Below are positions 1 to 64,000 of a stretch of 64,000 nucleotides of DNA, piece after piece. Numbering within the stretch: the stretch's first letter is position 1; every line of letters begins with the position of its first letter. Made by a program: the position numbers and the translations under genes. The notes under the pieces are model-generated. The model did no database searches. It had not been told where the DNA came from and saw nothing but the letters and a program-made list of their open reading frames with translations. This DNA comes from Cutibacterium namnetense (lineage in GTDB: Bacteria; Actinomycetota; Actinomycetes; Propionibacteriales; Propionibacteriaceae): contig NZ_LWHO01000001.1 in the NCBI RefSeq assembly GCF_001642025.1, positions 62,001 to 126,000 of the forward strand, in the 5' to 3' direction.

Positions 1-1250
1 GTGTCGTCAATCATGCCGCTTACCCGGCTGAACCCGGCCATCTCAGTAACGGCATGTTTGAACCTCATCACCGACTCAGGCGCGTCAATGAACCACCAGG
101 GCACGCCGATATAGAGGCTGCGGTACCACCCGGCCAACGGGGCAATTTCCCGTGAGTAAACGGTCTCGTCGATCGTGAAAATGACCAGCTTGAGGTCCGT
201 GTTACCAAATTTGTCAAGCAAGGGGTGCAAGGAGTCGACAACCTCGAGGGCTACCGGAACATCGGAGCCAATATCGGCGCCAAAGCGGCGAAGGGCGGCG
301 GTGTCGTGATTACGGTGAACCGCCGGATGAACGGTCATCGTCAGGCCGTCTTCGCTGGCCATCCTCGCCTGATCTGTGAAGAGATGCCGGCGAAGGAGGG
401 TCATCTCCTCGACAGTGGCCCGACCCGCCACCGAGGCGTCAAAAATCGACGCCGCGCGAGCGCGGTCTAGGACGATAGTGCCCAGGTCGCGGTGGCTGTG
501 GTCACTGGAAACCGCGCCGTGCTGCTTAAAGTAGGAGCGCCGATTCTCCATAGCCTCGGTAAATCCGTCCAGCGTCATCGCATCGCAACCACTTACCTCA
601 GACAGCTTTGCGAGCAAGCCCACCCAGCCCCCGGCAGCTGGCTCCAAATACTTATCCGGGCGGAAGGTGGGAGCAACACGGCGGGTGAATGTCTGGTCGG
701 CAGTCAGCCGAGCGTGCCCGTCAAGGTCGTCGCAAGGATCATCGGTGGTCGCGATGAAGACAATGTCGAAGGAGTCCATGAGAGCGCGGGGCCGAAAGTC
801 CGGCTGGGCGATTTTCTCAGCGATGGTGTCGTAGATGCGGTCAGCGTTCTCAGGACTAGGACGTTCGGTGACACCAAAAATGCCGACAAGTTGGTCCACG
901 AGCCAGTAGCGCATTGCTGTGCCGGCAAAGTCACGCCAGTGCTCGCACAGGATCCGGAAAGCTTTTCGGTTGTCCTCCTCACCCATTGTCTTGCGCCCGA
1001 CGCCCAGGTCCTCAAGATCGACGCCATTAGCATGCAGCAGCCGATTCACGTAGTGGTCGGGGGTAATGAGCAGGCTCGTCGGGTCAGAGAATGCCATGTC
1101 GTCGGCAATCCATGACACCGGAACGTGTCCATGGGGAGAAATTATGGGTAGATCCTTCGTGGATCGGTAAATTTCGCGCGCAGCGGCCAAGGCGGAGGCC
1201 TCGCGGGGCAGCAGACGATCCTCGAAGAGGGTGAGAGTCGGCGTTGACAT
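1..1250 (-). CDS. uxaC: Glucuronate isomerase (uronate isomerase), 3' end cut off by window
   Basis: Read on the minus strand from the ATG at 1250, the frame stays open to the window edge (about 416 codons). The N-terminus begins MSTPTLTLFEDRLLPRE and has the amidohydrolase-type HxH in SPHGHVP (about residues 39-45), then ITPDHYVNRLLHANGV, typical of UxaC, which isomerises D-glucuronate to D-fructuronate in the cytoplasm. The missing part lies beyond base 1. It points the same way as the LacI regulator upstream, 63 bases away, and sits with a beta-glucuronidase gene, so it probably handles the glucuronate released from glucuronides. Family assignment is by recognition of sequence; confidence is high. 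Confidence 0.9.
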   Translation of the reverse strand, partial: MSTPTLTLFEDRLLPREASALAAAREIYRSTKDLPIISPHGHVPVSWIADDMAFSDPTSLLITPDHYVNRLLHANGVDLEDLGVGRKTMGEEDNRKAFRILCEHWRDFAGTAMRYWLVDQLVGIFGVTERPSPENADRIYDTIAEKIAQPDFRPRALMDSFDIVFIATTDDPCDDLDGHARLTADQTFTRRVAPTFRPDKYLEPAAGGWVGLLAKLSEVSGCDAMTLDGFTEAMENRRSYFKQHGAVSSDHSHRDLGTIVLDRARAASIFDASVAGRATVEEMTLLRRHLFTDQARMASEDGLTMTVHPAVHRNHDTAALRRFGADIGSDVPVALEVVDSLHPLLDKFGNTDLKLVIFTIDETVYSREIAPLAGWYRSLYIGVPWWFIDAPESVMRFKHAVTEMAGFSRVSGMIDD

Positions 1251-1313
1251 GACATTCACTGTGCCCCGTGGAGAATCTCCCCGGAACGAGTTGCCGTCAC
1301 TTGCCGCGCTTAG

Positions 1314-2321
1314 CTATCCAGATTCACGCGCCATAAAGGACACCGGGATGATGTCCTCACTCGGCGGTCGACGCCCATAGTGGCTCGGTTTCTCAACCAT
1401 GTCGAGAAGCCGGTTGACGGCCACAAGCCCCATTTGGAACTGATTGACGCGAACCGTTGACAACGCCGGTGAAACCAGAGCCGAGAACGGGATGTCATCG
1501 AACCCAATGACGGCAACGTCGTCAGGAATCCTGAGACCACAGGCCATAGCGCGACGCATGAACCCGATCGCGATGAGATCGTTATAGGCGATGACGGCCG
1601 AGGTAGGGCGCGTCTTCCACTTGTCAAACGCCTCTATGCCGCCCCTAATAGTGGGGGTCGGACAGGCGAGCTGGTGCACTGTGACCTTGTCGTCGCGACG
1701 AGCACGGTCAAGCAAGCTGCGCCACCTTACCCCCGATTGCCAAGACGCCATCGGCCCGGCGAGATACGTCACCGTAGACCGTCCGTCTCCTATTAGATGG
1801 GTAAGAGCTTCCCCGAGTCCTTCATCGGATGCTGGTGTCACCGCCGACACTCCTGGAACTTTACGATTCACCGTAATTACCGGCTTTATGCCGGCCAGGT
1901 GCCGCAACCCAGCGTCCGACATGCGGGAACCAACAAAAATAAAACCATCAACAGTAGTCAAGGAGCGTTTCGTGGTTTCAGACTCGATTTCTGACGACTC
2001 ATTAGAGTCGATGAGAACGACCATGTAACCGCGTTTGCGGGCGCCCGCGAAAACCCCCTTGACGGTGGCCCCAAACACTGGGTTCATGGCGTCGGCAACG
2101 CACACTGCGACGAGATGATATGTCCTGTCTGTCGAAACTCTCAGCACCGCATCCTGGCGGTAACCAAGTTGTCGAGCAGCTTGAAAGATCCGTTCTGACG
2201 TCTTGACGCTAACCCGCCCCGGGCGCGAAAAAGCGCGAGAGACAGTTGACGGAGCAACACCGACAGTCCGCGCAACGTCACTGATGGTAACCGGTGCGGT
2301 GGACTCCTCGCCTACACCCAT
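1314..2321 (-). CDS. LacI-family transcriptional regulator of the glucuronide locus
   Basis: 335 residues, a normal LacI length. The N-terminal helix-turn-helix is clear (VTISDVARTVGVAPSTVSRA, about residues 11-30) and is followed by the hinge and a periplasmic-binding-like sugar domain ending VIGFDDIPFSALVSPALSTV. It sits between uxaC (same strand) and the divergent transporter-GH31-uidA operon, so it is probably the local repressor that senses a uronide or uronate. The ligand is inference. No perfect LacI palindrome was found in the 176 bases between it and the transporter. Confidence 0.88.
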   Translation of the reverse strand: MGVGEESTAPVTISDVARTVGVAPSTVSRAFSRPGRVSVKTSERIFQAARQLGYRQDAVLRVSTDRTYHLVAVCVADAMNPVFGATVKGVFAGARKRGYMVVLIDSNESSEIESETTKRSLTTVDGFIFVGSRMSDAGLRHLAGIKPVITVNRKVPGVSAVTPASDEGLGEALTHLIGDGRSTVTYLAGPMASWQSGVRWRSLLDRARRDDKVTVHQLACPTPTIRGGIEAFDKWKTRPTSAVIAYNDLIAIGFMRRAMACGLRIPDDVAVIGFDDIPFSALVSPALSTVRVNQFQMGLVAVNRLLDMVEKPSHYGRRPPSEDIIPVSFMARESG

Positions 2322-2497
2322 GGTTTGACTCTACCGCTAACTAGCCTGACTCTGGCACGTAATGCTCAGGATGCAAACCGTGGCAAATCATCGCAATCCT
2401 TGACACTCCAGTGCGAATCTCTAGACAAGGCGATGATGCCTGTCCACAATGCTGTGACGATGATCGTCGCAGCCCTGAATAGCATAGAGGGTTGTCA
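2322..2497. promoter_or_regulatory. Divergent intergenic region between lacI-type gene and transporter operon
   Basis: This 176-base gap must carry the promoters of the leftward regulator/uxaC genes and the rightward transporter-glycosidase genes. I can see the ribosome binding site AGAGG at 2486-2490, 7 bases before the transporter ATG. I could not find a convincing palindromic operator. Its role is inferred from position only. Confidence 0.4.
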
Positions 2498-3922
2498 ATG
2501 CCAACCATCACAACGAAGGGCCAGAAAGCTGAGGCGGTGAATGCTCGCGATTTCGATATTCGCGACATGATTGGCTACGCACTCGGCGATGTTGGAAACA
2601 ATTTCACCTTTAACTTAGTGAATTTTTTCCTCATGATTTTCTACACCAATGTTTTCGGTCTTGCTGCGGCCCTGGTGGGCGCATTATTCATGGCTGCCCG
2701 TCTCGTTGACGCCTTTGTAGACATCATAGTTGGCCGCCTCATCGACAACTCGAAGATGACCGCGCGAGGACGCTTCACCCCGTGGGTCATGCGAATGAAG
2801 TTCCCGCTTGCCGCCTCCGCTATTCTTCTCTTCCTGCCGGCAGCCGGCCACCTTCCCATGACAACACGCGTGATCTACTCCTTCATCACCTATCTGGCCT
2901 GGGGCATCTTCTACTCTTTCGTTAATATCCCCTATGGATCCATGGCGTCAGCCATCTCTGGAAGGCCACGCGATAAGACCTCACTGTCCACCGCACGGAG
3001 CATCGGCTCAGCCTCGGGCGCTGCCATCGTCAGCTATGTTGTGCCGCTCATAATGTACGGCAGCAGCTCTCACCAGATAAGCCCGCATCGATTCTTTATA
3101 GGGGCGGCTATCTTTGCTGTCCTCGGCGTATTCTGCTACATAGGATTAACGCTACTGACTGTCGAGCGTATTCGCATTGACAAAACAGAGCGCGTTCCAC
3201 TGGGCAAAATGTTCTCTGAAATGGCGCACAATAAAGCCCTCGTCATGTTAGTCATTATTGACATAATTGTCGTCATTAACCAGAACCTTTCTGGCGTCAC
3301 GCTGACCTATCTTTTCAATGACTATTTCCAGAATAAAACGGCAATGTCCATTGCCTTGGTCTTTAATTTCACAACTGTTATTCTCGTGGTTCCTTTTGCA
3401 CAGATTATGGTCCTGAAGTTCGGTCGAAAAGAATCAGCGACAGTGGCATTGTTCTGCGGGGCTGCCATGTACGGTCTGATGCTCATCATCCACACGCACA
3501 GCCCCTGGATCTTCCTTGTTGGCCTCTTCTTCGGCTCGCTAGGCGCCGGCGTGTTCAACCTCATGGTGTGGGCCTTCATCACCGACGTCATTGATGCCCA
3601 GGAGGTCATATCCGGGGAACGTGAAGACGGCATCATCTACGGCGTGAACTCCTTCGCCCGCAAACTTGCCCAGGCCATCGCCGGCGGAATCGGCGGAGTC
3701 ATACTGACGATGATCGGCTACCAGTCCTCCTCACAGGGTGGTGCCGTTCAGTCAGAGTCCGTCGCCAATCATCTGTACACCCTCGCCGCCGCCATACCGA
3801 CAATCTGCTGCCTCGGCGCCGCCCTGCTCATGCTGGGCTACCCACTCACCCGCGACAAGGTGGTCGCCAACGCCGACGAGTTAGCTCGCCGCCACGAGGC
3901 GCAGGCCGGGCAGACATCCTGA
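2498..3922 (+). CDS. GPH-family (MFS) sugar/glycoside cation symporter
   Basis: About 474 residues with roughly twelve hydrophobic segments. The N-terminal block IGYALGDVGNNFTFNLVNFF and the following VGALFMAARLVDAFVDIIVG match the glycoside-pentoside-hexuronide (GPH) symporter family (melibiose, xyloside, glucuronide carriers). A TTG at 2492 would add two residues, but the AGAGG at 2486-2490 is spaced correctly for the ATG at 2498. It heads an operon with GH31 (19-base gap) and uidA and probably imports the glucuronide or xyloside they cleave. The actual substrate cannot be read from sequence. Confidence 0.85.
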   Translation: MPTITTKGQKAEAVNARDFDIRDMIGYALGDVGNNFTFNLVNFFLMIFYTNVFGLAAALVGALFMAARLVDAFVDIIVGRLIDNSKMTARGRFTPWVMRMKFPLAASAILLFLPAAGHLPMTTRVIYSFITYLAWGIFYSFVNIPYGSMASAISGRPRDKTSLSTARSIGSASGAAIVSYVVPLIMYGSSSHQISPHRFFIGAAIFAVLGVFCYIGLTLLTVERIRIDKTERVPLGKMFSEMAHNKALVMLVIIDIIVVINQNLSGVTLTYLFNDYFQNKTAMSIALVFNFTTVILVVPFAQIMVLKFGRKESATVALFCGAAMYGLMLIIHTHSPWIFLVGLFFGSLGAGVFNLMVWAFITDVIDAQEVISGEREDGIIYGVNSFARKLAQAIAGGIGGVILTMIGYQSSSQGGAVQSESVANHLYTLAAAIPTICCLGAALLMLGYPLTRDKVVANADELARRHEAQAGQTS

Positions 3923-3941
3923 CCCATAACGGAGGCACATC

Positions 3942-6437
3942 ATGGACACGCTCATGCGGATCACCAACCACGAGATAACCTCGCCGGATATCCAGCTGAC
4001 AATTGACGAGCGATGGTGTGCCTCCGTCGAATTTGTGACCCGTTCCATCGCCCACGTGCGAATTTTCGACGCCGCCGGTCCGCAGCTCGACCGGACCTGG
4101 AGTATCAGCCTCGGCCCCGACGTCACCCCACAGACCGGATTGGGTCCCCACGATCTTCTCGACCACTCCCCTGCCTCGGCATGGGAGGGCGATTCCCGCA
4201 ATGTCACGCCAGTTGAGGACGTGACCGTAACGACAACCGTCACCACCAACGCCGAAGACCTCGCCAGCCACCCGGAACCTTCCGGGATCTACCCTGACAA
4301 GCCGATCGACTCCCCAGACCCAGACGAGCAATCCTTCATCATTGGCACCGATTCGCTGCGGGTCATCGTCGGTGACTGCCCGCTACGGATGACCTGGCAG
4401 CGCCGGGCTGGCGGCTGGGTCACAGTCAGCGAAGACCGTCCTACCGGCGCCTACGAGATCGGAACTCGTACCGGACGGGTCGCCCACCACAGGGTCCGCA
4501 ACATCGATGATCATTACTACGGCCTCGGTGAAAAGTCGGGCGACCTGGAGCGCACCGGACGTACCTTCGACATGAAGTGCCTGGACGCCCTGGGATACGA
4601 CGCCAGCCGCACCGACCCGCTGTACAAACACGTACCCTTCCTCATGACCCGCACCGCCAACGGTGCCTTCGGCATCTTTTATGACAACCTCTCGGCATCG
4701 CGGTTCAATCTGGGGGCAGAAGTCGACAACTACCACCGCCCCTTCACCTCGTGGCAGGCCGACCGCGGCGACATCGACTACTGGGTCATGACATCCGACC
4801 ACGTCTCCGGTCTTACCCTGCAGATCTTGCGTCTGACCGGCGACCCGGCTTTTCTACCGCGCTGGGCGCTGGGCTACTCAGGCTCGACGATGCACTACAC
4901 CGACGCCCCAGACGCCTCTCGCCAGTTGCTAAAGTTCCTCGACCTGCTACGAAAGCACGCCATCCCGTGCGACTCCTTCCAACTCTCGTCCGGCTACACC
5001 ACCATCGGCTCGCACCGTTACGTCTTTACCTGGAACCGTGACAAATTTCCCCAGCCCACCAAGATCACCGAGCAGTTTCATGACGCCGGTCTCCATCTGG
5101 CGGCAAATATCAAACCAGCCCTGCTGACGACGCACCCTTATTACCGCGATGCGGCAGAAGCGGGGATTTTTGTCACCAACTCCCAAACTGGGAAACCGGC
5201 AACATCGATGTTCTGGGGCGGTCACGGCAGCAACGTCGACTTCACCAACCCGCGCGGAGTGCAGTGGTGGAAGGACAACGTCCGCCACCAGCTCATCGAC
5301 ATGGGAATCGAATCCACCTGGAACGACAACAACGAGTACGAGTTGTGGTCAGAGGACGCCACTTGTGACGGTTTTGGTCACCCTGTCGAGCTGGACCGCA
5401 TCCGCCCGGTGCAGGCCCTTCTCATGAGCCGTGCCTCCTTTGAAGCCCAACGCGAGGCTGCCCCTGCCGAACGCCCCTTCCTTATTTCCCGGTCCGGGCC
5501 GCTGGGTCTGCAGCGCTACGCCCAGACCTGGAGTGGCGACAACTCCACCTCCTGGCGCACCCTGAAATACAACACCCGGATGGGTGTGGGGATGAGCATG
5601 TCTGGGCTGGTTAATTTCGGCCATGACGTCGGTGGGTTCGCCGGCACCGCCCGCCCCAGCGCCGAGCTTTTTGCCCGCTGGGTAGCCAACGGCGTGATGC
5701 ATACGCGCTTCACGATCCACTCCTGGCACGATGATGGTTCGGTCAATGAGCCGTGGATGTACCCCGAGATCACCGACATCGTCCGGGAGATGATCCGGCT
5801 GCGCTACCGGCTTATCCCATTCCTGTACACACTGTCCTACCTGGCGGCGGAGCGACGCGAGCCCATCGTCAACCCGGTATTCAGTCTTGATGACACCCTT
5901 ATCGAGGAGTCCGATGACTTTCTACTCGGCCGCGACCTGTTGGTGGCATCCGTCGTCGAAGAGGGCCACACCACTCGAACCGTTACCCTCCCCAACGTCC
6001 CCGATGGCTGGTTTGAGTTCGACACCGGCGTCCATCACGACCCAGGTACCGTCACCCTTGACGCCCCGCTGGAGCGCCTGCCACTACTGGTGCGCGCGGG
6101 AACGGGGATCCCGCAGTGCGCGCTGCCCGCACCTTCCGAGAAGATCATCACAACACAAACGGTCGAAAACTCCCCGCACAGGATCGTTCTTTACCTTCCT
6201 GAGGGCAACGGCCACTCAGAAGGTTTTTTCTTCGACGACGATGGCCACACGGATGGCTACCGCCAAGGCCACGGCTATTGGCTCACCTGGACCGCCGATC
6301 ACACCGATACCACGGTGACAGTCCATACCCGCGTCGAAGGCGACTACCAGCCACCGTGGGGATCTATGGCCTTCGCTCTGCGCCCAGGAGACGATCGCGC
6401 CATCGAGGTCTTAGCCGAAACCGCCACCCGGAACTAG
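3942..6437 (+). CDS. GH31 family alpha-glycosidase (alpha-glucosidase/alpha-xylosidase type)
   Basis: 831 residues. GH31 hallmarks are in order: the N-terminal beta-sandwich containing YYGLGEKSGDLERTGR, the barrel with nucleophile motif STWNDNNEYE (Asp near residue 461), the acid/base motif WSGDNSTSW (Asp near 533), then NFGHDVGGF, and a C-terminal beta domain. GGAGGCACATC precedes the ATG. No signal peptide is seen, so it acts inside the cell on imported oligosaccharide. Co-transcription with a transporter and beta-glucuronidase suggests glycans carrying both alpha-linked sugar and glucuronic acid, but substrate preference (glucose, xylose or other) is not decided by what I can see. Confidence 0.87.
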   Translation: MDTLMRITNHEITSPDIQLTIDERWCASVEFVTRSIAHVRIFDAAGPQLDRTWSISLGPDVTPQTGLGPHDLLDHSPASAWEGDSRNVTPVEDVTVTTTVTTNAEDLASHPEPSGIYPDKPIDSPDPDEQSFIIGTDSLRVIVGDCPLRMTWQRRAGGWVTVSEDRPTGAYEIGTRTGRVAHHRVRNIDDHYYGLGEKSGDLERTGRTFDMKCLDALGYDASRTDPLYKHVPFLMTRTANGAFGIFYDNLSASRFNLGAEVDNYHRPFTSWQADRGDIDYWVMTSDHVSGLTLQILRLTGDPAFLPRWALGYSGSTMHYTDAPDASRQLLKFLDLLRKHAIPCDSFQLSSGYTTIGSHRYVFTWNRDKFPQPTKITEQFHDAGLHLAANIKPALLTTHPYYRDAAEAGIFVTNSQTGKPATSMFWGGHGSNVDFTNPRGVQWWKDNVRHQLIDMGIESTWNDNNEYELWSEDATCDGFGHPVELDRIRPVQALLMSRASFEAQREAAPAERPFLISRSGPLGLQRYAQTWSGDNSTSWRTLKYNTRMGVGMSMSGLVNFGHDVGGFAGTARPSAELFARWVANGVMHTRFTIHSWHDDGSVNEPWMYPEITDIVREMIRLRYRLIPFLYTLSYLAAERREPIVNPVFSLDDTLIEESDDFLLGRDLLVASVVEEGHTTRTVTLPNVPDGWFEFDTGVHHDPGTVTLDAPLERLPLLVRAGTGIPQCALPAPSEKIITTQTVENSPHRIVLYLPEGNGHSEGFFFDDDGHTDGYRQGHGYWLTWTADHTDTTVTVHTRVEGDYQPPWGSMAFALRPGDDRAIEVLAETATRN

Positions 6438-6472
6438 AAACCAAGCGCCACTATCGGAAATACAAGGAGATC

Positions 6473-8257
6473 ATGATGCTGCGACCACAGGACACCGCCA
6501 CGCGGGACACGAAATGCCTGTCGGGGATGTGGGACTTCGCCTTCGATCCCGAAGACCGCGGCCAGACCGAACGATGGTTCACCCAGCTGCTGCCCGAACG
6601 CACCGAGATGGCAGTACCAGCTTCATACCAGGATCTCTCCACTGACCCCGCCACCCGCGACTACGTTGGCCCGGTCTGGTATCAACGTGAGGTTCGCATT
6701 CCGCGTGGCTGGGTCGGGAATCGCGTCGTTGTTCATTTCGAGTCCGCGACCCATGCCGCCACCGTCTGGATCAATGACATCGAGGTCGTCAGCCATGTTG
6801 GCGGGTACCTCCCTTTCGAAGTCGACATCACCGACCATGTCCGCGCTGGCAAAAAATGTCGGCTCACGGTTCGTGTCGACAATCGACTGTCCTTCCAGAC
6901 CATTCCGCCGGGCATTATCGTCGACTCCCCCGAGGGCCCGAAGCAGAAGTATTGGCACGACTTCTTCAATTACGCCGGCATCCACCGCGACGTGTGGCTA
7001 TGTAGCCGCCCCCAAGTCCACGTTGAGGACGTCACCATCACCACTGATATTGACGGAGGTGACGGAATCGTCACCTGGTCGGTTCTTTCGCACAATGCTG
7101 ACCTCTTAGCCACTCGGGTGACGATTTTCGACGATGAGGGCAACGTCGTCGCTGACGAAACCGGCGCGAACGCCCAAACCCGCATCCCGTCGGGCCACCT
7201 CTGGCAACCCGGCCAGGGCTACCTCTACGAGGCCGAAATCTCCCTGGTCAACGGTGATGAGGTGATTGATGCTTACCGGCAAGCGTTCGGCGTCCGCACT
7301 ATCCGCGTCGACGGCACTTGCCTGCTAATCAACGGCGAGCCGGTATACCTGACTGGATTCGGCATGCACGAGGATCATCAAACCATCGGCAAGGCCCACA
7401 ATGACGCCCTCATGCTGCGCGACGCCGCCTGCCTAGAGTGGGTCGGGGCGAACTCACTGCGCACCTCCCATTACCCCTACTCCGAGCACATCCTCGACTA
7501 CGCCGACCGTCATGGCTTACTCGTGATCGACGAAACTCCTGCTGTTGGCATGAACATGGGCTTGGGTGGCGGCATTTTTGGCACCCAGGGCTATACGACT
7601 TTCTCCGCGGAGACCATCAACGACGAGACTCAGAAGGTTCATGCCCAGGTCATCCGCGACCTTATTGACCGAGATAAGAACCACCCCAGCATCATCATCT
7701 GGTCGATCGCCAACGAGCCCGAGTCGGAGACCGAAGCGGCCGAGAACTACTTCCGTCCTCTCTTTGATGTCGCCCACGAGGCCGACCCCAGCCGTCCGGT
7801 CAGTTTCGTCAACGTCATGCTCGCTCCGTTCGGAAAGTGCCGCGTATCGCAGTACTCCGACATTCTGCTGCTGAACCGCTACTACGGCTGGTACGTCGAC
7901 ACCGGCGACCTGGCCGCCGCCGAGCGTCATTGGCGAGAAGAGATGGCGGGCTGGGCCAGCGAAAACAAGCCGATCATCATCACCGAATACGGCGCTGACA
8001 CCATGCCCGGTCTGCACCAAATCCCCGCCGAGCCATGGAGCGAGGAGTACCAGGTCGAGGTGCTCAAGATGAATGAGCGGATCTTCGACTCTTTTGACGC
8101 CGTCATCGGCGAGCAAATCTGGAATTTCGCGGACTTCGCTACCACAAGTGGCACGATGCGCGTCGGGGGCAACCGCAAGGGTATCTTCACCCGGGATCGC
8201 CAACCCAAATCGGCTGCTTTCCACCTGCGCAAGAGGTGGCGCGGCGTCAAGCAGTAG
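6473..8257 (+). CDS. uidA: Beta-glucuronidase (GH2)
   Basis: 594 residues, close to the 603 of E. coli GusA. The order is a jelly-roll sugar-binding domain (GPVWYQREVRIPRGW), an immunoglobulin-like domain and a TIM barrel. Glu415 in NEPESE fits the acid/base and Glu505 in ITEYGAD the nucleophile (E413 and E504 in E. coli). FNYAGIHRDVWL and RTSHYPYSE are also typical. The frame is open upstream to 6278 inside the GH31 gene, but the ATG at 6473 has AAGGAGA just before it. It releases glucuronic acid for UxaC. Cytoplasmic, with no signal peptide. Confidence 0.93.
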   Translation: MMLRPQDTATRDTKCLSGMWDFAFDPEDRGQTERWFTQLLPERTEMAVPASYQDLSTDPATRDYVGPVWYQREVRIPRGWVGNRVVVHFESATHAATVWINDIEVVSHVGGYLPFEVDITDHVRAGKKCRLTVRVDNRLSFQTIPPGIIVDSPEGPKQKYWHDFFNYAGIHRDVWLCSRPQVHVEDVTITTDIDGGDGIVTWSVLSHNADLLATRVTIFDDEGNVVADETGANAQTRIPSGHLWQPGQGYLYEAEISLVNGDEVIDAYRQAFGVRTIRVDGTCLLINGEPVYLTGFGMHEDHQTIGKAHNDALMLRDAACLEWVGANSLRTSHYPYSEHILDYADRHGLLVIDETPAVGMNMGLGGGIFGTQGYTTFSAETINDETQKVHAQVIRDLIDRDKNHPSIIIWSIANEPESETEAAENYFRPLFDVAHEADPSRPVSFVNVMLAPFGKCRVSQYSDILLLNRYYGWYVDTGDLAAAERHWREEMAGWASENKPIIITEYGADTMPGLHQIPAEPWSEEYQVEVLKMNERIFDSFDAVIGEQIWNFADFATTSGTMRVGGNRKGIFTRDRQPKSAAFHLRKRWRGVKQ

Positions 8258-8274
8258 CTTCCGCAAGGAGATCC

Positions 8275-8310
8275 GGTGGGCGTGAGAGCGAATGCCCTGA
8301 CGCCCATCCC
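8275..8310 (+). terminator. Possible hairpin terminator after uidA
   Basis: GGTGGGCGT at 8275-8283 can pair with ACGCCCATCC at 8300-8309 with one bulge, 17 bases past the uidA stop. There is no U-run, which is common for terminators in high-GC actinobacteria. Weak support. Confidence 0.4.
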
Positions 8311-8369
8311 CGCCCAAGCCGGCTGACCGTCTGGCCACTCCCTCATGGGACCACTCTCTGGCGGGCACA

Positions 8370-11300
8370 ATGGGCTTCATGGTCACTCAAGCTCACATGG
8401 ATTCCGTGAATCTACGACTGGCGCTCAACGGTCTGTCACTGCCGACGGTCGCGCGCGCTTCCTACATTGACGTTGTCGCCCCAGTCTTAGCCCGACAGCG
8501 AGAGCTAAGGAGGGAGCTTCCCGAGCTCCTTTGTCCAGCCGACCGTCGTATCCAGACATTCATCGACCGCTACCTAGGCGAGGACTCCCCGGTCCACCCC
8601 CGACTGCCCGAAACCACCTTGACTCTTGACGAGCCCGGTCTCGCTCGTGCACTTTCATTACCCGTCGACGGCGACGATTTCAGTTCCGACCTTGTCTCGA
8701 GCTACCGAGTGGCCAATGGAGTACTGCACAACCCGCGTAATGACCGGCGCACCACTGCTGGCGTATTCCATGTCGCCGAGGGCGGGCTGGCTATCCCCGA
8801 CGACAAGAAGGCCGTCCCGATCGACGTCTTCGCCCGTCTGCTCGACCTTGCCTTCCAGGCCCCGCCCGAGCACACTCTGCTGCCTTACACTTCCACCCAA
8901 CCGGTCGACCGCCAGGCCCACACCTGGGTTTCTCTGCTGCTGAGGCCCCTGGTGGTGCCCGAAGTGCCTGGCTTCGTCTCCGAGCGCCGCATGGAGATCC
9001 GGTTCTTCGCCCCCGGCGGGCTGGTCTCGAACCTGGACTTCGTGGAGGGGATTTTTGGCAACAGCGGTGATCCCCTTCTGCCCGCCAACGACTCGGCCCT
9101 CGCCCCGTCGGGTTGGACTGGCCACAGCGGTTGCATCATTCTCGCCCCGCACCTAAACCTTATCCGCAAGGTGGACCTTGATCTGCCCCACATTGACCAG
9201 GCGACCGACCGTCAGCGTCGCGACGGGATGTGTTGGTCTGACGAGTCTGAGCTCTACAACGAGGGCAAGCCGTTCAAGCTGTGTGCCCGTGATGAGTCCG
9301 GGGTCATCCTCACCATCGTTGCCGACAATTACTTCGGCTACTGCAAGAAGGAGGTCAAAACCCAGATTTCCTACTCAGCTAACTTGTTCGGCCTGGCCGA
9401 GGAGGAACATTCCGGCGGCGCTCGCGCCTATATCTCCCACAACGAGGGCCAGGAATATGCCACCCCAGTCTGCGACCAGACAGTTTCCGACATCGTCATG
9501 GCCAATCCGGATCATTTCGAGATGCTCAAGGACGGTCAGGCCCGGGTACTCGATATTGACGACGTCATCCTCGTGCCGGGTGGCGCTAAGTTCAGCCTAC
9601 GTGACGGCACGGTCAGCTGGGACGATGGTGACCACTCCATCCGAATGCGCGCCGACACCGAGTATGTCTCCCCCGCCGGCTATCGGATGCGCATGGTTCA
9701 CAATGATGCCGACGACCAGTGGTACCTCGAGGGCACCTACGGCGATTCGACGACCTTGCACAAGTGCTGCACGGTCTCCGGTGGTGGAAAGTCGGAGATC
9801 TCCAAGGCCATCTCGGACACCTTCCTATGGGGCAATGCCTACTCTCCAGATTTCGAGGCCGACATGGATGCCATCGATGACATCCTGCATCGGGATTTCT
9901 CGACGCGGTTCGCCGATCCCGAGCTCAACGGTATCGACCACCGTCCGATCCTCTCGACGGAGCGTTCGGTGGGTTCGGTCATCAAGCTCCTCACCCCGTC
10001 CTCGGACTTCACCGACTGGTACAACGATTGGATCAACTCGATTCCGGCCTTCCGCAAGGAGCTGATCTTCACCATCAAGCGCTACTACAAACCGGAATGG
10101 GGTGACGACTGGCGCTCCCACTTCAGCGTCGCTCCTACGAACGGTCGGCACGGCAACATGGTCCGACTCGACGGCCAGAAGGTGCTAGTGAGCATGGCGC
10201 GCGTGGGGTTCCAGCCCGACGGTGCCTGGCGGCTGTTCACCCTGCGCCACGACTACGCCCCGGCCGTCAAGGTGCAGACCGAAGACGATATGACAGCATC
10301 AATCGTCACCTCTCCGGGCATGGTCACCGGCCCTGAAGGCCTGTCACGCAAAGTCGTCGCCAACTGCGAGGCGCTGCTCTTCCAGCGCCCCGACGACGCC
10401 ATTTACCGCGGGTACGACACTCAGACCGAGCGTGATATGAGCGGGCAAGACTTGTTCATCTCGAACTACCAACCGCTGACTCGCGAGGACGTCAGGGCAA
10501 TGCGTGACGACGTAGTGGCCTTCTCAAAGTTCACCCCACCGATGCGCACGTTCCTGTCGGACTTCGCCGACTCCGACCCTTCGAAGGAGCCAAAGTTCGT
10601 CGTTTCCAGCGCCGATCCTCGTCTCATCGACGGGGTGCGCTCGCGCAATCCGCGCTACCTGCAGGTGCGTCCGGACATCGCCAAACCGCGCGAGACCGCG
10701 ATCGCCGATCTAGCCAGCCACCTGTACCACGGGTTGCCGATCGACGAACCGCTGCCCCTGCCAGTCGACGTGGTCGCCGCCGGGCGTCGCAACAACCCGC
10801 CCGAGGGCAAAATCCCGGCCCTGTGTGCGTACAACCCGTTGCACTATATGGAGCTGCCGGAACTGTTCATGGAGTTCATCTCCTCGATGACTGGCAAGAG
10901 TCCTTCGACGACGGGAGCCGGTTCGGAGGGAGCCCTGACGAAGGCACCGTTCAATGCTCTGCCGGCGGTCTTCGACCTCAACTCATCCTTCCTGTCTTTC
11001 GTGCTGTCGGGATACGACGGCTGGCTGTCCTCGGCCGGATTCATCGGCCCGAAGGTCGAGGTCGCCCACGACATCTCCCTGCTCGTTCCGGAAATCTTCT
11101 GCCGAATGTCACCGACCGAGAGGGACGCCAAGACCCTCATCGAGGGTGGCTACCTGGAGAAGCTGGAGGATTACGACAAGGACGGCGAACTCATTCTTGC
11201 CTCCCGTCTGGGTTACCGCATGACGGAGAAGTTCATGCGCACCTACTTCGGGCGCATCTTCTTGCACCCCGACACCGTTTTCACCCCCGAGATGCTGCGT

Positions 11301-11759
11301 CCGGAATTGCAGGACGCCGACATCTTCGCTGACTCAGTGCGGACGATCTCGACGACTCACGCCCGAGTGGCCAAGGCTTATTTCGACGACGGGACGGTCT
11401 CGCTAGCGGTACCGCCCATCCGGGCCTTGCTGGAGATCATGGTCAACGGAGTCTGCTCGGAAGGTTGGACCCTCGACGATCCCGAGTTGCGGCAAATGTT
11501 CACCCGCGAGTCAGTGCTCGCCTCTGACTGGTACGCCGAACGCCTCGACGCCAAACAGGCCGAGGCTGTACAGCGCGCCGAGCGAGGAATCGCCCACCTT
11601 GAGCAGTTCATGGCTGATCCGCGCAACGCGTCCGCCTGCGAGGAGATCGACGTGCAGGCCCGCCTGGATCAAGTCCGCAGGTTCCATGACCGTGCCGTAA
11701 CTGCTGAATACCGCCAACAGTTGGTGGGCACTCTCGGTCGGCAGGTTAACTTCCGCTGA
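8370..11759 (+). CDS. Probable PPi-type phosphoenolpyruvate carboxykinase
   Basis: A single 1129-residue protein without signal peptide or membrane segments. It is not like the ATP- or GTP-dependent PEP carboxykinases of about 530-620 residues, but its size and sequence style fit the PPi-type enzyme described from Propionibacterium freudenreichii and Entamoeba (about 1100-1150 residues), which converts PEP + CO2 + phosphate to oxaloacetate + pyrophosphate. A glycine-rich P-loop-like motif, CTVSGGGKSEISK, lies near residues 468-480, and NYFGYCKKEVKTQISYSANL near 310-330 could hold substrate-binding residues. The start is uncertain: ATGs at 8370, 8379 and 8397 are in frame and none has a strong ribosome binding site. 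The assignment is from memory of the family, not from a search. Confidence 0.68.
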   Translation: MGFMVTQAHMDSVNLRLALNGLSLPTVARASYIDVVAPVLARQRELRRELPELLCPADRRIQTFIDRYLGEDSPVHPRLPETTLTLDEPGLARALSLPVDGDDFSSDLVSSYRVANGVLHNPRNDRRTTAGVFHVAEGGLAIPDDKKAVPIDVFARLLDLAFQAPPEHTLLPYTSTQPVDRQAHTWVSLLLRPLVVPEVPGFVSERRMEIRFFAPGGLVSNLDFVEGIFGNSGDPLLPANDSALAPSGWTGHSGCIILAPHLNLIRKVDLDLPHIDQATDRQRRDGMCWSDESELYNEGKPFKLCARDESGVILTIVADNYFGYCKKEVKTQISYSANLFGLAEEEHSGGARAYISHNEGQEYATPVCDQTVSDIVMANPDHFEMLKDGQARVLDIDDVILVPGGAKFSLRDGTVSWDDGDHSIRMRADTEYVSPAGYRMRMVHNDADDQWYLEGTYGDSTTLHKCCTVSGGGKSEISKAISDTFLWGNAYSPDFEADMDAIDDILHRDFSTRFADPELNGIDHRPILSTERSVGSVIKLLTPSSDFTDWYNDWINSIPAFRKELIFTIKRYYKPEWGDDWRSHFSVAPTNGRHGNMVRLDGQKVLVSMARVGFQPDGAWRLFTLRHDYAPAVKVQTEDDMTASIVTSPGMVTGPEGLSRKVVANCEALLFQRPDDAIYRGYDTQTERDMSGQDLFISNYQPLTREDVRAMRDDVVAFSKFTPPMRTFLSDFADSDPSKEPKFVVSSADPRLIDGVRSRNPRYLQVRPDIAKPRETAIADLASHLYHGLPIDEPLPLPVDVVAAGRRNNPPEGKIPALCAYNPLHYMELPELFMEFISSMTGKSPSTTGAGSEGALTKAPFNALPAVFDLNSSFLSFVLSGYDGWLSSAGFIGPKVEVAHDISLLVPEIFCRMSPTERDAKTLIEGGYLEKLEDYDKDGELILASRLGYRMTEKFMRTYFGRIFLHPDTVFTPEMLRPELQDADIFADSVRTISTTHARVAKAYFDDGTVSLAVPPIRALLEIMVNGVCSEGWTLDDPELRQMFTRESVLASDWYAERLDAKQAEAVQRAERGIAHLEQFMADPRNASACEEIDVQARLDQVRRFHDRAVTAEYRQQLVGTLGRQVNFR

Positions 11760-11761
11760 GA

Positions 11762-11799
11762 TTGGTCGGCCCCGCGTGATATCACCCGGGGCCGACCAA
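11762..11799 (+). terminator. Strong hairpin terminator after the PPi-PEPCK candidate
   Basis: TTGGTCGGCCCCG (11762-11774) and CGGGGCCGACCAA (11787-11799) form a perfect 13-bp stem with a 12-base loop, two bases past the stop codon. It has no U-tract, as in many actinobacterial terminators, and could work in both directions. Confidence 0.8.
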
Positions 11800-11829
11800 C
11801 TGCCCCCAGCTTTCCGTAACGATCCCCCC

Positions 11830-11889
11830 TGTGACCTATCCGGATCTCTACCTTCTTGTGACATATCCGGACCGGCGGATCCTTGTGAC
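11830..11889. repeat. Three TGTGAC repeat units at exact 27-base spacing
   Basis: TGTGAC starts at 11830, 11857 and 11884, exactly 27 bases apart. The first two units continue as TGTGACCTATCCGGA and TGTGACATATCCGGA; the third diverges after TGTGACG. They sit between a terminator and a large hairpin. They could be the end of a lost insertion sequence or protein-binding iterons. I do not recognise them. Confidence 0.6.
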
Positions 11890-11957
11890 GAAAAATCCCG
11901 CCTCGGGTGAGGTCAGAGCACATGAGTGCCTCGACCTTCACCAAGGCGGGACTTTTC
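11890..11957. repeat. Large inverted repeat (32-base arms, 4-base loop)
   Basis: Arms 11890-11921 and 11926-11957 match at 24 of 32 positions around the loop ATGA, with GAAAA.TCCCGCCT at the outer end matched on the other side as AGGCGGGA.TTTTC. It lies directly after the 27-base repeats and before the FhuF-like gene. It may be an insertion-sequence end, a terminator or a structured leader. Confidence 0.6.
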
Positions 11958-12015
11958 GCACCCCACGTCACCCGATTTTCCTGTTGTCGGACATGCGAGG
12001 CAGCACTATGGGGGT

Positions 12016-12717
12016 GTGGACGTCGTTGATCTCGCTGCAGCCGGTTTCGATGAGTGGGTCTGTGTCGAAAATCATCGGCCGGGCGACACTCCCGCTGATT
12101 CCTGGCTTCCAGCAATTCAGCTCATCGCTCCCGGAACCCTCTTCCGCCGTGTCGACCACACCCACGAGGCTCTCCTGGCCCAACGCCATGCGGGGAAAGC
12201 GGGCCATGGTCACGCGGTCCCTGCCGCGGATGGCCCGGTCGCCCGTCGTGTCGCACTATCGGCAACCCAACTTGGAATCGTCGCCAGGCTAGTGGTCCCG
12301 GTCGTCGCGGCCCGGACCCTCAGAATCGATGTCAATATTCCCCGGCTCGCGGACCTCTGGTTCCGTGATGTGCTTTCTGCTCCGGTGCCCGTGTCCGTGG
12401 CTTGGCAGCCAGGACCAGCGATAATCACCGGTTCAGCAGTTGAAGAGATCACTAATGCCTTTATCGGCGCCGGGCTGAGCAAAATTGTCGCCTGGGACAA
12501 CCTGGCTTCAGCGGTGAGCACCTCGGTCATCATGGTGACTCGCTGTCGCCCAGACTTACGTTGGACAGCCATCGATGCCGCCACAGAAATATTGGCCATG
12601 GTCGACCCACGCCCCGGTATCACTGCCGGACGGGCCTTCCACCGCCGCAGCTGCCGCCTCTACTACCAGGTCAGTGGCTCTCGTAAAGCCTGCTGCCGGG
12701 ATTGCGTACTGGTCTGA
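12016..12717 (+). CDS. FhuF-like iron-sulfur/ferric-reductase family protein
   Basis: About 233 residues from the GTG at 12016; the frame is open up to a GTG at 11926, but that stretch is the right arm of the hairpin, so I prefer the later start. The C-terminus RRSCRLYYQVSGSRKACCRDC resembles the FhuF-type [2Fe-2S] site (usually CC-x10-C-x2-C after an arginine-rich turn, with LYY following), which reduces iron in siderophores. Here the usual CC pair reads CR, while a CC sits two residues before the end of the motif. No membrane segment is seen. The last 55 bases overlap the convergent GNAT-like gene. Moderate confidence in family, low in start. Confidence 0.55.
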   Translation: MDVVDLAAAGFDEWVCVENHRPGDTPADSWLPAIQLIAPGTLFRRVDHTHEALLAQRHAGKAGHGHAVPAADGPVARRVALSATQLGIVARLVVPVVAARTLRIDVNIPRLADLWFRDVLSAPVPVSVAWQPGPAIITGSAVEEITNAFIGAGLSKIVAWDNLASAVSTSVIMVTRCRPDLRWTAIDAATEILAMVDPRPGITAGRAFHRRSCRLYYQVSGSRKACCRDCVLV

Positions 12718-13349
12718 ACCATGGGCGCCGGGTCGTCGTGCTCATGACACGTTGAATCCGTCGACCACCGCAATCGTCCGACATCAGCTGGGGCTAAACC
12801 GTTGCCGCGCAGCCACCCGAACCAGCGTTCCGTCCAGCTCTTTTCCGCTTTAACTGACCGCCGCAGATCTAATCTCATGCGGCGAATTGGTCCGGCGCTC
12901 ATGGGGTCAACCTCTTGAAATCCCCACGACTCCAACCAGGTGACGGGGGCGACACGAGGATCGGTGCACGGCCCAATAACGCCACCGGCTTCTATGACTG
13001 GTACGGATCCGTGTAGGCGGGCCGCGAGGAAAGAGGTGCGCACTCGCCCCCACGAAGCGTCGCTCCGATGAGGAAGAAGGCCCACCAGAACCGCTCCTCC
13101 AGGTGTGCGGGGAATTTTCGACATCGGATGGTCTGGCGGGAGACAGGTTTCGGGAGCAACGAGCAGAATGCCCTCGATCTCGTCCCCGTGACGACTTGCG
13201 ACCCCATAGAATCCCCACCGCTGGCAAGCTTCATCAGCCCACGCTGGCAGAGCCTTATCAGGATCAATTTTCCATGGGCGCAGCTGGGTGGCGGCTCCCA
13301 GAATCCGGGTGTCCTCCCGTTTCAGCGTCGTCAAATGTCTGACTCGCAT
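12663..13349 (-). CDS. Putative GNAT-type acetyltransferase-like protein
   Basis: 228 residues from the ATG at 13349, which has GGAGGAGACATT directly before it; a GTG at 13397 is in frame but poorer. Features suggesting a GNAT fold are the stretch WGFYGVASRHGDEIEGILLVAP (a beta-hairpin, about residues 44-65) and a later WLESWGFQEVDP like the fourth GNAT motif. There is no clear Q/RxxGxG/A acetyl-CoA loop, so enzymatic activity is uncertain. It overlaps the end of the FhuF-like gene on the opposite strand. It could be a divergent or inactive acetyltransferase. Confidence 0.5.
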   Translation of the reverse strand: MRVRHLTTLKREDTRILGAATQLRPWKIDPDKALPAWADEACQRWGFYGVASRHGDEIEGILLVAPETCLPPDHPMSKIPRTPGGAVLVGLLPHRSDASWGRVRTSFLAARLHGSVPVIEAGGVIGPCTDPRVAPVTWLESWGFQEVDPMSAGPIRRMRLDLRRSVKAEKSWTERWFGWLRGNGLAPADVGRLRWSTDSTCHEHDDPAPMVQTSTQSRQQALREPLTW

Positions 13350-13490
13350 AATGTCTCCTCCCGATGCGCCTTGCAGCGGGTCGACGACGGCTCTCACCGC
13401 GCCCCCTGTGACGCCCGATGGGTGAAATAGACCACACCTGGGTGAGTGTCATTCTAGGTTTCCGGGTGTCCGGTACGGCACAGTGGGAGG

Positions 13491-14888
13491 GTGAGCAGCA
13501 AAGACCACATCACCAGGCAACCCGTCCCTGCGACCGATGACGGGCACGCTGATGCCGCTGCTGCTGTTCCCGAAGCCGGTAAAACCACCACCAACCACCG
13601 AGTAGACACCACCTTTGACAAGTTCCACGGTCGGTATTCCACCCGCTCTCTAGGGTTGAAAACCTCTCCCGTGCGCGCCTTGTTCGCGGTAGCGAATCGG
13701 CCCGAGGTAGTTTCCTTGGCCGGTGGCATGCCTAATATTGCTGATCTTCCTCTTGACGTCGTTAGTGAGTCGCTGACAGAGCTTGTCGATACGCGTGGCG
13801 CCGTCGTCATGCAGTACGGATCGGGGCAGGGCGAACCCGAGATTCGCGAGCACATCTGTGAGGTAATGGCCGTCGAGGGGCTGGTCGCAGATCCTGACGA
13901 CGTCACTGTCACGTGTGGTTCTCAGCAGGGCTTAGACCTCGTCACGCGCATTTTTTGCGACCCAGGCGATGTCATCATGGCCGAGTCGCCGGCTTATGTC
14001 GGGGCGCTTAATACGTTCGCTTCGTACCAGACTGAGGTCATCCACGTTGACATGGACGACAGTGGGCTGGTTCCGGAGTCCCTGCGTGAGAAAGTGACTG
14101 TGGCGCGCCAGGACGGCAGGTCGGTGAAATTCCTCTACACGGTTCCCAACCACTCAAACCCGTCGGGAATCTCGCAATCCACCGAGCGTCGCCGGGAGAT
14201 CTTGGCGGTGGCTAACGAGCTGGATCTGTTGGTGGTTGAGGACAACCCGTACGGACTACTCAACCTCGATGGGGACCCACTACCGACGTTGAAGTCGATG
14301 GATCCCGACAACGTCGTGTACCTGGGGTCCTTCTCCAAGACGTTCGCGCCAGGCTTCCGCGTCGGTTGGGTGCTGTCGCCGCCTTTCGTACGCGACAAGC
14401 TAGTTCTTGCCCAAGAGTCCGCGACCCTATGCCCGCCGGTCTTTTCCCAGTTCGCGGTTTCGAGCTACCTGGCCCATTGGGATTGGCGTGCTCAGGTGGA
14501 CAGCTTTATCAATATGTACCGCACTCGCCGTGACACCATGCTGGCTTCGTTGGCCGAAACAATGCCCGAAGGGACAACATGGTCCCGTCCGTCTGGCGGG
14601 TTTTTTGTCTGGCTGACGATGCCGGGAACGATTGATTCTGCTGCCATGCTTCCCCGAGCTGTAACGAAGCTCGTCGCCTATACTCCAGGGACGGCGTTCT
14701 ATGCGGATGGCCGTGGCCAGCGCAATATTCGCCTGTCGTTCTGTTATCCAACTCCCGAACGCATCAAGATCGGTGTTGAGCGGCTGGCCGGTGTGGTGCG
14801 CGAGGAGTTGGATATTGCTGAGACGTTCGAGTTGACTGACGAACGGCGTCATTCCCGTGATCTAGGGCCAGGTCCGAACTTGGCGTGA
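13491..14888 (+). CDS. PLP-dependent aminotransferase, 2-aminoadipate/MocR-type (class I/II)
   Basis: 465 residues. Typical fold-type I features are EVVSLAGGMPN near residue 70, the substrate/PLP loop in TVPNHSNPSG, and the PLP lysine, Lys283, in SFSKTFAPGFRVGW. There is no N-terminal GntR DNA-binding domain, so it is an enzyme and not a full MocR regulator; the first 45 residues look disordered. It starts at GTG with GGGAGG immediately before, an unusually tight spacing. Close relatives act on 2-aminoadipate, aromatic or branched amino acids; the substrate here is not known. It is a single gene, diverging from the GNAT-like gene. Confidence 0.85.
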   Translation: MSSKDHITRQPVPATDDGHADAAAAVPEAGKTTTNHRVDTTFDKFHGRYSTRSLGLKTSPVRALFAVANRPEVVSLAGGMPNIADLPLDVVSESLTELVDTRGAVVMQYGSGQGEPEIREHICEVMAVEGLVADPDDVTVTCGSQQGLDLVTRIFCDPGDVIMAESPAYVGALNTFASYQTEVIHVDMDDSGLVPESLREKVTVARQDGRSVKFLYTVPNHSNPSGISQSTERRREILAVANELDLLVVEDNPYGLLNLDGDPLPTLKSMDPDNVVYLGSFSKTFAPGFRVGWVLSPPFVRDKLVLAQESATLCPPVFSQFAVSSYLAHWDWRAQVDSFINMYRTRRDTMLASLAETMPEGTTWSRPSGGFFVWLTMPGTIDSAAMLPRAVTKLVAYTPGTAFYADGRGQRNIRLSFCYPTPERIKIGVERLAGVVREELDIAETFELTDERRHSRDLGPGPNLA

Positions 14889-15223
14889 TCCCAGCAACGG
14901 GTCAAGCCTGACAGCGGTAGAGCTCCGACCTACCTTCTATCGATATATCGTTATGTCGACTTAGTTATATATGTCAGACGGATTTTCGGGACCAACTTTG
15001 GACTCGGTTCGTAGCAGTTCTACCACAGGATTGTCGTTTGCTAGTCGCTTTGATGACGAGCGTAGCCGGGGACCTAATGGGTACCGAGCTCACTCTGCCC
15101 CAATCGCACTCCTAGCAAACGTTCGCACAGGATGCCCCAATTCGTTGCCATCATCTGTCCCCGTTTATAAATACCGGGAGGTCGGGCATGTCGTCATCGT
15201 CCGGACGCTGGTTGAATAGGGGC
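14889..15223. other. Gene-free stretch with an AT-rich palindrome
   Basis: No convincing gene. CGATATATCG at 14941-14950 is a perfect 10-bp palindrome in a patch of AT-rich sequence (about 14938-14972) unusual for this genome. It lies upstream of the ddl-SURF1-DUF3817 operon and may be its operator or promoter region. Confidence 0.45.
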
Positions 15224-16171
15224 ATGTTGCAACCAGTCGTCGTCCTCGCCGGAAGACTCAGCCACCAGCGCGACATTTCCCTGAAGTCTGGTCGCACCGT
15301 CGCACAGGCGCTGCGGCGGGTCGGACACGAAGTCGTCGAAGCCGATGTCGATTCTGCACTCATTGAGACTCTGCGTGCTAATGACAGTGCCGTCGTGTTT
15401 CCTATGTTGCACGGCGGACTTGGCGAAAATGGTGCCCTGCTTGAGGTACTTCAACTCATGGGCATCCCATATGTGGGCTCTGGACCGGCAACCTGCCGTA
15501 TCTCCTTCGATAAGTCCATCGCGTCCCGCGCTGTGGCTGCAGCTGGGGTTGCTACACCACAGCAGGTCGCGCTGCCCCATGACATCTTCCGTGAACTCGG
15601 CGCTCGGACGGTCATTCGCTCGATTACCGAGAGTTTTGGCCTTCCAGTCATCGTCAAGCCAGCACGCGGAGGCTCGAGCCTCGGTGTCACAAAGATTGAC
15701 GACATCGACGATTTTCCTCAGGCCATTGCGAATGCCTACGCTTATGACGACATGGTTGTGGTCGAGGAGTTCATTGCGGGCACTGAGCTCGCAATAGGAA
15801 TGATTACGACTTCAGAGGGCACGCGTGTACTGCCAGCCGTCGAGGTTCGCCCTGTCGGCGGCGTTTACGACTATTCGGCGATGTATACCGGCGGTGAGAC
15901 GCGACTAACGGCTCCAGCAGACATTAGCGATGAGGTTGCCCAGGCGGCGGACGAAATGGTCCGAGTCGTGCAGAAGGAGCTCTACTTCTCCGGGATATCC
16001 CGCGTCGATGCGATCGTGGACGAGTCCGGTCGTCCTGTCTTCTTGGAGGCTGGTGCCGCTCCAGGCATGACAGCTACCTCTCTTGTGCCCGTGGCCATGA
16101 AAGCTGCCGGACTAGACCTTGGCGAGGTGTGCTCCCAACTAGTTGACGACGTCGCTCGCAACCATGGCTAG
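15224..16171 (+). CDS. ddl: D-alanine--D-alanine ligase family ATP-grasp enzyme
   Basis: 315 residues. N-terminal Ddl signature HGGLGENGALLEVLQLMGIPYVGS appears as HGGLGENGAL then IPYVGSG; the ATP-grasp core shows VIVKPARGGSSLGV, VVVEEFIAGTELAIG, and the C-terminal RVDAIVDESGRPVFLE and APGMT. It joins two D-alanines for the peptidoglycan stem. The ATG at 15224 has AGGGG just before it and gives a normal N-terminus; an in-frame ATG at 15188 is less likely. It overlaps the next gene by 8 bases. A second Ddl may exist elsewhere, and whether this one is the housekeeping copy is not shown. Confidence 0.82.
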   Translation: MLQPVVVLAGRLSHQRDISLKSGRTVAQALRRVGHEVVEADVDSALIETLRANDSAVVFPMLHGGLGENGALLEVLQLMGIPYVGSGPATCRISFDKSIASRAVAAAGVATPQQVALPHDIFRELGARTVIRSITESFGLPVIVKPARGGSSLGVTKIDDIDDFPQAIANAYAYDDMVVVEEFIAGTELAIGMITTSEGTRVLPAVEVRPVGGVYDYSAMYTGGETRLTAPADISDEVAQAADEMVRVVQKELYFSGISRVDAIVDESGRPVFLEAGAAPGMTATSLVPVAMKAAGLDLGEVCSQLVDDVARNHG

Positions 16172-16880
16172 CGGTTCACCCACTGAAGGTTCCCACTCCG
16201 CTGTGCGCATCAAGCAGGTATTTATCATCCTGTTCGGCGTCATTCTTGCCGGAGTCATGGTCTTCCTCGGACTGTGGCAGATGAACGTTTTTGAGTCCCA
16301 ACAAGATAACTCAACGCAAGCGCGTATCAGCGAGCCAGTAATCACTTGGAGCGAGGCACCCAAGAAGGCCGATGTCATGGGCCAGTACGGACGCCGGGTG
16401 ACAGTGACGGGCACTTTCGAACCATCGACCACAACCTTGATCGGTACATCGTGGCCAGTACGTGTCGTAGAGGGAGTCAGGCTGGCATCTGGAGAAACGC
16501 TCGCCGTGGTTCGCGGCGAGCTCTCGGAAGGTAAGAAGGTCCCGACTGAGCCCTCTGGCTCCGTGACACTGACAGGTGTGCTCGCAGCCTCTGAGACTGA
16601 TGATGGTCACCGAAATCCACAGATGCCAGCGGCCGTGCTCCCCTCCCTCCGGCTGGAAGTGTTGACTCAAACGTGGCCCCAGCCCTTGGTGCCAGCAACC
16701 CTGACTCTCGATAACAAGGATGCACACACTCAGGGCCTTGCGCCTGGGCAACCGGTGCTCCCGAAGGGTGACGGTGGCGAACGTAATCGCGGCTACGCAT
16801 TGCAGTGGTGGGTCTTCGCGATTTTCACCGTTGCCATGTCTCTCGCCTTCGCCCGGGCAGCAGGTAAGCATCAAAAATGA
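16164..16880 (+). CDS. SURF1 family cytochrome oxidase assembly protein
   Basis: About 238 residues, with the usual SURF1 layout: one N-terminal membrane segment (IKQVFIILFGVILAGVMVFL, with the GLWQ motif following), an extracytoplasmic domain with YGRRVTVTGTFEP, and a second membrane segment ending LQWWVFAIFTVAMSLAF. SURF1 helps haem insertion in haem-copper oxidases. The start is ATG at 16164, overlapping the ddl stop; an upstream TTG at 16143 is in frame. The stop overlaps the next ATG as ATGA, so translation is probably coupled to the DUF3817 gene. Confidence 0.85.
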   Translation: MASGSPTEGSHSAVRIKQVFIILFGVILAGVMVFLGLWQMNVFESQQDNSTQARISEPVITWSEAPKKADVMGQYGRRVTVTGTFEPSTTTLIGTSWPVRVVEGVRLASGETLAVVRGELSEGKKVPTEPSGSVTLTGVLAASETDDGHRNPQMPAAVLPSLRLEVLTQTWPQPLVPATLTLDNKDAHTQGLAPGQPVLPKGDGGERNRGYALQWWVFAIFTVAMSLAFARAAGKHQK

Positions 16881-17449
16881 CGAGTTACTCGATGCAATCT
16901 CCGTTGACCTGCATCAGTACTCTGTTTCACGTGAAACACAACGACGACGTGACTAGCGATGATTTCTACACGATGCCTCACAGTGTCTCTGACGACACTC
17001 ATGCTGGCGACAAGACCTACAGTCGCTCAGCGGACTCCCGCCACGGTGCGAGTGCCACCGAGACCGATGAGGAGCCTTGGATCGAGCCTGATGACATCCC
17101 AGGGATTCGTAAAGCCCTGCTCTGTTACCGCGTCATGGCGTACCTTGTGGGAACACTCTTGATTGTCCTCGTGTGTGTGGCGATGCCACTCAAATACGCG
17201 GCGGGCCAGCCGACCATGGTCAACGTGGTTGGAATATCGCACGGATGGCTTTACCCCGTGCTGCTCATCACTGCCTACTTACTGGGACGCAAGGCCGGCT
17301 GGCCGCTGACGCGCCTGCTGATCATCGCCTTAGCCGGAACAGTTCCGTTTTTGTCCTTCGTCGCGGAGTACTTCGCTCGGAAAGATGTCGACCGTCGTAT
17401 TGAAGACGCAAGAGACTACTGGGCCCATCACGGCGCACCAGCTGAGTGA
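16877..17449 (+). CDS. DUF3817-type integral membrane protein
   Basis: 190 residues. The first 75 are acidic and likely disordered; the rest holds about three membrane segments (VMAYLVGTLLIVLVCVAMPL, YPVLLITAYLLGRKAG and LLIIALAGTVPFLSFVAEYF), with the actinobacterial DUF3817 pattern GISHGWLYPV. Function is unknown. It overlaps SURF1 by ATGA. Its N-terminal codons contain a complete parS site that reads LFHVKH, so part of the N-terminal sequence is set by DNA function. It is possible that the real protein starts later. Confidence 0.72.
   Translation: MTSYSMQSPLTCISTLFHVKHNDDVTSDDFYTMPHSVSDDTHAGDKTYSRSADSRHGASATETDEEPWIEPDDIPGIRKALLCYRVMAYLVGTLLIVLVCVAMPLKYAAGQPTMVNVVGISHGWLYPVLLITAYLLGRKAGWPLTRLLIIALAGTVPFLSFVAEYFARKDVDRRIEDARDYWAHHGAPAE
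16923..16938. promoter_or_regulatory. parS site 1 (perfect), inside the DUF3817 gene
   Basis: TGTTTCACGTGAAACA, the consensus ParB binding site, is a perfect match in a perfect 16-bp palindrome. It lies in the coding sequence of the DUF3817 protein, about 0.8 kb from parB and 13 kb from oriC. ParB-CTP clamps load at such sites and organise origin segregation. Confidence 0.93.
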
Positions 17450-17702
17450 CGAGATTGCTTGCACCTTACTTCATTGTCGTGCTTGAGGCAGCTTCTCATC
17501 CCTGCGGACCGTTTTCGCAAAGCCCCGCGCTCACGCAACTCAGCACCCCTCGTACGCCAGTGTCGTTGCGAGCTATCCCTGCCCTGTAATGACGCCCTCG
17601 CGGCGTGGTCGATGACCACCAGACGGACCGTAACAGAGGCTCGATGTGACGCGTTTGACTGCCCATCCCGCCCTAGCCAAGGGCCGTTAGCTTCACGCCT
17701 AA

Positions 17703-18623
17703 TCAGTATGACAATATGTCGATAAGTCGTTCTAGCTCTTCATCGTCATTGAAAGGGAAGGTTATAGTTCCCCTGCCGTTACGGCGCTGCACCTTGACTG
17801 CAGTACGGAACCGCTGAGAAAGCCGTTCTCCTAGTTGTACGGCCTCAGTATCCCTACCGGGCTTTTTACGATGATGCGGCTTAACCTCTGTTGTGTCGTC
17901 CAGGGTCTGTCGCACCAGTTCTTCAGTCGCACGGACAGACAGGCCTTCATCTATGACGCGGTTCGCTGTACTGACTTGCACGTCAGGCTCATCGATAGCC
18001 AAAAGGCATCTAGCATGGCCAGCGGTGATCTCACCGTTCAGAAGCCGCTTCTGCACACCGGCGCTAAGTTTGAGCAAACGAATGGTGTTCGCAATCTGTG
18101 ATCGGGAACGCTGGACCTTCTCAGAGAGCTCATCTTGAGTGCACCCAAAATCGTTGAGCATCTGTTCGTAGGCAGCTGCCTCTTCGAGCGGGTTCAACTG
18201 CACGCGATGGAGGTTTTCGAGCAACGCATCCCGCAGCATGTCCTCGTTCGCCGTCGTACGCACGATCGCAGGAATCGTTGCTAGGCCAGCTTTGCGAGCA
18301 GCACGCCACCGACGCTCGCCCATAACGAGCTCATATTCGCCATCGACTGGGGTCACAACCACGGGCTGCAGGACTCCCACCGTCCGAATGGACTCGGATA
18401 GTTCAGTCAGTTCGTCTTCGTCAAACACTTTACGTGGCTGATGAGCATTCGGACGGACCTTATTGACGGAGATGTCCTCGAATCTCGAGCCTCCGACGGG
18501 TTTCTCTATCGCTTCGTCACCATTACTAACCTCATCAATGGGTCCGTCATCATCGAGGTCCGTGCGTTGGAAAAGTTCCCCGAATCCCCGCCCCAAACCG
18601 CTGTGCTTTGCTGCCACTGTCAT
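17703..18623 (-). CDS. parB: Chromosome partitioning protein ParB
   Basis: 306 residues. It has the N-terminal ParB/Srx domain with PNAHQPRKVFDEDEL and the CTP-binding GERRWRAARKAG and ENLHRVQLNP boxes, then the central helix-turn-helix (QDELSEKVQRSRSQIANTIR) that reads parS, and a C-terminal dimerisation domain. The ATG at 18623 overlaps the parA stop as ATGA; a GTG at 18617 has AGGAGG at better spacing and would give MAAKHSGLGRG, so that start is possible. It loads on the four parS sites nearby and works with ParA. Confidence 0.95.
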   Translation of the reverse strand: MTVAAKHSGLGRGFGELFQRTDLDDDGPIDEVSNGDEAIEKPVGGSRFEDISVNKVRPNAHQPRKVFDEDELTELSESIRTVGVLQPVVVTPVDGEYELVMGERRWRAARKAGLATIPAIVRTTANEDMLRDALLENLHRVQLNPLEEAAAYEQMLNDFGCTQDELSEKVQRSRSQIANTIRLLKLSAGVQKRLLNGEITAGHARCLLAIDEPDVQVSTANRVIDEGLSVRATEELVRQTLDDTTEVKPHHRKKPGRDTEAVQLGERLSQRFRTAVKVQRRNGRGTITFPFNDDEELERLIDILSY

Positions 18624-19606
18624 CCCTCCTTGGTGTCAGACGCATCATGGTGCTCCACAACGCTGGTCTCTGTACTGTGATCGTCTCCCGCATGCCGCCT
18701 CGCAAACTCGGCAGCAGCTTCACGGTATGCAACAGCTCCGGCTGATGTCGGCTCATAGGTCAAGACGCTACGGCTGTAGCTTGGCGCTTCAGAGACTCGG
18801 ACAGAGCGCGGTATGCGCGTCATCATCGTCTCACGTGCAAAGTGGGTGCGAACCTCTTCATCCACCTGGGTAGAAAGTCGTGTTCGGCCATCGAACATGG
18901 TCATCAGGATCGACCCCAGGCGGAGTCCCTTGTTCATCGCATGCCGAACGGCTTCAATCGTGCGCATGAGCTGCGTGACGCCTTCCAGGGCGTAGTACTC
19001 ACATTGAATTGGCAGCAACACTTCGTCTGCAGCCACTAAAGCGTTGAGAGTCAAGAGCCCTAGCGAGGGGGGACAGTCCAGAATCACATAGTCCACGTCA
19101 TGAGTCTTCAAATACTTCCGCAACGCCTTCCTCAGACGGCGTTCACGCCCCTTCACGTCGACAAGTTGGAGCTCAGCGCCAGACAGGTCGATCGTAGCTG
19201 GGACTACTTCAAGGCCAGGGGCTTCCGGACTTGACTTAGCTACAAGGCCGATATCCTCCTCATCGAGAAGAATCTCGTACGTTCCCGGTGTCCCCGCTTC
19301 ATGGTCGATTCCCAGTGCCGTCGAAGCGTTACCCTGTGGATCGGTGTCGATTACGAGCACCCTAAGTCCACTCATAGCCAGCGCCACTGCGAAGTTGACT
19401 GCAGTTGTGGTCTTGCCAACACCGCCCTTCTGGTTGGCCACCACAACGGTTCTCGGGGAGGTGGGACGGGGGAGAGTCACGGGCACGGTTGGTGTTATCG
19501 AGTCATCGACACTGTCACTGGACGAATCGGCCAACTCAGGCATATCGGGACTATCAAATGCCGCCCGCTTGGGCGCTCCGTCATAGATGGGGACCTCGTT
19601 GGTCAT
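18620..19606 (-). CDS. parA: Chromosome partitioning ATPase ParA
   Basis: 328 residues from the second ATG. The deviant Walker A is VVANQKGGVGKTTTAVNFA (lysines of KGGxGKT both present), followed by the A-prime DTDPQGNASTALG and YVILDCPPSLG. The N-terminal 50 residues are acidic. The ATG at 19606 has AAAGG 6-7 bases upstream and is preferred to the ATG at 19612. It precedes parB with a 4-base overlap. Two perfect DnaA boxes and a parS lie in the upstream region, so control by DnaA or ParB is plausible but inferred. Confidence 0.94.
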   Translation of the reverse strand: MTNEVPIYDGAPKRAAFDSPDMPELADSSSDSVDDSITPTVPVTLPRPTSPRTVVVANQKGGVGKTTTAVNFAVALAMSGLRVLVIDTDPQGNASTALGIDHEAGTPGTYEILLDEEDIGLVAKSSPEAPGLEVVPATIDLSGAELQLVDVKGRERRLRKALRKYLKTHDVDYVILDCPPSLGLLTLNALVAADEVLLPIQCEYYALEGVTQLMRTIEAVRHAMNKGLRLGSILMTMFDGRTRLSTQVDEEVRTHFARETMMTRIPRSVRVSEAPSYSRSVLTYEPTSAGAVAYREAAAEFARRHAGDDHSTETSVVEHHDASDTKEG

Positions 19607-19635
19607 GCGCATCCTTTCAGTCGCGAGCGGTGTAC

Positions 19636-19651
19636 TGTTTCACGTGAAACA
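19636..19651. promoter_or_regulatory. parS site 2 (perfect), 30 bases upstream of parA
   Basis: TGTTTCACGTGAAACA, a perfect consensus palindrome, starts 30 bases before the parA start at 19606. Spreading of ParB from here could affect parAB transcription. Confidence 0.95.
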
Positions 19652-19708
19652 CTGACGTCTGATCACTCTACCGGCCATGTCCGTCAGAGTCAGGGCCATG
19701 TCTAAAGC

Positions 19709-19750
19709 TGTGGATAACCCTCGATGTTGGCCACAGCAGCCTGTGGATAA
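19709..19750. promoter_or_regulatory. Two perfect DnaA boxes upstream of parA
   Basis: TGTGGATAA (minus-strand TTATCCACA) at 19709-19717 and 19742-19750, both perfect. Weaker GGTGGAAAA-like boxes lie near 19763-19771 and 20000-20008. They are 100-145 bases before the parA start and may tie parAB to the initiator. Confidence 0.7.
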
Positions 19751-20594
19751 CCGCCTTCCTCCGGTGGAAAACCACGCCCTTCCACCTTTACTGGGGCCGA
19801 TCCCGCGTCACCCTGGCATCCGTCCCATCGACCCTGTTTGCCTCTGACTCCGCCACGTCCCCCTATCTCCGGCTGAGCATCTAACCTCCTGTGAGCTCTC
19901 GCTCCCAGCCGCAAATGACTCGATCAAACACGCTAAGCAATAGCACGCTGACGCGGCCTCGGCGTTTCAGAACGCACCACCGATCGTTCTGATCACCACG
20001 GTGGAAAACCCCGGACCCAATTCCACCAGGTCTACCTCACCAAGCCACCGTCATCCTAGAACCATCTGACCTAACGTACCGTCGGGTATCCCTATCCCTC
20101 ACTGGATGAAGTTAAGTGCCATGGAAGGCACTCAACTCGCACTTGAAACTGAGCTGGTTCCTAGATCTGGACATGCCTAGCCTCCCGTGACCAGTTGCAC
20201 CCCCACTTTCATGCCACTAGCACGTATCCCTGTGTTGCCGCGATCATGAGGGTGAAACCGTTCGAGCTCAGATTGGCTCCTCAAAGTAGCAGCCTCGCCA
20301 TCAGCTAGCAGCAGCTGAGGTCGGTCGCGACTCGCGTCACGCTAGTCGACATGCCCTTATTTGCGCTACCACCTGACTACTGCCGCACGCTGACTTGAAA
20401 GTAGTGATCAGATCATCCTGTACTCCCGCCGAGGGGCCTGCCACCCTACTTGCGCGTCATCTCGAAAAGCATGAGCCAGTCACCCCCTCACTCGGTCTAT
20501 AACTGGCACGCAGCCGTTGAGCAGTCGTCATGCGTCGCAGTCGGCCACCGGATAACTCCTACTTCCACGGCGCCAACATCGACACTCAGCGTGA

Positions 20595-20610
20595 TGTTTC
20601 ACGTGAAACA
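20595..20610. promoter_or_regulatory. parS site 3 (perfect)
   Basis: TGTTTCACGTGAAACA, a perfect consensus palindrome, in the gene-free stretch between parA and rsmG. Confidence 0.95.
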
Positions 20611-21062
20611 CCGCGCCACGCTATGCGGGGTTGGCTATCCCCTCCTTGCTACCAGGACGATCGTCCCCCCGGTCACCGTAGATGAACCTTGTGCTCGCAC
20701 ACCGCTGTTCTTAGCACTGTCGCCTAGCACTAATAAGAGCGCGCTACTGGCCTATTCACGGTGCTCGCACCGCCTAGCGCGACCCGTGCCTTCAGGCAGC
20801 CCATACGACCCAAAATCACTTATCACGGAGCCAGCGCCAATATCAGCCCTCTTGGCCCGTTAGGTAGGGAGTTAACTAAGTTCGTTTCTTACAAGCACCG
20901 ATACACACGGTCTTCAGCCCAGCGCCGGGCTCACCACGTTACCTGGCATGAGCTAGCGCCGCCTCCGCTCCGTATCTCGGCGGCATCCAACTCAGCTCCG
21001 ACCTGCAATCATCAGCCGACACTGCAGATCAGCCGTCACCATCCGACGCCGACGACGAAACC

Positions 21063-21695
21063 TCACCCTTTCTTAGCCGCGCGGCGAACACGGACTGCCC
21101 GCGTCACCTCAGATGCCGGATCAGCTCGGACTAGCAGTACTTCGGCAGTCAGGCCCCGCGTCGAAAGCTCCTTCTTAGCCTTGGCAACTTCTTCCTCTGC
21201 CGATTGCCCCTTCAAAGCCAGAAGACTGCCCGAATCCACAATCAGGCCGGCCGTCCAACCAATCAAGGTAGCTAGCTTCGCCACGGCACGCGACACAACG
21301 ACGTCAACGTCCAAACCGGCATCCTCGGCACGACCCCGAACGACCGTGACCCTATCACCCAGGGCTAACTCGTCAACTGCTTCAACCAGAAAATTCGAGC
21401 GGCGCAGCATTGGTTCAATGAGGGTCATCTCAAGGTCGGGTCGCAGGATCGCTAAAGGAATACCCGGCAACCCAGCTCCACTACCAACATCGGCAACACG
21501 GCAGCCCTCAGGTATCAAGCTCTCAAGGGCAGCACTGTTTAGGATATGGCGCTCCCACAGCCTGCTAATCTCACGAGGCCCTATTAGCCCCCACTCGACT
21601 CCGCGAGATGCCAATATATCGACATATCGTCTAATCGTCTTGTAGTTATCTCGGTAAAGCCTCTCAGCTATGGCATCGTCACTCACCAAGGTCAT
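21063..21695 (-). CDS. rsmG: 16S rRNA (guanine527-N7)-methyltransferase RsmG
   Basis: 210 residues, the normal length. RsmG motifs are visible: [18 protein letters not shown] (about residues 37-54), [20 protein letters not shown] (SAM-binding glycine loop, about 67-86), [12 protein letters not shown] and [10 protein letters not shown]. It methylates N7 of G527 in 16S rRNA. It usually sits between jag and parA; here it is separated from both by long gene-free stretches and two inserted genes. C-terminal RRAAKKG is basic. Start is ATG at 21695. Confidence 0.95.
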
Positions 21696-23280
21696 GCCAA
21701 ATATCCTGCCATGTTTGCCAACATCTCATTCCGTCATTCCTACCAGGATTAACCCTGAACCACAGACAGCTAGCGGCCCCATCGCGCTGCCCTTGCAACC
21801 CCAGTAGGGCCAAGATTGCTATGTTGCGTCCCGTCTGGGACAGCCCAGCATCAGCCTCGACAGCCCCGATCGCCTCCCAGACCTCTGATCTTCCGCATTG
21901 CACCGGACTCTCACAGACTGACCATCACAACCCGGCACATAGGCCCTGGTATCGTCACGCAGTCTTCCGAACATCCGACAGACGTTAAGCGGCAATTGTG
22001 CCAACGCAAAGGGCACCACGATGCACGTGATACGTCTCACTCAAGGGGACGGGGTCAAAATGAGTGCAAGACACTCGCGGGACTTTTTTGCCCAGCGACG
22101 GGTGCCAGACTCGTGTCTCTGTCAGACCAAGGCCGCATTACTCAGTTCCCCGCGACTAGTCATACGAGTACATCGGACGCACAACCAGGCCTCGCACCAG
22201 CCAGAAAGGGACATTTTCCGAACTCATCAGCATGATCACAGTTCGGGAACCTCATTGTTGCCCATGATCACAGGACATCACCAGCTCCAGACCCGCTTAG
22301 CACCAACGCCGTCCTACATCTTCGCGGCGCCCCGAACGTACACATGCGGTTCGGCATTACTAACGACGGGAGGGAGAAACAATGGTTCACTCTGATCCAC
22401 CCACATGCGGGGAAAGGTATGCAGATACTGCACCGCCGCATCCAACCCCGGCCTCAACAGCGACACTAGCTCCGACTTGCCACCCCTGCGGCTCCAGTTC
22501 GAACTTACGGATCCACAACCAGAGATACGAACCCGAGCCGCAGAATCCCCATCCACGTGAGGGACGGTGCGGTGGATGGATCCGCAATGGCATGAACTCC
22601 CGGGACCGTCGCCTCACCGTCAGATATCTTTCACACCAGTGATACCAGCGGTATTCAACTAATTGCACAGGAGGGAATTTCAGCGAAGTTGTCCTGCGGC
22701 AACCTTCCCCTGATTCCACAACGCTCGTGAAAAGCTAGCCTCGTCTTCTCGCCGTCTCAGCAATGACGTCGTCCTGCTATGAATACAAGGGGCTCAAGTT
22801 ACTATCAAGTTCAACGCACCCACGACGGTAACCTTCATGCCACAGGAGGTGGGGCGCCTTGATTGACCGAACCCGATGTCACCACGCCCCAACACACAAG
22901 ACAGTAGGCCAGAGCACACATCTATTAGTCCGCTGAGCAGTCCCCACTACTAACTTCTCGACATCGAGACCCTTCACACGATGCGGATCTAGTTAGACCG
23001 CACTCTCGTATAACCCGATCACCCTCAACTCCCGTGTTCCACGTGAAACACATCTCATCGATTTCTCGTTATATCGATATATGGCTATATGAACGTGCTC
23101 GATCGTGTCCCAGGCGCGGAACCACGTCGATCCCACATCCGCCACCCCACTAGCCAGCAACCTCCACCGGTCACACGTTCACCAGCAAGGCAACTCACAC
23201 AGGGAGGGGACGGACAGAAACCGAGCGGCACAAAAACATATCGGGCCCCGCGACACCGTCACGAGGCCCGACAACCAACA
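21696..23280. other. 1.6-kb gene-free region between rsmG and the racemase-like gene
   Basis: No convincing gene on either strand; ORFs of 70-140 codons here have no recognisable domain and mutually overlap. It holds a near-perfect parS at 23035-23050 and an AT-rich palindrome (ATATCGATAT, 23071-23080). No tRNA or known structured RNA was recognised by eye. Confidence 0.55.
23035..23050. promoter_or_regulatory. parS site 4 (one mismatch)
   Basis: TGTTCCACGTGAAACA has one change from TGTTTCACGTGAAACA (T to C at position 5). It is about 7.3 kb from oriC, the closest of the four sites. Confidence 0.8.
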
Positions 23281-24318
23281 TCACTCTCGACCATCAAGAG
23301 AAATCTCGTCAAAGGTCGCCGTCGTCATCCGTACATTCACCGGCACTTCATCGCCAACCTGGGCGGGCTCTCCAGGCCCATTCACAAAGACCAAAGATGA
23401 ATGCATATGCGGGGGCTCAGCGAATACCGCCCTCTTCCCAGCAATAGTGAACGGGCTAATAACCCATCCCACCATCTGTTGCAGTGCTTCAGCCCCAGGA
23501 ATCAACCACTGACGCAGGGATCCAGCTGAGATGGGTGCAGATAGCGCGACTCCGTGCGCGGTTCCTCCAGACACCACGACGATGTATCCGTCAGTACGAG
23601 TTTTGACACGGTGGTACCCCACCGGTGTCCGCTTCGGTAGCCAGTGGACGTCAAGGACGGTGCCCGTCACACGGTAAGCATCGGCGTCACCCAGCCATAG
23701 GCGAGTACCGACCCTCATCCGCATCGGAACATCCAGTTCCTTGGACAACGCGATGTAATCGTCACAGGTGAGATGGGAAAACCAGATACCTCGCGAGGCC
23801 AACGGATGCCGTTTGACGATCCGAGCCATCTCACGGCCTTCGTCCAGGGATGCCCCTGATGGCAGGTGAATGGTCCAGCCTCGCATATCAAAGCCGTCAA
23901 GATCCAAGGCCGCCACCTCGTCGACTGGAACACCATGCCGGTGCATCGACGTCTCGACCTCAACCAAGATCGCCGCGCCGGGCGCAAGCTCACGCACCAT
24001 AGCGATGTCCTCACGCCGTGACACCGTCGTGAGGACCTTGGGATCACGTAACAGATCGGTGGCTGTCTCGTCGCCAGGGCGCCACGGGTTAAGGACAACG
24101 ACGTCCTTGTCCCAGCCGTACTGACGGACCGACGCCACCTCTTGGGCCACGCCGACCGCAAGAGTATCGACTCCCAGCCGCTGGGACTCCTGCACCAGCA
24201 GCTCATGCCCGAAGCCGTATCCGTTTCCCTTGGTAACTGGCACGATTCCGGGGCAGGACTTTGCAAAGGCCGTCAGGTGGTTGCGCCAGCGTTGCGCGTC
24301 AATGGTGAGCTTAAGCAT
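23281..24318 (-). CDS. Alanine-racemase-like PLP protein (amino-acid racemase family)
   Basis: 345 residues with an alanine-racemase N-terminal barrel: the PLP lysine is Lys30 in VTKGNGYGFG. Compared with bacterial alanine racemase, the catalytic tyrosine (Y265 of the Geobacillus enzyme, in VSYG) corresponds to Tyr235 in TPVGYHRVK, but the second tyrosine motif GYADG is replaced by GGTAHG and the MDQ by MHS. It may therefore act on another amino acid, or be specialised. Its start is one base from the stop of the FemX-like gene, so the two form an operon, probably for cell-wall peptide synthesis. Confidence 0.72.
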   Translation of the reverse strand: MLKLTIDAQRWRNHLTAFAKSCPGIVPVTKGNGYGFGHELLVQESQRLGVDTLAVGVAQEVASVRQYGWDKDVVVLNPWRPGDETATDLLRDPKVLTTVSRREDIAMVRELAPGAAILVEVETSMHRHGVPVDEVAALDLDGFDMRGWTIHLPSGASLDEGREMARIVKRHPLASRGIWFSHLTCDDYIALSKELDVPMRMRVGTRLWLGDADAYRVTGTVLDVHWLPKRTPVGYHRVKTRTDGYIVVVSGGTAHGVALSAPISAGSLRQWLIPGAEALQQMVGWVISPFTIAGKRAVFAEPPHMHSSLVFVNGPGEPAQVGDEVPVNVRMTTATFDEISLDGRE

Positions 24319-24319
24319 G

Positions 24320-25447
24320 TCAGCGTCGCTTCATGTAGAGGTCAAAAGCTTTGTAGAGAACCCGGTTGATGGGCTTATCCCACTCACCGGGGAAGGCCAC
24401 TGCTTGGCCGCCGCTACCAACCTTAAACTGGATGAGGCCAATCTCTGGGTCGTCGGCACCTACTCCGGCGACGATGCCCCGCATATCGTAGACCGCACAT
24501 CCAGACTCATTGGCGGTGCGAATCATGGCCCATTGGATGGCGTTTGAGCCACGTACCTCTCGCTTGGCCGTGGTCGACGCGCCGTAGGAATACCAGGCGT
24601 GCTCACCGACGGTGACGAAAGTAGTTGCAGCAACAACGTCGCCCTCATGCTCAGCGAGGAAGACCTTCATGCGGCCCTCTTCTTCAGCGTTGAGGACATC
24701 CCACATATGCTCGAAATATTCTAGCGGGCGACCGGTGAATCCGTCGCGCTTAGCAGTCTCCAAGTAAACCTGATGGAAACGCGCTAGATCTTCGCGGGTG
24801 CCAAGTTTCACTTCGACACCGAGCTTGGCAGCCTTCTTGATATTGCGTCGCCACAGCTGATTCATTCCCTTGAGGAGCTCATCCTCGGACTTCTGGGTAC
24901 CGTCCTCGTGGCGCAGCGAAAGCTGAAAGTTGAACTGCGGCTGCCCGGCAGCAAACCCCTGACCGGTGTTGTCAGTGATCCATCCGCCCCGCTTGAGCAC
25001 TGATACGACGCGCTCTCCTTCGGGGGTTATGGCGTCCGGGGCAACCTCAGTCAACGAGGTGACGTTGTCGTCAGCGATGGCGGTTTTGATGGTTTTCGTT
25101 CCCCACATACGGTGCACGACAGCTGGTCCGACACGCACTGCGAAAGCCTGACGTTTCTTGACGTGGGCTACCAGCGCGTCGAAGTGCTCGTCGATGTCGT
25201 CCCGGGACCAGTCGAGAACCGGCCCCTCCGGCAGATAGGCCAGGTAGCGAGGCAGCTTGGGGAGTTTTCGGTAGAGGATCAGACCGACGCCGGTGAGCTC
25301 GTCACCGTCATAGAAACCTATTCGTTCACCTCGCCATTCCGACTTCACCCGCGCCCATGCGGGGGTCTGCAGGAAGGAGGCTGATCTTCGAGCCGCAATG
25401 AACTCGAGCATCGTGGGGACGGAAATGGGGCGAGCGGAAATTGGCAC
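24320..25447 (-). CDS. FemAB-family peptidoglycan bridge aminoacyltransferase
   Basis: 375 residues. FemX/FemA-type features are the tandem GNAT-like halves, the N-terminal SASFLQTPAWARVKSEW (about residues 23-39), the block QLWRRNIKKAAKLGVEV near 200, and GEHAWYSYGAST near 285, ending GLIQFKVGSGGQAVAFPGEWD. Such enzymes add amino acids from aminoacyl-tRNA to the lipid II side chain; in this group an interpeptide glycine would fit, but the amino acid is inferred. It is followed after one base by the racemase-like gene on the same strand. Confidence 0.86.
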   Translation of the reverse strand: MPISARPISVPTMLEFIAARRSASFLQTPAWARVKSEWRGERIGFYDGDELTGVGLILYRKLPKLPRYLAYLPEGPVLDWSRDDIDEHFDALVAHVKKRQAFAVRVGPAVVHRMWGTKTIKTAIADDNVTSLTEVAPDAITPEGERVVSVLKRGGWITDNTGQGFAAGQPQFNFQLSLRHEDGTQKSEDELLKGMNQLWRRNIKKAAKLGVEVKLGTREDLARFHQVYLETAKRDGFTGRPLEYFEHMWDVLNAEEEGRMKVFLAEHEGDVVAATTFVTVGEHAWYSYGASTTAKREVRGSNAIQWAMIRTANESGCAVYDMRGIVAGVGADDPEIGLIQFKVGSGGQAVAFPGEWDKPINRVLYKAFDLYMKRR

Positions 25448-25544
25448 TCTGTTGAGTATAACGCCGTAATTATCTTGTCTTCAAAGAAGACGGGGTCCGG
25501 TTTTTACTCACCGGACCCGCCTCAATCCCTCAAAGAGTTATGTG

Positions 25545-26156
25545 TCACTGCTCCTGGGTGATAACCACATGGCGCTTAGGCTCGATACCCTCGGACTCAC
25601 TGACGAGCCCTGCTGCGGCAACCGCGTCATGGACGATCTTGCGCTCGAAGGGATTCATCGGGGCAAGGTGAGCCGGTTCGCCGGTCTCCTTAACCGACTG
25701 AATCGCCTCGGTCGCCAACACCACGAGCTCCTTGCGACGCGACTCCCGATATCCGGCGATGTCGAGCATAAGGCGGGAACGGTGCCCGACTTCAGTCATG
25801 ACGGCCAGCCGCGACAACTCCTGCAAAGCCTCTAGAACCTTGCCATCCTTGCCAACAAGGGTTTGCGAATCCGTGACGATGGAGACGTGGGCTCGGCCAC
25901 TTTCCACATAGGTATCGATGTCGCCGTCCAGATCTGCGATGTCGAGGAGCTCTTCGAGGTAATCAGCGGCGATGTCACCCTCCTCGTCCAGAGGGTCGCC
26001 GGTCCCCTCATCATCGTCCTCGGCATCATCGTTATCGTCGATATCGGAATCCGCCGATTCGAGGTCGTCAGCCTCAATCTCCTCAGGTTCAAGGTTGCCT
26101 CGGTCCTCGATCTGATCGACGTCGAGCCCCTCGATGCGCTCGCTGCTCTCGCTCAT
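25545..26156 (-). CDS. jag: Jag/KhpB RNA-binding protein (KH and R3H domains)
   Basis: 203 residues. The first 65 are very acidic. The KH-like segment holds VSIVTDSQTLVGKDGKVLEALQEL with the GxxG-type loop GKDG, followed by LMLDIAGYRESRRKEL, and a C-terminal R3H domain with PFERKIVHDAV. KhpB binds RNA as a partner of KhpA. It follows yidC by 50 bases, as in many Gram-positive bacteria. Its position in the rpmH-rnpA-yidD-yidC-jag block is standard. Confidence 0.93.
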   Translation of the reverse strand: MSESSERIEGLDVDQIEDRGNLEPEEIEADDLESADSDIDDNDDAEDDDEGTGDPLDEEGDIAADYLEELLDIADLDGDIDTYVESGRAHVSIVTDSQTLVGKDGKVLEALQELSRLAVMTEVGHRSRLMLDIAGYRESRRKELVVLATEAIQSVKETGEPAHLAPMNPFERKIVHDAVAAAGLVSESEGIEPKRHVVITQEQ

Positions 26157-26206
26157 CTGTTACCTTTCCAAGATCAACTAATAGTTCGGGACAGGCCTCA
26201 GGGCCC

Positions 26207-27286
26207 TTACTTCTTGCGTTGGGCTCGCGTCTGTTTGGCGGGCTGCTGACGACGAACCACCTGACGACCGCCATTGGCGTCCCTACGAACTGTCTGACGG
26301 GTCACGCCCTGGCGAGCCACCATTGGCTTGTCACCATCCTCGGCGGTAGCTACCGGAGTGGCGGCAACAACTTTGCGACGACGCTTCTCGCGACGAGCAC
26401 GCTCGATTTCGTCGGGGTCTTTACCCTTGGCGATCATGCGCTCGCGCCAATCGATGTATGCCGGGGTATTTGGCGTCGGGTTGTTACGGATGAGGATCTC
26501 TTGCTGTCCTAGCGTCCAAAGGTTCGAGGTGGACCAGTAGAGCATGACACCGATCGGGAAGCTCACACCACTGAACAGGTACATCAGTGGGAACAGGTAG
26601 ATCATCATCTTCTGTTGCTGAGCCATGGGGCCGGTTAGCGACTCCGGTGGCATGTTCTTCCGCATCAGCTGAAGCTGGGTGTAGAACAGCGTCGCCACCA
26701 TGATGATGATCAGAACAAGAGCGACGACCTGAGTACCGCCAAATCCGTCGTTCATGGGAAGGAATCGACCAGCCAACTCCGCGCCAAAGAACTTGGCATG
26801 CTGCAGGGATTCCATTAGCCCCGGGTTTTTGGCGAAGAAGTGACCACGGGGGATACCACGAGAGGCGCCGTCCAGCACGCGGAACAACGCCAGGAAGATT
26901 GGCATCTGCAGTAGCACAGGTAGGCAGGATGCCGCCGGGTTAACCCCTTCCTCGCGGTAGAGGTTCATCATCTCCTGACCGGCTCGTTCCCGATCGTCGC
27001 CGTATTTCTCCTGGATGGCTTTCATCTTCGGCTGGATAAGCTGCATCGATCGCGCAGAGTTGATCTGCTTGACGAATAGCGGCACTAGCAGCAGACGGAT
27101 GAAAATCGTCAGGCAGACGATGGCCAACGTCCACGAAGTACCGGAGTCGCGACCGAACAGCGGCGACCACAGGTAGTGGAAGAGGACGATCAGGCCGGAC
27201 ACTGCCCAGTACAGCGGCACCATGATGGCGTGACCCATTGCGTGTAGGGCGCCGCCCAGACCAAGTATGACCAGCGGGTTGAGCAT
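26207..27286 (-). CDS. yidC: Membrane protein insertase YidC
   Basis: 359 residues. The first domain lacks the large periplasmic part of Gram-negative YidC, as usual in Gram-positives. Membrane segments include PLYWAVSGLIVLFHYLW near residue 25, WTLAIVCLTIFIRLLLVPLF (arginine in the groove, near 65), AASCLPVLLQMPIFLALFRVL, VVALVLIIIMVATLFYTQL and KMMIYLFPLMYLFSGVSFP. The basic C-terminus RRQQPAKQTRAQRKK fits ribosome contact. Start is ATG at 27286, overlapping the yidD stop by one base (TGATG); an upstream TTG is less likely. It inserts membrane proteins. Confidence 0.95.
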   Translation of the reverse strand: MLNPLVILGLGGALHAMGHAIMVPLYWAVSGLIVLFHYLWSPLFGRDSGTSWTLAIVCLTIFIRLLLVPLFVKQINSARSMQLIQPKMKAIQEKYGDDRERAGQEMMNLYREEGVNPAASCLPVLLQMPIFLALFRVLDGASRGIPRGHFFAKNPGLMESLQHAKFFGAELAGRFLPMNDGFGGTQVVALVLIIIMVATLFYTQLQLMRKNMPPESLTGPMAQQQKMMIYLFPLMYLFSGVSFPIGVMLYWSTSNLWTLGQQEILIRNNPTPNTPAYIDWRERMIAKGKDPDEIERARREKRRRKVVAATPVATAEDGDKPMVARQGVTRQTVRRDANGGRQVVRRQQPAKQTRAQRKK

Positions 27287-27762
27287 CAATTCTCACCTCG
27301 GGTGTGGGAAGGGGTACCCAGGTGGGTACTCCCCGGATCGGTGTGTCCAGGGATGGTTCTTCGTAGGGCCGGTTCGTGATCCCTCAGGTTATCGCCTGTC
27401 AGATCGTGAGTCGGTTCATTCTTTGAGCGTGCAGTCTCCGGGTGGAGTTCACGCCATTGCCTCGCCTCGGCGGTGCCTGGTACTGGGTCATATCCACCGT
27501 GGGACCACGGATTACATCGCAGAATCCGCCAGATGATCAACGGCGTCGCACGAAAGATCCCGTGCACCTGCAACGCTCGCAGGCCGTAAGCCGAACAGCT
27601 GGGCTGATATTTGCAAACGTCCCCGTAGAGCGGCGAGATGAAGGCTCGCCACCCTTTGACAAATCCGATAGCCAGCCAGGTGAGGGGGCGAAAACGTCGC
27701 ACCGTTGCCCACACGCCGCCATCACTGTTCGAGCGTCGTGAAGGTATCGCCGCAACCATCAT
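27286..27762 (-). CDS. yidD: Membrane protein insertion efficiency factor YidD
   Basis: 158 residues from ATG 27762, which overlaps the rnpA stop as ATGA. The YidD core is clear: AIGFVKGWRAFISPLYGDVCKYQPSC appears as FISPLYGDVCKYQPSCSAYGL, then VHGIFRATPLIIWRILRCNP. Residues past about 110 form a long, hydrophilic C-terminal tail (ARSKNEPTHDLTGD...) that is longer than in most YidD proteins, which are near 70-110 residues. It sits in the standard rnpA-yidD-yidC order and probably helps membrane insertion. Confidence 0.9.
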   Translation of the reverse strand: MMVAAIPSRRSNSDGGVWATVRRFRPLTWLAIGFVKGWRAFISPLYGDVCKYQPSCSAYGLRALQVHGIFRATPLIIWRILRCNPWSHGGYDPVPGTAEARQWRELHPETARSKNEPTHDLTGDNLRDHEPALRRTIPGHTDPGSTHLGTPSHTRGEN

Positions 27763-28211
27763 CGCAGTTTCCGCAATGCCTGGTGCCATGCCCCGTCGAG
27801 GTCTTTGGCAACCCGATCAGGTTGGGTCGCTGCAGCTGGTAGGGCCCGCACGACGACCACGGTGCCATCCTCGAGCTCATCCACGAGGGGACGACAGAGA
27901 TGACGCAGCCGACGTTTGACCCGATTGCGTGTCACGGCATTACCCACGGCCTTGGACACGACAAAACCGACCCGCGGTGTAACGCTAGGGTCGGGTCGAG
28001 GGGTTGTCGTTATATCAAACGCCGATGGCCCGCCGGAACCACAGTTATCCATAGGTGCTGTGGATAACTCGGTCATATCGGCTGAGCCGAGCCTGACCTG
28101 TGCGCGTCGCCCGGCATGCACAACGAGAGTGGGACGACCCGACCTGACCCCCCCGCGGACCGCGTCACGGTAGTCACCGGGACGGTGCATCCGCGACCGG
28201 GCAGGCAGCAT
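27759..28211 (-). CDS. rnpA: Ribonuclease P protein component
   Basis: 150 residues against the usual 110-125. The N-terminal LPARSRMHRPGDYRDAVRGG and the RNA-binding motif AVTRNRVKRRLRH (about residues 94-106) are standard; it binds RNase P RNA to mature tRNA 5' ends. The extra length is an insertion of roughly 35 residues (about residues 38-75) containing LGSADMTELSTAPMDNC. The DNA of this insert contains a perfect DnaA box (28059-28067) and a near-match (28045-28053). Start ATG at 28211 is 6 bases past the rpmH stop. Confidence 0.93.
   Translation of the reverse strand: MLPARSRMHRPGDYRDAVRGGVRSGRPTLVVHAGRRAQVRLGSADMTELSTAPMDNCGSGGPSAFDITTTPRPDPSVTPRVGFVVSKAVGNAVTRNRVKRRLRHLCRPLVDELEDGTVVVVRALPAAATQPDRVAKDLDGAWHQALRKLR
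28045..28067. promoter_or_regulatory. DnaA boxes inside the rnpA insertion
   Basis: TTATCCATA at 28045-28053 (one mismatch) and TGTGGATAA at 28059-28067 (perfect, minus strand) face each other with a 5-base gap, in the part of rnpA that is not shared with the usual family length. Confidence 0.65.
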
Positions 28212-28217
28212 AGGAAC

Positions 28218-28352
28218 TCAGGCCGACAGATTGACGCGGCCCTTGCGGCGGCGAGCAGCGAGGATGCTGCGACCGGCACGGGTGCTCATGCGGGAACGGA
28301 AGCCGTGGTTACGGGCACGACGACGGTTGCTGGGCTGGAAAGTGCGCTTCAC
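28218..28352 (-). CDS. rpmH: 50S ribosomal protein L34
   Basis: 44 residues, the normal L34 length, starting at [23 protein letters not shown]... ending GRVNLSA. Very basic, as expected, and directly before rnpA (6-base gap), as in nearly all bacteria. It is transcribed away from dnaA. Confidence 0.97.
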
Positions 28353-28711
28353 GGGATGTTCTCCCTTGTGTCTTGGGGATCACCCGGGGGATCGACGCGA
28401 GCCGGCCCCTCCGGGGCGCCCGGATGGGCGCAGGGGAAGTGGACGCTGGAGACAGCGACTGGACAACTCTACGTTGTCGGAGCCCTCGTCGGCAAACTGA
28501 CGGTCCTGTGCCGTCAAGGCATCGAATAACATTCATGAAACCACATTCATGTAGTCATTTGACCCGCCTGGCAAGCCGCTCAAACCGGTTGCGGATAGGC
28601 CGAGGACTCACTAGCGTTCAGCGGAGTGGTACTCCTTGGGTATCCTGTCTCACCGGCTGTGGAAAACTGTGTGGACAACTCTCGACAACTTCTAGCGAAA
28701 CAGGTGGTGGA
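28353..28711. promoter_or_regulatory. rpmH-dnaA divergent region with DnaA boxes
   Basis: This 359-base gap separates leftward rpmH from rightward dnaA. TGTGGAAAA at 28658-28666 and TGTGGACAA at 28670-28678 (one mismatch each from the perfect DnaA box) lie 34-54 bases before the dnaA ATG and would allow autoregulation by DnaA. No gene is visible within the gap. Confidence 0.7.
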
Positions 28712-30214
28712 ATGACCGACACCCCGTTCGGTGACGCCGACCACCCCCGTCCCGCACCGATCCATCCGGATGCTGTACTACCTCCGCCGATGAGTTCACA
28801 GCCGGCTGATAGTGATCCCACTGAGGCTCTTAATGAAGCTTGGGCCAACATCCTCACAAAGGTTTCGAAACCCAATCGGGCGTGGCTATCCAACACCACC
28901 CCGGTAACGATGCACGCTTCTACGGCGATGGTTGCCGTCCCCAACGAATTTGCCCGTGACCGTCTTGAATCGAAGATGCGTTACGAGCTGGAAGAACTTC
29001 TGTCCGACCATTTTCACAAGGCCATCCACCTGGCCATCACCATCGATCCTGATCTGGAGTTGGCTCTTGGCGCCCCTGATCATGAGGACGAGGAAGAAGA
29101 TCTTCCACCTGCCCAGTTTGTCCCCAAGGTCACCGTCGGAGTAGCTGAACCTTCCGCTCAACCCGCCGCCACCATTGATGATGACGAGGTCAACCGACTC
29201 AACCCGAAGTACACCTTCGATTCCTTCGTTATCGGCGCATCCAATCGGTTTGCCCACGCCGCTGCCGTCGCGGTCGCTGAGACGCCTGGAAAGTCGTACA
29301 ACCCGCTGCTCATCTACGGTGGCTCTGGGTTAGGTAAAACCCATTTGCTGCATGCTATTGGGCGTTACGTCCTGTCGTATTACGACAATGTCAAGGTGAA
29401 GTACGTCTCCACCGAGGAACTCACCAACGATTTCATTAACGCAATCGGCACCAATCGCACCCGAGAGTTCCGTCGTTCTTACCGCGACGTCGATGTCCTG
29501 CTAGTTGACGATATCCAGTTCCTAGAGTCAAAGATCCAAACTCAGGAAGAGTTCTTCCACACCTTCAATACTCTTCACAACGCTCAGAAGCAGATCGTCA
29601 TGACTTCTGACCGGCCGCCAAAGCTATTGGAGGCTCTTGAGCCGCGTCTGCGCAGCCGGTTCGAGTGGGGTCTACTCACCGACATCCAGCCCCCAGATCT
29701 AGAGACTCGCATCGCTATCCTGCGACGTAAGGTCGCGGCCGAGAAGATCACCGTCGAGCCGGATGTACTGGAGTTCATCGCTAGCCGTATCCAAACCAAT
29801 ATCCGTGAGCTCGAGGGAGCCCTCATTCGGGTAACCGCCTTCGCCAGTCTCAACCAGCAACCGGTGGATACCTCGCTGGCTGAAGTTGTCCTCAAGGACC
29901 TCATTCCAGAAGGTCGCGAGACCCCGGTGACGCCAGAGCGCATCATCGCGGAGACCGCCGACTATTTCGACATCTCCACGGACGATCTTTTGGGCACGTC
30001 GCGCGCTCAAAGCCTTGTCACAGCCCGGCAAATTGCGATGTACCTGTGCCGGGAGCTTACTGACCTCTCGTTGCCCAAGATCGGTGCTGAGTTTGGCGGT
30101 AAGGACCACACCACCGTCATGCATGCTGACCGCAAAATCCGCGCCCTCATGGGAGAGCAGCGTCAGATCTTCAATCAGGTCTCTGAGATCACCAACCGCA
30201 TCAAGCAGTACTGA
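28712..30214 (+). CDS. dnaA: Chromosomal replication initiator DnaA
   Basis: 500 residues. Domain I ([14 protein letters not shown]), an acidic/proline linker, AAA+ domain III with Walker [16 protein letters not shown] (near residue 204-218) and Walker [15 protein letters not shown], and domain IV helix-turn-helix ending [16 protein letters not shown]. The frame is open from 28373, but the ATG at 28712 with GGTGGTGGA before it gives the usual N-terminus. It opens the origin at DnaA boxes, and the boxes upstream and downstream of the gene suggest autoregulation. Confidence 0.97.
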
Positions 30215-30698
30215 GGGCCACGAGGCCGTAGCTTGTCAACGGCGACAGCTATGTCCGTGTCGTTTGGCTATGCATGCATCCCGGTATCCCCATCCCCACA
30301 CCCAGGTGTGGAAAACCAGTGGATAGCCAGGGGATAACGAGGGGACAACTTCCGGCATCCACAGCCACCCCATCGACGTGCACATCTGGTCCACGTCGTT
30401 ATCCACTACCAAATAGCGCATCTGACAAGGGGTTTTGGAGGTTATCCACAAGTTCCACAGGGGTTACGAGTACGAAGAAAAGACATACATCTTGATCCCT
30501 TACAAGTCTGTGGGTGTGGATTTGGGGACAAGGCCTCGTTGGTGCACGCGCTGACAGCTCTAACGCGAGACCACGAATCCACTGCCAGCGAGAACCCTCG
30601 ACGTTGGCATCACCATGGGAGTGCCAATGGCCAGTAAGCATGGATATGATCGGCATGCAGGCACCATGGGGTGCGAGACGCCAAGTCAAGGGGACGCA
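30215..30698. other. Origin of replication (oriC), dnaA-dnaN intergenic
   Basis: 484-base gap with a DnaA-box cluster: TGTGGAAAA 30307-30315, AGTGGATAG 30318-30326, AGGGGATAA 30329-30337, TTATCCACT 30399-30407 and the perfect TTATCCACA 30442-30450, followed by AT-rich sequence near 30466-30510. Leading-strand genes diverge here (rpmH leftward, dnaA/dnaN rightward), which places the origin. Actinobacterial oriC is normally between dnaA and dnaN. Confidence 0.88.
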
Positions 30699-31859
30699 GT
30701 GGAAATCCGTCTGGAACGCGATGTCATGGCCGAAGCTGTTGCCTGGGCTGCTCGCAGTCTGCCGAACCGGCCGACAGTGCCGATTTTGGCTGGACTGCTT
30801 GTGCGAGCTCAAGACGACTCGGTCGTGATGTCAGCCTCCGACAACGAGACGAGCGCACAAATTACCCTTCCTGCTCAGGTTGACAAGCCGGGGGAATCTC
30901 TCGTCTCTGGCAAGCTGCTTGCTGAAATTGCTCGCAGTCTGCCCAACAAGCCGGTTCAGATCACGACTGATCCTGCCAAGATGGATCTGGTGTGTGGATC
31001 TGCTCGCTTCACTCTGCAGGCCCTTCCTGTTGATGAGTATCCCGATCTGCCGCAAATGCCTGCGGCCACGGGCACTGTTGACGCGAATGTTTTCTCCAGG
31101 GCTGTCGCCCAAGTCGTCGTGGCTGCGGGTCGTGATGAACTATTGCCGGTCTTTACAGGTGTGCGCGTCGAGATCAACGGGGAGGTTCTCTCGCTGCTGG
31201 CCACGGACCGTTACCGGATGGCTCTCAAGGAAGTCACGTGGAATCCCAGTGCCACCGACGCCGAGGCCACCGCTTTGGTGCCGGCCAAGGTCATCAATGA
31301 AACCGCGCGCTCGATGACCTCTGGTGAGCATGTCACCGTGAACCTTTCTTCAGGCGACAGTGGTGAAGGTCTCGTCGGCTTCGAGGGTGACGGGGCTAAC
31401 GGCGTGCGTCGTATGACCACGCGCCTGCTAAGCGGGGAGTTCCCCAAAGTGCGCCACCTTATGGACATCAAGGCCACCCGCTCAGTGCGGGCCCGTACTG
31501 ATGAACTCATCAATTCCGTGCATCGCGTCTCCCTCGTCGCTGAGCGCAACACTCCGCTGCGGATGGTCATCAATGATGACTCGATCGCCTTGTCGGCGGC
31601 CACAGGTGACCAAGCCCAAGCTTCTGAGGCCATTGAGGCTGTTGTCACAAACCACGTTGACGGGGAGTCCACCATTACCGCGGCTGGGTTCAACCCGCAG
31701 TACCTGTCTGACGCTCTCGGTGCCTTGGACACCCCTTACGTCCACTTCTCCTTCACCGCTCCTGGCAAGCCTTGCCTGGTGACCGGTCTCAATGATCTCG
31801 ACGGCAAGCCGGAGACCGATTACCGTCACGTCATCATGCTGATGAGATTGCCTTCCTGA
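30699..31859 (+). CDS. dnaN: DNA polymerase III beta clamp
   Basis: 386 residues from the GTG at 30699 with AAGGGGA just upstream; the frame is open to 30615 but that N-terminus is not clamp-like. The sequence VEIRLERDVMAEAVAWAARSLPNRPTVP and the repeated clamp domains, ending with SDALGALDTPYVHFSF and the terminal YRHVIMLMRLP, are standard. The sliding clamp tethers polymerase to DNA. About 485 bases downstream of dnaA, with oriC between. Confidence 0.97.
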   Translation: MEIRLERDVMAEAVAWAARSLPNRPTVPILAGLLVRAQDDSVVMSASDNETSAQITLPAQVDKPGESLVSGKLLAEIARSLPNKPVQITTDPAKMDLVCGSARFTLQALPVDEYPDLPQMPAATGTVDANVFSRAVAQVVVAAGRDELLPVFTGVRVEINGEVLSLLATDRYRMALKEVTWNPSATDAEATALVPAKVINETARSMTSGEHVTVNLSSGDSGEGLVGFEGDGANGVRRMTTRLLSGEFPKVRHLMDIKATRSVRARTDELINSVHRVSLVAERNTPLRMVINDDSIALSAATGDQAQASEAIEAVVTNHVDGESTITAAGFNPQYLSDALGALDTPYVHFSFTAPGKPCLVTGLNDLDGKPETDYRHVIMLMRLPS

Positions 31860-31996
31860 GGTGGCTTTGCGTTACGAGGATGTCTTGCCCGGCAGCCCCA
31901 CAAGGCATATTTATGTTGGGCTATAGCACCACCCCTGGTGGACAAGTGTCATGGGGTGCCAGATGGTCCCGCTAAAGGGATTGCCACACTGGTCCC

Positions 31997-32650
31997 ATGA
32001 CAACCATCGCTGACGTCAAGACTGAGGTTGACCGCGTCTTCGATGCCTCTGGTGCGCCTTATTGGCCGAATCCACACGCTGATAATTCCATTGCTGCCGA
32101 GGAGGAGTACAGCAGGGTCACTGATCCCCAGAAGTACCACGTTCTCGTGCTGCGTTTACAGGCGTGGCAGACGGTCCTCGCGAAAATGTGTGGCGTTGAC
32201 GTCGACACCAGAGCCAAAGGCCTGGGCACGTTGCGGCAGCGGTGGTCAAGTCCTCACAGTGACACACTGCCGCTATACGCCTCGGTGGTGACCCTTGACC
32301 AGGTTCCTTTCGTAGGGCTGTCCGTCACCTCAGACACCGATCCTTTTGACATCGTTCCGGACTGTGCCTGTGATGCCTGCGACTACGGTTCGCAAGATCT
32401 CCTGCGGGTCCTTGACGCGGACCTGACGGCCGTCGTTGACGGTAGCCTTGTTGTTGTCACCGGGCCGGTGGTTGATGGTGATCCAACATTCCATCTCGTC
32501 GGTACCGGACGGGGGTGCGCGGTGACCTGGGGAGAAGATGAGGTCGGCCCATTATTCGAGCCGGAAGCCGTCATTGACGCTATTCGCAGTGGGGACGATC
32601 CGTTGCTGCCACCTGGATGCACCGTCCGCCACGGTAGATCGTGGCTGTGA
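31997..32650 (+). CDS. DUF6226-like protein of unknown function
   Basis: 217 residues, soluble, no signal peptide. Acidic N-terminal half, then the pattern PDCACDACDYGSQDLLRVLD (about residues 114-133) whose cysteines could bind metal; I associate this with the actinobacterial DUF6226 family, from memory. It is inserted between dnaN and recF, usually adjacent in bacteria, with 137 bases after dnaN and a 53-base gap to recF. Function not known. The annotation would need a profile search. Confidence 0.5.
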   Translation: MTTIADVKTEVDRVFDASGAPYWPNPHADNSIAAEEEYSRVTDPQKYHVLVLRLQAWQTVLAKMCGVDVDTRAKGLGTLRQRWSSPHSDTLPLYASVVTLDQVPFVGLSVTSDTDPFDIVPDCACDACDYGSQDLLRVLDADLTAVVDGSLVVVTGPVVDGDPTFHLVGTGRGCAVTWGEDEVGPLFEPEAVIDAIRSGDDPLLPPGCTVRHGRSWL

Positions 32651-32703
32651 ACATGTCTGTCCGGTAATCTGACTCGGACGACCTGTGGTCGGAGGGGGTT
32701 CGG

Positions 32704-33888
32704 ATGTTCGTTGAGCGCCTCGAGCTGATTGATTTCCGCTCCTACGTCCGTGCTGACGTCCCCATGACCGCAGGGGCGACGACCTTTATTGGCTCTAATG
32801 GCCAAGGGAAGACGAACCTCGTTGAGGCGGTGGAATATCTTTCGACGTTGTCATCGCACCGCGTCAGCAATGACACTCCGCTAGTGAGACTGGGAGCTGA
32901 CCAGGCTGTCGTACGAGGCCGGGTCCGTGCCGGGGCCGACGACGCCCGCAGCTTGCTGCTGGAGGTGGAGATTAATGCGCGACGCGCCAATCGGGCGCGC
33001 ATTAATCGTGCCCCGTTGACTCGACCACGGGAGATTCTCGGGGTGTTGAGAACTGTAGTGTTTTCGCCCAATGACCTGGCCGTGGTGCGCGGTGATCCGT
33101 CAGATCGTCGCACGTTCCTCGATGGTTTGGTGATGACGCGGTGGCCCAGGATGGCTGCGGTGAAGTCTGATTATGAACGGGTCCTTAAGCAGCGTAATGC
33201 CCTGCTTAAATCCCTGTCCGGGAAGGGGCGATCGGCGGGAGCTGAAATTGGCGCGACGATGGACATCTGGGACGACGAGCTGGCTACTATCGGTGCTGAA
33301 CTCCTTTCGGCTCGGCTAGATACTCTGTCGGCTGTCATGCCGTTGACTTCGGCCGCCTACCGCGAGATTGCTCCGGTGAATGACTTGGCAACCGCGTCGT
33401 ATAAGTCCACGATTGATCTTGAGGGGCTGTGGTCGCCTCCGCAAGAGGGGAAGAATCCCGAACCGATCGACCGCAACGAGCTTGCACATCGGTTCCTCGC
33501 TGCCTTAGCGACTCGGCGGGCTGACGAGCTCATCCGCGGCGTCACCCTCGTCGGCCCGCAACGTGACGACATCGTCTTACATATCGGAGAAATGCCGGCT
33601 AAGGGATATGCCTCCCACGGTGAATCGTGGTCGTTGGCTCTGGCCTTGAGATTGGGGTCGTTCCAGCTCCTGCGTGATGACGGCATTGAACCCGTTCTCG
33701 TCCTTGACGACGTTTTCGCTGAGCTTGATGCGACGCGCCGGGACCGACTGGCATCGTCGGTAGTGCAAGCTGATCAGGTGTTAGTGACGGCCGCGGTAGC
33801 CTCGGATGTTCCCGAGATTCTGCGCGGGGAGAGGTTCGACGTTGGGGGTGGTCAGGTGCTGGCCTATGAGGGGAGTGACGATGACTGA
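32704..33888 (+). CDS. recF: DNA replication and repair protein RecF
   Basis: 394 residues, typical length. Walker A is GSNGQGKTNLVEAVEYLS (near residues 31-48), preceded by MFVERLELIDFRSYVRADV; the late signature is HGESWSLALALRLGSFQLL, and the Walker B with LVLDDVFAELDATRRDRL is near 340-357. RecF loads RecA at single-strand gaps. The last 8 bases overlap the next gene. Confidence 0.96.
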   Translation: MFVERLELIDFRSYVRADVPMTAGATTFIGSNGQGKTNLVEAVEYLSTLSSHRVSNDTPLVRLGADQAVVRGRVRAGADDARSLLLEVEINARRANRARINRAPLTRPREILGVLRTVVFSPNDLAVVRGDPSDRRTFLDGLVMTRWPRMAAVKSDYERVLKQRNALLKSLSGKGRSAGAEIGATMDIWDDELATIGAELLSARLDTLSAVMPLTSAAYREIAPVNDLATASYKSTIDLEGLWSPPQEGKNPEPIDRNELAHRFLAALATRRADELIRGVTLVGPQRDDIVLHIGEMPAKGYASHGESWSLALALRLGSFQLLRDDGIEPVLVLDDVFAELDATRRDRLASSVVQADQVLVTAAVASDVPEILRGERFDVGGGQVLAYEGSDDD

Positions 33889-34477
33889 CGGCCTTGACGA
33901 GGGTCCGACTGAAGAGGATCGTTGCCTAGCGGCTGATCATGATGACGAGGGTGTCGATGTTGCCTTGGCTATTGCTCGAGCCGCTCGTGGTGAACCGGCA
34001 GGAACCCCGCGTCGTGACGATGATGGTGAGGTTTTGCTGCCGCCACCTCGACGTTCCACAGTGAGGAAACGCCGTCGTCGCTCCGCTACTCCCCCGGCAT
34101 GGTCTGGTCCTGGGGATGACGGCCGTGACCCGATGGTTCTTGGCGACGCCTTCACCCACCTGGTCCGCTCCAAGGGGTGGGGCCGCCAGGTTAATCTGCA
34201 TCTGGTGCTCTCACGCTGGCCGGAATTGGTCGGCCCGACGAATGCGGAGCATTCTCGCCCGGTTAAGTATCAGGGGACAGTTCTGACAGTCCGGACCGAA
34301 GCGACGGTGTGGGCGACGTCTTTGCGCACTATCGCACCTCAGTTGGTGGCCGAGCTCAATCGTCGTCTGGGAGAGAGGACCGTCACCAGGGTCGTCATTG
34401 AGGGGCCAACTGCTCCCAGTTGGAAGCATGGGCCTCGGTCGGTGCCGGGTAGAGGGCCGCGAGATACCTACGGGTGA
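33881..34477 (+). CDS. DUF721/DciA-like protein
   Basis: 198 residues. The first 80 are acidic then basic and disordered (RRSTVRKRRRRSA). The C-terminal DUF721 domain is clear: LGDAFTHLVRSKGWGRQVNL, HLVLSRWPELVG, GTVLTVRTEATVWATSLRTI and LGERTVTRVVIEGP. DUF721 proteins of the DciA type assist replicative helicase loading in bacteria that lack DnaC, so a role in initiation is likely. It overlaps recF by 8 bases; GAGGGG is 8-13 bases upstream of the ATG. Confidence 0.83.
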   Translation: MTDGLDEGPTEEDRCLAADHDDEGVDVALAIARAARGEPAGTPRRDDDGEVLLPPPRRSTVRKRRRRSATPPAWSGPGDDGRDPMVLGDAFTHLVRSKGWGRQVNLHLVLSRWPELVGPTNAEHSRPVKYQGTVLTVRTEATVWATSLRTIAPQLVAELNRRLGERTVTRVVIEGPTAPSWKHGPRSVPGRGPRDTYG

Positions 34478-34479
34478 TG

Positions 34480-34529
34480 GAAGTCCAGTCAATTTGACCG
34501 AGTAGTCACGGTCAACATGACTGGATTTC
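34480..34529 (+). terminator. Hairpin terminator after the dnaN-recF-DUF721 run
   Basis: GAAGTCCAGTCA...TGACCG at 34480-34500 pairs with CGGTCA...TGACTGGATTTC at 34509-34529 with a short internal loop. It lies just past the DUF721 stop, with a strong stem and an 8-base loop. Confidence 0.65.
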
Positions 34530-34745
34530 GTCCATGGTCTACTGCTTTTCCCAAAGTCTGTTGAAAACTTCATCGTCGTTAGCCAGCTCCGCTGGGACCC
34601 GCGATACCAAAGCTAGCGCCGCGGACAACTTTCAAGTCTGTTGGTTTTAGATAGTCGCGTCGTCGTGGAAGTCGTGGTACTCATGATCGTCGGGATTGCC
34701 CGCACTTAGGTGACTCGAACCCAACCGACGTGATGAAATCGGACT

Positions 34746-35933
34746 ATGCGTGCACTGAAGGGTCAGGTCCAGCATTACGACTGGGGTTCCACTGACGCCA
34801 TTCCCGCCATCCTTGGGATCAGACCCGATGGCACCCCGTGGGCCGAGTACTGGCTGGGAGCCCACCCCAAAGCTCCATCGACCCTACCGGACGGCACACC
34901 TCTGGATCAGTGGCTGACACATCACCCCGACGAGCTGGGAGCCGCGAGCCGCGAGGTTTTCGGTGATCGTTTGCCCTTTCTGCTGAAAATCCTGTCTGCC
35001 GATCATGCCCTGAGTATCCAGGCTCACCCTTCACGGAAACAGGCTGAGAAGGGGTTCGCCGCCGAGAACAAGGCAGGGGTTCCCCTTAATGCCCCCGACC
35101 GCATCTTCCGCGACGACTGGCCCAAGCCCGAGATGATCGTCGCCCTTACTGATTTTGATGCCCTGTGCGGCTTCCGTGATCCATCCTTGTCGGTGGTATT
35201 GCTGTCGGGTTTGGGAGAAGTGGATGGACTGAACGAGGTGCTGGCACCACTGAGTCACAACGGTGGCTTGGCCACTCTCGTGGCGGCAGTGCTGTCGGGT
35301 GACGGCGATGTGACTGCGGTCGTCGAAGGGGTTGTGTCCGCCTCGCGTGCCTACCTCAACGACGGCGCAGACGAAGACGTCCGGAGTTTGGCCACCACTG
35401 CCGTCGAGCTGTGGGAGGACCATCCCGGAGACCCATCGATTCTTGTCGCTTTGCTGATGAATCGGGTTCGATTGGCCCCAGGTCAGCAAATCCACCTGGG
35501 GGCGGGCACGATGCACGCCTATCTTAGTGGCACCGGTGTGGAAATTATGGCTAATTCCGACAATGTTCTGCGTGGCGGTCTGACGAGCAAGTACGTCGAC
35601 GTCAAAGCCTTATTAGACCACGCCAACATGACTCCGGAACCGTGTGTCGCAGAGTATGCCGAGCAAGTATCTTCAGGGATAGGTCGGTATCGCACAGAAT
35701 TTCCGGAATTTCGGTTGTGGGAGCTCAAGAGCCATGATGACACCCTTGCTCTTCCCGCCGCCGAACTAGGGCGAATCCTTCTTGTCACGGAGGGCCAACT
35801 GGTGGCTCACTGGGGTACTACAAACTGCGAATTGAGCAGTGGTCAATCCGCTTGGTTGTCGGCCGGTGACAAGGTGATGGTGTCCGGTCAGGGGCGTGGA
35901 TTCCTGGCAAGTGCCGGGATCGGTGCCCCCTAA
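34746..35933 (+). CDS. manA: Mannose-6-phosphate isomerase (class I)
   Basis: 395 residues. Motifs: LKGQVQHYDWGSTDAIP (N-terminal), YWLGAHPKAPS, the zinc-binding IQAHPSRKQAEKGF, and NSDNVLRGGLTSKYVDV with arginine. This enzyme interconverts mannose-6-phosphate and fructose-6-phosphate with one zinc ion. It has its own gene position between the recF/DUF721 pair and gyrB. Start is ATG at 34746, without a strong ribosome binding site. Confidence 0.92.
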   Translation: MRALKGQVQHYDWGSTDAIPAILGIRPDGTPWAEYWLGAHPKAPSTLPDGTPLDQWLTHHPDELGAASREVFGDRLPFLLKILSADHALSIQAHPSRKQAEKGFAAENKAGVPLNAPDRIFRDDWPKPEMIVALTDFDALCGFRDPSLSVVLLSGLGEVDGLNEVLAPLSHNGGLATLVAAVLSGDGDVTAVVEGVVSASRAYLNDGADEDVRSLATTAVELWEDHPGDPSILVALLMNRVRLAPGQQIHLGAGTMHAYLSGTGVEIMANSDNVLRGGLTSKYVDVKALLDHANMTPEPCVAEYAEQVSSGIGRYRTEFPEFRLWELKSHDDTLALPAAELGRILLVTEGQLVAHWGTTNCELSSGQSAWLSAGDKVMVSGQGRGFLASAGIGAP

Positions 35934-35960
35934 ATGGAGGCGGCGTAACGCTGCTGACGT

Positions 35961-35999
35961 CGTGACCCTCACTCGGTACCCGTAGTCGGGCGAGGGGGT
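35961..35999 (+). terminator. Possible hairpin after manA
   Basis: GACCCTCACTCG and CGGGCGAGGGGGTT can pair imperfectly around GTACCCGTAGT, 28 bases after the manA stop. Weak support. Confidence 0.35.
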
Positions 36000-36128
36000 T
36001 AAATCGCTCACAGGCCCTCTCAATGTCCGTCTCGCGGGTTCCGGTGTCTGGTGCCGCGCGGGTTTGCGGTAGCATAGGAGCGTTGGGCTCCCCGCCGGTT
36101 ATGACATCCGACGGTGACGCCAGACCCG

Positions 36129-36145
36129 GAGGTCACCGTGACCTC
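36129..36145. promoter_or_regulatory. 17-bp palindrome upstream of gyrB
   Basis: GAGGTCACCGTGACCTC is a perfect inverted repeat of two 8-base arms around one C. It ends 26 bases before the gyrB GTG, so it is either an operator or a small 5' leader hairpin that could limit gyrB expression. Confidence 0.55.
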
Positions 36146-36171
36146 TGTAGAGACACAGGAGCGCATTGCCC

Positions 36172-38244
36172 GTGAGCCAGCCCGAGATGCCCGAGTCCGT
36201 GACCGACGGGAACACCCCCGAGGACCTTCTCATTGATGTCACCGATCATCCTGACGCTCTGGATCCGGAACTTCCCCCAACCACCGTCGACGGTTCCTAC
36301 GATGCCGGTCAGATCACCGTTTTGGAAGGCTTAGAAGCCGTCCGAAAGCGCCCCGGCATGTATATCGGCTCCACTGGTGAGCGCGGTCTGCACCACTGCG
36401 TCTACGAGATCGTCGATAACTCCGTCGACGAGGCGATGGCCGGCTATTGCGACACTATCCAAGTTGAGTTGCTCGACGATAACTGGTGCCAGGTTACCGA
36501 CAATGGACGTGGCATCCCCGTCAAGGAGCACCCCATCGAACACATCCCTACCGTCACCTTGGTGCTGACCAAGCTGCACGCTGGTGGCAAGTTCGGCAAC
36601 GGCGGTTACAAGGTCTCTGGTGGTCTGCACGGCGTCGGTTCCTCAGTCGTCAACGCCTTGTCGGCCCACTTCATCGTCGAGGTGAGACGGGATGGCTATC
36701 ACTGGCGTCAGTCCTTCACCCTCGGTGAGCCCGACGGTCCGCTGGAGCAGCTGGAAGCTCTTAGCCCCGACGACCGCGAGGGCACCACGGTGCGTTTCCA
36801 GCCTTCTGACGAGATCTTCGATGCCATCGTCTTCGACTACGAGACATTATCGAACCGCTTCCGCGAGATGGCCTTCCTTAATAAAGGCCTGCGTATTGTG
36901 CTCACTGATCGTCGCGCCGACCACGCCGACGAGGAGGGCAACCCGGTCCACGAGGACTTCCTTTACGAAGAAGGCCTCAGAGACTACGTCCGATTCCTCA
37001 CCGGTACCCGCGACGTCATCAATCCCACCATCATCTCCCTAGAAGCCCATCGTCCCGAGGAAGGCATGGGCCTGGAGATCGCGATGCAGTGGAACACTTC
37101 CTACACCACCAGCGTCCACACCTTCGCCAACGCCATCAACACCATCGAAGGCGGCGCCCACGAGGAGGGTTTCCGTGCTGCTCTCACCAGCACCGTCAAC
37201 CGGTGGGGTGAGACGTGGGGACTCATCAAGAAGCGTGAAGATCGTGTTTCCGGTGACGACATCCGCGAGGGCCTGACAGCTGTCGTTTCCATCAAGCTGA
37301 CTGAGCCGCAGTTCGAGGGTCAGACGAAGACCAAACTCGGCAACGCCGAGGCCAAGTCCTTCGTCCAAAGAGCCCTCAACGAGAAGCTTTCAGACTGGTT
37401 CGAAGAGAATCCCAATGAGGGCAAGAGCATCGTCCGAAAATCCCAAGCTGCTGCCCAGGCCCGTGTAGCCGCTCGCAAGGCCCGCGATTTGGCCCGTAAC
37501 CGTAAAGGTCTGCTGGGGTCGACGTCGCTGCCGGGCAAGCTTAAGGACTGCTCCTCAACCCATCCGGAGGAATGCGAGATTTTCATTGTGGAGGGCGACT
37601 CGGCCGGTGGCTCGGCCTCTCAGGGTCGTGATCCGCGCATCCAGGCCATTCTGCCGTTGCGAGGAAAGATCCTCAATGTTGAAAAAGCCCGCCTCGACCG
37701 CGCGCTGAGTTCAGAGACTATCGAGTCGATCATTAACGCGCTAGGAACCGGTGTCCACGAGGACTTCGATTTGGACAAACTGCGCTATCACAAGATCATC
37801 CTCATGGCCGATGCCGACGTTGACGGCGCTCATATCCGCACCCTGTTGCTGACCCTACTGTTCCGGTTCATGCGCCCGGTCATTGACGCTGGCCACGTCT
37901 ACCTGGCACAACCCCCGCTGTTCCGGCTGCGCTGGACGAACTCGCCTCACGAGCTGGCCTACTCCGACGAGGAGCGTGACCTGCTGCGCGAGGATGGTCT
38001 GGCTCACGGCAAGAAGCTGCCCCAAGTCAATCCGATTCAGCGGTACAAGGGTCTGGGCGAGATGGATGCCGAGGATCTGTGGGACACCACTATGGACCCC
38101 GACAAGCGTCTACTACTCCAGGTGACCCTTGAGGACGCCGCCTTGGCCGACCAGATGTTCTCCATCCTTATGGGCGAGGACGTTGAACAACGCCGATCGT
38201 TTATTCAGCGCAATGCCAAGGACGTTCGTTTCCTCGACATCTGA
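36172..38244 (+). CDS. gyrB: DNA gyrase subunit B
   Basis: 690 residues. The GHKL ATPase domain shows [19 protein letters not shown] and [15 protein letters not shown]; the TOPRIM/metal domain shows [10 protein letters not shown] and [14 protein letters not shown]; GyrB C-terminus ends [13 protein letters not shown]. Start is ambiguous: GTG at 36172 (MSQPEMPES) is 10 bases after AGGAG, whereas TTG at 36166 is 4 bases after it; I prefer GTG. It pairs with gyrA 42 bases downstream to form the supercoiling enzyme. Confidence 0.96.
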
Positions 38245-38285
38245 GCACTCATTCCCTCATCCACTGATTATTCAAAGGACACTCC

Positions 38286-40949
38286 ATGGCTGACGACGAG
38301 CAGAACCAGGCGGACCGTCAAGGATTGGTGACCGGCCGTCACGTCGGAATCCAGCCGGTCGAGATTCGTGACGAGATCCAGAACGCTTATCTCGACTACG
38401 CGATGAGCGTCATCGTCGGGCGAGCCCTGCCCGATGTGCGCGACGGCCTAAAACCGGTGCACCGTCGTGTTATCTACGCGATGTACGACGGCGGTTACCG
38501 CCCCGACCGCGGCTGGAATAAGTGCTCCCGTGTCGTCGGCGACGTCATGGGAAAGTACCACCCCCACGGTGACTCGGCCATTTACGACACGTTGGTGCGT
38601 CTGGCCCAGCCGTGGGCGATGCGATACAAGCTGGTGCAGGGGCAGGGCAACTTCGGGTCTCAGGGTAACGACGGCGCGGCCGCCATGCGATACACCGAAT
38701 GCAAAATGGCCCCGCTGGCCATGGAGATGGTTCGCGATATCGACCAGGACACTGTCGATTTCCAGCCCAACTACGACAACAAGGAGACCGAGCCGGTCGT
38801 CTTGCCGTCGAGGTTCCCCAACCTGCTTGTCAACGGTTCTTCGGGTATCGCGGTGGGCATGGCCACCAACATTCCGACTCACAACCTGCGTGAGGTTAAC
38901 GAGGCCGTGCAGTGGTCTTTGGCTCACCCCGAGGCTTCCGAAGAAGAGCTACTCGAGGCGTGTCTGGAGCGCATTAAGGGCCCGGACTTCCCCGGTGGCG
39001 CCCTCATCGTGGGTCGGCAGGGGATCGAGGACGCCTACCGCACCGGTCGCGGTTCGGTGACGATGCGTGCCGTCATCGACATGGAAGAAGATAAGAAGGG
39101 ACGCCAGTGCCTAGTTGTCACCGAGTTGCCTTATATGTGCAATCCGGACAACCTTGCCACCAAGATCGCCGACCTGGTGAACTCCGGTCGCATCAATGGT
39201 ATCGCCGACATCCGTGACGACTCCTCAGCTCGTACCGGTCAGCGTCTGGTCATCGTCCTCAAGCGCGACGCCCAGCCGCGTGTGGTTATGAACAACCTGT
39301 ACAAGCACACTGCGCTGCAGGACACCTTCGGCTGCAACATGCTGGCTTTAGTGGACAATGTGCCGCGCACCCTGCGACTAGACCAGTTCATCAGCTACTG
39401 GATTGACCACCAGATGGAGGTCATCCGCAGGCGTACCGAGTATCGCCTGGCTCAGGCCGAAAAGGACGCTCACATCCAGCGAGCCCTCGTCAAGGCACTG
39501 GACATGCTCGATGAGGTCATCGCGCTCATTCGCCGCTCCCCGAACACCGAGGCCGCCAGCACCGGCCTGCAGGAGCTGCTCGATATCGACGAGATTCAGG
39601 CTCGCGCCATCCTCGATATGCAGCTACGTCGGTTGGCTGCCCTGGAGCGTCAAAAGATCATTGACCGGCTCGAAGAACTCGAGCGCCTCATCGCGGAGTA
39701 CAAAGCAATCCTGGCTAGCGAGGACCGCCAGCGCGAGATCATCTCCACCGAACTTGCCGAGATCGTCGATAAGTACGGTGACGAGCGTCGCACCCGCATT
39801 ATCGCGGCCGACGGAGACTTCTCCGAGGAGGATTTCATCCCTGACGACGGCGTCGTCGTCACCATCACTCGGGGCGGCTACGCCAAACGGACTCGTACCG
39901 ACCTGTACCGAGTCCAGAAGCGCGGTGGCAAGGGGGTTCGCGGTGCCAGTCTGCGTGCTGACGACGAGGTGGCGCAGCTGTTCACCACCACCAACCATCA
40001 GTGGATCCTGTTCTTCACGAATATGGGACGCGTCTATCGCACCAAGGTGTGGCAGCTGCCGGAGGCTGGTCGTGACGCGAAGGGTGGTCACGTCGCTGGG
40101 CTACTGAGCTTCCTGCCTGACGAGAAGATCGCGCAGGTTATGACTCTGCGGTCTTACGAAGATGCCGAGTACCTCCTGCTAGCCACCCGCAAGGGCATGG
40201 TCAAGAAGACGGCTCTCAAGGCCTACGACTCGTCGCGTCAGGCCGGCGTCATTGCCATCAACTTCCGCACCGACGATGACGAACTCATCGGTGCTGAGCA
40301 GTGCTCCGCCGCTGACGATGTGCTGCTCATCAGTCGCAAAGGTCAGGCAATCCGATTCTCTGCTGGCGACGACCAGCTGCGCGCGATGGGACGTGCCACT
40401 TCAGGGGTTACCGGCATGAAATTCCGGGATGACGACGAGCTGCTGTCGATGTCGATCATCCACTCCGACATGCCCGAGGACGATCGGTTTGTCTTTACTG
40501 CTACTGACGGTGGCTATGCCAAGCGGAGTGCCGTTTCGCAGTATCGCCAGCAAGGACGCGGAGGGCTCGGTATCAAAGCCATGGCTCTCAACGAGGAACG
40601 TGGCTCTCTCGTTGGCGGCCTGGTGGTGAGCGAGGCTGACGAGATCATCGCGATTAAGTCGTCAGGTCAGATCACCCGGTCGGCCGTGTCAGAGGTTCCT
40701 GCCAAGGGACGCTCCACGATGGGGGTCAAGTTCGTCTCCGTCCGCGGTGGCGACGCTGTCTCAATTATCGCTCTCAACCCCGAGCAAGCCGTCGACGAGG
40801 ACGTTTCCGAAGAGCCGGTGGAAAACGTTGAAGGCGATGCCGCACACAGTGAACCGGGGGATGTGCTTTTGCAAAGCGATATTGTGGATGGCGACCGGGC
40901 CGTCGATACGGCGGAAAGCGAGATGGAGCCGGAGGACAACGGTGAGTGA
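38286..40949 (+). CDS. gyrA: DNA gyrase subunit A
   Basis: 887 residues. The quinolone-resistance region [19 protein letters not shown] keeps the usual serine and aspartate, so no resistance change is seen there. The catalytic tyrosine is in [10 protein letters not shown]. The DNA-wrapping C-terminal domain has repeated beta blades (GGYAKRT, GGYAKRS and [10 protein letters not shown]-type GyrA box). The last 60 residues are an acidic tail. ATG at 38286 follows AAAGGA. The stop overlaps the next gene by 8 bases. Confidence 0.97.
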
Positions 40950-41574
40950 CAATAAGAAGGTGACGCATCCGGGTCCCGATGATCTGGAGGCAACCCACTG
41001 GACCACCGGTGACGCCCGTCGTATCTTCCACGGGGAGGGCAACGAGCGCTCTGATCCGCTTCGGGAATCTGATCGCAAGCGGACGACGGCGTCTACCCCG
41101 GTGAGGCGTGCCGGTTCGCGTGCTGCCCAAAGGGAGAAGGCCCCGAACCAGCAGGAGTCACGCCGTTCGCCTCAGGGGCATCAGCCGACACGCGCTGCCA
41201 GGCGCACACGTAAGGCTCGGTTGCGCCTGACCCGCGTCGACCCGTGGTCGGTCATGAAGACCTCCCTGCTATTCGGTGTGGCTGGCGCGGTGATTCTCTT
41301 CATCGCAACCTGGATCATTTGGGGCATCATAGGTGCTTCGGGTGCCTTTGATTCTCTGAATAAGGTCGCTAATGACCTCATCAGTTCGCCAAGCTCGACG
41401 TCGAAGTTCCAGCTGTCTGACTACGTCAATACTGGGCGCGTGCTGGGTTTGACGGCCCTCATAGGTGCCATCAATGCGGTGCTGTTTACGGCGATTTCGA
41501 CGTTGTTTAGCTTCCTTTATAACCTGGCTGCTCAGGTTATGGGAGGCTTGGAGGTCACCCTCGCCGAGGATTGA
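40942..41574 (+). CDS. DUF3566-type membrane protein downstream of gyrA
   Basis: 210 residues from GTG at 40942, 8 bases before the gyrA stop ends; GGAGG precedes it. The first 110 residues are basic and disordered. Then follow two membrane segments, [20 protein letters not shown] and [19 protein letters not shown], with DUF3566-like [17 protein letters not shown] and [22 protein letters not shown] at the C-terminus. This conserved actinobacterial gene follows gyrA; its function is unknown. Its end overlaps the convergent ldh gene by 20 bases. Confidence 0.85.
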
Positions 41575-42556
41575 GTTCGGTGCCGTTGCCGGAACTGCGC
41601 ACCGACTCGTAGACCTCCCGTACCGCCGCAGCCGAAGCCAACAGTTTCTCCTGTTCCCACTCGTCCAGGACGATGTCGAGGTGGTGTTCGACCCCGTGGC
41701 CACCGACCACCGCTGGCAGGGACAGGGACACCTCGCCGTGGAATCCCAGTACCCCGTCGGCCAGTGTGCATACCGGATGAATGGACCGCTGGTCGAGCAA
41801 CATGGCCCGTGCCAAGCTCACTGCCGCCTTCGAGATGCCCGAGGACGTCCATCCTTTGCCCTCAAGGACATCGAAGGCCGACTGTACGACGCTGTTGCCC
41901 ACCTGCTCGGGGGACAACGGTTCCAGCCCCAGGGCGGTAGTCGCCTCGGCGAGGGTCAGACCACCGATTGATGCATGCGACAGGTAGGGAAATGCTGTCG
42001 CCCCGTGCTCGCCCAGCATGAAAGCTTGCACCGAGTCGGGGCTTACGCCGGCCCAATCGGCGAGGTGGCGGCGCAGTCGGGCTGAATCGAGGGCGGTTCC
42101 GGTGCCCACGACGAGATTCGACGGGTAGTCGAACTCGGTTGCCGCGATATGGACGTTGACGTCCAGTGGGTTAGTGATGAGGATGATGGGCGCGCTGTGA
42201 GTGTATTGGCAGATGTTTCCCATCACCTCGCGGATGACCTTCGAATTGATCTGGGCCAGTGAATTACGTGAGTCATGGCCGCCGCCGTAACTGTCGGGCA
42301 GGACGGAGGGGCCAGCGGAGATGATGATGGCGTCGGCGCTGCGGCATGCGTCATAGTCGGCGGCCGTGATGGTGCTCGTCATGGCCGGGGCGACGGCGGT
42401 GGCCTGATGGTTGTCGAGGGCTTGGCCGTCGCGGACCTTCTCATCAACGTCGATGAGTGAGATGCGTGAGAAGAGTCCTAGAGCTGCGGCGTTGGTGACG
42501 ACGTCTGAGCCGACGTGGCCGATTCCGATGACGACGAGGTGCGGTGCAGTTGACAT
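41555..42556 (-). CDS. ldh: L-lactate dehydrogenase (malate/lactate dehydrogenase family)
   Basis: 333 residues from ATG 42556 with GGAAGGAT upstream. NAD-binding LVVIGIGHVGSDV at the N-terminus, ITNPLDVNVHIA, and the catalytic histidine in MLGEHGATAFPYL are present, as is the substrate arginine in DSARLRRHLADW. It reduces pyruvate to lactate with NADH, though malate cannot be fully excluded. The frame stays open to 42835, but the N-terminus given matches the family. It points away from the rbsR-rbsK-rbsD genes and shares their intergenic region. Confidence 0.87.
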   Translation of the reverse strand: MSTAPHLVVIGIGHVGSDVVTNAAALGLFSRISLIDVDEKVRDGQALDNHQATAVAPAMTSTITAADYDACRSADAIIISAGPSVLPDSYGGGHDSRNSLAQINSKVIREVMGNICQYTHSAPIILITNPLDVNVHIAATEFDYPSNLVVGTGTALDSARLRRHLADWAGVSPDSVQAFMLGEHGATAFPYLSHASIGGLTLAEATTALGLEPLSPEQVGNSVVQSAFDVLEGKGWTSSGISKAAVSLARAMLLDQRSIHPVCTLADGVLGFHGEVSLSLPAVVGGHGVEHHLDIVLDEWEQEKLLASAAAVREVYESVRSSGNGTELNPRRG

Positions 42557-42916
42557 AGATGTGATCCTTCCGTTGACGTTCATCGTCTCACTCGGCGCGT
42601 CAGCAGTCTCTGACAGTGAGATTGCGGTGGAGGGCTCTAGACCTGGTGTGGCAAATGTGTTCGTCGTTGGGTTAGGTGCCACTCCACATGGCACGCCCCC
42701 GTGTGGTGTGCCGGATTGCCACAGCCTTGATGGGGCCATAGCCGACGGGTGACTGGCGGGGTAGCCGAGGGCGTGGGGCAGATTCCGTAGTGCTGCCTTG
42801 ACACTGGCTGCGCAATGTGATTCCGTTAAAGCCACGCATTCATGGAAACGTTTCCATGAGTTGGGCTTGGGAATGGCTTTTCAGCACCTCGCACTCGATG
42901 ACGAGAGGAGGGGAAG
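42557..42916. promoter_or_regulatory. Divergent ldh / rbsR region
   Basis: 360-base gap between the leftward ldh and the rightward rbsR; no gene is seen. It holds a clear LacI-type operator (below), 59 bases upstream of the rbsR start. Confidence 0.55.
42841..42858. promoter_or_regulatory. LacI-type operator palindrome
   Basis: CATGGAAACGTTTCCATG is a perfect 18-bp palindrome with the central CG typical of LacI/PurR-family operators (AAACGTTT core). It lies 59 bases before the LacI-family rbsR start, so autoregulation of rbsR-rbsK-rbsD is likely; ldh may also be affected. Confidence 0.88.
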
Positions 42917-43954
42917 GTGACTCGTAACACGACGATCAAGGATGTCGCTCGGCTGGCAGGAGTGTCACTAGGAACGGCATCGCGAGTTCTCAACGGCAGT
43001 TCTGCGACCTCCGAGGCCTCCCGCAGCGCGGTGCACAACGCAGCTCAGCAGTTGGGCTATCTGTCGAACGCGCACGCTAGGTCCTTGCGTTCATCCCACA
43101 GTGGCGTCATCGGGTTGGTCGTCCCGGATATCCGTAACCCATACTTTGCGGAGTTGGCATCGGTCGTTGAGAACGCGTGCCTCGCTCATGGTTGGGCAAC
43201 TGTGCTGTGCAATGCCGACGAGTCTCCCGACCAGTTCAACCGGTACATCAACACTCTGCGTCGTCAGAGAGTAGACGGGGCGATCGTGACGCCCACTGGC
43301 AGCGGCGGGCAGGCCGTCAAAAACTTAGTTGACGACGGCGTTCAGGTGGTGTGCGTGGACCGTGACATCGTGGGATCCTCGCTGCCAGCTGTCACTTCTG
43401 ATCCCTGGAATGGAATGAGACAGGCCGTCAACCACCTGGTGGATTGTGGACATTGCAGGATTGGTTTCATTACCGGCCCACAGCAAACCTCAACCGGTTT
43501 GGAGCGCTACCAGACCTATCGACAACTGTTGGCTGAACACGGGCTGCAGGTTGACGAGGACCTCATCGCCGAAGGTGACTTTCAGGAGGAATCGGGACGC
43601 GTGGGTGCCCGGCAGCTACTTGATAGTGGCGCAACTGCCATTTTTGCCTCCGATTCCCTCATGTCGATGGGGGCGCTGCGGACATGCATTGACCAGGGGA
43701 TCCGGATCGGTGACGAGATTGATCTGGTCGGTTTCGACGACTTGCCGGTATTCAGCCTCACCAATCCCGCTCTGACCGTCGTGGCCCAGGCTATTGACAC
43801 CATGGGGAAGGCCGCTGTCGATCTGCTTGATCGTGCCATGTCTGGGGAGCCCACCAGCTCCGTCCGCTTGGACACCCACCTCATCGTCAGGGCATCAACT
43901 CGAACGGCCAAGGTTGTGCTGATGGCCGAGGACAACGTGAAGGATTACGAATGA
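42917..43954 (+). CDS. LacI-family ribose operon repressor RbsR-like
   Basis: 345 residues. Helix-turn-helix IKDVARLAGVSLGTASRVLN (residues 7-26) and the sugar-binding domain follow, with NPYFAELASVVENACLAHGW and DLVGFDDLPVFSLTNPALTVV. GTG start with AGGAGGGGAAG before it. Its stop overlaps rbsK as ATGA. The gene order rbsR-rbsK-rbsD and the perfect operator upstream make it the local regulator, probably responding to ribose. Confidence 0.9.
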   Translation: MTRNTTIKDVARLAGVSLGTASRVLNGSSATSEASRSAVHNAAQQLGYLSNAHARSLRSSHSGVIGLVVPDIRNPYFAELASVVENACLAHGWATVLCNADESPDQFNRYINTLRRQRVDGAIVTPTGSGGQAVKNLVDDGVQVVCVDRDIVGSSLPAVTSDPWNGMRQAVNHLVDCGHCRIGFITGPQQTSTGLERYQTYRQLLAEHGLQVDEDLIAEGDFQEESGRVGARQLLDSGATAIFASDSLMSMGALRTCIDQGIRIGDEIDLVGFDDLPVFSLTNPALTVVAQAIDTMGKAAVDLLDRAMSGEPTSSVRLDTHLIVRASTRTAKVVLMAEDNVKDYE

Positions 43955-44880
43955 GCGGCGCAACAGCGAAAGTCACCGTCGTCGGATCGATCAATGCCGA
44001 CATGAGGATCGGCGTGGAGAGGTTTCCGGGCCCGGGGGAAACCCTGACCGGAGGTGAGGCCACGCTGACCCCGGGCGGTAAGGGAGCTAATCAGGCTCTT
44101 GCGGCGGCGCGCTGCGGAGCTCAGGTGGAAATGGTCGCAGCTGTAGGGAACGATCCGACGGCTGAAACCGCCCTATCCCTGTTATCGGAATGCGTCGGTC
44201 TTGATGGTGTGGCCCGTCGTGACGTATTGACGGGGACGGCCGTCGTCATGGTGGCGGATACCGGGGAGAACTCGATCATCGTCATCGCGGCCGCGAACGG
44301 AACCATTGACGCGCAGACCGTTCGGGCTCAGGCTAAGCGAATCCAGGACGCTGACGTGGTGGTGTGTCAAGGTGAGATTCCGCCTGACGGGATCGCTGAA
44401 GCTGCTCGCGGCGCCAAACGATTTGTGTTCAATCTGGCACCGGTTATTGACGTTGACCCGGAAGTGATTCGCCTCGCTGACCCGCTGGTAGTCAATGAAC
44501 ACGAAGCGGCGTTGGCCGCGACGGTGCTGGGATCGACGACTCCCCATCTTGAGGATGACTCCGACGCGGCTTTGCGGGAACTGCTGAATCTAGGGTGTCG
44601 CAGTGTCGTCATCACCCTGGGTTCGGCCGGATGCGTCGTCGGCGGGCCGGAAGGGTTCGACGCCGTGGCTGCGGCGACCGTGAAGGCTGTCGATACCGTC
44701 GGTGCGGGAGACGCATTTGTTGGTGCATTGGCTGCGGAGCTGGCTCGGGGCCGTTCTCTCATCGAGGGTTGCCGCTTTGCTACCGCCGTGGCGACTCTGA
44801 CGGTGGCCAAGCCGGGGGCACAAGCCTCCTACCCCAGTGTTGGGGAAGTCGAGAATATTCGTCAAGGAGAACAGGCATGA
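43951..44880 (+). CDS. rbsK: Ribokinase
   Basis: 309 residues of the PfkB/ribokinase family. N-terminal signature GSINADMRIGVERFPGPGETLTGG with the family's GGKGANQA appears as TPGGKGANQALAAARCGAQ; the C-terminal motif AVDTVGAGDAFVGALAAE carries the catalytic aspartate near residue 255. It makes ribose-5-phosphate. It overlaps rbsR and is followed by rbsD. Confidence 0.95.
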   Translation: MSGATAKVTVVGSINADMRIGVERFPGPGETLTGGEATLTPGGKGANQALAAARCGAQVEMVAAVGNDPTAETALSLLSECVGLDGVARRDVLTGTAVVMVADTGENSIIVIAAANGTIDAQTVRAQAKRIQDADVVVCQGEIPPDGIAEAARGAKRFVFNLAPVIDVDPEVIRLADPLVVNEHEAALAATVLGSTTPHLEDDSDAALRELLNLGCRSVVITLGSAGCVVGGPEGFDAVAAATVKAVDTVGAGDAFVGALAAELARGRSLIEGCRFATAVATLTVAKPGAQASYPSVGEVENIRQGEQA

Positions 44881-45260
44881 AAAAGAGCGGACTGCTTAAT
44901 CCCCAACTGTGTGCGGCGGTGGCCAGATTGGGGCACACCCAGACCTTTGTCATCGCTGATGCCGGGCTGCCAATTCCTCATGAGATCCCGGTTATTGACC
45001 TTGCTCTGGTGCTGGGAACCCCGAGGTTCCAGGAGGTTTTCGACGCCATCCTCGACGAAGTGGTCGTGGAGGGAGCCACGATTGCTCACGAGGCTCTCGG
45101 GCATGAACCGGAGCAGTGGGTGAGGAGCCGGATTGAGGAGGTTGAGATCGTCAGCCATGAGGACCTCAAGAAGGAGCTTCCCAGCGTCTCCTTCGTCGTG
45201 CGGACGGGAGAGACGACGCCGTATTCCAACGTCATCGTGCGTTGTGGAGTGCCGTTTTGA
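44877..45260 (+). CDS. rbsD: D-ribose pyranase
   Basis: 127 residues, typical RbsD length. MKKSGLLNPQLCAAVARLGH with the His-containing N-terminus, HTQTFVIADAGLPIP and the late EEVEIVSHEDLKKELPS...GETTPYSNVIVRCGVPF are standard. It converts beta-pyranose to beta-furanose ribose before RbsK. AAGGAGA precedes the ATG, which overlaps the rbsK stop by 4 bases. There is no ribose ABC transporter or RbsU permease here, so import must be encoded elsewhere. Confidence 0.95.
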   Translation: MKKSGLLNPQLCAAVARLGHTQTFVIADAGLPIPHEIPVIDLALVLGTPRFQEVFDAILDEVVVEGATIAHEALGHEPEQWVRSRIEEVEIVSHEDLKKELPSVSFVVRTGETTPYSNVIVRCGVPF

Positions 45261-45261
45261 T

Positions 45262-45276
45262 GGGTGTGTGACACCC
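45262..45276 (+). terminator. Small hairpin after rbsD
   Basis: GGGTGT and ACACCC flank a GTG loop just past the rbsD stop. A short 6-bp stem, weak support. Confidence 0.35.
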
Positions 45277-45291
45277 CGATCGGATCCCGAT

Positions 45292-45321
45292 TTGGTTCTT
45301 CGGAGCGTGATCCAGTAGAGT
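45292..45321 (+). promoter_or_regulatory. Promoter of tRNA-Ile
   Basis: A -35-like TTGGTT (45292-45297) and a -10-like TAGAGT (45316-45321) with an 18-base spacer, about 33 bases upstream of the tRNA start. Position fits a housekeeping promoter; not experimentally supported. Confidence 0.5.
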
Positions 45322-45354
45322 TCTTACTCGCGGTCGGGCAACCGATCGAGGTTC

Positions 45355-45428
45355 GGGCCTATAGCTCAGTCGGTTAGAGCGCCGCCCTGATAAGGCGGAG
45401 GTCACTGGTTCAAGTCCAGTTAGGCCCA
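45355..45428 (+). tRNA. tRNA-Ile (anticodon GAT)
   Basis: 74 bases. Acceptor GGGCCTA pairs with TAGGCCC, the D stem-loop holds AGCTCAGTCGGTTAGAGC-type sequence, and the anticodon arm CCGCC-CTGATAA-GGCGG gives GAT. The T-arm has the GGTTCAAGTCC motif. The genomic 3' end after the discriminator A is CA, not CCA, so CCA is added afterwards. Confidence 0.95.
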
Positions 45429-45603
45429 CAATGAATGTCCCCTTTGGCAAAGGGGTGTCTCACTACAGCGATTGTGGTAGAGGATTTGGTCCTCGATTGC
45501 GGGATCGTAGTTCCGTTTGGAGAGAAGCACGTCATGGCGTTTACTCGTCTTCGTGGTGCTGGCAATGGTTATGTGCGACGAGGGCAAGCAGGAACGCCTA
45601 TCC

Positions 45604-46018
45604 CTACGTTTGGCGTGCTAGAGATGCGTCATTGCAGCGTCTCAGCTCGGAATAATAGGGGAGTGGGTCACCATGCTTGGAGCGTCCGCGTCTGTAGTTG
45701 CTGGAAACGGTCCCGCGTATTTGGTAATGCGAGTGTTCTGGTAGAGGCGGCGCGGTGCAGAGCCAAGCAAGGCGCTTGTTCCCGTCCTGGTAGGCCTGCG
45801 CTTGGGCAATGCCGAAGGCTAGCCGAGCTGCTTTGTCGATCCAGGGTCGGGAATGCTTCATGACCGTCGAAGCTCGCGTAGGGCGCGGCGACGGCGGCTT
45901 CGAGCAGATCGCGACGAAGCAAGGGGGCCGCATGGACCTCCTGCTCGTAGATTGCGAGGCAGTGCTTGATCGTTAGTTCGCGGATCACTGCGCTAGCAAC
46001 GACAGCGTGCGATCCCAA
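45604..46018 (-). pseudogene. Doc-type toxin remnant, frameshifted
   Basis: Minus strand. One frame gives IKHCLAIYEQEVHAAPLLRRDLLEA...ASFDGHEAFPTL, the N-terminal half of a Doc/Fic toxin; another frame then gives DKAARLAFGIAQAQAYQDGNKRLAWLC, carrying the Doc core. The shift is near 45850. In the motif the usual histidine (HxFxDGNKR) is replaced (QAYQDGNKR), and the C-terminus is garbled. Doc proteins phosphorylate EF-Tu. It directly follows a Panacea-like ORF and lies just past tRNA-Ile. I infer a decayed toxin-antitoxin module. Confidence 0.75.
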
Positions 46019-46329
46019 CGCTTGCTGGCATCGGACGCGTGGCGGAGAACATCGGTCATGTTGGCTACCTCGCGAATGGCGCCAGCCGCACGGCGAGGAC
46101 CCTTGCCCTCCCTACTTTGGGCTGAGTAGGTTCGGCGCATAGTCTCCGGAGAAATTGGCGTCGAGCATGGCGCGTTCTCCGGGAGGTCCCCACGTGCATT
46201 TCGCCAAGGGTTTTCGGCATGCGTCAGGCGGCTAAGCGTTTTGCCGTCCAGCGCCCCGTAATACTTCATTACGGCATCGACTACCGACTTCTGACGTTCG
46301 TCAAGCGGAGCGTCTGCATCGGCAGACAC
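45985..46329 (-). pseudogene. Truncated Panacea (DUF4065)-like antitoxin remnant
   Basis: Minus strand, 114 codons. Only the C-terminal part of a Panacea/DUF4065-type domain is recognised: VVDAVMKYYGALDGKTLSRL followed by THAENPWRNARGDLP and NAPCSTPISPETM. The N-terminal half is not visible upstream, so the gene is truncated. Panacea-domain antitoxins are known to pair with diverse toxins, and it overlaps the Doc remnant by 34 bases. Family assignment from memory; moderate confidence. Confidence 0.6.
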
Positions 46330-46505
46330 TACGATGTGACGAAATGCGTGACCTGGAACAGGGCGACTCGATCTATCGCCCCCGGGTGCTGCACCAGAGA
46401 CCAGCGAGTTCTAACTGTTTGAACGAGGAACCACCTTCTATTACTGACAGCACAACCCCTCAGGTGATCGCTAGAGATCTCTCTCAGAGGAATGGAGGCC
46501 CTGTT

Positions 46506-47294
46506 TCACGTCGCCTTGACGGGCCCGCTTTCATCAGGACACGACGGTCTCTCGCGAGTAACACGGCCGGGGCTACTGACTCTGCCTGCCATCCACTCCA
46601 CTGGTCGCATTAAAGTAGTGCGGTCAGATCGCCCGCCCGAACGCGGCCGTGTGGCGGATGCGGGGCTCATCGCCGTGGTAGTAATTTCGTAGGTACACAG
46701 CGCCGCATCGGGGAAGGCCCATGTGATCGGAGCGAGTTGTTGGTGGCTCCAGGTCACGAGATCTTTGGGGTGCTCGATGGGGCCGCGGAAGTGGAGCAGG
46801 GACACGTACCAGAGATCTCGGGGGCTGAGGATGCCTTCTCGGTAGGCGTTGGGTCCGAGCTCGTGGCCGAGCGTGTAGGTGCGGAACTCATCGGCGTCCG
46901 GGCTGGTGGGATGCAGGAGCGCAAGAACGCCGCCGGGGGTTATTAGGAGGCGCTCAAGTTTCATGAACAAGGGCGCGTGGTGAGCACAAGCTCGGTCAAG
47001 CGCGCTCGCGCAACTGGCCGCGAATGGATCTTGTGGTGGTACTGGTCGCCGGTTCTCTAGCGCCCGGACGGTGACATGTGCACAGCCCACAGCCCCACTG
47101 TGCAAGTGGTCTGTCCCGGCGAGGTAGATAGCTTCCTGTGTTAAGGCGGCCAGAACGCTCTCTGCAGGTGGTGGAGGCATCAGGACGATACTCAGTGGCC
47201 AGCGTCCCGCCCCGTCATGGACTGGCGGTTCGATGGTGTGGGCGCTGGTGGCTACCGCTCGCTCACCCTGAGTTTGCAAGGTTGTGATGTTCAC
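46506..47294 (-). pseudogene. 2H-phosphoesterase-like gene, possibly frameshifted
   Basis: Minus strand. 262 codons as read. The first part has a 2H-like CAHVTVRALENRR (HxT-type motif near residue 71) and looks like a soluble RNA-ligase/phosphoesterase-like fold. After about residue 200 the sequence turns to RSGGRSDRTTLMRP... with no family character. In the neighbouring frame, VYLRNYYHGDEPRIRHTAAF then GRAI and stop at 46624 reads smoothly after TWAFPDAAL. A one-base shift near 46695 would explain both. Not confirmed; the gene could be intact in a sibling strain. Confidence 0.45.
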
Positions 47295-47317
47295 GGTCTT
47301 CTGCTCTCTCGATCAGG

Positions 47318-47962
47318 CTACTTGGAACGTATCTGGGCGAGTAGGCGGTGCAGGTCGACAAGGTCGTGACATACGACGTCGGCATCCTTGCGTCCCCCGA
47401 CAGCCACGACTACGGTGCCGGCGCTACGTGCTGCCGCGATGCCGGGCGCAGAGTCCTCCACGGCCAGCGCTCGGGTTGGCGCGACACCGCAGGAGCGGGC
47501 TCCATGGAGGTAGCCGTCGGGCGCCGGCTTGCCATGTTCGACGTCCTCGAGGGTGACCAGGAGTGGTGGGTCGATAGTGGCCGCGCCGAGTCGGGCGAGC
47601 GCGAGTCGCCGCGGCGCGTTGGTGACGACGCCCCACGGGATGTGGTGGGCGTCGAGCCAGATGAGGAGCTCCAGGCCGCCGGCCGCAGGCTTGACGCTGG
47701 CGAGCTGTGTGCACTCCTGGTCTAGCTGGGCACTCACCATGCTCTGGAGGGTTTCCGGGGCGATGTGGGGCAGGAAATGGGTGATGGTCGCGGCCACGTT
47801 GCGGCCATGGCACCAGGCCAGGACGTCAGCGGTGGGGATGCTGTTCCGTTCAGCCCAGGCCGACCAGATGGATTCGACGGCTACGGTGGAGTCCACCAGC
47901 GTCCCGTCCATGTCGAAGAGGACCGCCTGGAAGTCGGCCAGTTGTTGATCAGTGCGTGTCAT
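47318..47962 (-). CDS. HAD-superfamily phosphatase (beta-phosphoglucomutase/sugar-phosphatase type)
   Basis: 214 residues. Motif I is VLFDMDGTLVDST (near residue 14-26) with the nucleophile and acid/base aspartates, motif III has the lysine in EHGKPAPDGYL, and motif IV is AVEDSAPGIAAARSAG. A helical cap between motifs I and II indicates a sugar-phosphate type. It lies divergent from the DeoR-family regulator 132 bases away, so it is probably controlled by it, and may dephosphorylate a sugar phosphate. Confidence 0.87.
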   Translation of the reverse strand: MTRTDQQLADFQAVLFDMDGTLVDSTVAVESIWSAWAERNSIPTADVLAWCHGRNVAATITHFLPHIAPETLQSMVSAQLDQECTQLASVKPAAGGLELLIWLDAHHIPWGVVTNAPRRLALARLGAATIDPPLLVTLEDVEHGKPAPDGYLHGARSCGVAPTRALAVEDSAPGIAAARSAGTVVVAVGGRKDADVVCHDLVDLHRLLAQIRSK

Positions 47963-48078
47963 TGTTATCTCCGTCCTGTCCGGCTAACTGGCGGCACACG
48001 CTTGCGGTGATGGCCAGGCCCTTGGTGCTGAGGACGGCCCAGATTCGCTGCCATTGATGAGCCATGTCACTAGCGTGC

Positions 48079-48094
48079 ATGATTAAATAATCAT
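48079..48094. promoter_or_regulatory. Palindrome overlapping the DeoR start
   Basis: ATGATT and AATCAT flank AAAT, ending directly at the ATG of the DeoR gene, in an AT-rich patch. It could be the regulator's own operator between the two divergent genes. Confidence 0.45.
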
Positions 48095-48853
48095 ATGCAA
48101 CGATTATTTCGCCAGAAAATGATCATCGGCTCTCTCGGGGCCTCACCGACGTCGGTGGATACACTCGTGGAGCTCACCGGTGCCTCGCCGGCGACGATCC
48201 GCCGCGACCTCACCGACCTTGAAGGCCACGGACAGTTGCGCAAGGTGCATGGCGGGGCGGTGGCGGTGAACCTGCGTGGCACGCCGATGCCCTACTCCCT
48301 GCGGTCGGCCGAGAATGCTGACAGCAAGGCTGCCATAGCTCAGCTGGTCTCCCGCCTCGTGACTGACGACATGTCCGTGATCATCGACAACGGCTCGACC
48401 ATGGTCGCCGTGGCGCAGGCCCTTCAGGAACGCCCCATCACGGCTTTGTGTCTCTCGTTGCGCGCCGCGCTGCCCCTGGGCGAAGGCGGCGTGGCTACCG
48501 TGAGCACGCCGGATGGAACGCTTATGCCCGAAAGCCTGCGCTACGAGGCTGCTTCATGTCTGCGTGCACTAGGTGAGTTCCGGGCCGATGTCGCCATCGT
48601 CGGCACATGTTCTGCCTCTCCTGCCATGGGCCTGACGGTCACGACGCATCAAGATGCCCAGGTGAAACGCGCCATCCTTGCGTCCTCGGCCCGGGTCGTT
48701 CTAGCTGCCACGGGTGACAAGCTCTCACGAACCTCAAGTTTTCGCTTCGGTGACATCGAGGACATCGACGATTTGGTCACCACGCGAGATGCGCCTCAGG
48801 TAACGCTTGACGCTTTCCGGGCCGCGGGAAGTAGGGTCCACGTCGCCGACTGA
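48095..48853 (+). CDS. DeoR-family transcriptional regulator
   Basis: 252 residues. N-terminal DeoR winged helix-turn-helix: TSVDTLVELTGASPATIRRDLTDLEGHGQ (DeoR motif TIRRDL) with LRKVHGGAV after it, then a phosphosugar-binding sensor domain starting with NADSKAAIAQLVSRL and IIDNGSTM. It probably senses a phosphosugar. It starts at the ATG directly after a palindrome, so autoregulation is possible. Divergent to the HAD phosphatase, which is the obvious target. Confidence 0.85.
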   Translation: MQRLFRQKMIIGSLGASPTSVDTLVELTGASPATIRRDLTDLEGHGQLRKVHGGAVAVNLRGTPMPYSLRSAENADSKAAIAQLVSRLVTDDMSVIIDNGSTMVAVAQALQERPITALCLSLRAALPLGEGGVATVSTPDGTLMPESLRYEAASCLRALGEFRADVAIVGTCSASPAMGLTVTTHQDAQVKRAILASSARVVLAATGDKLSRTSSFRFGDIEDIDDLVTTRDAPQVTLDAFRAAGSRVHVAD

Positions 48854-49125
48854 CTAGTTCTGAGGAACGCACGACTCTCGGCTATCTAGAGAATCTCTTG
48901 CAGGATCCGGTAGCCAAGTTGAGTCTTAGGTGCCCAAGACCGACGCTTTCATGTTGTCTGCGCGATCCTAGGCACTGCCGGTTTGTTTTCGAGTAAGTCA
49001 TGCTGCTAGGAGATTAATAGGGAGTGCGACTGTTAAAGACGGTGTTCCTATCCAGTGTGTGAGGTACTTGTGATTGTGTAGAGAATTTTCGAGTTCCCTG
49101 ATTTACATCTGTGTTTGTGGTGGGT

Positions 49126-49863
49126 TTACCAGGGTCGGATTTTTTGTTCGGTTGGGGTGGCGTGGATGTGTTGTGGTGGTTGGCCTTGGAGGAGGGTGAT
49201 GAGGTCGAATAGCCAGCCTAGGGCTGTGATGTCGTCGGGCATGTGCCAGGTGAGGGTTTCTTGGTGGGCTTGGGGTGTGTGTCCTAGCCAGGGGTATTCG
49301 AAGTCTGGTGGGAACCAGCGGTTGATGGTGTTTTGTGCTAGGTGAGGGTCGAGGTCGGGGTTGGTGGTGGCGGTGGTGTGCCAGGTGTGGGTGAGGTAAG
49401 GAGACATCCATCGGCAGACCTCGCGGCTGAGGGTCCAGATCATATCCGCGTGGTCCTCGGGGTCTGGGTTGAGGAGATCCCAGTCGTGGGGGTCGAAATA
49501 GACGCATTCGACGTCGATGCTTTGGGGGGTGGATAACCCTATGAGTCGGAGGGCGTCGGCGAGGACGAGCATGATTTTCATGCCGGGTCGTCCGAGGATG
49601 TGGCGCTCAGGGTGAGAGTCTAGGCGTAGGGTGAGATATTCGGGTTGACTGGAGTCGGATACGACTACTCCGATGGGTTCTTCTATGAGGTATTCCCGGT
49701 TTTCTAGTGGGGGTGGGTCGAAGTAGCCGTGGGATTCGGCTGATTCCATGAGGATGCGTAGTTCATCGGTGTTGGTGAATGCTCCGATATCGTTGGGTGC
49801 GAGGTGGAGCGTTGTGCTGATGGCTACGTTGCCGATGATGCATGGGCGTTGTTCTTTTACCAT
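49126..49863 (-). CDS. Unrecognised cytosolic protein, partner of secreted protein
   Basis: 245 residues. I do not recognise it. The protein is acidic to neutral, without signal peptide or membrane segments, rich in Trp, His and Pro in the second half (WHMPDDITALGWLFDLITLLQG). Its ATG overlaps the stop of the secreted-protein gene by 7 bases, so the two are translationally coupled. An immunity or processing role for the secreted protein would fit this arrangement but is inference. Base use is heavily C-rich on the coding strand, unlike neighbours. Confidence 0.6.
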   Translation of the reverse strand: MVKEQRPCIIGNVAISTTLHLAPNDIGAFTNTDELRILMESAESHGYFDPPPLENREYLIEEPIGVVVSDSSQPEYLTLRLDSHPERHILGRPGMKIMLVLADALRLIGLSTPQSIDVECVYFDPHDWDLLNPDPEDHADMIWTLSREVCRWMSPYLTHTWHTTATTNPDLDPHLAQNTINRWFPPDFEYPWLGHTPQAHQETLTWHMPDDITALGWLFDLITLLQGQPPQHIHATPTEQKIRPW

Positions 49864-50381
49864 GGTTGACAGTTTAATTCCACGTCATGTGAGTTGGGTC
49901 GATTGGATGTGTCGATGGCGTCGATGATGTCTACATCAACTTGTCCGTGATACCAAGTAGGTGTGTGACTACGACAGGATACTGATCCTGAGGCTCGTTT
50001 GCCGCCGCCTCCCCCGGCATAGACAGTCACCGGGTTCTTCTTGGTAGGAATCTTGTTCACTTGGACCCACTGCGACCCTTTTTTGGCCCACAGATAAACC
50101 GTAACTCGGGCCTTCATTCCGCTGAAGTTGTTATACTTATCTAGCCACCATCCATGGACATTGACACTTCCAGCATGACTGGATGAATAGTGAGGATCGT
50201 CTATTTTAGATATGAAGGGAGCGGCTTTGGATGCGACTTTGGCGGAACCCTGTTCGGGTCTTAAGTCGCTATTGCCACTAGCAGTGGGGGATGGAGATGT
50301 GGTTGGGGAGGCGGATGCGGTAGCAGGCACTGCTAAGGCAAGTGTCAGGGCCAGCAGGGCTACAGCGGGTTTTTGATACAT
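49857..50381 (-). CDS. Small secreted protein of unknown function
   Basis: 174 residues. A Sec signal peptide is clear: MYQKPAVALLALTLALAVPA then an AxA-type site near residue 24 (TASAS). A low-complexity Ser/Thr/Pro linker follows (residues 27-47), then a globular domain with HAGSVNVHGWWLDKYN, and two cysteines near the end (VSCRSHT and LNCQPW) that could form a disulfide. I do not recognise the family. It is co-translated with the next gene, suggesting a toxin/immunity or substrate/chaperone pair, unproven. Confidence 0.65.
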   Translation of the reverse strand: MYQKPAVALLALTLALAVPATASASPTTSPSPTASGNSDLRPEQGSAKVASKAAPFISKIDDPHYSSSHAGSVNVHGWWLDKYNNFSGMKARVTVYLWAKKGSQWVQVNKIPTKKNPVTVYAGGGGGKRASGSVSCRSHTPTWYHGQVDVDIIDAIDTSNRPNSHDVELNCQPW

Positions 50382-50529
50382 AAATAACTCGTATCACCCG
50401 AGGGGGTCGGCCGAAGGATCGGAGTCAAGTACAGCGTGGCTGGTCCGTGTCAGATGTAGTAGAGCATCGCGACGGCGACTGTCGGGGGAGTGTGAAAGAG
50501 TTCTAGCGAACGTTGAATGGGAGGATGAC

Positions 50530-51588
50530 GTGAGTCAGGACCGACGCGATGTTGTTCGAGGACTACCGCTCTACAAGCAAGGGGCAAGTCACGGCGAGAA
50601 CGCTGTGAAGCTGTCATCCAACGAGAACCCTTTCGAACCACTGCCGAGTGTGGTTGAAGCCGTCACGCGCACCCTGCCGAGGTTCAACCGTTACCCGTCG
50701 ATGAGTGCCGAGGAAGTACGCTCCAGTATCGCCGGTCACTTCGGCGTCGACGTGAGCCAGGTGGCGGTGGGGGCTGGATCGACGGAGGTAGCCAGCCAGC
50801 TCATGCATGCCTTCGCCGGCGCTGGTGACGAGATTATCTTCCCGTGGCGCTCCTTCGAGGCCTACCCAATCCTGACCCAGGTCGCCGGGGCCACCCCTGT
50901 CCCGGTGCCGTTGACGAAGGATCTGCGTCACGACCTCGACGCGATGTCCGCCGCGATCACCGACCGCACCCGACTTATCTTCCTGTGCACCCCCAACAAC
51001 CCGACCGGAACAGTCCTGCACACCGACGAGGTGGTGGAGTTCTTAGCGAGGGTGCCGCAGAACGTGGTCGTCGTCATGGACGAGGCTTACTGCCACTTCA
51101 ACCGGGACGATGCCGCTGTGGACGGTCTCACTCTTCTCAATGATCACCCCAACGTCGTCGTGCTGCGCACCTTCTCCAAGGCCTACGGGCTGGCCGGGCT
51201 GCGTATCGGTTTCGCTATCTCCGCCCCCGAGATCAGCGACGACCTGCGACGTGTCGCCACCCCGTTCACGGTGACCACCCTGGCCCAGCAGGCCGCGATC
51301 GCCTCCTTGGCAGCCGAGGACGAGCTCAACGAGAGGGTTAACCGGATCGTCGCCGAGCGCACCCGGGTCTTTGACGAACTGACCCGCCAAGGCTGGAAGA
51401 TCGTGCCGTCCCAGGCGAACTTCCTCTGGCTGGCCACGGGCGACGACACCGATCGGATCGACGAAGTGATGGTTTCCCACGGCGTTTTCGCACGCTGCTG
51501 GAGCGGGGAAGGGATTCGGCTGTCGATTGGGTTGGACGCAGAAAACGACCGAGCAATCGAGGCACTATCCCAGGCCGTCAAGGGCTGA
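50530..51588 (+). CDS. hisC: Histidinol-phosphate aminotransferase (or related PLP aminotransferase)
   Basis: 352 residues, HisC length. N-terminal VKLSSNENPFEPLPS, PLP-binding GAGSTEV, the FLCTPNNPTGT motif, the aspartate in VMDEAYCHF and Lys217 in RTFSKAYGLAGLRIG are standard for the HisC group. Genes away from the his cluster often act on phenylpyruvate or phosphonates too, so substrate certainty is lower. GTG start with GGGAGGATGAC upstream. It is convergent with the patatin gene. Confidence 0.85.
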   Translation: MSQDRRDVVRGLPLYKQGASHGENAVKLSSNENPFEPLPSVVEAVTRTLPRFNRYPSMSAEEVRSSIAGHFGVDVSQVAVGAGSTEVASQLMHAFAGAGDEIIFPWRSFEAYPILTQVAGATPVPVPLTKDLRHDLDAMSAAITDRTRLIFLCTPNNPTGTVLHTDEVVEFLARVPQNVVVVMDEAYCHFNRDDAAVDGLTLLNDHPNVVVLRTFSKAYGLAGLRIGFAISAPEISDDLRRVATPFTVTTLAQQAAIASLAAEDELNERVNRIVAERTRVFDELTRQGWKIVPSQANFLWLATGDDTDRIDEVMVSHGVFARCWSGEGIRLSIGLDAENDRAIEALSQAVKG

Positions 51589-51591
51589 GGC

Positions 51592-52470
51592 TCAGACTCC
51601 CAGGAAGTCCCGCCACTGCGGCAGCTCGGCGTTGACTTGGGCCATCCCAAGAGCGTAGGCCTGACGCAACTTTGTGACGTTCTTCTCCTTATTGGTCACG
51701 GGCATCACGCGTGGATAGAAGACGTAGGCCTTCCCGTCTGCCTCAAGGTCGCGCAGCATCTCACGGGTAGCGTTGTACTTGGCCGGTCGGGCAATGGCTG
51801 CTTCGGCGACGCTAGGGCGGCGTCGGAACAACTGTCGAAGCACCTGAGGACGTTTGATCTCATTCTTGACGTAGTCGCGGGGCTGTGTGCAGACGACGAA
51901 GAACCGGTCGTAGCCGTCGAGTTGGGCACCGTCGATGGGAATGCCACCCGAGTCTCCCAAGGCTCCGTCGACGTACTCGACACCCTCGATCGTTACCGGT
52001 GGCATGAATCCCGGCATAGTTGATGAGGCTCGTACCCGCACCATGAGGTCATTCATTGTTTTCATGTCCTCGCGAGTGAACCACTCCTGCCCGCCGTCGC
52101 TGGTGCGGGTTGCGCCGATGCGGATGGCCTGGCTCGAAGCGCAGAAGGTGCGAAAATCGTAAGGAAGGGCCTGGTAGGGTTCGGCAGTTCGTTGGTAGAT
52201 GTACTCGGCATCGAAGTATCCACGCCCTGCCAGCCAGGTGCCGAGGTTGCCAAGCCTGGGGTCCGCGGCGAAATCGGTGAAGCTGAGACGGGTGCGTTCG
52301 GGATCGCGGGAGATGTAGTTAGCGGTGAGGCTGGAACCAGCGGAGATACCGGAAACGTGCGGGAACTTCCACCCCAGCTCGAGCATCTTGACAACGACGG
52401 CGCTGGTGTAAGCGGCACGCATGCCACCTCCTTCGAGGACCAGAGCTGTACCGTCTATGGAAGTCGTCAT
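51592..52470 (-). CDS. Patatin-like phospholipase family protein
   Basis: 292 residues. Patatin signature: oxyanion glycine loop LVLEGGGMRAAYTSAV (N-terminal), nucleophile elbow VSGISAGSSLTAN with the catalytic serine, and the Asp of YVDGALGDSGGIP as the second catalytic residue. No signal peptide, so it is cytosolic. Such lipases act on phospholipids or acyl esters. Its stop is 4 bases after the hisC stop on the other strand. Confidence 0.87.
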   Translation of the reverse strand: MTTSIDGTALVLEGGGMRAAYTSAVVVKMLELGWKFPHVSGISAGSSLTANYISRDPERTRLSFTDFAADPRLGNLGTWLAGRGYFDAEYIYQRTAEPYQALPYDFRTFCASSQAIRIGATRTSDGGQEWFTREDMKTMNDLMVRVRASSTMPGFMPPVTIEGVEYVDGALGDSGGIPIDGAQLDGYDRFFVVCTQPRDYVKNEIKRPQVLRQLFRRRPSVAEAAIARPAKYNATREMLRDLEADGKAYVFYPRVMPVTNKEKNVTKLRQAYALGMAQVNAELPQWRDFLGV

Positions 52471-52800
52471 GGATCCAGCCTGCCACGCACCGAGTTGTCT
52501 TGGACAGGCAAAATGGGGTCATGAGCCCACCGCGCGACATTTCCCCTTGTGATGGCCCTGTACAGGTCGGGAATGTTAAGGCCGTCGGCTCGCAGTTGCC
52601 CGAGGCGACCTTTGCCGCCATCGATGCTCAGGTGGTGACTCTGACTACGTAGAGCTGCAATGGCAGAATAATCCACTGTGTCAGTGTTGTGGAATATCGA
52701 GAATGTGGCAGGATTCCGCAGCCACGACCGTAGCAGGGGCATCGCTGGGATTTGGTGACGATGGCCTTACTGCGTGACGACTTGTGACGGAGGTGAGGAT
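52471..52800. other. Gene-free stretch between patatin and lipoprotein genes
   Basis: No convincing gene; a 91-codon minus-strand frame at 52467-52742 has no domain and shares its end with the patatin start. GGAGGTGAGGAT at the end belongs to the lipoprotein gene. Confidence 0.4.
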
Positions 52801-53460
52801 ATGCGCCGCGGTGTGGTCACGAGTGTCTTGCTGGCTTGCGCCCTGGTATCGGGGTGTAGCACCCTCAAACCTCTAACTGGGCCGCAGTCAACCCCGACAG
52901 TTTCGGCAGGTAAAGCCCTGCAGGGTACTGACGCACACCCGGCCTGGGCTATTCCAGTGACGCGATTAGGCAAGAAGCTGGGGCACTTTGGTGATGACCG
53001 TATTCGCATTGAAGTGGACCAAGTGGCAGTAGCGAAAGCTCCCGAAGACTCCATCATGGTGGATCCGCAGGATGGCACTCCGGTGGTGAGCAAGGGCTCG
53101 TCAATCGTGCTGATGCGCTACATCGTCACAAATGTGTCACAGGAACCAATCAATCTGGGTTTGGGGACGGTGACGATCACCGCGCGCTACCCGAACTGGA
53201 GCTGGCGTCAGCCGTTGGTGTCGGTGCCGGCCCCCAGGGCTGATGCGGCCCACAAAGTCGTGATGACCCCATTCGCTCCGGGGACTGCGCGGCCGCCGTA
53301 CGTGTTAGGGCCAGGAGAATCCTTCATGGTCGGGGCCAACTATCCTTACGAGACCGCTGAACAACTCGATGTGACGGCCACCGTTGTGGTGTGCGACACC
53401 GCTGGGGCAGTGGATCCCGGGCTGGGATGGACGCTCACTGGTCAGGTCCATCTGGCGTAG
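52801..53460 (+). CDS. Lipoprotein of unknown function
   Basis: 219 residues from the ATG at 52801 with GGAGGTGAGGAT before it. Signal peptide VLLACALVSGC with lipobox (LVSGC), so the mature protein is acylated at the cysteine. The body shows beta-rich sequence with VLMRYIVTNVSQEPINLGLGTVTI, reminiscent of immunoglobulin-like or DUF4352-like extracellular domains, but I cannot assign it. It stands alone, 250 bases before the tad operon. Confidence 0.75.
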   Translation: MRRGVVTSVLLACALVSGCSTLKPLTGPQSTPTVSAGKALQGTDAHPAWAIPVTRLGKKLGHFGDDRIRIEVDQVAVAKAPEDSIMVDPQDGTPVVSKGSSIVLMRYIVTNVSQEPINLGLGTVTITARYPNWSWRQPLVSVPAPRADAAHKVVMTPFAPGTARPPYVLGPGESFMVGANYPYETAEQLDVTATVVVCDTAGAVDPGLGWTLTGQVHLA

Positions 53461-53576
53461 TGGGTCGGAGATTCGGGCGGCTAGATCGTGGTGAGTGATG
53501 ACGCCCCCGAGTGTGATCCGCTCGACGGCTGTTGCCCACTGGTCGTGAACATCGCGTACCTTCATTATCCCCAGCG

Positions 53577-53609
53577 TTATCCACAGGATTTGTGGGTAGC
53601 TGTGGACAG
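53577..53609. promoter_or_regulatory. DnaA box pair upstream of the tad operon
   Basis: A perfect TTATCCACA at 53577-53585 and TGTGGACAG at 53601-53609, inside the 250-base gap before the first tad gene (cpaB-like, ATG 53711). It may allow DnaA-linked control of the operon, or be chance. Confidence 0.5.
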
Positions 53610-53710
53610 CGTGCTATGTGCGAGTGGCGCCTGACACTCCGATTTCGGTGTCCACAGATCTTCTGTGCATCTCTTGTAGCTCATGTCAGCGGAGGCATAG
53701 CTTCGCGGCC

Positions 53711-54349
53711 ATGTCCGTGACGACTACTCCAATATCTACTCGCGCAGCGACGCCATCTCCGCGCCTTCGTCGCTCGCCGCGCCTCATCGTCATAGGGGTG
53801 CTATGTGCATGCCTAGGCGGCTTGGGGGGAGCTGTTGCCTGGCATCGCGCCTCGCACGCCAACCAAGTTCTCGTCATGACGCGAGCTGTGGGGCAGGGAG
53901 AAGTCGTTCGTACTGCCGATGTCGGGCTGACATCAGTGGCTGTCGACCGGGCCGTCGCAACAATTCCAGCTTCCCAACTTGACCAGATCGTTGGCCGCCA
54001 TGCCTTAGTTGACTTGTCACCGGGACAACTTCTCGGGTCTCACTCGGTGGGAGAGCTGCGGGTGGCTCCAGGGCGCGCACGGGTAGGCCTCAGACTTGCT
54101 GCCGGGCGCCTACCTACCGTCTACCTACCCGCCGGTGCCCACGTCACCCTGGTAGAAACCAGCTCTGATAAGGACGCGGAACCTGTGACGAATCTCTCAA
54201 CAGTTGATGCGGTAGTCGTCGCAGCTCCCAAAGCGACGAGTGATCATGGCAGCTGGTTGGTCGATGTCGAGGTCGATTCCGGCAATGCTGCCCGGCTGGC
54301 TGGCCTCGCTTCCCTAGACCGCATCGCCGTCGTCGAAAGAGGCCAGTGA
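53711..54349 (+). CDS. CpaB/RcpC-like Flp pilus assembly protein (SAF domain)
   Basis: 212 residues. One N-terminal membrane segment (LIVIGVLCACLGGLGGAVAW) followed by an SAF domain, with the typical VMTRAVGQGEVVRTADVGLTSV and VGRHALVDLSPGQLLGSHSV. In Tad systems CpaB/RcpC modifies or localises the pilus apparatus. The start at ATG 53711 gives a normal N-terminus; the frame is open upstream to 53618. The stop overlaps the start of the next gene. Confidence 0.8.
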   Translation: MSVTTTPISTRAATPSPRLRRSPRLIVIGVLCACLGGLGGAVAWHRASHANQVLVMTRAVGQGEVVRTADVGLTSVAVDRAVATIPASQLDQIVGRHALVDLSPGQLLGSHSVGELRVAPGRARVGLRLAAGRLPTVYLPAGAHVTLVETSSDKDAEPVTNLSTVDAVVVAAPKATSDHGSWLVDVEVDSGNAARLAGLASLDRIAVVERGQ

Positions 54350-55167
54350 TGTCGATCATCCTGTTGACCAGCCCTGGGGGATCCCCAGGCCTGACAACGA
54401 CGGCTCTCGGTCTGGCACTCACCTGGCCGCGCGACGTCATCCTTGCCGACGCCGACCCGTGCCCCGGTCATGTGATCGAATCGGGGTACCTGACGGGACG
54501 CATCCCATCGCGCTCCGGACTTATTGGCTTGGCTGCAGCATTTCGTGACGGTGCTGACCCAGTTCAAGCGATGTGGGAGGAGACCATCCCACTGCCCCAC
54601 GACTCCGAAGACCGGATGGTTGGGCTCCTCAGCGGATATGGGCACCTCGGACAAGCCTCCCTCATGGGAGCAGCGTGGTCGAGCCTCGTCAGCGCCATGA
54701 TCGATCTTGGTCAGGCGGGGGTTGACGTCATTGTTGACGCAGGCCGGTTGGCGCCGCAAGCCCTGCCTGAGAGCCTCGTTGCCCGCGCATCCCTCATCGG
54801 AATCGTGACGGGATCTCGGCTGCGTCAGCTAGCTGGACTATCTATGAGAGTTGAGGAAGTGGAGGCAATGTCCTCGGCAACCACCGGGACCGTGGGGCTT
54901 GTCGTTGTTGGCCCCGGTCGGCCTTACAGCTCACGCGAGATCGGTCGTCAGTTTGGTCTCCCAGTGTTCGGTGACGTCGTCTTTGATGCTCGTGCGGCCG
55001 CGGTGCTATCCGACGGAGAACCAGCGGGGAAGCGTTGGTCGCGAGGACGTTACGCCACGAGTGTGCAAAGCATGGCGGAGTCCATGCGGGAGCGGGTCCG
55101 TCAAGCACATCAAAACATCGCTGGACCTGAAATGCTCAACGCGTCGGTCATAGGAGTGGCGTCATGA
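54349..55167 (+). CDS. CpaE-like MinD/ParA-fold protein with degenerate P-loop
   Basis: 272 residues. MinD/CpaE-type fold: N-terminal IILLTSPGGSPGLTTTALG takes the place of a P-loop, but the signature and conserved lysines are missing (GGSPGLT instead of GGxGKT). ILADADPCPGHV and VDVIVDAGRLAPQAL follow. CpaE localises the pilus machinery; without the lysine it probably does not hydrolyse ATP. Start ATG at 54349; a GTG at 54346 overlaps. It overlaps the CpaF gene as ATGA. Confidence 0.75.
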   Translation: MSIILLTSPGGSPGLTTTALGLALTWPRDVILADADPCPGHVIESGYLTGRIPSRSGLIGLAAAFRDGADPVQAMWEETIPLPHDSEDRMVGLLSGYGHLGQASLMGAAWSSLVSAMIDLGQAGVDVIVDAGRLAPQALPESLVARASLIGIVTGSRLRQLAGLSMRVEEVEAMSSATTGTVGLVVVGPGRPYSSREIGRQFGLPVFGDVVFDARAAAVLSDGEPAGKRWSRGRYATSVQSMAESMRERVRQAHQNIAGPEMLNASVIGVAS

Positions 55168-56642
55168 CAATCGACCAGGCGGTAAGCCGACATACACAAG
55201 ACGCCCCGATCGCCCCACGTGAGGGAGAGGAGGACCTCGCCAGTCTGCTGTCGCGCATCTCCCCGGCACCACACGTATCGCCTGCAACGGTGTCTGTCCG
55301 TCCTACCCCACGACGACTCGAGGCTAAGGGCATTGACTGGCGCACCGTCGTTACGTTGCGTCGGAAGGCATCTGAACGTATCTCGTCGGAGCGGGCGTCC
55401 CACCGGGAACGTACCGGTGTCGACCTGAGCGGCGACGATGTGCGAATGCTTGGCCGGTCGATCGTGCGGCAGGCTGTCGAATCCCACGCCGAGAAATTGA
55501 CAGCTGAAGGGCAAGCCCTGTGGAGTACGCAGACTAAAGATGCGTACGTCCGCGCGGTCATGGATGCCATCTTCGGGTACGGACGGCTGCAGCCTCTCTT
55601 CGAGATCCAAGACGCGGAGAACATTGAAATCAATGGCTGCGACCGGGTCTTTGTGCAGTACGGGGATGGACGACGCGAGCCCGGCCCCGCAGTAGCCGAC
55701 GATGACGCTGAGCTCGTCGAGGCGATTCGGTTCCTCGGCGAATCGGCCAACCCGCCCCGACCCTTTGACGACGCTCACCCCACCATGACGGTGGCGTTGG
55801 GATCCCAATATCGACTGCACGCTATCGGGTTTGGGCTGTCCTACCGGCCCTCGGTCGTCATTCGCCACCACACCCTGACGAGGGTGACGATCGACGACCT
55901 CGTCAATACCGCGATGATGCCCCACCACGTCGGGGTGCTGCTGCGTGCGGCTGTGCTGGCGCGCCGGTCCATCGTCATCGCTGGAGACCAGGGTGCAGGC
56001 AAGACGACGCTGCTGCGGGCTTTGGTTGATGCCATCCCACCCACCGAGCGGTTCGGGACTCTTGAAACTGACTACGAATTGCTCACTCATCTTCACCCAG
56101 ATCGCGACAATATGGTCGCTCTACAGGCCACTGTGGGGCTGGGAGAGAAAGTGGACGGGCACTGTCTGGGCGAGTTCACGGTCGCCGACCTTATCCCGGA
56201 GGCATTGCGTCAGAACCTCTCGCGTCTGGTGGTGGGTGAGGTTCGTGGCGTCGAGGCGGCCGCCATGTTTGAGGCTATGCAAGCCGGTGCCGGGACCATG
56301 AGCACCACCCATTCCCATTCCGCCACCTCGACCATGGATCGGTTGGCTGGACGGGTCGCGATGGGAGGGGTTATGACGATTGAGGAGGCCTATCGCCAGA
56401 TTGCGCACAACATCACGTTCCTCGTGCATGTCACTTTGGTCGATGACACCTGGCGAGGAGGCACCCGAACTCGTCACATCACCGAGATCCGCCAACTCAC
56501 CGGGGCGTTAGAGAATAGACGACCGATCACCCACCTCACCTATGCTGCGCCAACGCCAACCAATCCAGGCGTGTTTCACCCGGATCCCGCTCTCGTCGCC
56601 GAGTTGTCTCGCTACGAGCCGGAGGTGACGAAATGGGTATGA
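55164..56642 (+). CDS. tadA: TadA/CpaF secretion ATPase
   Basis: 492 residues. N-terminal domain, then the CpaF-type secretion ATPase: Walker A VIAGDQGAGKTTLLRALVDA (near residue 272-291), then RFGTLETDYEL, the VVGEVRGVEAAAMFEAMQAG Walker B/Asp-box and GTMSTTHSHSA histidine box. It powers Flp pilus assembly at the inner face of the membrane. It overlaps its neighbours on both sides, so the operon is co-translated. Confidence 0.93.
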   Translation: MTIDQAVSRHTQDAPIAPREGEEDLASLLSRISPAPHVSPATVSVRPTPRRLEAKGIDWRTVVTLRRKASERISSERASHRERTGVDLSGDDVRMLGRSIVRQAVESHAEKLTAEGQALWSTQTKDAYVRAVMDAIFGYGRLQPLFEIQDAENIEINGCDRVFVQYGDGRREPGPAVADDDAELVEAIRFLGESANPPRPFDDAHPTMTVALGSQYRLHAIGFGLSYRPSVVIRHHTLTRVTIDDLVNTAMMPHHVGVLLRAAVLARRSIVIAGDQGAGKTTLLRALVDAIPPTERFGTLETDYELLTHLHPDRDNMVALQATVGLGEKVDGHCLGEFTVADLIPEALRQNLSRLVVGEVRGVEAAAMFEAMQAGAGTMSTTHSHSATSTMDRLAGRVAMGGVMTIEEAYRQIAHNITFLVHVTLVDDTWRGGTRTRHITEIRQLTGALENRRPITHLTYAAPTPTNPGVFHPDPALVAELSRYEPEVTKWV

Positions 56643-57514
56643 GCACCGCACTTGCCGCACTGCTCGGCGGACTTCTCGTCGGGGGAGTGATCATGGTAGG
56701 CGTCGGCATCGCTCCGATTCACCAGTTATCCACAGGACAATCCACAGGCTTGTGGACAACAGTGGACAACTGGTTCTCCCGGCTACCCCGCCGCAGTCGC
56801 GTTCGTGGCCTCACTGGTCTGGGAATTGGTGTCGTGGGTTATGTGGTGACGGGGTGGGCCGTTGTGCTGGCAATCGTGCCAGTACTGGCAGTTGTCGTCC
56901 CTGCCTTGTTGGCTGATCCACCGCGCCATGACCTTGACGTCATGCGTGCCCTGGAACGGTGGGTGCGTCTGGTCAGCGGGTCAGCATCGACAGGTAAATC
57001 CGTCATTGATGCCATCCGGGCGACCCGTCGTCAAGCCCCCGAACTCCTTATCGAACCACTCACCCGAGTGGTAGCCCGGCTAGATTCGCGGTGGGACACC
57101 CGATCTGCCCTACAAGGCCTTGCCGATGACCTTGACAGCGCCGACGCTGACCAGGTTATTGCCGCAATCATGATGGCCGCCGAACGTGGCGGGACGGGGG
57201 CCACCAGCACCCTTGACGCTCTCGCGGCCTCCCTCCAGGAACGCATCCGAGCAGCTCGAGAGATACGAGCTGAGCGCGCTAAACCGCGGATCGTTGTGCG
57301 GCAAGTCAGCATCATCATCGGCATCGTGTTGGCAGGCGCCCTCATTCTTGGCCGGGACTATCTGGTTCCTTACCGCACCGGTGTCGGCCAGCTGCTGTTG
57401 TGCTGCTACGCAGGTCTATACCTCGTCGGTTTGATCGCCCTATCCCGGCGTAGTAAGCCGCGACGTCGTGCCCGGATCCTCCTTCGGCGTGCTGGGGAGG
57501 CGAACTATGGCTGA
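56633..57514 (+). CDS. tadB: TadB-like inner-membrane platform protein
   Basis: 293 residues. Type II secretion F-domain-like: hydrophobic segments (TALAALLGGLLVGGVIMVGVG, VVGYVVTGWAVVLAIVPVLAV, VSIIIGIVLAGALILGR and LLLCCYAGLYLVGLIAL) with the cytoplasmic helical domain between. DnaA-box-like repeats in the DNA encode HQLSTGQSTGLWTTVDNW, near residues 30-48. GGAGG precedes the ATG at 7 bases. It overlaps tadA by 10 bases and tadC by 8 bases. Confidence 0.85.
   Translation: MGMSTALAALLGGLLVGGVIMVGVGIAPIHQLSTGQSTGLWTTVDNWFSRLPRRSRVRGLTGLGIGVVGYVVTGWAVVLAIVPVLAVVVPALLADPPRHDLDVMRALERWVRLVSGSASTGKSVIDAIRATRRQAPELLIEPLTRVVARLDSRWDTRSALQGLADDLDSADADQVIAAIMMAAERGGTGATSTLDALAASLQERIRAAREIRAERAKPRIVVRQVSIIIGIVLAGALILGRDYLVPYRTGVGQLLLCCYAGLYLVGLIALSRRSKPRRRARILLRRAGEANYG
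56726..56769. promoter_or_regulatory. Cluster of four DnaA-box-like sites inside tadB
   Basis: TTATCCACA 56726-56734 (perfect), CAATCCACA 56738-56746, TGTGGACAA 56751-56759 (one mismatch) and AGTGGACAA 56761-56769 lie within 44 bases in the tadB coding sequence. Confidence 0.6.
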
Positions 57515-58409
57515 GTCCACCGCCGTCCTCGCTGCTATCTGTGGGGCTTTGTTGGCATGCGCCCCAATCTTCGTTATTTCTGGCCGCCGTCATGCGCCCT
57601 TGAGACTGTCCGACGCTCTGGCAGGACTGTCCGATCATGGGCGTCAAGACGCCATCGTTGGCCCCAGTCTGGAGGGCGGACGGTTGGAGCGGTGGGGAGC
57701 GCGAGCAGCGATCCGTTGGCCGAGGGTGGTGAGCCAGAGATCTCGTCGCACCCTCGTGTTGCAAGGAAGAACCCCTGGTGATCTGGTGACTGAGAAGGCC
57801 GTCATGGCCATGGGAGGGATGCTCGTCCCAGCCCTAGCACGAGCTGTGGCTGCTGCCTGTGGGGACACTGTGCCGGTAACCCCGGTCGGTTTGGCGATAG
57901 TTCTGGCTGCTGTCGGATGGTTTATTCCCGACACTCGGATCAGATCACGGTCCAAAGCAGTGCGTCAGGACGCCGCCGAGGCCGTCTTGGTCTATATCGA
58001 TCTCGTCACGCTCGCCCGGTTGGCTAACCAGTCAGCTCCTCGGGCTCTCGTTGAGGCGGCGCACATGAGTGATCACCCCGTCTTGGCGCGTATCCGCATG
58101 ACACTGGAGCGCTCCCGGTTGGAACAGCAGTCTCCGTGGGCTGGTCTCGACAGGTTGTCAGACGAACTCGATTTGCCGGAACTTGCCGAACTCGTTGAGG
58201 TGCTACGACTCGATGACCAGGGAGCATCCCTTGCCGCAGCGCTGCGCGCTCGAGTCCATGAGATGAGGGACGCCCACCTCAATCAGGAGAAGGTCGACGC
58301 CCAGACGACTTCGGAATCCCTGACGATCTGGATGGTTATCCCCGTCCTCGTCTTGGGTTTGGTGCTCATCACTCCACCGCTGTTGATCATGGCGGGGGTC
58401 GCCTCATGA
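57507..58409 (+). CDS. tadC: TadC-like inner-membrane platform protein
   Basis: 300 residues from ATG 57507 (GGGGAGG 9 bases upstream), so the earlier in-frame extension is not used. It has hydrophobic segments at both ends (VLAAICGALLACAPIFVISG near residue 15 and TIWMVIPVLVLGLVLITPPLLI near 280) and a cytosolic TadC/F-domain centre with AVLVYIDLVTLARLANQSAPRAL. It partners with TadB to form the Flp platform. It overlaps tadB by 8 bases. Confidence 0.85.
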   Translation: MAESTAVLAAICGALLACAPIFVISGRRHAPLRLSDALAGLSDHGRQDAIVGPSLEGGRLERWGARAAIRWPRVVSQRSRRTLVLQGRTPGDLVTEKAVMAMGGMLVPALARAVAAACGDTVPVTPVGLAIVLAAVGWFIPDTRIRSRSKAVRQDAAEAVLVYIDLVTLARLANQSAPRALVEAAHMSDHPVLARIRMTLERSRLEQQSPWAGLDRLSDELDLPELAELVEVLRLDDQGASLAAALRARVHEMRDAHLNQEKVDAQTTSESLTIWMVIPVLVLGLVLITPPLLIMAGVAS

Positions 58410-58496
58410 CTACGTTTCACACCCTCGCATCCCCGACCCGTTACGGGGCACACGACGTCACCGGAAAGACCGGTGCGAATGACCAAGGAGGTCGCC

Positions 58497-58691
58497 ATGA
58501 AACACGTCAATACCGTTGCTTCGGTCGTTCTACCGATGATGGCGGGGATCTCCCCTCTCGTCGAGAAACGCGACGAGAGAGGGCTCAGCCAGTCAACCGA
58601 AAACGCCATCTTGTTGGTGGGGGCGGTCTCGATAGCGACGGTGGTTGTTACCGTGATCAGGGGCTATGTGTCGTCAAACTTGCCGAAATGA
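58497..58691 (+). CDS. Flp-like pilin (DUF4244-type)
   Basis: 64 residues. AAGGAGGT is four bases before the ATG. A long hydrophobic helix follows (NAILLVGAVSIATVVVTVI, about residues 39-57). The putative cleavage point is after Gly33 in ERGLSQSTEN, with Glu at +6; canonical Flp pilins have Glu at +5. It is probably the major pilin-like subunit. It overlaps the next gene by ATGA. Confidence 0.78.
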   Translation: MKHVNTVASVVLPMMAGISPLVEKRDERGLSQSTENAILLVGAVSIATVVVTVIRGYVSSNLPK

Positions 58692-59068
58692 GTCCAGGTC
58701 GATCCGAGCATCGACAGTGCCGGGAGCGTGGCGTTTCCGAGTCCCTCCAGTGGTCGCTGGTGTGGCCCGTCGTCCTGCTAGTAGTAGTCGCGGTCATTCA
58801 GACCGCGGTCGTCCTGCAAGCACGGGCCACCGTCACCGAAGCGGCCCGGGCAGCAGTTCGCGTGCAAGCTTTGCGAGGTTCGCGCGCGGGTGAAGCCGTG
58901 GCCACCGCGCGCGATGTCGCCCGGGCCTCGAAGGTGACCGACGTCACCGTCACAGTGAGTACGACCGATTCCCTCATCAGAGTCGATGTTGAAGGACGGG
59001 CTGCGGCACTCTTTGGCGCTGCTGTCGCGGTGAGGGGTCATGCAGTCGCCGTCGAGGAGGGGACATGA
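58688..59068 (+). CDS. TadE-like pseudopilin 1
   Basis: 126 residues. N-terminal hydrophobic helix WSLVWPVVLLVVVAVIQTAV (about residues 22-41) preceded by ERGVSESLQ, like the TadE membrane anchor. The rest (VTEAARAAVRVQALRGSRAGE...) is a TadE-type extracytoplasmic region. Minor pilin/pseudopilin of the Tad apparatus, by position. Overlaps both neighbours by 4 bases. Confidence 0.72.
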   Translation: MSPGRSEHRQCRERGVSESLQWSLVWPVVLLVVVAVIQTAVVLQARATVTEAARAAVRVQALRGSRAGEAVATARDVARASKVTDVTVTVSTTDSLIRVDVEGRAAALFGAAVAVRGHAVAVEEGT

Positions 59069-59574
59069 TCTGGCCTTTCTATGGGGGAACGTCATGTCCT
59101 CTCGACCTCATCCACCGCGTGCGGTATCGACACCGCAATACCTGGCAGAACCGACGCCATCGGCGCTACCGCGGGGCAGTTGCTGTCGAAGCCGCACTCA
59201 TCTTGCCTACCCTTCTCATGATTGCTGCGGTAGCCACCGGCGGCTGGCGAATTTCTGAAGTAAAGGCTGACGCCCAGTCGGCTGCCGAGGTTGCTGCTCG
59301 AGCTGGGTCAGTGGCCTCTTCGGCTGGTGACGGCATTGTCGTTGGGCAGCGCGCCGGCCTGGCTGAGTTGGCTGGCACCAGATGCAGTAACCCTGCAATT
59401 GCTGTGGACTCATCTGACCTTGCGCTTCCTGCCGGGTCCACTGGCACCACCTCAGCACGGGTGAGGTGCACCGTCAGACTGTCTGACCTCCTCGTCCCGG
59501 GAATGCCGGGAGCCTTCCACGTCGAGTCGGTGGCCCGCTCCACCCTCGACAGCCATCGGGAGCGATACTCATGA
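59065..59574 (+). CDS. TadE/TadG-like pseudopilin 2
   Basis: 169 residues. After a basic N-terminus the hydrophobic helix VEAALILPTLLMIAAVATGG (about residues 40-59), with the RGAVAVEAAL pattern of TadE/TadG, is followed by an alanine-rich extracytoplasmic part with two cysteines (GTRCSNPAIA and ARVRCTVRLS), which may form a disulfide. It overlaps the neighbouring genes by ATGA on both sides. Confidence 0.72.
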   Translation: MIWPFYGGTSCPLDLIHRVRYRHRNTWQNRRHRRYRGAVAVEAALILPTLLMIAAVATGGWRISEVKADAQSAAEVAARAGSVASSAGDGIVVGQRAGLAELAGTRCSNPAIAVDSSDLALPAGSTGTTSARVRCTVRLSDLLVPGMPGAFHVESVARSTLDSHRERYS

Positions 59575-62345
59575 AGATCTCAACTGTCCGCGCCCGAGTA
59601 CACGGCGCCTTGGCCATGGTTGCCCTCCTCACTCTGGTGGTGGGCTCCCCAGCTGCCCTCGTGTCATGGGGACACCTTGATGCCACCACCGTGTTGCGCC
59701 CAGCAGGATGGCTGACCCCTGACGACGGATCGGTGTTCCTCACCGTTGTCACCGTGATCGGCTGGGTGGCCTGGACAGTGTTCTGTGTCTGTGTCGTCGC
59801 CGAGGCTGTCGGAATGGCCACGAGTCAGCGTCATCACGTGAAGCTTCCTTGCCTGGGTGCGATTCAGGGGATCGCGGCAGGGCTGCTGGTGGCGAGCCTG
59901 ACTGTGCTGTCACCACTGACGCGATCAGCTGTCCCACCCGCTCCGATATCGGTAGTGGCCACTGCGGCGGCCACCCCGCAGCCTGCGTCTGAGGCTCAGG
60001 CGAGCAGCGAGAACGACACGGAGCACGACGAAGACGTCATGACTGTCACAGTTGGCCCCCATGACGATCTGTGGACACTCGCCGAGACCTGGTATGGCGA
60101 TGGCACTTCCTGGCGACGCATCGCCGCAGCCAACCCCGATGTCGACGTTGACCATCTCGTCGCCGGTCAGCGACTTGCTCTTCCAGGAGCCACGGTGACC
60201 GTGCCTGCCGGCCACACCGGCGCCGGTCGCCCGATCGATGCTGAGCAACTCAACCAGATCGCTGCGCAACCGGGGACGTCGAACGTTCGGACTGTCACTG
60301 TCGAGCAAGGGGACACCCTCAGTGGGATTGCTCAGACACAGTTAGGGGATGCCTCGTCCTGGCCAGCAATCTGGCATCTCAATGAGGGGATCATTGCGGA
60401 CCCGGACTCCATCGAGCCCGGTTGGGAATTGGTCTTGCCGGACTCTCCAGCCGAGGACAAGCTGGCGTCTGGTCAGCACGCCGATGAGCAAGGCGGTGGG
60501 CGAGAACGCTCGGCTCCTGCCGAGGCGCCGATCACCGAGAGTACTCCGCCCGAGGCACTACCTGAGGTGGGTGACGACACTGCGGCTACTGTGAATGAGA
60601 CGAGCGTCGACCCTCAAAAGGCTGCCGGGGCGGACCAGGTAGTGAGCATGGCTGAGGTCGGGCAAAACCCGGCCGAGATACTTCGGACGGCACTAGCTGG
60701 CCTGAGCTTGTTCCTGGCAGGTGGGGTTGCTGGCACAGTCACCACTCGGCGCTGCCAGCAACTCTTCGCCCGGCCGCTGGGAAGACGCATACCAGTCGTA
60801 TCTGGAGAGCCCCGGCGGGCCAAGCGTGTTCTTGACGCCGCCGCAGATCAGCTCGACGAGTCTGCTTCACCGCAGGACACTGCTGCCCTCACTGACGCCA
60901 TGACCCCGACCACCGTCGTGCTAGGAACGTATGACCCTCAGACGCCGGTCGTGGTGGACCTTGCCGATGTTGGCGGGGTATTAACAGTAAATGGCGCTGA
61001 AGACTTGGCTCCTGCGATGGTTGCCTCGATTAGCTTGTCCCTCGTTGCGGCACCCTGGAGCGGCGGTATCGACATCGTCGCGGTGGGTGACGATCTTGCT
61101 TGGCTGGCCCATACCGGCAGCGACGACGTACAACTCGCCGACGAGGGCGAGGTTGTCGAGGGGCTAGCTGACCTTTCCAACGAACCCAGCGAGTACCCCG
61201 GGACGATCACCAGGGTTGTCCTCTCCTCGAACCTTCTCGACCTTCCGAGCCCCGCGTCCCTTGCTGCAGCGGGCATTGTCGTTGTCATGCCAGGGGTCGG
61301 TGCCCAGGAGATCACCGTCACCGACTGCGACCATGCGGAGTTCAAGGGCCGGTCGTTTACCCCACAGATCGTCACTGCCCCAATGCGTCGTGCGGTTGTG
61401 GAATTGCTTGAGACCACCGCTCGGTCTGATACAGAGCCCGCCCCATGGTGGGAGCCGCGACGAGGCGAGGAGGAGGGATCCGATCCTCCACCGGTGATGG
61501 CCAATCCCTGCGCTGTGCTGCCGCCCATTGATGCCCATCTGCCCGTCGAGGAGGAAACTGTGACGTCGACTATGACGAGTGATGTCGCCCATCTGCCCGT
61601 CACCGGCGAACACGTGCCGTCGCCCATACTGCGGCTTCTCGGCCCGGTTGACCTGCTGGGGGCTCGGGGAAATCCGCCGACGAAGGCTCGACGCCAATGC
61701 CTGGAGTATTGCGCCTGGCTGCTGTGTCACCCAGGAGCGCGGTCGGTCCAGATGGCTGATGCACTCATGGTTGCCGAGCCGACCCGGCGCTCCAACGTCT
61801 CTCGCCTGCGCCGTTGGCTTGGCACCGATGACGCCGGTCGCCCCTACCTTCCGGAAGGATACGACGGTTCATTGCGCCTCGCAGACACAGTCACGAGCGA
61901 CTGGGAAAGGCTCGAGCTACTGGTGTCTGGGGGAGTATCGACGGCTCCGCTAGCCAACCTTGTGAGCGCCCTTGACCTTGTCCGTGGGGCTCCTTTGGCT
62001 GATGCCGCTCCCGGCCAATGGCACTGGGCCGAGGAATGGCGGATCGACATGATCCAGATGGTTCGCGACATCGGGGTCGAGGTGGCCCGGAGAGCCATGG
62101 AAATGAGAGACGTCGAGCTGGCGTCCCGGGCTCTAGCCAGAGCTACCGTCGCCTGCCCCGAGGACGAGGTGTTGCTAGTGGCCCGCATCAAACTGGCGGA
62201 TGAACTCGACGATCGCGGGGAGGTCGAAAGGCTGGTGTACGTACTGTCTCGTCAGGCGCGACGGCTTGGTGTGGACTTGTCAGAGGACACCATCACCGTC
62301 CTGCAAGAGGTGATGGAAGGTCGCGCGCGGGCCAGGGTGGTCTGA
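59571..62345 (+). CDS. Membrane protein with two LysM domains and C-terminal BTAD activator domain
   Basis: 924 residues. Three N-terminal hydrophobic segments (to about residue 125); two LysM domains, TVTVGPHDDLWTLAETWYGD (about 163-182) and TVTVEQGDTLSGIAQTQLGD (about 242-261); another possible membrane helix, LAGLSLFLAGGVAGTVTTRR (about 376-395); then a long region and a C-terminal winged-helix plus BTAD domain from ILRLLGPVDLLG (about 685) to the end, containing LCHPGARSVQMADALMV and SNVSRLRRWLGTDD. BTAD is usually found in activators such as SARP. How the domains face the membrane is not settled. Last gene of the tad operon (4-base overlap). Confidence 0.8.
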   Translation: MKISTVRARVHGALAMVALLTLVVGSPAALVSWGHLDATTVLRPAGWLTPDDGSVFLTVVTVIGWVAWTVFCVCVVAEAVGMATSQRHHVKLPCLGAIQGIAAGLLVASLTVLSPLTRSAVPPAPISVVATAAATPQPASEAQASSENDTEHDEDVMTVTVGPHDDLWTLAETWYGDGTSWRRIAAANPDVDVDHLVAGQRLALPGATVTVPAGHTGAGRPIDAEQLNQIAAQPGTSNVRTVTVEQGDTLSGIAQTQLGDASSWPAIWHLNEGIIADPDSIEPGWELVLPDSPAEDKLASGQHADEQGGGRERSAPAEAPITESTPPEALPEVGDDTAATVNETSVDPQKAAGADQVVSMAEVGQNPAEILRTALAGLSLFLAGGVAGTVTTRRCQQLFARPLGRRIPVVSGEPRRAKRVLDAAADQLDESASPQDTAALTDAMTPTTVVLGTYDPQTPVVVDLADVGGVLTVNGAEDLAPAMVASISLSLVAAPWSGGIDIVAVGDDLAWLAHTGSDDVQLADEGEVVEGLADLSNEPSEYPGTITRVVLSSNLLDLPSPASLAAAGIVVVMPGVGAQEITVTDCDHAEFKGRSFTPQIVTAPMRRAVVELLETTARSDTEPAPWWEPRRGEEEGSDPPPVMANPCAVLPPIDAHLPVEEETVTSTMTSDVAHLPVTGEHVPSPILRLLGPVDLLGARGNPPTKARRQCLEYCAWLLCHPGARSVQMADALMVAEPTRRSNVSRLRRWLGTDDAGRPYLPEGYDGSLRLADTVTSDWERLELLVSGGVSTAPLANLVSALDLVRGAPLADAAPGQWHWAEEWRIDMIQMVRDIGVEVARRAMEMRDVELASRALARATVACPEDEVLLVARIKLADELDDRGEVERLVYVLSRQARRLGVDLSEDTITVLQEVMEGRARARVV

Positions 62346-62389
62346 GGGTGTCCGCGATCAAGGTCGAGGGTGCCGCCACTATTGAGGCG

Positions 62390-63733
62390 TCACTCTTCGG
62401 AGTTACCCGTAGGCAACCCGCCAAGAGCGCTGCCCTTGTCAAAAACATCGTTACCATGGACTTGAGTTGCTAGCGCGAAGATTACGGCCACCACGACGTA
62501 GGCGATAGCTAGCCCGACTATGTGCGGGCCGGATAGTCCCTGGATGGGCAACACCAACGCAGCCAAGGCTGAACCTGCCACGAACATCGCGTTGTACACC
62601 ATGTCGTAAGCGATGAACACGCGACCCTTGTAGACGTCAGTGATTTGTGCCTGACAAATGGTGTCGACACCGGCCTTGAGAGACTGGGCGAAGAGCCCGA
62701 CGAGAAAGCCAGTCACGAGTAGACCCCAACGGTTAGGGATGGCACCGGGGAAGGCCTGGATGACCGCAGTTGCGATGAGGAGGGTGATAAGGGCACGACG
62801 CATTCCTAGGCGATGCACCAACATGGGCATGAAGCCTGCCGAGAGCACAAATCCGGCACCCATAGCTACAGCCCAGACCGTCATGTCTGCCATGGCTCCG
62901 TTGATGTCAGACTGCACATGGAATCGGTTACGGTACCCCAGAATCATCGCCACCGAATACACCCCGAACAGTACCCGCTGGGCGCCGATCAGCGTGAGGG
63001 AATGTCCCACCAGTGGCACCTTTCCCAGGTAGCGGAACCCATCCACCACATCCCCAGCTACCGCTCTCATCGTCCGGGAACGATCCACTAATGGCGGCCC
63101 AAGCTCCCGACGTGAAAACTGCAGCCCCAAGGCGACCGAGACTGCGAAGAGGGCCGCAGAAATGCAGAAAATGATCGTATCGGCGTGGTGCACAGGAATA
63201 TGGCGTCCGGCAATCATGCGCACTGCTGCAGCAACAATCGCACCGATCATGAGCCCTAGCGGGCCAATCGTTGGCATGATTGACGATGCCGTCAGGTAGT
63301 CGCGCTTGTCGATGGTGTATTCCAACCCAGCGACCAAGGCGGTGAGCAAAAACCGGTTCAGGCTCATCGCGATGAGCAACCCAATGAGCAAGGCCAGGTG
63401 AGAGGGCTTATCGCGCGCACCACCCCAGACCAAGATCCCCAGCCCGATCGCAATAAGGCAGCGCAGACCATCGGTATAGACGAGGATGCGCTGACGCGAC
63501 CAGCGGTCGAGCACGACGGAGACGAAGGGGCCAATGATGCTGAAGGGCAACAAGGTAATAGCCAACACCATGGCGATCGACCACGCGTCAGGCTGCTGCT
63601 CGGGGGAGAGTAGAACGTAGGAGGCCATCCCGACCTGTAGGGTGCCGTCAGCCGCCTGGGTGGCTACACGAACCCCGAGGATCTTGCGGAAATCGCGACG
63701 TCGCCACAGGTGGCGCAGTTTTTGCCAGAACAC
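62390..63733 (-). CDS. Major facilitator superfamily transporter
   Basis: 447 residues from the GTG at 63733, which has AAGGAG five bases upstream and is better than the ATG-equivalent 26 codons further out. About twelve membrane helices, including IAMVLAITLLPFSIIGPFVSV near 55 and the MFS-type motif VVLDRWSRQRILVYTDGLRC (about 75-95). It resembles EntS/DHA3-type exporters, so it may export drugs or metabolites, but the substrate is unknown. It runs toward the tad operon with a 44-base gap. Confidence 0.8.
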   Translation of the reverse strand: MFWQKLRHLWRRRDFRKILGVRVATQAADGTLQVGMASYVLLSPEQQPDAWSIAMVLAITLLPFSIIGPFVSVVLDRWSRQRILVYTDGLRCLIAIGLGILVWGGARDKPSHLALLIGLLIAMSLNRFLLTALVAGLEYTIDKRDYLTASSIMPTIGPLGLMIGAIVAAAVRMIAGRHIPVHHADTIIFCISAALFAVSVALGLQFSRRELGPPLVDRSRTMRAVAGDVVDGFRYLGKVPLVGHSLTLIGAQRVLFGVYSVAMILGYRNRFHVQSDINGAMADMTVWAVAMGAGFVLSAGFMPMLVHRLGMRRALITLLIATAVIQAFPGAIPNRWGLLVTGFLVGLFAQSLKAGVDTICQAQITDVYKGRVFIAYDMVYNAMFVAGSALAALVLPIQGLSGPHIVGLAIAYVVVAVIFALATQVHGNDVFDKGSALGGLPTGNSEE

Positions 63734-64000
63734 GTGGTCTCCTTCGGGCTGGCCTTTACTGATCTTAAAGGGTGAACCGAAGAACAGTCGCCGGGGCCAT
63801 CTCAACGGCACGGCAAGGTTGGCCTTATTAGCGGCGCTGTAAGAACGAAGTGGCGTGAGTAGTTTGGCCCCGACACCCGTCGTGCGGCAACCCGGGGTGG
63901 GCTTGTGATGAGGGAGACATCATGACAGAACTCGAAAGGGCCTAGGATTCTTCTAGGAGAATCTAGGTGACACGTGACGACATCAAAACGCTACGCTGCC
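63734..64000. other. Right-edge region with hairpin and possible start of a new gene
   Basis: Upstream of the MFS transporter. A short frame ATGACAGAACTCGAAAGGGC... (63922-63945) encodes seven residues and stops in CCTAG. A palindrome GATTCT-TCTAGG-AGAATC (63946-63963) lies just before a GTG at 63967 that stays open to the window edge (VTRDDIKTLRC). A rightward gene may start there; the window ends too soon to tell. Confidence 0.4.

Follow-up and report, generated by a model that had tools for sequence, protein, structure and literature searches.

Can a single protein at the end of a pilus operon connect the state of the cell wall, or of the pilus itself, to transcription? The question is raised by an open reading frame of 924 amino acids (59571–62345, + strand, ATG start) in a 64,000-nucleotide stretch of Cutibacterium namnetense DNA, the window analysed here, for which a preliminary description had proposed a fusion of membrane segments, two LysM domains and a BTAD-type activator. 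To our knowledge, both the regulation of actinobacterial Tad pili and their retention in the wall are poorly known, and no functional study of the fusion protein was found in the open-access literature searched. The combination of LysM and BTAD in a Tad locus was tabulated without comment in 2013 for PAGK_2369, encoded in the Tad locus on plasmid pIMPLE-HL096PA1 of C. acnes, which appears in Table 2 of that report with the Pfam entry "LysM, BTAD" under the name TadB, with no topology, middle domain or function given (PMC3666418). PAGK_2369 resembles our fusion protein in joining LysM to BTAD in one chain and in its place towards the end of a Tad locus, and differs from it in being plasmid-borne. 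The M. luteus tad papers make no mention of a LysM/BTAD gene, and NCBI-type annotation of relatives reads either "LysM peptidoglycan-binding" or "BTAD ... putative transcriptional regulator".

The fusion gene and its operon

Directly upstream of the fusion gene, and on the same strand, lie Tad/Flp genes in the order CpaB-TadZ-TadA-TadB-TadC-Flp-TadE-TadE/F, confirming the earlier placement of the fusion as the last gene of a pilus operon. The first is a CpaB/RcpC-like SAF-domain gene (53711–54349; Pfam SAF, 4e-6), whose reading frame is listed from 53618 and whose conserved ATG, according to the alignment, stands at 53711. It is followed by a TadZ-like gene (54346–55167), assigned by operon position and conservation in relatives with no Pfam match, by the TadA ATPase (55164–56642; T2SSE, 3e-20; TIGR03819, 1.8e-43, which is under that model's cut-off), and by TadB (56633–57514; T2SSF, 6e-9) and TadC (57468–58409; T2SSF, 0.01, conserved in relatives). 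Three-frame translation revealed a Flp-type prepilin of 64 amino acids (58497–58691) with the site ERG/LSQSTE and AAGGAGG, a strong ribosome-binding sequence, upstream of its ATG; it was hidden below the ORF cut-off, in another frame and overlapped by an over-long TadE reading frame (58406–59068 as listed; Pfam TadE, 8e-8), the true start of which is probably near 58730. A TadE/TadF-like pseudopilin gene (59065–59574; Pfam TadE, 2e-5) overlaps the start of the fusion by 4 bases, most genes of the operon overlapping by a few bases. No TadV was seen in the examined part of the window.

The fusion protein begins with three transmembrane segments, TM1 (residues 13–31, 59607–59663), TM2 (59–77, 59745–59801) and TM3 (95–113, 59853–59909), which were located by hydropathy and are kept in relatives, being present in nearly all of 45 homologues. 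Two LysM domains follow, at residues ~156–205 (60036–60185) and ~241–290 (60291–60440), both predicted to lie outside the cell; Pfam LysM matches two stretches (E 1.1e-13), the better delimited at 243–290 for the second domain, the first is also borne out by the AlphaFold model, and the second superposes on the LysM structure of Kbp over 54 aligned residues at 1.0 Å. A fourth segment, TM4 (residues ~370–392, 60678–60746), identified by hydropathy, comparison with relatives and charge bias and present after the LysM region in most homologues, is predicted to bring the chain back to the cytoplasm, where a degenerate FtsK/EccC-type domain and a SARP domain (winged helix plus BTAD) complete the protein. 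An AlphaFold model built from the 45-member alignment reached pLDDT > 90 over most folded parts and left disordered linkers at residues 117–153, 209–237, 296–365 and 636–679. We regard this architecture as hardly open to doubt. The fusion first described from the bare sequence is real, as hydropathy, Pfam LysM matches and the profile and fold comparisons given below agree, and it is neither a chance nor an assembly join, because most Cutibacterium species, and many actinobacterial families, carry it as a single open frame; a splicing or assembly artefact was ruled out on the Cutibacterium evidence.

Positive charge is distributed along the chain in a manner that orients it: across the 45 homologues, lysine plus arginine per residue amounts to 0.27 in the N-terminus, 0.08 in loop 1, 0.19 in loop 2, 0.08 in the LysM region and 0.22 after TM4. 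This positive-inside bias predicts an N-terminus inside, LysM domains on the wall side and a SARP domain in the cytoplasm, and not the extracellular BTAD that had been named as a refutation. Hydropathy and charge bias taken together predict an extracytoplasmic domain, a transmembrane segment and a cytoplasmic, putatively DNA-binding domain in one chain.

Domains predicted to face the cytoplasm

The preliminary description had overlooked an FtsK/EccC-type domain between TM4 and the SARP domain. This membrane-proximal domain (residues ~400–619, 60768–61427) was recognised by VIA, Foldseek and profile comparison, residues ~372–619 matching FtsK motor domains and EccC with VIA Z scores of 12–14 (2iut, 2ius and 8rin, ~14), including Z 14.0 for the EccC5 DUF (8rin) and Z 13.5 for EccC3 (6umm). 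The Foldseek probability was 1.00, and the profile by itself matched FtsK (2ius) with E 1.8e-4. A Walker A motif (GxxxxGK[ST]) was found in none of the 45 alignment members, so the domain is probably a non-hydrolysing, membrane-proximal platform resembling the EccC DUF. It shares with EccC of type VII secretion and with FtsK an alpha/beta motor/DUF fold beside a membrane stalk, but unlike them has no Walker A, comprises a single domain only and is joined to a SARP.

SARPs are activators of the kind that turn on antibiotic genes. The C-terminal part of the fusion (residues 684–924, 61620–62342) gave no BTAD match when the single sequence was compared with Pfam and NCBIfam, and a profile of the C-terminal region searched against PDB sequences returned TPR proteins only, so that profile-profile and fold comparisons were needed; among the 45 relatives, Pfam BTAD matches 12 at E ≤ 0.1, and a few relatives exceed its curated cut-off. 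Modelled alone with AlphaFold, residues 684–924 reached pLDDT 94, and the model matched AfsR in its RNA-polymerase complexes (8hvr, 8k60) with VIA Z 15.1 over 216 aligned residues at rmsd 3.5 and EmbR with Z 14.2, the next match scoring only Z 8.9. Foldseek gave E 1.1e-5 to 2.8e-5 for AfsR and EmbR, and hhalign aligned the C-terminus of the family to 17 typical actinobacterial SARPs with a probability of 98.5 % (E 3e-15, 225 of 241 columns). An OmpR-type winged helix is directly followed by the BTAD helical domain; judged by model and profile, the C-terminus is a complete SARP domain with both halves, in a divergent form. The fusion protein thus shares the two-part fold of AfsR and EmbR, which are "large", soluble SARPs, at Z 14–15, but differs from them in that its SARP is C-terminal, predicted to be membrane-anchored and joined to LysM and FtsK/EccC-like domains, and in that its Pfam BTAD score is below threshold.

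Whether such a domain could touch DNA was judged from its recognition helix, PTRRSNVSRLRRWL (residues 737–750, 61779–61820), aligned to alpha-3 of AfsR. The AfsR residues R87, T88, S91, R92, R94 and K95 contact DNA, with R92 and T88 making base-specific contacts (PMC10936776), and they align to R740, S741, S744, R745, R747 and R748 of the fusion protein, which therefore keeps six of six positions, four identical and two conservative. The helix is almost invariant in Propionibacteriaceae, reading TRRSNxSRLRxWLG with five or six of the six contacts kept (L067 reads SRRSSV), and from this conservation DNA binding by the SARP domain is likely in this family. Scores of only 0–3 of 6 were obtained in Streptomyces-like and several other families (1–2 in the Streptomyces-like), and of 4–5 in some others. 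Additionally, the loop of the helix-turn-helix is six residues shorter in the fusion than in AfsR, where it meets sigma R4, beta and beta' (PMC10936776) and holds E76 and E77, which contact RNA polymerase. By this alignment, the mode of activation must differ from that of AfsR, and even in proteins likely to bind DNA the name "activator", first given to the domain, is not secured.

We give about an even chance to the fusion being a membrane-tethered, one-component, DNA-binding regulator of the SARP type in the Tad operon of Propionibacteriaceae. Through its LysM domains the protein would be held to peptidoglycan at the point at which the pilus passes the wall, and the FtsK/EccC-like domain, on its stalk at the inner face of the membrane, would serve the Tad machinery as a platform for docking or oligomerisation. 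When the state of wall or pilus changes, the SARP domains would become differently exposed or paired; in Propionibacteriaceae they would bind DNA and modulate transcription, the simplest target being the tad operon. The full SARP fold, the profile match and the ranking of AfsR and EmbR far above other matches count in favour of such a regulator, as do the cytoplasmic charge bias and the near-invariant recognition helix; the degenerate contact residues of many families outside Propionibacteriaceae and the shortened loop count against it. The link from wall or pilus to transcription that had been proposed at the outset is consequently upheld in part: the predicted sides of the LysM and BTAD ends and the contact residues of Propionibacteriaceae agree with it, and the contact scores of many other families do not. 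ToxR and CadC are membrane-integrated one-component regulators with a single pass, an N-terminal winged helix and no BTAD. If our model is right, the mode would be alike by analogy only, one membrane protein holding both an extracytoplasmic sensing part and a winged helix in the cytoplasm, whereas the fusion has four transmembrane segments and a C-terminal SARP. Should the SARP work from the membrane, its signal would reach it through the wall, and it would offer a direct handle on pilus expression in Cutibacterium.

Occurrence of the fusion and its possible roles

As the preliminary description had suggested checking, actinobacterial tad clusters elsewhere, in many families, also contain the fusion. 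It matches in 43 of 57 relatives, and its C-terminal (SARP) profile, with which the class-wide distribution was measured, matches 119 of 296 sampled Actinomycetes genomes and 44 of 102 genera; a single chain thereby combines anchor and candidate regulator in a widespread family that public records annotate by single domains only. TIGR03819 proved too general for measuring co-occurrence with tad, matching 287 of the 296 genomes, and neighbourhoods were read from 40 loci drawn from the SARP-profile search. Thirty of these hold transmembrane segments, LysM, FtsK-like domain and SARP in one frame. At least 3 tad genes lie within reach of 22 of the thirty, and two others, on short contigs, have TadE-like genes only; near the remaining six (L164–L168, L181) no tad gene was seen within ~9 kb. 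Reading frames with a SARP only were found at L155, L175–L179 and L185, those at L175 and L178 being cut by contig ends, and among nearer relatives two full fusions (L064, L066) stand apart from tad genes. The fusion is old and widespread, and accompanies tad genes in most cases but not in all. Also, 224 plasmid records hold relatives (Streptomyces, Rhodococcus, Cutibacterium and others); the two examined stood in a tad context, and a C. modestum plasmid relative has all parts present at ~29 % identity to the fusion protein.

Contacts are degenerate in many families that nevertheless retain the fusion and its linkage to tad, so that DNA binding need not be the ancestral or shared function, and some members may use the SARP fold only as a protein module. 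On such an account the fusion would be a structural part of the Tad system, its LysM domains anchoring the assembly platform to peptidoglycan, its FtsK/EccC-like and TPR-like SARP domains scaffolding TadA and TadZ in the cytoplasm, and DNA binding being vestigial. We give this somewhat less than an even chance. It would suit the constant operon place of the fusion after the TadE genes across families, the loss of DNA-contact residues from an otherwise retained fold, the resemblance of the middle domain to EccC, which is a secretion platform, and the shortened loop. However, it is difficult to see why the recognition helix should be near-invariant in Propionibacteriaceae if it did not meet DNA, and the eight full fusions listed above without nearby tad genes argue against a purely structural role in the pilus, as does a stand-alone SARP in one Propionibacteriaceae genome (G020). 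This protein of 250 amino acids keeps the helix intact and adjoins the same MFS gene, with no LysM, transmembrane segment or neighbouring tad genes. Standing alone with its helix, it suggests a use apart from the pilus, in the single genome of its genus, and counts for the DNA-binding regulator. With the recognition helix intact in some lineages and not in others, the family offers a natural experiment.

The fusion is rarely split in relatives: apart from this one stand-alone SARP in another genus, splits were frameshifts, in C. modestum M12, where a 4-bp deletion near residue 437 parts the LysM section from the rest, and at two other loci, in G019 (L056) and in a second copy in G027 (L070). 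A protein cut on signal, releasing the SARP part from the membrane as a soluble activator, would fit these three loci, with both the N- and C-terminal parts still open, the existence of stand-alone SARPs, and the long disordered linkers 296–365 and 636–679 that flank TM4 and SARP. Yet linkers are common in wall-spanning proteins, the frameshifts may be decay or error, and no protease site or partner was identified; we think such release quite improbable. The second copy at L070 was considered as a natural SARP deletion and rejected, being a frameshift with the SARP in the next frame, and phase variation by homopolymer slippage was rejected as well, as all runs in the fusion gene and the L056 overlap are shorter than 6 and the longest at the L070 junction is 5.

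Box arrays at the tad promoter

The region before cpaB is poorly conserved among 7 Cutibacterium genomes apart from TTRTCCACA-type boxes and blocks near the ATG. The boxes form a DnaA-box-like array (53565–53657), a possible operator, in which some direct pairs 12 bp apart are followed by inverted copies and then by CTTG-N-CATAG blocks before the ATG at 53711. These blocks, kept as CTTG and CATA(G/A) in the 7 genomes, point to a candidate promoter, TTGTAG-16-CATAGC (53674–53701, + strand), just upstream of the ATG; a generic consensus promoter scan gave nothing above chance and did not call it. An unsupervised count of 9-mers over 24 Propionibacteriaceae loci ranked TATCCACAG/TTATCCACA first, present at 19 of the 24 with ~1 expected (one mismatch allowed), and after masking of this top box nothing comparable was found in the same loci. 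Sequence comparison located a second array of similar layout, with two direct and two inverted sites, inside tadB (56726–56769), an element at a fixed place in several genera.

Linkage of fusion and tad in many families, together with the conserved array at the tad promoter, counts for a regulator acting on the operon, and the fit of the array to the DnaA-box consensus, with its occurrence at oriC, counts against one. Since the box consensus is the DnaA-box consensus, DnaA is the first candidate binder and the SARP domain the second. It appears rather probable that DnaA binds the array upstream of tad, for regulation or titration, and that this array is unrelated to the SARP, a view compatible with every reading of the fusion's role. 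Besides the identity of TTATCCACA with the consensus, pairs spaced by 12 bp occur at both oriC and tad in the same genomes, the pair having four sites in the source genome with one mismatch allowed (tad promoter, tadB, oriC and contig C24); tad is origin-proximal, ~20–130 kb from dnaA in the Propionibacteriaceae checked; and no box cluster was found near the stand-alone SARP gene of G020. DnaA boxes are general, however, and at other actinobacterial tad loci no such arrays were found save a five-site cluster at the edge of L159, an absence that speaks against DnaA as the binder and falls in families mostly with degenerate SARP helices.

A more inclusive proposal, which we consider unlikely, is that in Propionibacteriaceae a wall-bound, membrane-tethered SARP reads the state of pilus or peptidoglycan and controls tad through the TTRTCCACA/DnaA-box array. 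A single origin-proximal promoter would then bring together pilus production, the state of the wall and the initiation of replication. One locus bears on the choice of binder: at L064, whose fusion gene has no tad genes beside it, three boxes are placed 23–54 bp upstream of the start of the fusion's reading frame, a position that argues against a DnaA site unrelated to the SARP, but parAB is also near.

DnaA-box-like arrays in and around the tad operon

Upstream of the tad operon, we observed an array of TTRTCCACA sites resembling DnaA boxes (window 53565-53657), and such a DnaA-box-like array is kept 5' of the operon in most Propionibacteriaceae tad loci. A second array with a similar layout lies within tadB (window 56726-56769), where a TTA leucine codon is used in the window; the position of this internal array is shared across several genera. 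The distance from dnaA to the tad operon is about 20-130 kb in the Propionibacteriaceae genomes checked, namely that of the window and its relatives.

Similar sites were also seen away from the tad promoter. Two perfect TTATCCACA sites immediately precede parA (window 19709-19750), and a 12-bp spaced box pair belonging to neither oriC nor tad is found at G000:C24:109557-109576 in the window's genome, with one near-identical counterpart in each of two further genomes (G003 and G005). A tad locus in a different actinobacterial family has a cluster of five TTRTCCACA-like sites, allowing one mismatch, at its edge (L159:155-314).

Prepilin and ATPase genes

Masked by an over-long TadE ORF is a small Flp-type prepilin gene (window 58497-58691, + strand; 64 aa, ERG/LSQSTENAILLVG). 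Elsewhere in the window's genome, G000:C23:359165-360178 encodes a second, typical TadA-family ATPase, with TIGR03819 above cut-off.

Fusion and SARP genes in relatives

Full fusions at loci L164, L165, L166, L167, L168 and L181 have no tad gene inside ~9 kb. Similarly, no tad genes lie near the L064 fusion gene, which carries three TTATCCACA-type boxes immediately 5' (L064:9582-9636), or near a 250-aa stand-alone SARP (L185:7359-8111), which adjoins an MFS gene and has the same recognition helix as the fusion. In C. modestum M12, a 4-bp deletion disrupts the fusion gene between its LysM/TM and FtsK-SARP parts (L033:10278-10308), and the L056 and L070 fusion genes are likewise frameshifted.
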